20,015 nucleotides of DNA from positions 1 through 20,015 of the forward strand of contig JAJYGO010000364.1 of assembly GCA_021785115.1 (NCBI GenBank), written 5' to 3'. The notes below the pieces were generated by a model, which was given only the letters and a program-made list of their open reading frames with translations, was not told the origin of the DNA and ran no database searches. Position numbers and translations under genes: made by a program. Positions within the stretch are counted from its first letter, which is position 1. Each line of letters opens with the position of its first letter. The stretch is from Chloroflexota bacterium (GTDB lineage: Bacteria; Chloroflexota; Limnocylindria; Limnocylindrales; CSP1-4). Positions 1 to 20,015 of the stretch are shown piece after piece.

Positions 1-87
1 GACGGCCGGCAGCGGCGAGACCGTCGGCGGCACCCCCCTCGGGTAGCTCGCCAGCCACGGCCGGCTCTCGACGATCGGCTCTTCCAT
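1..87 (-). CDS. Partial acyl-CoA synthetase (AMP-forming), N-terminus only
   Basis: The minus strand opens with ATG at 87 and stays open to the window edge, giving 29 residues. Early in it is the string RPWLASYPRGVPPTV. That Trp-Leu-x-x-Tyr-Pro-x-Gly-Val-Pro-Pro pattern is typical of the extreme N-terminus of bacterial long-chain fatty-acid-CoA ligases (FadD type), which activate fatty acids with ATP and CoA at the inner face of the membrane. None of the AMP-binding motifs are inside the window, so the call rests on the N-terminal signature alone. A -10-like GATAAT lies about 29 nt upstream on the minus strand. The gene is divergent from the L,D-transpeptidase. The catalytic body must be to the left of position 1. 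Confidence 0.6.
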   Translation of the reverse strand, partial: MEEPIVESRPWLASYPRGVPPTVSPLPAV

Positions 88-115
88 GGGCCCCCCGGGC
101 AACGCGATCGGCCCC

Positions 116-121
116 ATTATC
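116..121 (-). promoter_or_regulatory. Candidate -10 element for the acyl-CoA synthetase gene
   Basis: On the minus strand the hexamer reads GATAAT, one base from the sigma-70-type consensus, 29 nt upstream of the ATG at 87. No convincing -35 box is seen at 16-18 nt spacing, so this is a weak call based on one hexamer. Confidence 0.3.
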
Positions 122-187
122 GCCTCACACACGGTTGCCGCGCGAACGGCCGATGCGAGCCGTTCGCGGACTTCAGACCCAGCCCGA

Positions 188-220
188 ACGAACCGAGTAG
201 ACTGGCAGGACTCGGTTCGT
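188..220. promoter_or_regulatory. Perfect 11-bp inverted repeat upstream of the L,D-transpeptidase gene
   Basis: The arms ACGAACCGAGT (188-198) and ACTCGGTTCGT (210-220) are exact reverse complements separated by 11 nt. CCC at 183-185 and GGG at 221-223 could extend the pairing past a 2-nt bulge. The structure ends 6 nt before the GAGGAG Shine-Dalgarno sequence. It could be an operator for a dimeric regulator or an mRNA hairpin next to the ribosome binding site. A TAGACT hexamer (198-203), possibly a -10 box, lies inside it. If that is the promoter, the operator reading is favoured. Confidence 0.6.
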
Positions 221-237
221 GGGGACGAGGAGTGGGG

Positions 238-1176
238 TTGGGCAAGCACACCGCCGGAACGCGTCGGGAATCCCACCGGTCGTGGCCGCGCCTGCTGGCT
301 GCCGCCCTCGCGCTGGTGGTCGCGGCCGCGGCCCTCGGCTACTGGGCGGTCTCCAGCCGCCTGCTCGGCCGGGCGGCAGCCCGCGCGAGCCCCGTCGCGA
401 CCGTCGTGCTTCCGACGCCTCCTCCCCCCGTGCCGCCGCACCACAAGGTCCACTTCCCGACGCTCGCGCTCGGGGCCGAGGGGCCGGCCGTGCTGCGCCT
501 GCAGCAGCTGCTCGCGATGACCGGCTACCTGCCGCTCACCTTCAACGCGTCCTCCTTCCGGCGGCACACGATCGCGCCGGCCTGGTACACGCCGGTCGAT
601 CCTCGCGTCGGCACGTGGTCGTGGACCTACTGGAAGACGCCGGCGCGCCTGCGCACGCTGTGGACCCCCGGGGTCGACACCGTGATGGTCAAGGGCGCCG
701 TGATGACCTTCGAGTACGTGCACGGGATGCCGACCGACGGCATCGCCGGCCCGGCCGTGTGGAAGGCCCTGATCGCGGCCGCGAAGCGCGGCAAGACCGA
801 CCCGTACGTCTACTCGTGGGTGCTGGTCTCCCAGACCCTCCCCCAGAAGCTGACCCTCTGGCAGGGGGGCAAGGTCGTACTCGTGACCCCGGTGAACACG
901 GGGATCCCGCAGGCCCCGACCCAGAATGGGACCTGGCCGGTGTACGCGCGCTTCCTCACGACGACGATGAGCGGCACCGACCCGTCAGGGCACCACTACA
1001 GCGACCCCGGGGTGCCGTGGGTCAGCTACTTCAACGGCGGGGACGCCGTCCACGGGTTCCTGCGGGCCTCCTACGGGTTCCCCCAGAGCCTCGGGTGCGT
1101 CGAGCTCCCCTACGCGAACGCCAAGGTCGCGTTCGGGCACATGACCTACGGGACGCTGGTCACCGTCATACCGTGA
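238..1176 (+). CDS. L,D-transpeptidase (YkuD fold) with N-terminal membrane anchor and peptidoglycan-binding region
   Basis: Forms or remodels 3-3 peptidoglycan cross-links outside the membrane, or anchors molecules to peptidoglycan, using a catalytic Cys. Numbered from the upstream GTG at 232, a positively charged N-terminus precedes a hydrophobic segment (residues 21-40) and a Pro-rich linker (61-70). A peptidoglycan-binding-like region (about 80-182, with GPAVLRLQQLL and GIAGPAVWKAL as its two halves) is split by an insertion of about 45 residues. The YkuD domain (about 205-314) has His274 and Cys289 in the HG...S.GCV motif. The start at TTG 238 is preferred because GAGGAG (227-232) is 5 nt upstream of it, whereas GTG 232 overlaps that Shine-Dalgarno sequence. 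The stop overlaps the next gene's GTG, implying coupled translation. Family assignment is firm; the cross-linking partner is not known. Confidence 0.9.
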   Translation: MGKHTAGTRRESHRSWPRLLAAALALVVAAAALGYWAVSSRLLGRAAARASPVATVVLPTPPPPVPPHHKVHFPTLALGAEGPAVLRLQQLLAMTGYLPLTFNASSFRRHTIAPAWYTPVDPRVGTWSWTYWKTPARLRTLWTPGVDTVMVKGAVMTFEYVHGMPTDGIAGPAVWKALIAAAKRGKTDPYVYSWVLVSQTLPQKLTLWQGGKVVLVTPVNTGIPQAPTQNGTWPVYARFLTTTMSGTDPSGHHYSDPGVPWVSYFNGGDAVHGFLRASYGFPQSLGCVELPYANAKVAFGHMTYGTLVTVIP

Positions 1177-3527
1177 GCGACTGGGCCGACGCCCTGCGCG
1201 AGCGGGCGCGGGCGGCGCTCCCGCCGACCGAGGGTGCGCTTGCGGTCCCGGGGCTCTCGGCCCCTGTCGAGATGGTGCGCGATCGCTGGGGCGTCCCTCA
1301 CGTCACGGCAGCCGACCACCTGGATCTCGCGTTCGCGCAGGGGTTCGTCACGGCCTCCGAGCGGCTGTTCCAGCTGGAGCTCTCGCTGCGGCTCGGCTCC
1401 GGGCGGCTCGCGGAGGTGTTCGGCGAGCTGACGCTCCCCCTCGACCGGTTCGTACGGACCGTCGGGTGGAACCGCGCCGCCGCCCGCATCGCCGCGAAGT
1501 CCGACGACGAGTCGCGCGCCCTGATCGACGCGATGGTCGCCGGCTGGCACGCGTGGCTCGCCGCGATGCCAGCCCGGCCGGTCGAGTACGAGGTGCTGGG
1601 GCTCGACCCATGGCTGCCCTCCGGCGACGAGGCGCGCGAGCTGGTCGCCGCCGCATCGGTGTTCATGTCGTGGAGCCTCTCGGGGAACCTGGACGCCGAG
1701 CTGCTGCGGGCGGAGATCGGGGAGCGCCTCGGGTGGGAGGCGGTGCTCGACCTGTTCCCGGGGGTGCCGACCGAGCCCGGGCCGGTGCTGGCCGGCAAGC
1801 TCGGGGCCGACGACGCCGGCCGGGCTGCCCTCGACCTCCTCCGCGCCGGCCCTCGCCTGCCCGGCGGCCAGGGCTCGAACAACTGGGTGGTCGGCGGACG
1901 CCGGAGCGCCACCGGGAGGCCGCTGCTCGCGAACGACCCCCACCTGCTGGTCCAGCTGCCGTCGGTCTGGTTCGAGATCCACCTGACGGGGCCCGGCCTC
2001 GACGTCGCCGGCGTCGCGCTGCCGTTCGCCCCGGGGGTGACGATCGGCCACAACGACCGGATCGCCTGGGGATTCACCAACGTCGGCGGGGACGTGCAGG
2101 ACCTGTACCTCGAGCGGCTGTCCGGGGACGGAACGGCGGCGCTGTACGAGGGGCGGTGGGAGCCGCTCGCGGTGCGCCGCGAGGAGATCCGGGTGCGGGG
2201 CGCGGCCGAGCCGGTCGTGGTCGAGGCGCGCGAGACGCGCCACGGGCCGCTGCTCGACTCCTACCTCGTCGGCATCGCGCGGCCCGAGCCGCGACCGCTC
2301 CGCGAGACCTACGCGCTGCGCTTCGTGGGCCTGGACGAGGGCGTCCAGCCCGCGGTCACGCTGCGGATCAACCGCGCGCGGACGTTCGAGGAGTTCCGCG
2401 AGGCCGTTCGCGGCTGGCACTGCCCCGGGCAGAACATGGTCTATGCCGACGTCGAGGGCCACATCGGCTACCAGGCCACCGGCCTGCACCCGGTCCGGCG
2501 CCGGGGCGACGGCACGCTGCCGGTCCCGGGGTGGACGGCCGAGTACGAGTGGGAGGGCTGGGTCCCGTTCGACGAGATGCCGTGGGCGCTCGATCCGGAC
2601 GAGGGGTTCCTGGTCACCGCGAACAACCGGCCCCACGACGACAGATACCCATGGTTCCTCGGCCGGGACTTCATGCCGCCATTCCGCGCACGGCGGATCA
2701 CCGAGCTGCTGACGGCGACCGAGCGCCACGACACGGCCTCGTTCGCGCGGATCCAGATGGACACCGTCTCGATCCCGGCCCGGACGATCGTCCCGATGCT
2801 GCTCGAGGTCGAGCCGAAGACCGAGGCCCAGCGGGCCGCGCTGGCGCTGCTGCGCGGTTGGGACCTCGACCTCGCGGCGGGATCGGCGGCCGCGGGCGTC
2901 TACCAGGCGTGGTGCCGACACATCGCCGAGCAGGTGCTGCGCCCGCGACTCGGCGATGAGCTCTTCGAGCAGTACTACGGCCTGCGCGAGTGGTCGAACG
3001 CCTTCCAGCACCAGGCTCTGGCACACCTGCTCGCCTACCCGTCGGCGCGCTGGTTCGGCGAGGACGGTCGTGCGGCCCGCGACCGGGCGCTGTGCCGAGC
3101 GCTCGACGCGGCGCTCGAGGAGCTGGCGGAGAGGCTCGGCGAGAGTCCGCAAGGGTGGTCGTGGGGCGGCCTCCACCACGTGCGCTTCGCCGGGCAGCTC
3201 GCGAGGGTGCCGGGCCTCGGCGATCTCTTCACCGGTGGCGAGATGCCGATCGGCGGGGACGAGCAGACCGTGCTGCAGTCGATGTACGAGCCGGGGGCGG
3301 GGACGTATGACGCCGTTGTCGTGCCGTCGTGGCGGCAGATTCTCGACCCCTCGGACTGGGACGCCTCGGTGGGCACCCACACGGTCGGGCAGTCCGGGAA
3401 CCCGGCGAGCCCCCACTTCGCCGACCTGTTCCCGCTCTGGGCCGAGGGCCGGCACCACCCGCTGCCGTTCTCGCGCTCGGCCGTCGACGCCGCCGCCGAG
3501 TCCACGCAGCGCCTCGTCCCCGGATAG
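1173..3527 (+). CDS. Penicillin acylase family Ntn-hydrolase, apparently cytoplasmic
   Basis: Cleaves an amide bond. Family members hydrolyse beta-lactam side chains, acyl-homoserine lactones or other N-acyl compounds after autocatalytic splitting into alpha and beta chains. The 784-residue protein has the expected order: alpha-chain region with VRDRWGVPHVTA near the start, a spacer, then the Gly-Ser-Asn-Asn-Trp motif in which Ser235 should become the N-terminal nucleophile of the beta chain. Further on, GHNDRIAWGFTNVGGD carries the oxyanion-hole-type Asn. The frame is open well upstream, to 219, but that stretch is antiparallel noise over the L,D-transpeptidase. The GTG at 1173 overlaps the preceding TGA and begins the recognisable protein. 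There is no signal peptide, unlike classical periplasmic or secreted members, which is odd. Substrate cannot be assigned from sequence. Confidence 0.9.
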   Translation: MSDWADALRERARAALPPTEGALAVPGLSAPVEMVRDRWGVPHVTAADHLDLAFAQGFVTASERLFQLELSLRLGSGRLAEVFGELTLPLDRFVRTVGWNRAAARIAAKSDDESRALIDAMVAGWHAWLAAMPARPVEYEVLGLDPWLPSGDEARELVAAASVFMSWSLSGNLDAELLRAEIGERLGWEAVLDLFPGVPTEPGPVLAGKLGADDAGRAALDLLRAGPRLPGGQGSNNWVVGGRRSATGRPLLANDPHLLVQLPSVWFEIHLTGPGLDVAGVALPFAPGVTIGHNDRIAWGFTNVGGDVQDLYLERLSGDGTAALYEGRWEPLAVRREEIRVRGAAEPVVVEARETRHGPLLDSYLVGIARPEPRPLRETYALRFVGLDEGVQPAVTLRINRARTFEEFREAVRGWHCPGQNMVYADVEGHIGYQATGLHPVRRRGDGTLPVPGWTAEYEWEGWVPFDEMPWALDPDEGFLVTANNRPHDDRYPWFLGRDFMPPFRARRITELLTATERHDTASFARIQMDTVSIPARTIVPMLLEVEPKTEAQRAALALLRGWDLDLAAGSAAAGVYQAWCRHIAEQVLRPRLGDELFEQYYGLREWSNAFQHQALAHLLAYPSARWFGEDGRAARDRALCRALDAALEELAERLGESPQGWSWGGLHHVRFAGQLARVPGLGDLFTGGEMPIGGDEQTVLQSMYEPGAGTYDAVVVPSWRQILDPSDWDASVGTHTVGQSGNPASPHFADLFPLWAEGRHHPLPFSRSAVDAAAESTQRLVPG

Positions 3528-3534
3528 CATCCGG
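3520..3534 (+). terminator. Small hairpin over the penicillin acylase stop codon
   Basis: CCGGAT and ATCCGG form a 6-bp stem with an AGC loop spanning the TAG stop. There is no T-tract. It may be a weak terminator or processing signal, or chance in GC-rich DNA. Confidence 0.25.
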
Positions 3535-3588
3535 ATTCGACCGATCCGCGCCCGCCCGCCCGGGATCCTCGACTTCCGGCTGCGCTGC

Positions 3589-3594
3589 TAGCAT
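3589..3594 (+). promoter_or_regulatory. Candidate -10 element of crgA, suggesting a leaderless transcript
   Basis: TAGCAT ends 10 nt before the crgA ATG at 3605, so transcription would be expected to start at or within a few bases of the start codon. No Shine-Dalgarno sequence precedes the ATG, which fits leaderless translation, common in Actinobacteria. A good -35 is not visible. Confidence 0.4.
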
Positions 3595-3604
3595 TCCACG
3601 CGTC

Positions 3605-3844
3605 ATGCCGAAGGCACGGTCGAAGCGGAGCCGCTACATTCCGCCCCCCAAGAAGAAGCCGAAGGCGAGCCCGCGATGGTTCGGGGCCGTCATCCTCACG
3701 GTCATGCTGCTCGGCGTGGCCGTGATCGTCCTGAACTACCTGGGGCTGATGCCTTTCACGGGCGGGCAGGCCAAGGGCTGGCTCGTGTTCGTCGGGCTCG
3801 GGCTGATCGGTGCCGGGTTCCTGCTCGCCACCCAGTGGCGCTGA
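3605..3844 (+). CDS. crgA: Cell division protein CrgA
   Basis: A small inner-membrane protein of the actinobacterial divisome. In mycobacteria CrgA binds FtsZ, FtsQ and penicillin-binding proteins and helps place peptidoglycan synthesis at the septum. The 79-residue product has the family layout: a basic, Lys/Pro-rich cytoplasmic N-terminus (MPKARSKRSRYIPPPKKKPK), then SPRW leading into transmembrane helix 1 (about 24-46), a short Gly-rich external loop, transmembrane helix 2 (about 55-76) and a C-terminal TQWR. The length is close to the family norm. The frame is open upstream without a start signal; ATG 3605 begins the conserved basic region and follows a -10-like TAGCAT. It lies 77 nt after the penicillin acylase gene and just before an FmdB-type gene. 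The only weak point is the lack of a clear -35. Confidence 0.9.
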   Translation: MPKARSKRSRYIPPPKKKPKASPRWFGAVILTVMLLGVAVIVLNYLGLMPFTGGQAKGWLVFVGLGLIGAGFLLATQWR

Positions 3845-3867
3845 GGGACGCGGCCGGGAGGGCGCCC

Positions 3868-4119
3868 GTGCCCGTCTACGAGTACCGCTGTACGGCGTGC
3901 GGGGCGCCGTCCGAGGAGCTGCGCCCCATGGCCCAGTCGAACGCCGACCCCGGGCCATGCCCGGCCTGCGGGGGACGGCGGCGCCGGGCGTTCGGCCGCG
4001 TCGGCGTTCGTTTCGAGGGATGGGGCTTCAGCCGGACCGACGCGCTCGTGTCGGAGGATCGCCCCCGAAAGGACTTCAAGGCGCTCCGCGAGCGCGCCGA
4101 ACAGCTCAGGGACGGCTGA
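3868..4119 (+). CDS. FmdB family zinc-ribbon protein
   Basis: An 83-residue protein beginning MPVYEYRCTACG, the hallmark of the FmdB/CxxC_CXXC_SSSS regulatory family. Cys8, Cys11, Cys31 and Cys34 form two CxxC knuckles expected to bind one zinc ion. The remainder is a basic, probably helical C-terminal tail. The family is usually described as putative regulatory and its molecular role is unsettled, so no function beyond zinc binding is claimed. The GTG start at 3868 has GGGAGG about 6 nt upstream and begins the conserved domain exactly. It follows crgA by 23 nt and could be cotranscribed with it. Its 3' end overlaps the convergent dehydrogenase gene by 14 nt. Confidence 0.85.
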   Translation: MPVYEYRCTACGAPSEELRPMAQSNADPGPCPACGGRRRRAFGRVGVRFEGWGFSRTDALVSEDRPRKDFKALRERAEQLRDG

Positions 4120-7036
4120 CGCCGGGCCGGGGACCGAGCGCCGCGGCGGCCACCTCCGCGACGTGGAGCGCGCGCCTGCCGCCCGCCTGGCTGATCTGCT
4201 CCCGGCAGCTGAAGCCGTCGGCCACCACGAGGACCTCGGGGGCCGCCGACCGGATGGCCGGCAGCAGCCGTCGTTCGCCGATCGCCACGGACACCCGATA
4301 GGTCTCCCGCGCGAACCCGAACGCGCCCGCCATCCCGCAGCAGCCCGCGTCGAGCACCTCCGGCTGCATTCCCAGCCGGTCGAGCAGCCAGCGCTCGGCG
4401 TCGGTCCCGGCCAGCGCCGCCTGGTGGCAGTGGCCCTGGACCACCGCCCGCCGGGAGCCTCCGGGCGGGCCGGGCGGGCCGGGCGGGCGCCAGCCGGGGG
4501 CCGCCCGCTGGAGAAGCTCGGGGAGATCGACGGCGGCGGCGGCCACGCGCTCGGCCCTCGGGTCTCCGGGGAACAGCTCCCGCAGCTCGTCGCGGAAGAC
4601 CGAGAGGCAGCTCGGCTCCAGCACGACGACCGGGTCGCCGGCCTCCACCCGCGGGGCGAGGACGCGGACCGTGCGACGGAGGACCCAGCGCGCCGTGTCG
4701 AGCATGCCCTGATCGAACAGGGGGCGCCCGCAGCAGACGGCGGCGCGCGGGACGTCCACCTCGAACCCTGCGTCCTCCAGGACCCGGACCGCCGCGCGGC
4801 CGACCTCCGGGCGGAAGAAGTTGGTGAACGTGTCGGGCCAGAGCACCACCCGGCCTCGTGGGGCGGGCGGGCTGGGCGCGGCGGCGCCGGCGCTCTCTCG
4901 CGCACGACGCCGTCGCGCCCCGGCCGTGAATGGGCGGAGGGACAGCCTCGGGACCTGCCGCTCCCGCGCCACCCCCACCCATGCCAGCACGCCGGACGCC
5001 CGGGCCGCGGCCACCAGCGCGTTCGCGAGGCGTGGGGCGAGCGACCCGAGCCGTGCCCAGACGAACACCAGCCCGGCTCCCCAGCCGAGGAGCGGCCGGC
5101 GGCGGCCCTCGTAGTAGTGGGAGAGGAACTCGGCCTTCATCGCGGCGACGTCGACCCCGGTCGGACACTCGGCCTTGCACGCCTTGCAGGACAGGCAGAG
5201 ATCGAGCGCCTCCTTGACCGACTGGTCGCGCCAGGGATCGCCGCCGCCCGGCATCCGGCCCTGCAGCGCCTCGAACAGCAGGCGCGCGCGCCCCCTCGTC
5301 GAGAACCGCTCCTCGCGGGTGGCCATGTAGCTCGGGCACATGGTCCCGGCGTCGGTCTTCCGGCACGCGCCCACGCCGATGCACCGGAACGCCGCGTGGC
5401 CGATGCTGCCACCGTCGCGGGCGAACGCCAGCCGCACCGGCGGGGAGGCCGGGCGGAACCCCGGACCCATCCGCAGGTCGGCGTCCAGCGGGCGCGGGCG
5501 GACCACCTTGCCCGGGTTCATGAGGTCGTCCGGGTCGAAGATGCCCTTGAACTCCGCGAAGGCCTCGACGAGCCGCTCCCCGAACATCCTCGGCAGCAGC
5601 TCCGCCCGTGCCTGCCCGTCGCCGTGCTCGCCCGAGAGCGAGCCCCCGTGAGCGATGACGACATCCGCCGCGGCCTCGACGAACCGCCGGTACTCTTCGA
5701 CCCCGCGATCGCTCGCGAGGTCGAACGGGACCATCACGTGGAGGCAGCCGTCCCCGAAGTGCCCGTACAGCGAACACCGGTAGCCGAAGCGCTCGAAGAG
5801 CGCGGAGAGGTCCCGCAGGTATCCCCCCATCCGTTCGGGCGCGACGGCCGAGTCCTCCCACCCGGGCCACGCGTCCGGCCTGCCCGGCACGAAGGCCGTG
5901 GCGGCAAGCGCCGATTCGCGCAGCGCCCAGGCGCGCGCCTGGTCGGCGGGCCGGTCGAGCAGCCGATGGGGAACGCCGAGGGACCGCGTCGCGCGCGCGG
6001 CAAGCGCGGCCGCCTCCCGCGGCGATTCGCCCTCGAACTCCGCGAGCAGCCAGCCGCGACCCTCGGGGAACACCTCCAGTCGGTGGCCCCGGCCTTCGAG
6101 GACGTGCGCGAGGAGCACGTCGTCCACCGCCTCCAGCCCCGCCGGCCCGTGTGCGAGCACCTCCGGAACGCGGTCGGCGGCGGTGGCGATGTCGGGGAAG
6201 CCGAGGATCGCAAGGCTCTGGGCCGGGGCGCGCGGGACCAGCCGGACCGTGGCCCCGAGGACCACCGCGCACGTTCCCTCCGATCCAACCAGCGCGCGCC
6301 CGACGTGGAACCCGCGCTCGGGCAGCAGCTCGTCCAGGTTGTACCCGGACACGCGGCGCGGGATGGGCGGGAACCGTTCCCGGACCTCGACGGCCGTCCG
6401 GTCGCGCAGGTCGCGGAGGGACCGGAGCACCGCTCCCTCCCGGTTCCCCGCCGCGGCCGGACCCTGCAGGTCGTCCTCACTGACCGGCCCGGCCTCCATC
6501 CGGGTCCCGTCGGACAGCAGGAGGTCGAGCGACTCGACGTTGTCGACCGTTCGCCCGTGCGCCACGGAGTGCACGCCGCACGAGTTGTTCCCGATCATCC
6601 CGCCGAGCGTGCAGCGGCTGTGGGTCGCGGGGTCCGGGCCGAACGCGAGCCCGTGGCCCGCCGCGGTCCGCTGCAGCTCGTCCAGGACGGTGCCGGGCAG
6701 GACGCGGGCGAGGCGACGGTCCGGATCCAGTGCCACCACGCCCCGCACGTGCCTGGAGAGGTCCAGGACCACCGCCGCGTTGCACGCCTGGCCGGCGAGG
6801 CTCGTCCCCGCGCCGCGGGCGAGGATCGGGGCCCCGTGCTCGCGGCACACGGCGACGGCCGCGAGCACGTCGTCGACGTCGCGCGGCGCGACGACGCCGA
6901 TCGGCACCTGACGATAGTTCGACGCGTCGGAGGCGTAGAGGGCACGATCGCCAGCGCCGAAGCGGACCTCCCCGCGGAGCGCACGCCGGAGGTCGGCCGC
7001 CAGGGCACCGGCGCCGGCGTCGCTGCCCCCACGCAT
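4106..7036 (-). CDS. Fused FAD-linked and Fe-S D-2-hydroxyacid dehydrogenase (YdiJ/D-2-hydroxyglutarate dehydrogenase-like)
   Basis: Oxidises a D-2-hydroxy acid to the 2-oxo acid, passing electrons through FAD and Fe-S clusters. The 976-residue chain fuses a GlcD-like half to a GlpC-like half. The PCMH FAD-binding domain shows RGAGTSLAGQ (74-83) and CTLGGMIGNNSCG (142-154), followed by the FAD-oxidase C-terminal domain. A first Cys cluster (about 548-565, CxxxxxCxxxxxxxxCP) and a classic CxxCxxCxxxCP 4Fe-4S motif (about 612-625) come next. Then there are two CCG-type motifs, AVCCGRP near 767 and GCCGMAG near 897. Start ATG 7036 is chosen because AGGAG lies 4 nt upstream, overlapping the permease stop codon, and the 42 residues upstream look non-coding. 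It is the last gene of the IclR-aminotransferase-permease operon. A (Pro-Pro-Gly)3 tract near residue 850 is an oddity. Substrate is not determined. Confidence 0.88.
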   Translation of the reverse strand: MRGGSDAGAGALAADLRRALRGEVRFGAGDRALYASDASNYRQVPIGVVAPRDVDDVLAAVAVCREHGAPILARGAGTSLAGQACNAAVVLDLSRHVRGVVALDPDRRLARVLPGTVLDELQRTAAGHGLAFGPDPATHSRCTLGGMIGNNSCGVHSVAHGRTVDNVESLDLLLSDGTRMEAGPVSEDDLQGPAAAGNREGAVLRSLRDLRDRTAVEVRERFPPIPRRVSGYNLDELLPERGFHVGRALVGSEGTCAVVLGATVRLVPRAPAQSLAILGFPDIATAADRVPEVLAHGPAGLEAVDDVLLAHVLEGRGHRLEVFPEGRGWLLAEFEGESPREAAALAARATRSLGVPHRLLDRPADQARAWALRESALAATAFVPGRPDAWPGWEDSAVAPERMGGYLRDLSALFERFGYRCSLYGHFGDGCLHVMVPFDLASDRGVEEYRRFVEAAADVVIAHGGSLSGEHGDGQARAELLPRMFGERLVEAFAEFKGIFDPDDLMNPGKVVRPRPLDADLRMGPGFRPASPPVRLAFARDGGSIGHAAFRCIGVGACRKTDAGTMCPSYMATREERFSTRGRARLLFEALQGRMPGGGDPWRDQSVKEALDLCLSCKACKAECPTGVDVAAMKAEFLSHYYEGRRRPLLGWGAGLVFVWARLGSLAPRLANALVAAARASGVLAWVGVARERQVPRLSLRPFTAGARRRRARESAGAAAPSPPAPRGRVVLWPDTFTNFFRPEVGRAAVRVLEDAGFEVDVPRAAVCCGRPLFDQGMLDTARWVLRRTVRVLAPRVEAGDPVVVLEPSCLSVFRDELRELFPGDPRAERVAAAAVDLPELLQRAAPGWRPPGPPGPPGGSRRAVVQGHCHQAALAGTDAERWLLDRLGMQPEVLDAGCCGMAGAFGFARETYRVSVAIGERRLLPAIRSAAPEVLVVADGFSCREQISQAGGRRALHVAEVAAAALGPRPGVSRP
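4462..4488. repeat. Three tandem copies of a 9-bp unit inside the dehydrogenase gene
   Basis: CGGGCGGGC is repeated three times without interruption. On the coding (minus) strand it encodes Pro-Pro-Gly repeats between the two CCG domains, probably a flexible linker. The plus strand has six closely spaced GGG runs and could fold into a G-quadruplex. The unit is in frame, so copy-number changes would alter linker length without breaking the gene. Confidence 0.8.
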
Positions 7037-7043
7037 CTCGCTC

Positions 7044-8441
7044 CTACGCCCCCTGGGAGGGCTTGACCACGGCCGGCGACCCCGTGAGCCCTGCCCTCCG
7101 GGCGACCAGGTAGTAGAGCCCGCCGGACACGAACAGGCCGATGATCCACGAGATGTCCGCACCGTCGAAGTGCTTGGCGAGCGGCCCCACGTACAGGCTC
7201 GAGTTCACGAACGGGATCTGGATCAGGATCGTCAGCACGTAGATGCCGACGGCCCACCAGTTCACCGCCCCGTAGATCCCGTTCGGCTTGAAGATCTCCT
7301 CGATGCGGTAGCGGCCGCGCCGCACCAGGTAGAAGTCGGTGAGGTTGATGGCCGTCCAGGGCACCAGGAAGTACAGCAGGAACAGCACGAAGTTCGAGAG
7401 GTCCGTCAGGAAGTGGGCGCTCGCGAGCACCGCCAGGAGCGTTCCGATCACCGCGGTCACCGACGTGAGGGCGATGCGCAGCGTGATCCCCGGAGCGAAC
7501 CGGCCCGTCGGCGAGATCGCCGTGGTCGAGCTCATGAACGCGCCGTAGAGATTCTCGATGTTGGCCGCGAAGATGCCGAGGATGAACGTGATGAGGAACA
7601 GCCACTTGATCGACGGGAACAGCCCGCCGAGGTAGTCGGCCGTGTTGGCCGAGGCCGCCGCGGCCGCGACGGTGCCGACGACCGCGCCGATGATCATCAT
7701 CCATGACGCGCCGACCGCGGACCCGACGTAGGTGTACCAGAAGGTCGCCGCCGAGGACGTGTGCTCGGGCAGGTAGCGCGAGTAGTCCGACACGTACGGC
7801 GCCCACGTGATCTGCCACGAGGCGAAGATCGAGATCACCAGCAGGATGTTGGCGAACGTGTCGCCGGTGGCGTGATAGGCGGCGTGCGACCCGAGCACCT
7901 TCGCCGTGATCGCGATGAACGCGAGCACGAACAGGTACGAGGCCCAGCGGTCGTACCGGTGGATGAGGTCGTAGCCGACCCAGGTCATCAGCAGGGTCAC
8001 GGCGTTGACCAGCACGATGCCCCAGTCGGTCGACACGTGCAGGAGGCTGGATGCCGCCTCGCCCCCGAGCACCGCGCTGCTGACGAAGAAGCCGATGTAC
8101 ATGATGACCACGATCACGAGCGGCAGCTCGGCCCCGAACATCCCGAACTGCGCCCGGCTCTGGATCATCTGCGGGACCCCGAGTCGCGGTCCCTGCACCG
8201 AGTGGTAGGCCATGAACAGGCCCCCGACCAGGTTCCCGATCAGGATCGAGAGGACCGCCCAGGACAGGCTGAGCCCGAACACCGCCGTGGCGAGCAGGCC
8301 CGTCGCCACGGTCGTGATCTGGGCGTTGCTCGCGAACCAGATCGTGAGGAGGGTGTCGGGCCTCCCGTGCCGCTCGCTCAGCGGAATGAACTCGATGGCC
8401 CGGCGCTCGACCAGGCCTCCCCCTTGCTTCTGCGCTGCCAT
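7044..8441 (-). CDS. NCS1 family permease (purine-cytosine permease type)
   Basis: A 465-residue, about 12-helix cytoplasmic-membrane transporter of the nucleobase:cation symporter-1 family. These proteins import nucleobases, hydantoins, allantoin, thiamine or related ring compounds with H+ or Na+. Seen directly: a short polar N-terminus, the family pattern WFASNAQITT in helix 1, GPRLGVPQMIQSRAQFG between helices 2 and 3, and alternating hydrophobic segments through to the C-terminus. ATG 8441 is preferred over the ATG 22 codons upstream because GGAGG sits 9 nt before it and the 22-residue extension is low-complexity. The stop TAG is shared with the Shine-Dalgarno sequence of the dehydrogenase gene, 7 nt before its start. 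It follows the aminotransferase by 94 nt. The substrate is unknown, but the family preference for planar heterocycles is the main clue to what the operon handles. Confidence 0.9.
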   Translation of the reverse strand: MAAQKQGGGLVERRAIEFIPLSERHGRPDTLLTIWFASNAQITTVATGLLATAVFGLSLSWAVLSILIGNLVGGLFMAYHSVQGPRLGVPQMIQSRAQFGMFGAELPLVIVVIMYIGFFVSSAVLGGEAASSLLHVSTDWGIVLVNAVTLLMTWVGYDLIHRYDRWASYLFVLAFIAITAKVLGSHAAYHATGDTFANILLVISIFASWQITWAPYVSDYSRYLPEHTSSAATFWYTYVGSAVGASWMMIIGAVVGTVAAAAASANTADYLGGLFPSIKWLFLITFILGIFAANIENLYGAFMSSTTAISPTGRFAPGITLRIALTSVTAVIGTLLAVLASAHFLTDLSNFVLFLLYFLVPWTAINLTDFYLVRRGRYRIEEIFKPNGIYGAVNWWAVGIYVLTILIQIPFVNSSLYVGPLAKHFDGADISWIIGLFVSGGLYYLVARRAGLTGSPAVVKPSQGA

Positions 8442-8480
8442 TCCTTCCCCCCTCCGTTCGCTGCCGACCCGACCCTGGTC

Positions 8481-8515
8481 GGTCCCCGTCGCGTCGACGG
8501 GCGTCACCGGGGACC
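8481..8515 (-). promoter_or_regulatory. Intercistronic hairpin between aminotransferase and permease
   Basis: GGTCCCC (8481-8487) and GGGGACC (8509-8515) are exact complements. An inner CCGTC/GACGG pair (8486-8490 and 8496-8500) offers an alternative or nested fold. On the minus-strand mRNA this sits between the aminotransferase stop and the permease ribosome binding site. It may set relative expression by attenuation, processing or 3'-end protection. There is no T-tract. Confidence 0.4.
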
Positions 8516-8531
8516 CCTTCCCTCCCCTCCC
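8514..8531 (-). other. Putative G-quadruplex in the mRNA strand just after the aminotransferase stop
   Basis: On the minus strand four G-runs (GGG, GGGG, GGG, GGGG) are separated by loops of 1, 1 and 2 A residues, a canonical short-loop quadruplex pattern. It begins 4 nt after the aminotransferase stop codon and overlaps the foot of the intercistronic hairpin. Confidence 0.5.
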
Positions 8532-8535
8532 TCCG

Positions 8536-9600
8536 TCATTCGGCGCCGGCCGCCCGTCCTCCGGGACCCATCAGCGCTCGTTCCAGCAGCGCGAACCCCT
8601 CCTCGCCCGGCACGGTGACCCGCACGGCCCCTGGGACGCCGAGCGCCGACCCCGGCCGCACGCTCACCCCGCCGGCCAGCAGTCGCTCGATCAGGCCGGC
8701 CTCGTCCTCGGCCAGCACCAGGACGAAGTTCGCCTGGGACGGGATGGTCCGGTAGCCGGCTCGCTCGAACAGCTCCCCAAGACGCCGCCGGCCGGCCCGG
8801 ACCCACGCCACCGTGCGGTCGAGGTGGGCTCGGTCCGCGAGCGCCGCGGTCGCGGCGACCTGCGCGAGCGCGTTGACCGAGAACGGCGCCCGGATCCGGC
8901 GAAGGTCCGTCACCACCTCGGGCGGTCCCACGAGGTACCCCACCCGCATCCCGGCGAGCCCATACGCCTTCGAGAAGGTCCGGAGCACGACCAGCCGTCC
9001 CTCGGCGGCCAGCCGCACGGCACTGGTCTCGGCCGGGTCGTCGGCGAACTCCACGTACGCCTCGTCGACCACCACGAGGCCGGCGCGGGCCGCCGGCAGC
9101 GCGGCCTCGATCGCCCGCGCCGGGACGGCCGTCCCCGCCGGGTTGTGCGGGTTCGCGACGAGGCAGAGGTCGACCGGGACGGCCGTCATCGCCGCCACGT
9201 CGTGAGCCCAGCCGGCCAGCGGAACTCGCCGCACCCCCGCGCCGAGGGACCGCGCCGTCGTCTCGTGGAGGCGATACGAGGGATCGGCCACGACGACCGA
9301 CCCACCCGCGGCCGCGTAGGCCATGACCAGCAGGAGGATCAGCTCGTCGGACCCGTTGCCGACGAGGATGCGGTCGGGCTCGACGTCGTGGAGCCCCGCG
9401 AGCCGCTCTCGCAGGACCGTCGCCAGCGGATCGGGGTACCGGTGGACCCTCGGGAGCGCCGCCCGGACGGCGGTCGCGACGACCGCGGGCGCGACGAGCC
9501 CGGGCTCGTTCGACGCCAGGCTTCCGGCGTCGCTCGGCGCTGGGCGACCGGGGACGTAGGGCTCCAGGGCCGCCACCCACGGACGCGGGGTGATCCTCAC
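8536..9600 (-). CDS. HisC-like class I/II PLP-dependent aminotransferase
   Basis: Transfers an amino group between an amino acid and a 2-oxo acid or a related phosphate ester. It most resembles histidinol-phosphate aminotransferase, but its operon is not a his operon. The 354-residue protein has the fold-type I landmarks: SLASNEP near 28-34, YPDP (55-58), GNGSDELI (81-88), the NPHNP signature at 150-154, DEAYVEF (179-185), the PLP-binding Lys211 in TFSKAYGLAGMRVGY, and a conserved Arg in VRPGS. GTG 9600 is chosen because it overlaps the regulator's TGA (GTGA) and has GGAGG 7 nt upstream; it also begins the conserved N-terminus. Tight coupling to an IclR regulator and neighbours for transport and 2-hydroxyacid oxidation suggest a catabolic or salvage role on a His- or aromatic-like 2-oxo acid. 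That role is inferred. Confidence 0.88.
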   Translation of the reverse strand: MRITPRPWVAALEPYVPGRPAPSDAGSLASNEPGLVAPAVVATAVRAALPRVHRYPDPLATVLRERLAGLHDVEPDRILVGNGSDELILLLVMAYAAAGGSVVVADPSYRLHETTARSLGAGVRRVPLAGWAHDVAAMTAVPVDLCLVANPHNPAGTAVPARAIEAALPAARAGLVVVDEAYVEFADDPAETSAVRLAAEGRLVVLRTFSKAYGLAGMRVGYLVGPPEVVTDLRRIRAPFSVNALAQVAATAALADRAHLDRTVAWVRAGRRRLGELFERAGYRTIPSQANFVLVLAEDEAGLIERLLAGGVSVRPGSALGVPGAVRVTVPGEEGFALLERALMGPGGRAAGAE

Positions 9601-10355
9601 CCGGCGGCCTCCGCGCTCGTTGCCCCGAGACGCTCCGACACGCGGGCCGCGGCAGCCCTGACCGCCGGCGCAACCTTTCCGGCGGGCAGCCCTCCATGAC
9701 GCAGGTAGCTCACGCCGATGGCGCCACAGCAAGAGCCGGCGGCATCGAAGACCGGCGCCGCCACGCATCGGATGCTCGCGGCGGTCTCGCCCTCGTCGAC
9801 CGCGTACCCACGCTTGCGGACCGTCGCGAGCACCACCTGGAGGTCCCGCCGCGCCATCGGCCCACCGAGGGCGCCCAGCAGGGACAGGTCCTGCGCGTCC
9901 ACGGCAGACGGGGCCGCATGGGCGAGGCACGCGCGGCCGATCGCCGTCAGATGGGCCGGAAGGCGGGCGCCGACGGCGCTCGCCAGCAGGACGGCCTCAC
10001 CCGGCGGGTCCTCCTTGGCGAGGTAGACCGCGTGCGGCCCGTCCACGATCGCAAAGTGCGCCGTCGCCCCGACCTGCTGGGCGAGGCCGGGGAGCTCGGG
10101 AGCCGCCGCTCGCAGGGGCGTGACCCCCCGCAGGTAGGCGGCTCCGACCTCGAAGGCCGCGAGCCCCAGACGGTAGGCGCCGTGATCAACCTCGAGGAAG
10201 CGCGCGGACGCGAGCGCCCGGAGCACGGCATGGAGGCTGCTCTTCGGGGCCCCGAGGTCGCGGGCGAGCTGTGCGAGCGTGGCGCTGCGTCCCTCGTCGC
10301 GGGCGAGCAGCCCCAGAACTCCCAGCGCCCTGGCCACCGAGGTGCTCACAGTCAC
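9597..10355 (-). CDS. IclR family transcriptional regulator
   Basis: A 252-residue DNA-binding regulator. The N-terminal winged helix-turn-helix (about residues 5-60, SVARALGVLGLLARDEG then LAQLARDLGAPKSSLHAVLRAL) precedes the IclR effector-binding domain (about 75-245). The latter contains the family pattern GYAVDEGETAASIRCVAAPVFD followed by GAIGVS. IclR proteins bind a small carboxylic or aromatic effector and repress or activate an adjacent catabolic operon. The start is GTG 10355; GTG 10349 is a close alternative and neither has a Shine-Dalgarno sequence, matching a short or absent leader from the promoter at 10368-10396. The stop overlaps the aminotransferase GTG, so regulator and enzyme are translated together. 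The 39-bp palindrome over the promoter implies autoregulation of the whole operon. Confidence 0.92.
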   Translation of the reverse strand: MTVSTSVARALGVLGLLARDEGRSATLAQLARDLGAPKSSLHAVLRALASARFLEVDHGAYRLGLAAFEVGAAYLRGVTPLRAAAPELPGLAQQVGATAHFAIVDGPHAVYLAKEDPPGEAVLLASAVGARLPAHLTAIGRACLAHAAPSAVDAQDLSLLGALGGPMARRDLQVVLATVRKRGYAVDEGETAASIRCVAAPVFDAAGSCCGAIGVSYLRHGGLPAGKVAPAVRAAAARVSERLGATSAEAAG

Positions 10356-10360
10356 GTCCA

Positions 10361-10399
10361 GTGTTCGGATATACGAATGCCATTCGGAATCGCGAACAC
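10361..10399. promoter_or_regulatory. 39-bp nested palindromic operator, likely the IclR binding site
   Basis: The outer arms GTGTTCG (10361-10367) and CGAACAC (10393-10399) pair exactly. So do the inner arms CGAATG/CATTCG (10374-10379 and 10381-10386), centred on the same base, 10380. In all 14 of 19 arm positions match. The same stretch can be read as two tandem TTCG-N6-CGAA dyads starting at 10364 and 10383, 19 bp apart. It overlaps the predicted promoter of the IclR operon. Confidence 0.7.
10368..10396 (-). promoter_or_regulatory. Predicted promoter of the IclR operon
   Basis: On the minus strand TATATC (-10, at 10368-10373) lies 17 nt downstream of TTCGCG (-35, at 10391-10396). The -35 is poor and the -10 fair, as expected for a regulated promoter. 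Both boxes are inside the palindromic operator. Transcription should start a few bases before GTG 10355, giving little or no leader. Confidence 0.45.
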
Positions 10400-10460
10400 G
10401 CGCATCCTAGGCCGGCGTGCGGCCCCGGTCAACGACGCTGCGGGACGGCGCGGGACGGGC

Positions 10461-10473
10461 CGGCTCCGAGCCG
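10461..10473. repeat. Short perfect dyad in the IclR-hydrolase intergenic region
   Basis: CGGCTC and GAGCCG flank a single C. It lies 48 nt before the GTG of the hydrolase gene and could be a second regulatory site or the foot of a hairpin. No more can be said. Confidence 0.3.
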
Positions 10474-10520
10474 GTCAGGCCGGGCTTCCCCGGCCGAGCG
10501 GTGCGGGGTACCGTAGCGTC

Positions 10521-11516
10521 GTGTCCGCCCCACGACATCCCCTGCTCTAGCGCGTCGCCCGGCGCACCCTGAGCTGGACGTTCTTCAGCTGGTACTGGGG
10601 CGATGCCATCGCGGTCGACGGGCTGCTCGAGGCCTCACGGGCCGGGATCCCCGAGGCTCGCGCCCATGTCCTGACGTCGCTGGACCGCTGGGCGCGGATG
10701 GGCCCGGACAGCTTCGACGACGCGCTCGCCCCGGGGCGTGCGATCGTCGAGCTCGTCGCGGAGGGCGACCTCGCGCCGGCCGCGGCCGAGCGCTTCCTGG
10801 CGAGCATCGACCGGCTGCCCACCTTCGACGGCTCCATCCCCCTGCTCGAGCCGCACCGGCCGGCCTTCCGGTTCGGCGTGTGCATCGACGCCGTCTACCA
10901 TCTGCCGCCTGCGCTGGCCGCGGCGGGCGCCTGGGGGGGCGACCGCGAGCGAGTCGCGCAGGCGGTCGCCATCGCCGAGCGCGCCGTCGATCTGCTCGCC
11001 TGCCCCGCCGGCTGGTCCCAGTGGTACGACGCCGCCCTCCGCCGCAACAACGGCATCCCCTGGAGCCGGGGCATCGGGTGGGCGCTCCTCGGACTGCTCG
11101 ACCTGCTCGACCTGCTCGCCGCCGCAGGCTCCGTCCAGGGCGTGGGCCGCATCCAGGACATGGCCGGCGCCATGCTCGAGCGGCTCGGGGCCAGCCAGGG
11201 AGCCGATGGCCGCTGGCGCTCGGTGCTGGACGACGACGAGGCTGCCTGCGAGACCTCCACGTCGGCTTTCTTCGTCGCGGCCGTCCACCATCCCGCCGCA
11301 GCGACTCTGTACGAGCCGCCCACCGCGGTGCTCGAGTCCGCCGTCGCCGCCCTGACCTCCTCGATCGACGCCGACGGCATCTGCCAGGGCGTGAGCGCCG
11401 ACATCCTCCCCGGCTGGGACGTTCGCCCCTACCGAGCCTTCGGCGTCGAGCCCTCCCCCTGGGGCCAGGGCGCGGCGCTCCGCGCGCTGACGGCCCTGCG
11501 GGGTGCCGCCCCGTGA
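10521..11516 (+). pseudogene. GH88/GH105-like unsaturated-glycuronyl or glycoside hydrolase, interrupted by in-frame TAG at codon 10
   Basis: Family members are cytoplasmic (alpha/alpha)6-barrel enzymes that hydrolyse unsaturated uronic acids from pectin- or glycosaminoglycan-derived oligosaccharides. Read from GTG 10521, the frame gives nine residues ending PLL, then TAG (10548-10550). It continues without break through RVARRTLSW, a Trp-rich stretch with YWGDAIAVDGLLEA, FGVCIDAVYH (candidate catalytic Asp123) and the family-like WSRGIGWALLGLLDLL. The total of 331 codons is about the family length. No ATG, GTG or TTG lies in frame between the TAG and 10698, and starting at 10698 would remove the conserved N-terminal helix. 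TAG is one base from GAG, which would give Leu-Glu-Arg. It is therefore a nonsense mutation, a sequencing error, a non-canonical start or readthrough. A TACCGT -10-like box would place transcription at the GTG. It is divergent from the IclR gene. Confidence 0.6.
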
Positions 11517-11531
11517 CCGAGGGCGGGACGC

Positions 11532-11555
11532 GCCGCCCGACGGTTGCAGGGCGGC
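11532..11555. terminator. Stem-loop between convergent hydrolase and thiolase genes
   Basis: GCCGCCC and GGGCGGC form a perfect 7-bp stem with a 10-nt loop, 15 nt past the hydrolase stop and 32 nt past the thiolase stop on the other strand. There is no T-tract. The position between convergent genes suggests a shared terminator. Confidence 0.4.
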
Positions 11556-11587
11556 ACGCGCCGGCGACCGTTCAGCGCTAGCCCGCG

Positions 11588-12802
11588 CTAGCCCAGGCGC
11601 TCGATGATCGTCGCGTTGGCCATGCCGCCGCCCTCGCACATGACCTGCAGGCCGTAGCGCCCGCCGGTGCGCTCGAGGCCGTGCACCAGCGTGGTCATGA
11701 GCTTCGCGCCGGTCGCGCCAAGCGGGTGGCCGAGGGCGATCGCCCCGCCGTTCGGGTTCACGCGCTCCTCGAACCACGCGTCGTCGATGCCGAGCTCCTT
11801 CTTCCAGGCCAGCACGACCGACGCGAAGGCCTCGTTGATCTCCACGGCGTCGAGGTCGGCGAGCGACAGGCCGGCTCGCTCCAGGGCCTTGCGCGTCGCG
11901 GGGATCGGGCCCGTCAGCATCATGACCGGCGAGTCGCCGACGACGGCGAACGAGACCAGGCGCGCCCGCGGGGTGAGCCCGAGCTCCTCGGCCGTCTCGC
12001 GGCTCGCGATCAGCAGCGCCGCAGCGCCGTCGGAGATCTGCGAGGAGTTCCCGGCCGTCACCGTCCATCCGGTGAGCTCGCCGGAGAACATCTCCTCGAA
12101 CTGCGGCGACTGGAACGCCGGCGCGAGCGTCCCCAGCTTCTCGCGGTCGGGCTCCATGCGGACGCCCTCGTCGTGGTCGAACAGGATCTCGGTGCCGTCG
12201 ACCGTCACCTTCATCGGCACCACCTCGCGCTCGAATCGACCCTCGCGGATGGCCCCGGCGGCTCGCAGGTGCGAGCGGTGGGCGAAGTCGTCGGACTGCT
12301 CGCGCGTGATGCCCCACTTCGAGGCGATGAGCTCGGCCGAGATCCCCTGCGGCACGAGCTTGCCGTCGTAGCGCGCGGGGAGCCTGGTCCCGAACGGGCT
12401 CTGGCCCATGGTCGAGGAGAACATCGGCACGCGCGTCATCGACTCGACCCCGGCGGCGACCACCAGATCGTAGGCGCCGGCCATCACGCCCTGCGCGGCG
12501 AAGTGCGCGGCCTGCTGGGACGACCCGCACTGCCGGTCGATGGTGGTCGCTGGCGTGGTCTCGGGGAAGCCCGCCGCAAGCCACGCGTTGCGCCCGATGT
12601 TGAACGTCTGCTCGCCGGCCTGCGAGACGCAGCCGGTGATGCTGTCCTCGATGCGCTCGGGGTCGACGCCGGTCCGGGCGACCAGCTCGCGCAGCACGTC
12701 GGCCAGCAGGTCGACGGGGTGAACGTCCTTCAGGCTGCCGCCGCGCTTGCCGACGGGGCTGCGGACGGCCCCGACGATCACGGCCTCGCGGACCTCGGGC
12801 AT
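11588..12802 (-). CDS. Thiolase family acetyl-CoA acyltransferase
   Basis: Condenses two acetyl-CoA or cleaves 3-ketoacyl-CoA with CoA, in fatty-acid or related degradation in the cytoplasm. The 404-residue protein has every thiolase landmark: the acylated nucleophile Cys92 in DRQCGSSQQAAHFA, the NEAFA motif at 323-327, His359 in NPNGGAIALGHPLGATG, and the second catalytic Cys389 in VMCEGGGMANATIIERLG at the C-terminus. ATG 12802 has AAAGGAG 5 nt upstream, a strong start. It is transcribed alone from a TTGACG-17-TAGGCT promoter with a dyad just downstream. Such dyads upstream of thiolases are often bound by TetR-type lipid regulators; this is inferred. The partial acyl-CoA synthetase 11 kb away could serve the same pathway. 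Confidence 0.93.
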   Translation of the reverse strand: MPEVREAVIVGAVRSPVGKRGGSLKDVHPVDLLADVLRELVARTGVDPERIEDSITGCVSQAGEQTFNIGRNAWLAAGFPETTPATTIDRQCGSSQQAAHFAAQGVMAGAYDLVVAAGVESMTRVPMFSSTMGQSPFGTRLPARYDGKLVPQGISAELIASKWGITREQSDDFAHRSHLRAAGAIREGRFEREVVPMKVTVDGTEILFDHDEGVRMEPDREKLGTLAPAFQSPQFEEMFSGELTGWTVTAGNSSQISDGAAALLIASRETAEELGLTPRARLVSFAVVGDSPVMMLTGPIPATRKALERAGLSLADLDAVEINEAFASVVLAWKKELGIDDAWFEERVNPNGGAIALGHPLGATGAKLMTTLVHGLERTGGRYGLQVMCEGGGMANATIIERLG

Positions 12803-12824
12803 CGTGGCTCCTTTCGCGGATGTC

Positions 12825-12844
12825 GTTACCTACTGTCCGGTAAC
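12825..12844. promoter_or_regulatory. Dyad operator in the thiolase 5' region
   Basis: GTTACC (12825-12830) and GGTAAC (12839-12844) are perfect inverted repeats with 8 nt between them. The dyad sits between the predicted transcription start (about 12851) and the Shine-Dalgarno sequence at 12808-12814. A bound repressor would block transcription. The size resembles TetR-family operators, but no regulator gene for it is in the window. Confidence 0.5.
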
Positions 12845-12857
12845 CTACGATCGCCCG

Positions 12858-12886
12858 AGCCTATGCCCGACCGCGCCGACCGTCAA
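12858..12886 (-). promoter_or_regulatory. Thiolase promoter, with its -35 box inside the left direct repeat
   Basis: On the minus strand TTGACG (12881-12886) is followed after exactly 17 nt by TAGGCT (12858-12863), good matches to vegetative-sigma consensus. The transcription start would be near 12851, about 50 nt before the ATG. The -35 box lies within the 17-bp repeat that flanks the inserted island, so its upstream context was changed by the insertion while the box was retained. Confidence 0.6.
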
Positions 12887-12896
12887 CACGAGTATG
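12880..12896. repeat. Left 17-bp direct repeat flanking the island
   Basis: CCGTCAACACGAGTATG occurs here and, identically and in the same orientation, at 17904-17920. The first C is matched at both ends but overlaps the right-hand terminal inverted repeat, so the true duplication may be 16 bp (12881-12896). The two copies bracket the only low-GC, defence-like stretch in the window, as expected for a target-site duplication or att core. Confidence 0.85.
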
Positions 12897-12909
12897 GGCT
12901 AGGTGGCGG
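12897..12909. repeat. Left terminal inverted repeat of the island
   Basis: GGCTAGGTGGCGG abuts the left direct repeat. Its inverted partner at 17892-17904 reads, on the minus strand, GGTTAGGTGGCGG: 12 of 13 identical, and also exactly abutting a direct repeat. That arrangement (duplication, then inverted terminus) is characteristic of transposition-like insertion. About 220 nt of DNA from here to the first gene holds no other feature I can support. Confidence 0.7.
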
Positions 12910-13133
12910 GGAGTCTCGGATCGGCGCGAAACGTATCGGAGCTCCGCTGGCATGACGACGATTCTTGGCTCGAGCGGCTCCTCTCGGCGGAAAGGTGTGC
13001 CGACACGGCGCGATGTTGGCGCCCTCATGTCACAGGTCACCGGTACGCTTCCCTTGCCGGGCGGCTCCGGTAACCGTCGCCGCACCGATTCCACCCCGTC
13101 TTGCCGTTCGGGAGGAGGAGGCATGGGGGGCCC

Positions 13134-13367
13134 ATGGATAGTGCAGAGCAACTCTTCGAGGCTCCCGGCGGGACGCTGACGACTGCCACCACCCTGAGGC
13201 CCATCTCCTTCTGCGTCGAGTGCGGCGCGCCCCGATTCGAGGACTCGGACCTCTGTCGGCCGTTCGACGAGCCCGTCCACGACTGCAACACGGACCGGTG
13301 GCTCTGGACGGAGTCGCGGCTCGGGTGGGAGACTCCCGGCGCTGACCAACGGAGGCGAGCGCAGTGA
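13134..13367 (+). CDS. Small Cys-rich, possibly zinc-binding hypothetical protein
   Basis: A 77-residue protein with a CVECG knuckle in its first half, followed by LCRPFDEPVHDC, giving four Cys and a His that could form a zinc site. It is acidic and Trp-rich near the C-terminus (DRWLWTESRLGWE). No family is recognised. ATG 13134 is chosen as the first ATG in frame; a purine-rich GGAGGAGGAG run ends 13 nt upstream, rather far for a Shine-Dalgarno sequence, and TTG 13101 in the same frame is an alternative. Its TGA overlaps the GTG of the next gene, so the two are translationally coupled and probably act together. It is the first gene of the inserted island on the plus strand. Confidence 0.55.
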   Translation: MDSAEQLFEAPGGTLTTATTLRPISFCVECGAPRFEDSDLCRPFDEPVHDCNTDRWLWTESRLGWETPGADQRRRAQ

Positions 13368-13969
13368 CGAGCGATGGGTTCGATCGGGCTGCCTCGGCCG
13401 TGGACGAGATTCTGCAGTCCGACCACGCCGAGGAGCGCGTCCGCAGATACTTCGATCCACGGTCCGGGTACGCGGCGGAGACCTTCAACACCCTTTCGCC
13501 GAACGAGCCGGATCGAGTCACCTCAGCGGACCTCCTTGCTGTCAGCCTGCTCAGCGTGCCCGTCGACGCCCGGATCGTTCGGTGGTTCGAGGAGGGCGAG
13601 AACGCGGCAGAGATCTCTCGCCTCCTCGCCGAGATCCCAGAGGTCGATATCTGGGAGGCCGGCCCGGAGGTGCTTGCCCCGGACGCGCCTGCGTGGAGGC
13701 TGTGGGACCTCGTGCGCGGGGCACGGATCGGGATGGGCCCGACCCGCACCAGCAAACTCATGGCGCGCAAGCGCCCTCGCCTCATTCCCATCGTCGATGA
13801 CATGGTGAGGGACGTCATCAAGGTGAGCGAGGAGTGGGGTTTCTTTCGCTGGTACCTGCAGGACTCGGGGCGAGTGAGCCAGATCCGCCGGCTGCTTCCT
13901 CCTGAGCTTGCCGACAAGATCAGCGTGCTGCGGACCCTGGACGTCGCGATCTGGATGGGGGCGGTCTAG
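13364..13969 (+). CDS. DUF6308-like protein with a helix-hairpin-helix-like motif
   Basis: A 201-residue soluble, mostly helical protein. The central GMGPTRTSKLMARKRPRLIP resembles the helix-hairpin-helix DNA-binding turn of DNA glycosylase-like folds, and the ending VLRTLDVAIWMG matches what I recall of DUF6308 proteins of Actinobacteria. Function is unknown for that family. The resemblance to glycosylases is a pattern-level observation; no catalytic residue can be assigned. GTG 13364 has GGAGG 8 nt upstream and overlaps the TGA of the preceding Cys-rich gene. It is convergent with the two-TM protein gene, 31 nt away. Residence in an island with a restriction-modification pair suggests a DNA-related or defence role. 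That is inference from neighbours only. Confidence 0.75.
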   Translation: MTSDGFDRAASAVDEILQSDHAEERVRRYFDPRSGYAAETFNTLSPNEPDRVTSADLLAVSLLSVPVDARIVRWFEEGENAAEISRLLAEIPEVDIWEAGPEVLAPDAPAWRLWDLVRGARIGMGPTRTSKLMARKRPRLIPIVDDMVRDVIKVSEEWGFFRWYLQDSGRVSQIRRLLPPELADKISVLRTLDVAIWMGAV

Positions 13970-14000
13970 GTCCAGGCCAGCCGAAGCGTCGGGCCCCTTC

Positions 14001-15173
14001 TCATGGGTCATCGCGGAGATCCAACACGAGTACTCCCGACCAGAACGTCATCGTCAGGACCTTCGCCACGAGGGCTTCGGGCAGAGCCCGGATCGCGATG
14101 TGGGCAGCCAGAGTTCGGCCCAGGAGCAGTCCCTTGTCAATCTCCGCAGGAGTGATGTCCGCGACCACACGGGCTTCGGTCCCGCCCGCGAGCGGAAAGC
14201 GAAAGGCGGGCGCTTGGGGAATGACCGCGCCGGGTGGATGGACAGGTGGGATCCGCTGGCACACCTCCAGCGGATGCTTGTCGCCGCTTGGTATCCGGAA
14301 CCGCTCCTTGTCCCAGTTCGCCCAGCGAACATGCCACGGGGGTCCGGTCGAATGAGCCTGCTGGCCTTCGAGCGCCACGATCTTGGCCTCGAAGGCACGC
14401 TCGGGTCCGTCATTCACAACCATGATGCGCACGAGCCCACTGACCGACTCCATCGGCGGCAGGAGGACCACGTAGGCGTCAAACATCGGGTCGGACTCGG
14501 GATCGAAGAGCTGCACGCGTGGCTCGAGGCTGCTCGAGAAGCCGACGCGCACGTGCCGGGTGATGGCGGCCTCCGGCACGACGGATGAGACCCGGACGCT
14601 CGCGGTGACCGTTCGCTGTTCGAGATCTTCCCTGTCACGAAGCCCCGAGGGCAGGACGACGCGTTCGCCCATCGGGGTCAGGAAGGTCATCGGCGGGTTC
14701 CGGTAGTGACCATGCACGTAGTCGATGCCCGCCTGCCTGTCGAGCTCGACGAGCTCGAGGAAGCCGCTGCTTCCTTGGAGCAGGGGGCGCCGCGCGACGG
14801 TCCCTGCCTCCCTCCACTTGATGTTCCAGGGAAGGGGGGGCGCCCTGTCGACGCCGGTGAGCGAGGTGACCTCCGCCTCGAACTCGGCCTGGCCTCCTTG
14901 ATTGGTGACCTTCAGAAGGACCTGACGGCCACCGTCCACGAGTGGCTCGACATCGAACGTCGGCTTCCCAGAGGCTATAGTTCCCGGCCCCGGCGTGCGT
15001 TCTCCGCGCGTTCGACGCTCGCGCGTCACAGCGACAACGAACCAGATGGCCCCCCCTGCCAACCCTGTTGACGACCCAAGGATCACGCCGAGGCTGTGGT
15101 GGTAGTGGACGCCGCCAAGAAGCGCGAAGAAGGCAGCGATGACGAGCGTTCCAGCCCACTCCCTCGAGCGCAT
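14001..15173 (-). CDS. Membrane-anchored hypothetical protein with a duplicated beta-rich domain
   Basis: A 390-residue protein with two adjacent hydrophobic segments near the N-terminus (about 6-25 and 30-50), then a large soluble part. The soluble part contains two related modules. The first has VLLKVTNQGGQAEFEAEV then PPLPWNIKWRE; the second has RIMVVNDGPERAFEAKI then GPPWHVRWANW. Each looks like a beta-sandwich (Ig/CARDB-like) and ends with a conserved Pro-Trp-x-(I/V)-(K/R)-W signature, so an internal duplication is visible by eye. No named family is recognised. ATG 15173 is chosen because the hydrophobic region begins there; no Shine-Dalgarno sequence precedes it and the 126 codons upstream look non-coding. 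The short N-terminal hairpin would place the modules on one membrane face, perhaps as a sensor or effector scaffold. Confidence 0.7.
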   Translation of the reverse strand: MRSREWAGTLVIAAFFALLGGVHYHHSLGVILGSSTGLAGGAIWFVVAVTRERRTRGERTPGPGTIASGKPTFDVEPLVDGGRQVLLKVTNQGGQAEFEAEVTSLTGVDRAPPLPWNIKWREAGTVARRPLLQGSSGFLELVELDRQAGIDYVHGHYRNPPMTFLTPMGERVVLPSGLRDREDLEQRTVTASVRVSSVVPEAAITRHVRVGFSSSLEPRVQLFDPESDPMFDAYVVLLPPMESVSGLVRIMVVNDGPERAFEAKIVALEGQQAHSTGPPWHVRWANWDKERFRIPSGDKHPLEVCQRIPPVHPPGAVIPQAPAFRFPLAGGTEARVVADITPAEIDKGLLLGRTLAAHIAIRALPEALVAKVLTMTFWSGVLVLDLRDDP

Positions 15174-15276
15174 GGGCGAATCATCGCACCAACGTCCCAC
15201 AGCCCGCGGTGGCGCCTCGGGGTCGACCCGAGTCTGCTCCGAACTCCCCGGAGTACCTATCCGCTGGAAGGAGTTG

Positions 15277-15669
15277 ATGGCACGACGAATCGGCCTGTTG
15301 CTCCGACGAGCGACCTTCGGGTCTGATCGGGCGACAGAGATCCTTCCTCCACGAGAACCCATAGCCGAAACAGCTGGGCGGTGTCGACCACCAACCCCGC
15401 CGAGTGATCCGCGAACTCGCGAAGCTTTCCCTCCGAATCGTACGCTCGCCGCTCTCGTCCGCCAGCTCGAGGAGCTGGTCGAGGCGATGGTGGCAGCTCT
15501 CCTGTTTGCCGCTCCCGAGTCCGGAGCAAAGCTGTCAGTCCTGCTCCGCAACTACCGGAGGGCCCTCATTCGGGACGCGCTGCTGAACGTGAGGCAGGGT
15601 GACAACGTGGTGGAGTTGGGGCGGGCAAGACCGGGGCCGCGCTCCAGGCGCCTATCCGACCAGACCTGA
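15277..15669 (+). CDS. Hypothetical helical protein
   Basis: An open frame of 130 codons. ATG 15277 follows AAGGAG with 3 nt between. The N-terminal part is Arg-rich and low-complexity; from about residue 65 on it becomes a plausible helical domain (LAALVRQLEELVEAMVAALLF, written here over 20 residues only in part: LAALVRQLEELVEAMVAALL) followed by a basic tail. No family is recognised. On the opposite strand an overlapping frame (15257-15529) also has protein-like content near its end, so coding strand is uncertain. It is convergent with the endonuclease gene 21 nt away and divergent from the two-TM protein gene. Confidence 0.4.
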   Translation: MARRIGLLLRRATFGSDRATEILPPREPIAETAGRCRPPTPPSDPRTREAFPPNRTLAALVRQLEELVEAMVAALLFAAPESGAKLSVLLRNYRRALIRDALLNVRQGDNVVELGRARPGPRSRRLSDQT

Positions 15670-15690
15670 CAGCCTGGATCGAGTTGGCAG

Positions 15691-16449
15691 CTAGCTCTGT
15701 GTGAACCGCCGCCCGTACTCAGAGCAGAGCTTCTGGATGAACGCGTCGTAGTGGAGCGGGTCGCCGATCTGCGGAGCAGGCGCCGAGGTGACGTACTTCG
15801 TCGAGGGGTTGGCGATGTTGTCGTGCGAGACGACGACTGCGCAGCCCGCGTCGATTCCACGTCCTTCGGTTCCTCCGCGGCTCGTCACCGCCCGCATCTC
15901 GCTCATGCAGTGTGCCACCAAGTCGGTGGGGTTCTTGTGGATGGTCATGTGCGAGACAAGCGGTGACTGGAAGCGCGGCGCGGCGTTGATGACCATGACC
16001 ACGCCCGCGATGGCAGCGTTGCTGTAGTTGTGGACGTGCTGGTGGTGGGCTTCGAAGTCGCGCTTGCGATTCTTCACCGCCTTGTGATGCTCGGTCATCA
16101 CGCCCTTGATCTCAATCGCAATCTGGATCGTCGAAGGGGGAGCGCACGCGATGCCAGCTTGCGGTACATCGGCCACCGTCTCAGCTGGCGGGCCCATGGC
16201 CAGGTCCGTGTTCCAGGTCACCGTCCCGACCTGCAGCTTCACGTTGATCGCGTACACCAGCCGCCCTGCTTCAGCCTTCGCACGCATCGGTTCGCAGGTG
16301 CGGAGCAGGTCCGCAACGATCGCCAGGGCCAGCGCGTTCGAGTGCTTATCCGACCGCGGGTGGTAGCCCTGGCTCCTCAGGTGCTCGAGAAAGGAAGCAG
16401 GGAGGGCCATGTCGACAGTCTGCCCGGCCGGGACACCGCGGGCAAGCAT
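15691..16449 (-). CDS. Predicted Type II-like restriction endonuclease, PD-(D/E)XK superfamily
   Basis: Predicted to cut DNA at a site protected by the adjacent methyltransferase. From ATG 16449 it is 252 residues. The candidate active site is Asp82 in VTWNTDLAMG, then Glu113 and Lys115 in IQIAIEIKG, spaced as in the PD-(D/E)XK nuclease core. This is followed by a basic helix rich in His and Lys (HHKAVKNRKRDFEAHHQHV) and a hydrophobic strand (AIAGVVMVINAAP). ATG 16410 is an alternative start; the frame upstream to 16578 runs into the divergent methyltransferase gene and is unlikely. No convincing Shine-Dalgarno sequence is seen. The two genes are head-to-head with 77 nt between starts, which allows coordinated control. 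Recognition sequence cannot be deduced. The nuclease call rests on motif pattern plus neighbour. Confidence 0.75.
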   Translation of the reverse strand: MLARGVPAGQTVDMALPASFLEHLRSQGYHPRSDKHSNALALAIVADLLRTCEPMRAKAEAGRLVYAINVKLQVGTVTWNTDLAMGPPAETVADVPQAGIACAPPSTIQIAIEIKGVMTEHHKAVKNRKRDFEAHHQHVHNYSNAAIAGVVMVINAAPRFQSPLVSHMTIHKNPTDLVAHCMSEMRAVTSRGGTEGRGIDAGCAVVVSHDNIANPSTKYVTSAPAPQIGDPLHYDAFIQKLCSEYGRRFTQS

Positions 16450-16475
16450 CTGCACGGCGTGTCGCCGGTGACTGC

Positions 16476-16503
16476 TTGTAGTGTCGTTGCCTCCCGATAG
16501 ACT
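16476..16503 (+). promoter_or_regulatory. Predicted methyltransferase promoter
   Basis: TTGTAG (16476-16481) and TAGACT (16498-16503) are separated by 16 nt. Transcription would begin near 16510, just before the purine-rich ribosome binding region and GTG 16527. The 77-nt gap between the two divergent genes must also hold the endonuclease promoter, so the two may overlap; none is clear on the minus strand. Confidence 0.45.
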
Positions 16504-16526
16504 CCGGCGGGAGAGGGAGAGGATCA

Positions 16527-17402
16527 GTGCCACCGCAGCCGGCGAAGAACCCTCGCGAGCAGTTGAGGGAAGGGCCAACGACCCACCAGGTCATCTTGGG
16601 CGACGCCAGACAGATGCCTGAGATCCCGGATGAGTCCGTGCACCTCGTCGTCACTTCACCACCGTACGCCAACCTCAAGGAGTACGAGCCGGGCAATCCG
16701 AGCCAGCTCGGTGACATTGACGACTACGACAAGTTCCTCGACGAGCTGGACAAGGTGTGGCAGGAGTGCGCCCGCATCCTGGTCCCCGGAGGCCGGATCT
16801 GCTGCGTCGTCGGAGATGTCAACGTGGCGAGGTCGAATGGGGGCCGCCATTACGTCCTTCCCCTGGCAGCCGACATCCGGGTCCGCGCTCGGCGACTGGG
16901 GCTGGATCACCTGCAGGGCATCATGTGGTACAAGGTCGCGAACATCAGGCTTGAGGCTTCGAGGTCGACTCGCTACCTGGGAAAGCCCAACCTCCCGGGT
17001 GGCATCATCAAGAACGACACCGAGCACATCCTCTTCCTGCGAAAGCCGGGTTACCGATCCCCATCCGGCGCGATGGAGGCGGCAAGCTTCATCCCAACCG
17101 AGGACTACATCCGGTGGTTCAGGTCCATATGGGATGACATCCCGGGCGCGTCGCTGAAGGACCATCCGGCTCCGTTCCCGCTTGAGGTCCCGAGCCGTCT
17201 GATCCGCATGTTCAGTTTCACCGGCGACACCGTGCTGGATCCCTTCCTCGGAACGGGCACGACGACGCTCGCCGCCATGAGGTGGGGCCGCTCGTCAATT
17301 GGCTACGAGGTCGAGCCGCACTACCTGTCGCTCGTGAGGCACCGTCTGGCGCAGCCGAGCCTCCTGCACGACGCCGCTCTAACCTTCGAAGAGCGCCCGT
17401 AG
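16527..17402 (+). CDS. DNA methyltransferase, beta class (TSPPY), of a restriction-modification system
   Basis: Methylates an exocyclic amino group (N4 of cytosine or N6 of adenine) in DNA using S-adenosylmethionine. The 291-residue protein has motif IV first, VVTSPPYANLKEY (TSPPY at 43-47), and the SAM-binding motif I near the C-terminus, VLDPFLGTGTTTLAAMRWG (from about 236) followed by IGYEVEPHY. That order defines the beta class; TSPPY is most often seen in m4C enzymes and some m6A ones. Between them lies the target-recognition stretch, including GIMWYKVANIRLEA. Length is typical of a solitary or Type II methylase. GTG 16527 follows GAGAGGGAGAGGA with 3 nt spacing. It is head-to-head with the predicted endonuclease and is followed by two hairpins. 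Being alone, with no S subunit, it fits Type II. Confidence 0.92.
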   Translation: MPPQPAKNPREQLREGPTTHQVILGDARQMPEIPDESVHLVVTSPPYANLKEYEPGNPSQLGDIDDYDKFLDELDKVWQECARILVPGGRICCVVGDVNVARSNGGRHYVLPLAADIRVRARRLGLDHLQGIMWYKVANIRLEASRSTRYLGKPNLPGGIIKNDTEHILFLRKPGYRSPSGAMEAASFIPTEDYIRWFRSIWDDIPGASLKDHPAPFPLEVPSRLIRMFSFTGDTVLDPFLGTGTTTLAAMRWGRSSIGYEVEPHYLSLVRHRLAQPSLLHDAALTFEERP

Positions 17403-17408
17403 CTCCGG

Positions 17409-17456
17409 GAGCCCGTCGGCGGGCTCACGCCAGGAGAGAACCGGGAGGTTTCTCCC
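17409..17456 (+). terminator. Two tandem hairpins after the methyltransferase gene
   Basis: GAGCCCG and CGGGCTC (17409-17426) form a 7-bp stem with a TCGG loop, 6 nt after the stop codon. A second structure pairs GGAGAGAACC (17433-17442) with GGTTTCTCC (17447-17455) around a GGGA loop with one bulged base; a smaller GGGAG/CTCCC stem (17443-17456) competes with it. There is no long T-run. Together they look like a terminator or mRNA-stabilising pair. Confidence 0.5.
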
Positions 17457-17467
17457 CTGCGGCAGTT

Positions 17468-17704
17468 CTGCTCAACACCTCCCAGGCTGAGCGGGCGCGT
17501 GAGGCCCTCCGCAGGCAGGATCCGTGGCGAGAAGTCCCCGAGTATGATCGGGCCGCGATCGCTCTAGCTCTGTACCTGCGGGAATGCGAGCGGACGCCAC
17601 CGAGGCGCCAGCAGTGCGGTGGTGCCCTCGCCGGCCGCCGACGGGATCAGCGGTACTGCGGGACGGCGTGCCGCAGACGCGCAGCGCGGCGCAGGGCCAG
17701 ATGA
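17468..17704 (+). CDS. Zinc-ribbon-like small protein without a standard start, possible remnant
   Basis: The open frame gives TSQAERAREALRRQDPW, a helical acidic/basic segment, then CGGALAGRRRDQRYCGTACR and an Arg-rich tail. The pattern Cys-Gly...Arg-Tyr-Cys-x-x-x-Cys-Arg-x-Arg-Ala resembles the small Cys-rich DNA-associated motif often seen at the end of actinobacterial phage and mobile-element proteins (RRYCSxxCRQRAYRRR-like). The frame has no ATG, GTG or TTG after the methyltransferase stop: CTG 17468 is given only as a nominal start. The first knuckle also lacks the usual second Cys. It may be a decayed gene, use an unusual start, or have lost its 5' end to the hairpin region. Confidence 0.4.
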   Translation: MLNTSQAERAREALRRQDPWREVPEYDRAAIALALYLRECERTPPRRQQCGGALAGRRRDQRYCGTACRRRAARRRAR

Positions 17705-17836
17705 CTTGTCGAAGGGTGCTTCCTCCGGAGCGACCCAACTTCGCCGGACCAGCCGAGACTACGCCCGCCCTGTCCGACGGCAGCAAGCAAGATGAGGGCA
17801 AGGTCATCGGCGCGACGCGTCTGATCGAGGTTGCAG

Positions 17837-17852
17837 CCCCCCCTCCGGGGGG
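17837..17852. repeat. Poly-C/poly-G hairpin near the right end of the island
   Basis: A run of seven C (17837-17843) is followed after TCC by six G (17847-17852) and can fold on itself. The stretch from 17705 to 17891 has no gene I can support; this structure is its only visible feature. Confidence 0.35.
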
Positions 17853-17891
17853 TCGGAGCTGGATGTCACGGATCCCGCCACTTCCGGGCCG

Positions 17892-17904
17892 CCGCCACCT
17901 AACC
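17892..17904. repeat. Right terminal inverted repeat of the island
   Basis: CCGCCACCTAACC is the inverted partner of 12897-12909 (12 of 13 bases) and directly abuts the right direct repeat. Just inside it, on the minus strand, a further AGTGGCGGGATCC-like copy of the TIR core appears at about 17872-17884, a possible subterminal binding repeat. Confidence 0.7.
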
Positions 17905-17920
17905 CGTCAACACGAGTATG
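17904..17920. repeat. Right 17-bp direct repeat flanking the island
   Basis: Identical to 12880-12896 in the same orientation. From here the sequence returns to the chromosomal context downstream of the response-regulator stop at 17986. Joining the flanks at one copy reconstructs a simple intergenic region between that gene and the thiolase promoter. Confidence 0.85.
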
Positions 17921-17985
17921 CGCCACCCCTGTTCGCCTCCTCGGATGCAGGGCTCGGGTCAGCGCCGGAGGCCAGGGAGCTCCGG

Positions 17986-18444
17986 TCAGCTGAGGAGCTG
18001 CGCGTGGACCCTCGCGATGACCTCGCTGAGGGCGGGCAGGTCGGTCTTTGCGACGAAGTCGAGGGCTCCGGCGAGCTCGGCGTCGGCGCGGGCGAACTCG
18101 TCGTCGTACAGGGAGAGGATCACCACCTGGGTCTCGGGGAGGTCCTCCCGGATGACGCGGGTCGCGGCAAAGCCGCTCATGCCGCGCATGCGCGCGTCCA
18201 TGATCACGAGGTCGGGATGAAGCGCTCGTGCCCGCTCGATCGCCTCTGGCCCGTCGCCGGCCTCGCCGACCACCGTCGCGGGGGCCTCCATCTCGCGCAG
18301 GTAGTAGCCGACGCCCGCCCTGGTGGAGGCGTCGTCGTCAACGACGAGCACGCGAAGCGGACGCTCCAGCGCGCTCAGGCTCCCTCGGGGACGGATCTCG
18401 AGCAAACCCTGAGCCTCCTCGCCTTGTCCGCTCAGCATGGGCAT
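17986..18444 (-). CDS. Single-domain response regulator (receiver only)
   Basis: A 152-residue CheY-like phospho-acceptor. After a 30-residue N-terminal extension the receiver domain shows RVLVVDDD (acidic pocket Asp36-Asp38), the phosphorylatable Asp83 in LVIMDARM, Ser111 in VVILSLYDDE and the conserved Lys133 in FVAKTD. The chain ends after the last receiver helix, with no output domain. The receiver looks most like those of NarL-type regulators, whose HTH would normally follow. ATG 18444 has GGAG 6 nt upstream; ATG 18474 is an alternative. No histidine kinase is in the window. It lies 143 nt downstream of the NlpC/P60 gene on the same strand, with a hairpin between. The island's direct repeat is 65 nt beyond the stop, so the insertion itself did not truncate it. 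Confidence 0.88.
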   Translation of the reverse strand: MPMLSGQGEEAQGLLEIRPRGSLSALERPLRVLVVDDDASTRAGVGYYLREMEAPATVVGEAGDGPEAIERARALHPDLVIMDARMRGMSGFAATRVIREDLPETQVVILSLYDDEFARADAELAGALDFVAKTDLPALSEVIARVHAQLLS

Positions 18445-18561
18445 CCTTGTCTCCAGTCCTGCACGGCTAGGCATCGGCAGTGACGAGGCCGCCCGACCAG
18501 GACCGTTGGTCCCTTCGAGTCTGGGACACCCGGCCAGCCTGGCGGATCCAGATCCAAGGCG

Positions 18562-18576
18562 CAGGCCCGCGGCCTG
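18562..18576 (-). terminator. Hairpin after the NlpC/P60 gene
   Basis: CAGGCC and GGCCTG pair perfectly around CGC, and the stem can be extended by outer GCGC bases past a one-base bulge. It starts 11 nt beyond the NlpC/P60 stop on the minus strand. There is no T-tract; a probable GC-rich terminator or attenuator ahead of the response-regulator gene. Confidence 0.4.
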
Positions 18577-18587
18577 GCGCGCCCCGG

Positions 18588-19325
18588 CTACGGGCGGGCG
18601 GCGCCGACGAACACTGGCCACCACCACGAGGCGAGCCGTTCCACCCGCACATGATCGCCCGTGTGGGGGGCGTCGATCATCAAGCCATCGCCGACATAGA
18701 TCCCGACGTGGGAGAGGCCGTAGAAGAACAGCAGGTCGCCCGGGCGCAGGCGCCACCGGGACACGTGCGGGAACCGTGAGTACTGCGCCGCGGCCTCGTG
18801 CGGCATCCTGATCCCCGCACGGCCCCACGCCCACATCGCGAGGCCCGAGCAGTCGAACCCCGCCCGCGGGCTCGCGCCGCCGTACACGTAGGGGATGCCC
18901 ACGGCGGTCCGGGCGGCCTCGACGGCCACGCGGGCGCGCCAGGGCACGGGGCGCCCGCGCCCGACGGTGACCTCGATCGGGGTCGTCGAAAGCTCGAGCC
19001 GCTCGCGCCCGGGCGACTGCGACAGCACCCTGCCGGCGTTCTCCAGACGGCGGACGGGAACGACCCGCACGACGAGCCGCGCCGTGAACCCGGTCCGGGC
19101 CACGCGGGCGCCCGCCTGTTGGAGCGTCAGCCACTGGAGATCGGGGGTCCGGGTCTCCGGGGAGGAGGCTGCCGGCGAGGTCTCCGAGGGGATCGGCGAG
19201 GTCGCGTGGCCGGCCGCGCGTGCGCCGACCGGCGTCAACGCGGCAGTCGTGATTATCACGAACACTGCCATCGAGGTGACGGCCGCCATTGCGCGTGAGA
19301 TCTCGTGTCTTGGGTGGCGGGTCAT
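18588..19325 (-). CDS. Secreted PASTA-NlpC/P60 peptidoglycan endopeptidase
   Basis: Cleaves peptide stems of peptidoglycan outside the membrane. The 245-residue protein starts with a basic segment and a hydrophobic signal peptide (about 13-38, ending GARAAG), then a Ser/Thr/Pro-rich linker (40-60). One PASTA-like domain follows (about 61-124, with WLTLQQAGARVARTGF and AGRVLSQSPG), then the NlpC/P60 domain (about 130-240). The latter has Cys159 in FDCSGLAMWAWGRAGI, His206 in LSHVGIYVGDG and a third polar residue near His221. PASTA domains bind peptidoglycan or muropeptides. ATG 19325 is chosen from the signal-peptide layout; ATG 19373 would add 16 residues and neither has a clear Shine-Dalgarno sequence. 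It has the best promoter in the window, with a 5' hairpin. Typical role: cell separation or wall turnover. Confidence 0.9.
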   Translation of the reverse strand: MTRHPRHEISRAMAAVTSMAVFVIITTAALTPVGARAAGHATSPIPSETSPAASSPETRTPDLQWLTLQQAGARVARTGFTARLVVRVVPVRRLENAGRVLSQSPGRERLELSTTPIEVTVGRGRPVPWRARVAVEAARTAVGIPYVYGGASPRAGFDCSGLAMWAWGRAGIRMPHEAAAQYSRFPHVSRWRLRPGDLLFFYGLSHVGIYVGDGLMIDAPHTGDHVRVERLASWWWPVFVGAARP

Positions 19326-19400
19326 CGTGGGATTGGCGGTCGCTGAGCCCCATTGGCGCGCTCCGCACCGCATGGACGCGGCAGGGCGCGCGACGGCCCG

Positions 19401-19429
19401 CGTGGGATGACGAATGAAGAATTCCCACG
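19401..19429 (-). promoter_or_regulatory. Stem-loop at the 5' end of the NlpC/P60 transcript
   Basis: CGTGGGA (19401-19407) and TCCCACG (19423-19429) form a perfect 7-bp stem with a 15-nt loop. On the minus strand it begins within a few bases of the predicted transcription start, so it would cap the mRNA. It could protect the 5' end, or the DNA dyad could be a regulator site overlapping the start point. It does not match the c-di-AMP (ydaO) riboswitch as far as I can tell. Confidence 0.5.
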
Positions 19430-19430
19430 A

Positions 19431-19459
19431 ACCCTACACGCCCCGCATTGCGGTGTCAA
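19431..19459 (-). promoter_or_regulatory. Strong promoter of the NlpC/P60 gene
   Basis: On the minus strand TTGACA (19454-19459), an exact -35 consensus, is followed after 17 nt by TAGGGT (19431-19436), a good actinobacterial -10. The start of transcription would be near 19424, leaving a leader of about 100 nt to ATG 19325 or about 50 nt to ATG 19373. Confidence 0.75.
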
Positions 19460-19476
19460 CCGAGAATCGGTCGCGG

Positions 19477-19492
19477 GTCGGGCCGGCCCGAC
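19477..19492. promoter_or_regulatory. Perfect 16-bp palindrome between divergent NlpC/P60 and methyltransferase genes
   Basis: GTCGGGCCGGCCCGAC is fully self-complementary with no spacer. It is 17 nt upstream of the NlpC/P60 -35 box and about 70 nt before the methyltransferase ATG, placing it well for an activator or shared regulator. GC-rich palindromes arise by chance more easily, so the call is moderate. Confidence 0.4.
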
Positions 19493-19560
19493 GAGGGGAG
19501 TCGAGGACGCGGCCGCCGCGGCCCTGTCACGCGCCCGGTCCCACGGCGGAGAATGGCCCC

Positions 19561-20015
19561 ATGAACGGAGGCATCGCCCGACCCGAACCGGCGCGCGACC
19601 CCCGGAAGCGGGCGCGCGCCTACGACGCGTGGTTCGAGGCCGGATGGGGCCGCCACGCGTTCGAGGTCGAGGCGGCCGCCATCCTCGGCACGACGGGGCC
19701 CCTCGAGGGGCTGCGGGCCCTGGACGCCGGGTGCGGCACCGGGCGCTTCGGGGCCCTCCTCGAGGAGGGCGGCGCGAGGGTCGTCGGGCTCGACGCCGAT
19801 CCCGGCATGCTGGCCGTCGCCGCGGAGCGCCTGCCGGGGCCCCTGGTGCTCGGGGACGTCCGCGACCTGCCCTTTCGCGACGCCGCCTTCGACCTCGCGA
19901 TCGCGGTCACCGTCCTCGAGTTCGTGGACGTCCCGGCCCGCGCCGTCGACGAGCTCGCCCGGGTCGTCCGCCGCGGGGGGCGGGTCGTGATCGGCGCGCT
20001 CAACCCCGCGAGCCC
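19561..20015 (+). CDS. Partial class I SAM-dependent methyltransferase
   Basis: Transfers a methyl group from S-adenosylmethionine to an unknown acceptor. The frame is open from ATG 19561 to the window edge (151 codons). It has AYDAWFEAGWGRHAFEVE, then the SAM-binding motif I ALDAGCGTGRFG, an acidic residue ending strand 2 (VVGLDADPGML), GDVRDLPFRDAAFDLAIAV (motif II region) and the post-motif VLEFVDVPARAVDELARVVRRGGRVV. This is the standard Methyltransf_11 layout, UbiE/small-molecule-like. GGAG lies 9 nt before the ATG. The C-terminal part, which would carry substrate specificity, is beyond the window. It is divergent from the NlpC/P60 gene. Confidence 0.85.
   Translation, partial: MNGGIARPEPARDPRKRARAYDAWFEAGWGRHAFEVEAAAILGTTGPLEGLRALDAGCGTGRFGALLEEGGARVVGLDADPGMLAVAAERLPGPLVLGDVRDLPFRDAAFDLAIAVTVLEFVDVPARAVDELARVVRRGGRVVIGALNPAS

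Follow-up and report, generated by a model that had tools for sequence, protein, structure and literature searches.

A likely type II restriction-modification cassette of about 5.0 kb that appears to have inserted as a non-autonomous transposon-like unit

Introduction

Mobile insertion cassettes such as MIC231 consist of passenger genes held between transposon ends, without a transposase. Restriction-modification (R-M) genes have been found in comparable settings: according to the account in PMC3874152, which summarises Furuta, Abe and Kobayashi (2010), some R-M units show a short target duplication and imperfect inverted repeats like those of DNA transposons, and other R-M units have inserted with variable duplications on the order of 100 bp. 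Among insertion sequences (IS), the long-duplication group of the IS1202-group elements is described with target duplications of 16–28 bp; the ends of this family begin 5'-TGT, and the inverted repeats of the ISAjo2 type measure 24–26 bp (PMC10132070). Two IS1634-family elements are given duplications of 8–514 bp (PMC2266710). For casposons, PMC4046053 gives a median duplication of 15 bp and inverted repeats of 25–602 bp that often overlap the duplication, and it reports one casposon island in Streptomyces albulus.

Here we analyse a window (the whole stretch of DNA under study, 20,015 nucleotides) in which long direct repeats and matched inverted repeats bracket a defence-like insert. Our best reading, to which we assign a probability of roughly 0.64, is that the insert is a non-autonomous, transposon-like cassette of ~5.0 kb, comprising a probable type II R-M system and a few other genes, that was inserted by an enzyme acting in trans.

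Results

Direct and inverted repeats at the insert ends

The insert of 5.0 kb is enclosed by two copies of the direct repeat CCGTCAACACGAGTATG, identical at 17/17 positions, and is bounded from inside by an inverted repeat (GGGCTAGGTGGCGG / CCGCCACCTAACCC) that abuts the direct repeat and matches at 13/14 positions:

12880..12896, no strand: left direct repeat (presumed target duplication), from the repeat scan and the alignment with locus L001
12896..12909, plus strand: left arm of the terminal inverted repeat, GGGCTAGGTGGCGG, which shares 1 base with the left direct repeat
17892..17905, minus strand: right arm of the terminal inverted repeat, CCGCCACCTAACCC as written and GGGTTAGGTGGCGG when read along the minus strand, agreeing with the left arm at 13/14 positions
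17904..17920, no strand: right direct repeat (presumed target duplication), from the repeat scan

The earlier note on this DNA had described a perfect 17-bp direct repeat around a 5-kb insert, which holds as stated, and 13-bp inverted termini matching at 12/13 positions, which are borne out and refined by the 14-bp version. Because the inverted arms overlap the direct repeat, a symmetric element implies, by inspection, a duplication of either 14 bp (with ends GGG) or 16 bp (with ends GG).

Our repeat scan collected pairs of direct repeats that are 12 bp or longer and spaced by 500–10,000 bp, and scored each pair for an abutting inverted match over 14 bp. The window contains 47 such pairs; the pair at 12880/17904 is the longest and the sole one whose abutting inverted match exceeds 10/14. 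Were the insert an ancestral segment carrying chance repeats, its direct repeat would be easy to account for, since a lone 17-bp repeat arises about 0.13 times per window simulated with an order-3 Markov model; by itself it is unremarkable. The combination with an abutting inverted repeat is remarkable, however: the joint arrangement, with an inverted match of at least 13/14, appeared in 0 of 60 simulated windows (mean of 56.8 pairs each). A partial copy of the repeat, 11 bp long, lies inside the insert at 14022–14032, a length reached in 2 of 400 simulations.

When the identical scan was run on 88 real loci (1,199,976 bases), three matches of at least 12/14 were obtained outside N-runs, in L024, L045 and L054. 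L024 is a genuine transposon of the IS1595 family (PF12762, E 1.4e-36); its matching ends measure ~25 bp and its duplication 8 bp, it carries passenger genes, and it serves as a positive control for the scan. The match in L045 consists of two palindromic repeats flanking one gene, and rows in L038 and L042 were discounted because they come from N-runs; the match in L054, at 12/14, is without explanation.

The probable insertion site at the thiolase promoter

Two genes flank the insert:

11588..12802, minus strand: thiolase, located outside the insert on its left, with the presumed insertion site in its promoter region (sequence searches)
17986..18444, minus strand: response regulator, the right flanking gene outside the insert (PF00072; start by inspection)

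On the minus strand, the thiolase promoter has a -35-like TTGACGG that is covered by the left repeat and forms the end of this repeat in the thiolase direction. Alignment of the region upstream of thiolase with L001 revealed conservation of TTGACG, GGCATA and a GTTACC..GTAGGT.AC dyad, with similarity ending within the left repeat. This alignment scored 12.5, compared to a mean of -3.0 (SD 4.2, maximum 10.0) over 300 shuffles; the same alignment was obtained with L002, and L004, L005 and L003 scored 10.5, -3.0 and -5.0, respectively. Since the similarity ends inside the left repeat with the promoter elements kept, it is probably the left copy that represents the original, native target, and the duplication probably preserved the thiolase promoter including its -35-like region.

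A probable R-M pair among the cargo genes

Five genes were assigned within the insert:

13134..13367, plus strand: small CxxC (zinc-ribbon-like) protein, 77 aa, no family match
13364..13969, plus strand: DUF6308 protein, 201 aa (PF19827, E 1.4e-40)
14001..15173, minus strand: putative membrane-anchored protein, 390 aa, with DUF1918 as its sole family match, sub-threshold
15691..16449, minus strand: candidate nuclease, 252 aa, which may be the pair's restriction enzyme (invariant residues in alignment)
16527..17402, plus strand: type II-like N4/N6 DNA methyltransferase, 291 aa (PF01555, E 7.7e-35; PADLOC MTase_II, E 6.9e-62)

The genes for the CxxC and DUF6308 proteins probably form one operon. 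The candidate nuclease has no match in Pfam, NCBIfam, PADLOC or PDB. It has 616 relatives, of which 120 were listed, and its own cluster is recorded on 4 contigs. We aligned 52 sequences (50 of the listed ones, including the window's own, plus two from loci): D82, E113 and K115 do not vary in this alignment, giving a D..ExK pattern that we take to be that of a PD-(D/E)XK site.

Among 396 genomes of the phylum, relatives of the nuclease occur in six and relatives of the methyltransferase (E <= 1e-60) in five, two of the latter at 76–77% identity. At these two closest methyltransferase loci (L094 and L095), a nuclease relative (36% and 33%) is found in one row with the methyltransferase and with an XhoI-type nuclease (PF04555). 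Given this XhoI-type neighbor, the protein in the window could be either the restriction enzyme itself or a nuclease with an accessory role, and the label of a type II R-M system is likely rather than proven.

We also scanned the flanks of R-M relatives in seven loci, L094 to L100, leaving out L101, where the match lies at a contig end. Ends of the insert type were found around none of the seven apart from a chance-like match in L097, where a 14-bp repeat is accompanied by an inverted match of 13/14 whose start is offset inwards by 7 bases; the locus has 151 repeat pairs, and we rejected this candidate. Direct repeats without inverted arms surround the nuclease relative in L095 (43 bp), L097 (25 bp) and L099 (19 bp). 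The R-M relative of L095 lies in a segment of 11.6 kb that is delimited by a tRNA-Val on one side and by the 43-bp repeat of the tRNA end on the other and that also holds a tyrosine integrase, so related R-M modules travel in different vehicles.

Foreign composition and lack of matches in class relatives

The composition of the insert is foreign: its GC content is 0.660, compared to 0.734 in the left flank (0.726–0.748 when sampled as 5-kb pieces) and 0.736 in the right flank, and GC3 is 0.79–0.84 in the five insert genes vs 0.86–0.97 in six flanking genes. The difference from the flanks noted earlier is thereby confirmed for both GC and GC3. Judged by the adjoining thiolase, the nearest relatives in the genomes searched are metagenome-assembled actinobacterial genomes with 70–75% identity. 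In 27 genomes of the class of the nearest thiolase relative, the insert DNA is represented by scraps of 32–37 bp only, in 6 of the 27; no genome of this set has the nuclease at E <= 1e-10, a result that shows little without a known positive. As these assemblies are probably incomplete, absence from them is not proof. The response regulator is matched in 15 of the 27 at E <= 1e-20, with an identity of only 40–49%. No relative among those fetched carries both flanks, as none of them shares the right flank. Together with the 0/60 simulations, the deviant composition and the lack of a match in class relatives make an ancestral segment carrying chance repeats very improbable.

Searches for further copies and for a recombinase

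The exact end GGGYTAGGTGGCGG occurs at nine places in 8 of the 396 phylum genomes. Around none of the nine was a partner end found together with a flanking duplication (two contigs end near the match), and we attribute them to chance. A reversed control pattern is present in many more genomes than GGGYTAGGTGGCGG, among the matches listed. One occurrence each falls in G006 and G148, which are the genomes with the closest methyltransferase relatives, and at L118 the flank is repeated over 10 bp, with the partner end absent.

Across the window plus 284 loci, a pair test on 1308 candidates recovered the window's pair with its 17 bp; among the pairs listed, the other 13 have flanking repeats that are exact over at most 9 bp, or match at 10/11 and 11/12. 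In viral contigs, 48 stretches (nuclease) and 11 stretches (methyltransferase) were matched by pattern, none of them a relative, and repeat or end patterns matched 18, 58 and 71 stretches. Within plasmid and phage collections, matches to the insert DNA are limited to the methyltransferase, whose relatives there have below 60% identity. The suggested search for other elements sharing these termini and carrying varied cargo thus came back empty, with no second element in the 396 genomes, the viral-contig matches or the fetched loci.

The earlier observation that the insert encodes no transposase, integrase or cas1 agrees with our domain scan of the insert genes and ten further alternative-frame ORFs, a set that leaves out some short alternative-frame ORFs. 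Nor was a polB domain found in the insert ORFs scanned.

Discussion

In the mechanism that we consider best, the GG(G)YTAGGTGGCGG ends would have been the recognition sequence of a strand-transfer enzyme (a transposase or another integrase) that was provided in trans or has since disappeared. At the upstream margin of the thiolase promoter, this enzyme would have cut the target with a spacing of 14 or 16 bp and attached the ends to the cuts. Gap repair would then have created the direct repeats, the left copy retaining the promoter's -35-like region. The repeat statistics, the IS1595 control, the composition, the lack of matches in the class genomes and the native promoter position of the left repeat argue for such a transposon-like cassette, as do a dyad at the joined element junction but none at the joined empty site (see below) and the occurrence of the R-M module in another vehicle in L095. 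On the other side stand the failure to find a second copy or, among the fetched relatives, an empty site, the seven R-M relative loci without these ends and the shortness of 14-bp ends; transposition also does not explain the 11-bp partial repeat. Overall, an R-M cassette forming a transposon-like unit without a moving enzyme of its own is probably genuine, whereby its R-M activity is predicted and it may still be able to move.

The same repeats could have been left by an integrative element whose serine or tyrosine recombinase was lost or acted in trans, the direct repeat then being the att core and the inverted repeats the attP arms. Symmetric arms around a core suit large serine integrases. 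The joined element-side junction is symmetric at 15 of 21 positions, as in 4 of 1000 controls, although part of this symmetry is the inverted repeat itself; for half-sites of 14 bases, the count falls to 8 of 14 (558/1000 controls). A relative R-M module moreover sits at a tRNA in an integrase island (L095). However, the joined bacterial (empty-site) junction has no dyad, with 9 of 21 symmetric positions, a value that 978 of 1000 controls reach. In addition, no tRNA was found in the window (nor any Rfam family), the scanned ORFs yielded no recombinase domain, and the target lies within a promoter region. Since the ends are specific and the target unremarkable, transposition is mildly favored over a site-specific recombinase, which we regard as rather unlikely.

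Alternatively, the R-M unit might have inserted itself with target duplication in a process independent of a transposase; such a process has been proposed for certain R-M systems whose duplications are long and variable. Insertions of this type are described in PMC3874152 and PMC3031569, but the known duplications, as given in PMC3874152, are ~100 bp and variable. The duplication here is short and the inverted-repeat ends are matched, which points to an end-recognising enzyme and renders self-insertion improbable.

Returning to the transposon-like cassette, the earlier note had proposed either a non-autonomous element moved in trans or an unrecognised insertion mechanism. The first remains the best reading; the second is not needed, since long duplications are on record for IS1202-group IS and casposons, and R-M units with inverted repeats are known. 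It would be a speculative step further, and one we consider distinctly unlikely, to assign the ends to an undescribed family of transposases or Cas1-like integrases whose cuts in the target are spaced by 14 or 16 bp and which, in uncultured Actinomycetota, acts in trans to mobilise defence cassettes that have no recombinase of their own.

The insert provides a well-delimited case of an R-M cassette apparently moving as a non-autonomous transposon. Its ends, combined with the 14- or 16-bp duplication, could serve as a search key for tracing the mobilising enzyme, which is relevant to the question of how defence genes can spread when no recombinase is visible.

Compared with known systems, the 14- or 16-bp duplication, depending on where the ends are placed, reaches the 16–28 bp described for the long IS1202 group, but the GGG/GG ends of 13–14 bp and the lack of a transposase differ from the TGT..ACA ends described for that family (PMC10132070). 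Casposons, as described in PMC4046053, resemble the insert in their ~15-bp duplication and in inverted repeats that overlap it; their Cas1 and PolB were not found in the insert ORFs scanned, and the inverted repeats measure 14 bp here vs 25–602 bp. With ends that are not of the TGT type and no Cas1 found, the insert falls outside both the IS1202 family and the casposons. Integrase-driven integrative elements have a recombinase gene and att sites, whereas the insert shows no recombinase domain in the ORFs scanned and a bacterial junction without a dyad. Mobile insertion cassettes such as MIC231 share the transposase-less passenger genes, although no parent IS with the insert's ends is known. 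The closest likeness is to the R-M units of PMC3874152, described with R-M genes within imperfect inverted repeats, a short duplication and apparent mobility with no linked known mobile element; the insert correspondingly has a methyltransferase and a candidate nuclease within 13/14 ends. It differs from them in its extra genes, and as the comparison is by description, common descent cannot be judged. Apparently mobile R-M units of this build are on record, and this specimen is probably a further example of a type already known.

Loci with relatives of the insert genes

Relatives of the candidate nuclease or the methyltransferase of the insert were located in the following settings:

L095, 1720–13376: integrase island of ~11.6 kb at tRNA-Val, with a 43-bp end repeat
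L285, 5863–7593: methyltransferase followed by a 238-aa protein, on a Paraburkholderia plasmid

The island carries a relative of the nuclease together with a methyltransferase and an XhoI-type nuclease; a gene for an IrrE-like peptidase is also part of it. On the plasmid, where a site-specific integrase lies alongside, the methyltransferase is 58% identical to that of the window, and similarity of the 238-aa protein to the window's candidate nuclease is weak, at 21% with E 3e-4.

Control loci

Two control loci that gave matches in the repeat-pair scan contain these units:

L024, 11464–14227: IS1595-family transposon whose ends enclose other genes
L045, 12546–13603: single gene flanked by two near-identical long palindromes

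The L045 gene encodes an AbiEi-type domain (E 5.3e-9), and its match to REase_MTES_1575 is sub-threshold.

Sequences within and beside the insert

Window, 17282–17704: ORF of 140 aa, right of the methyltransferase

This ORF has a Cys pattern at its C-terminal end and weak codon bias (GC3 0.62); family searches with it returned no match. Elsewhere inside the insert, 11 bp of the direct repeat recur at 14022–14032 as CAACACGAGTA, a length reached in 2 of 400 simulations. Between the thiolase gene and the insert, we observed an operator-like dyad, GTTACC-N..-GTAGGTAAC (12825–12844), most of which is retained in the alignment with L001, a locus that supplied the thiolase upstream region of a relative, and which resembles a TetR-type operator.
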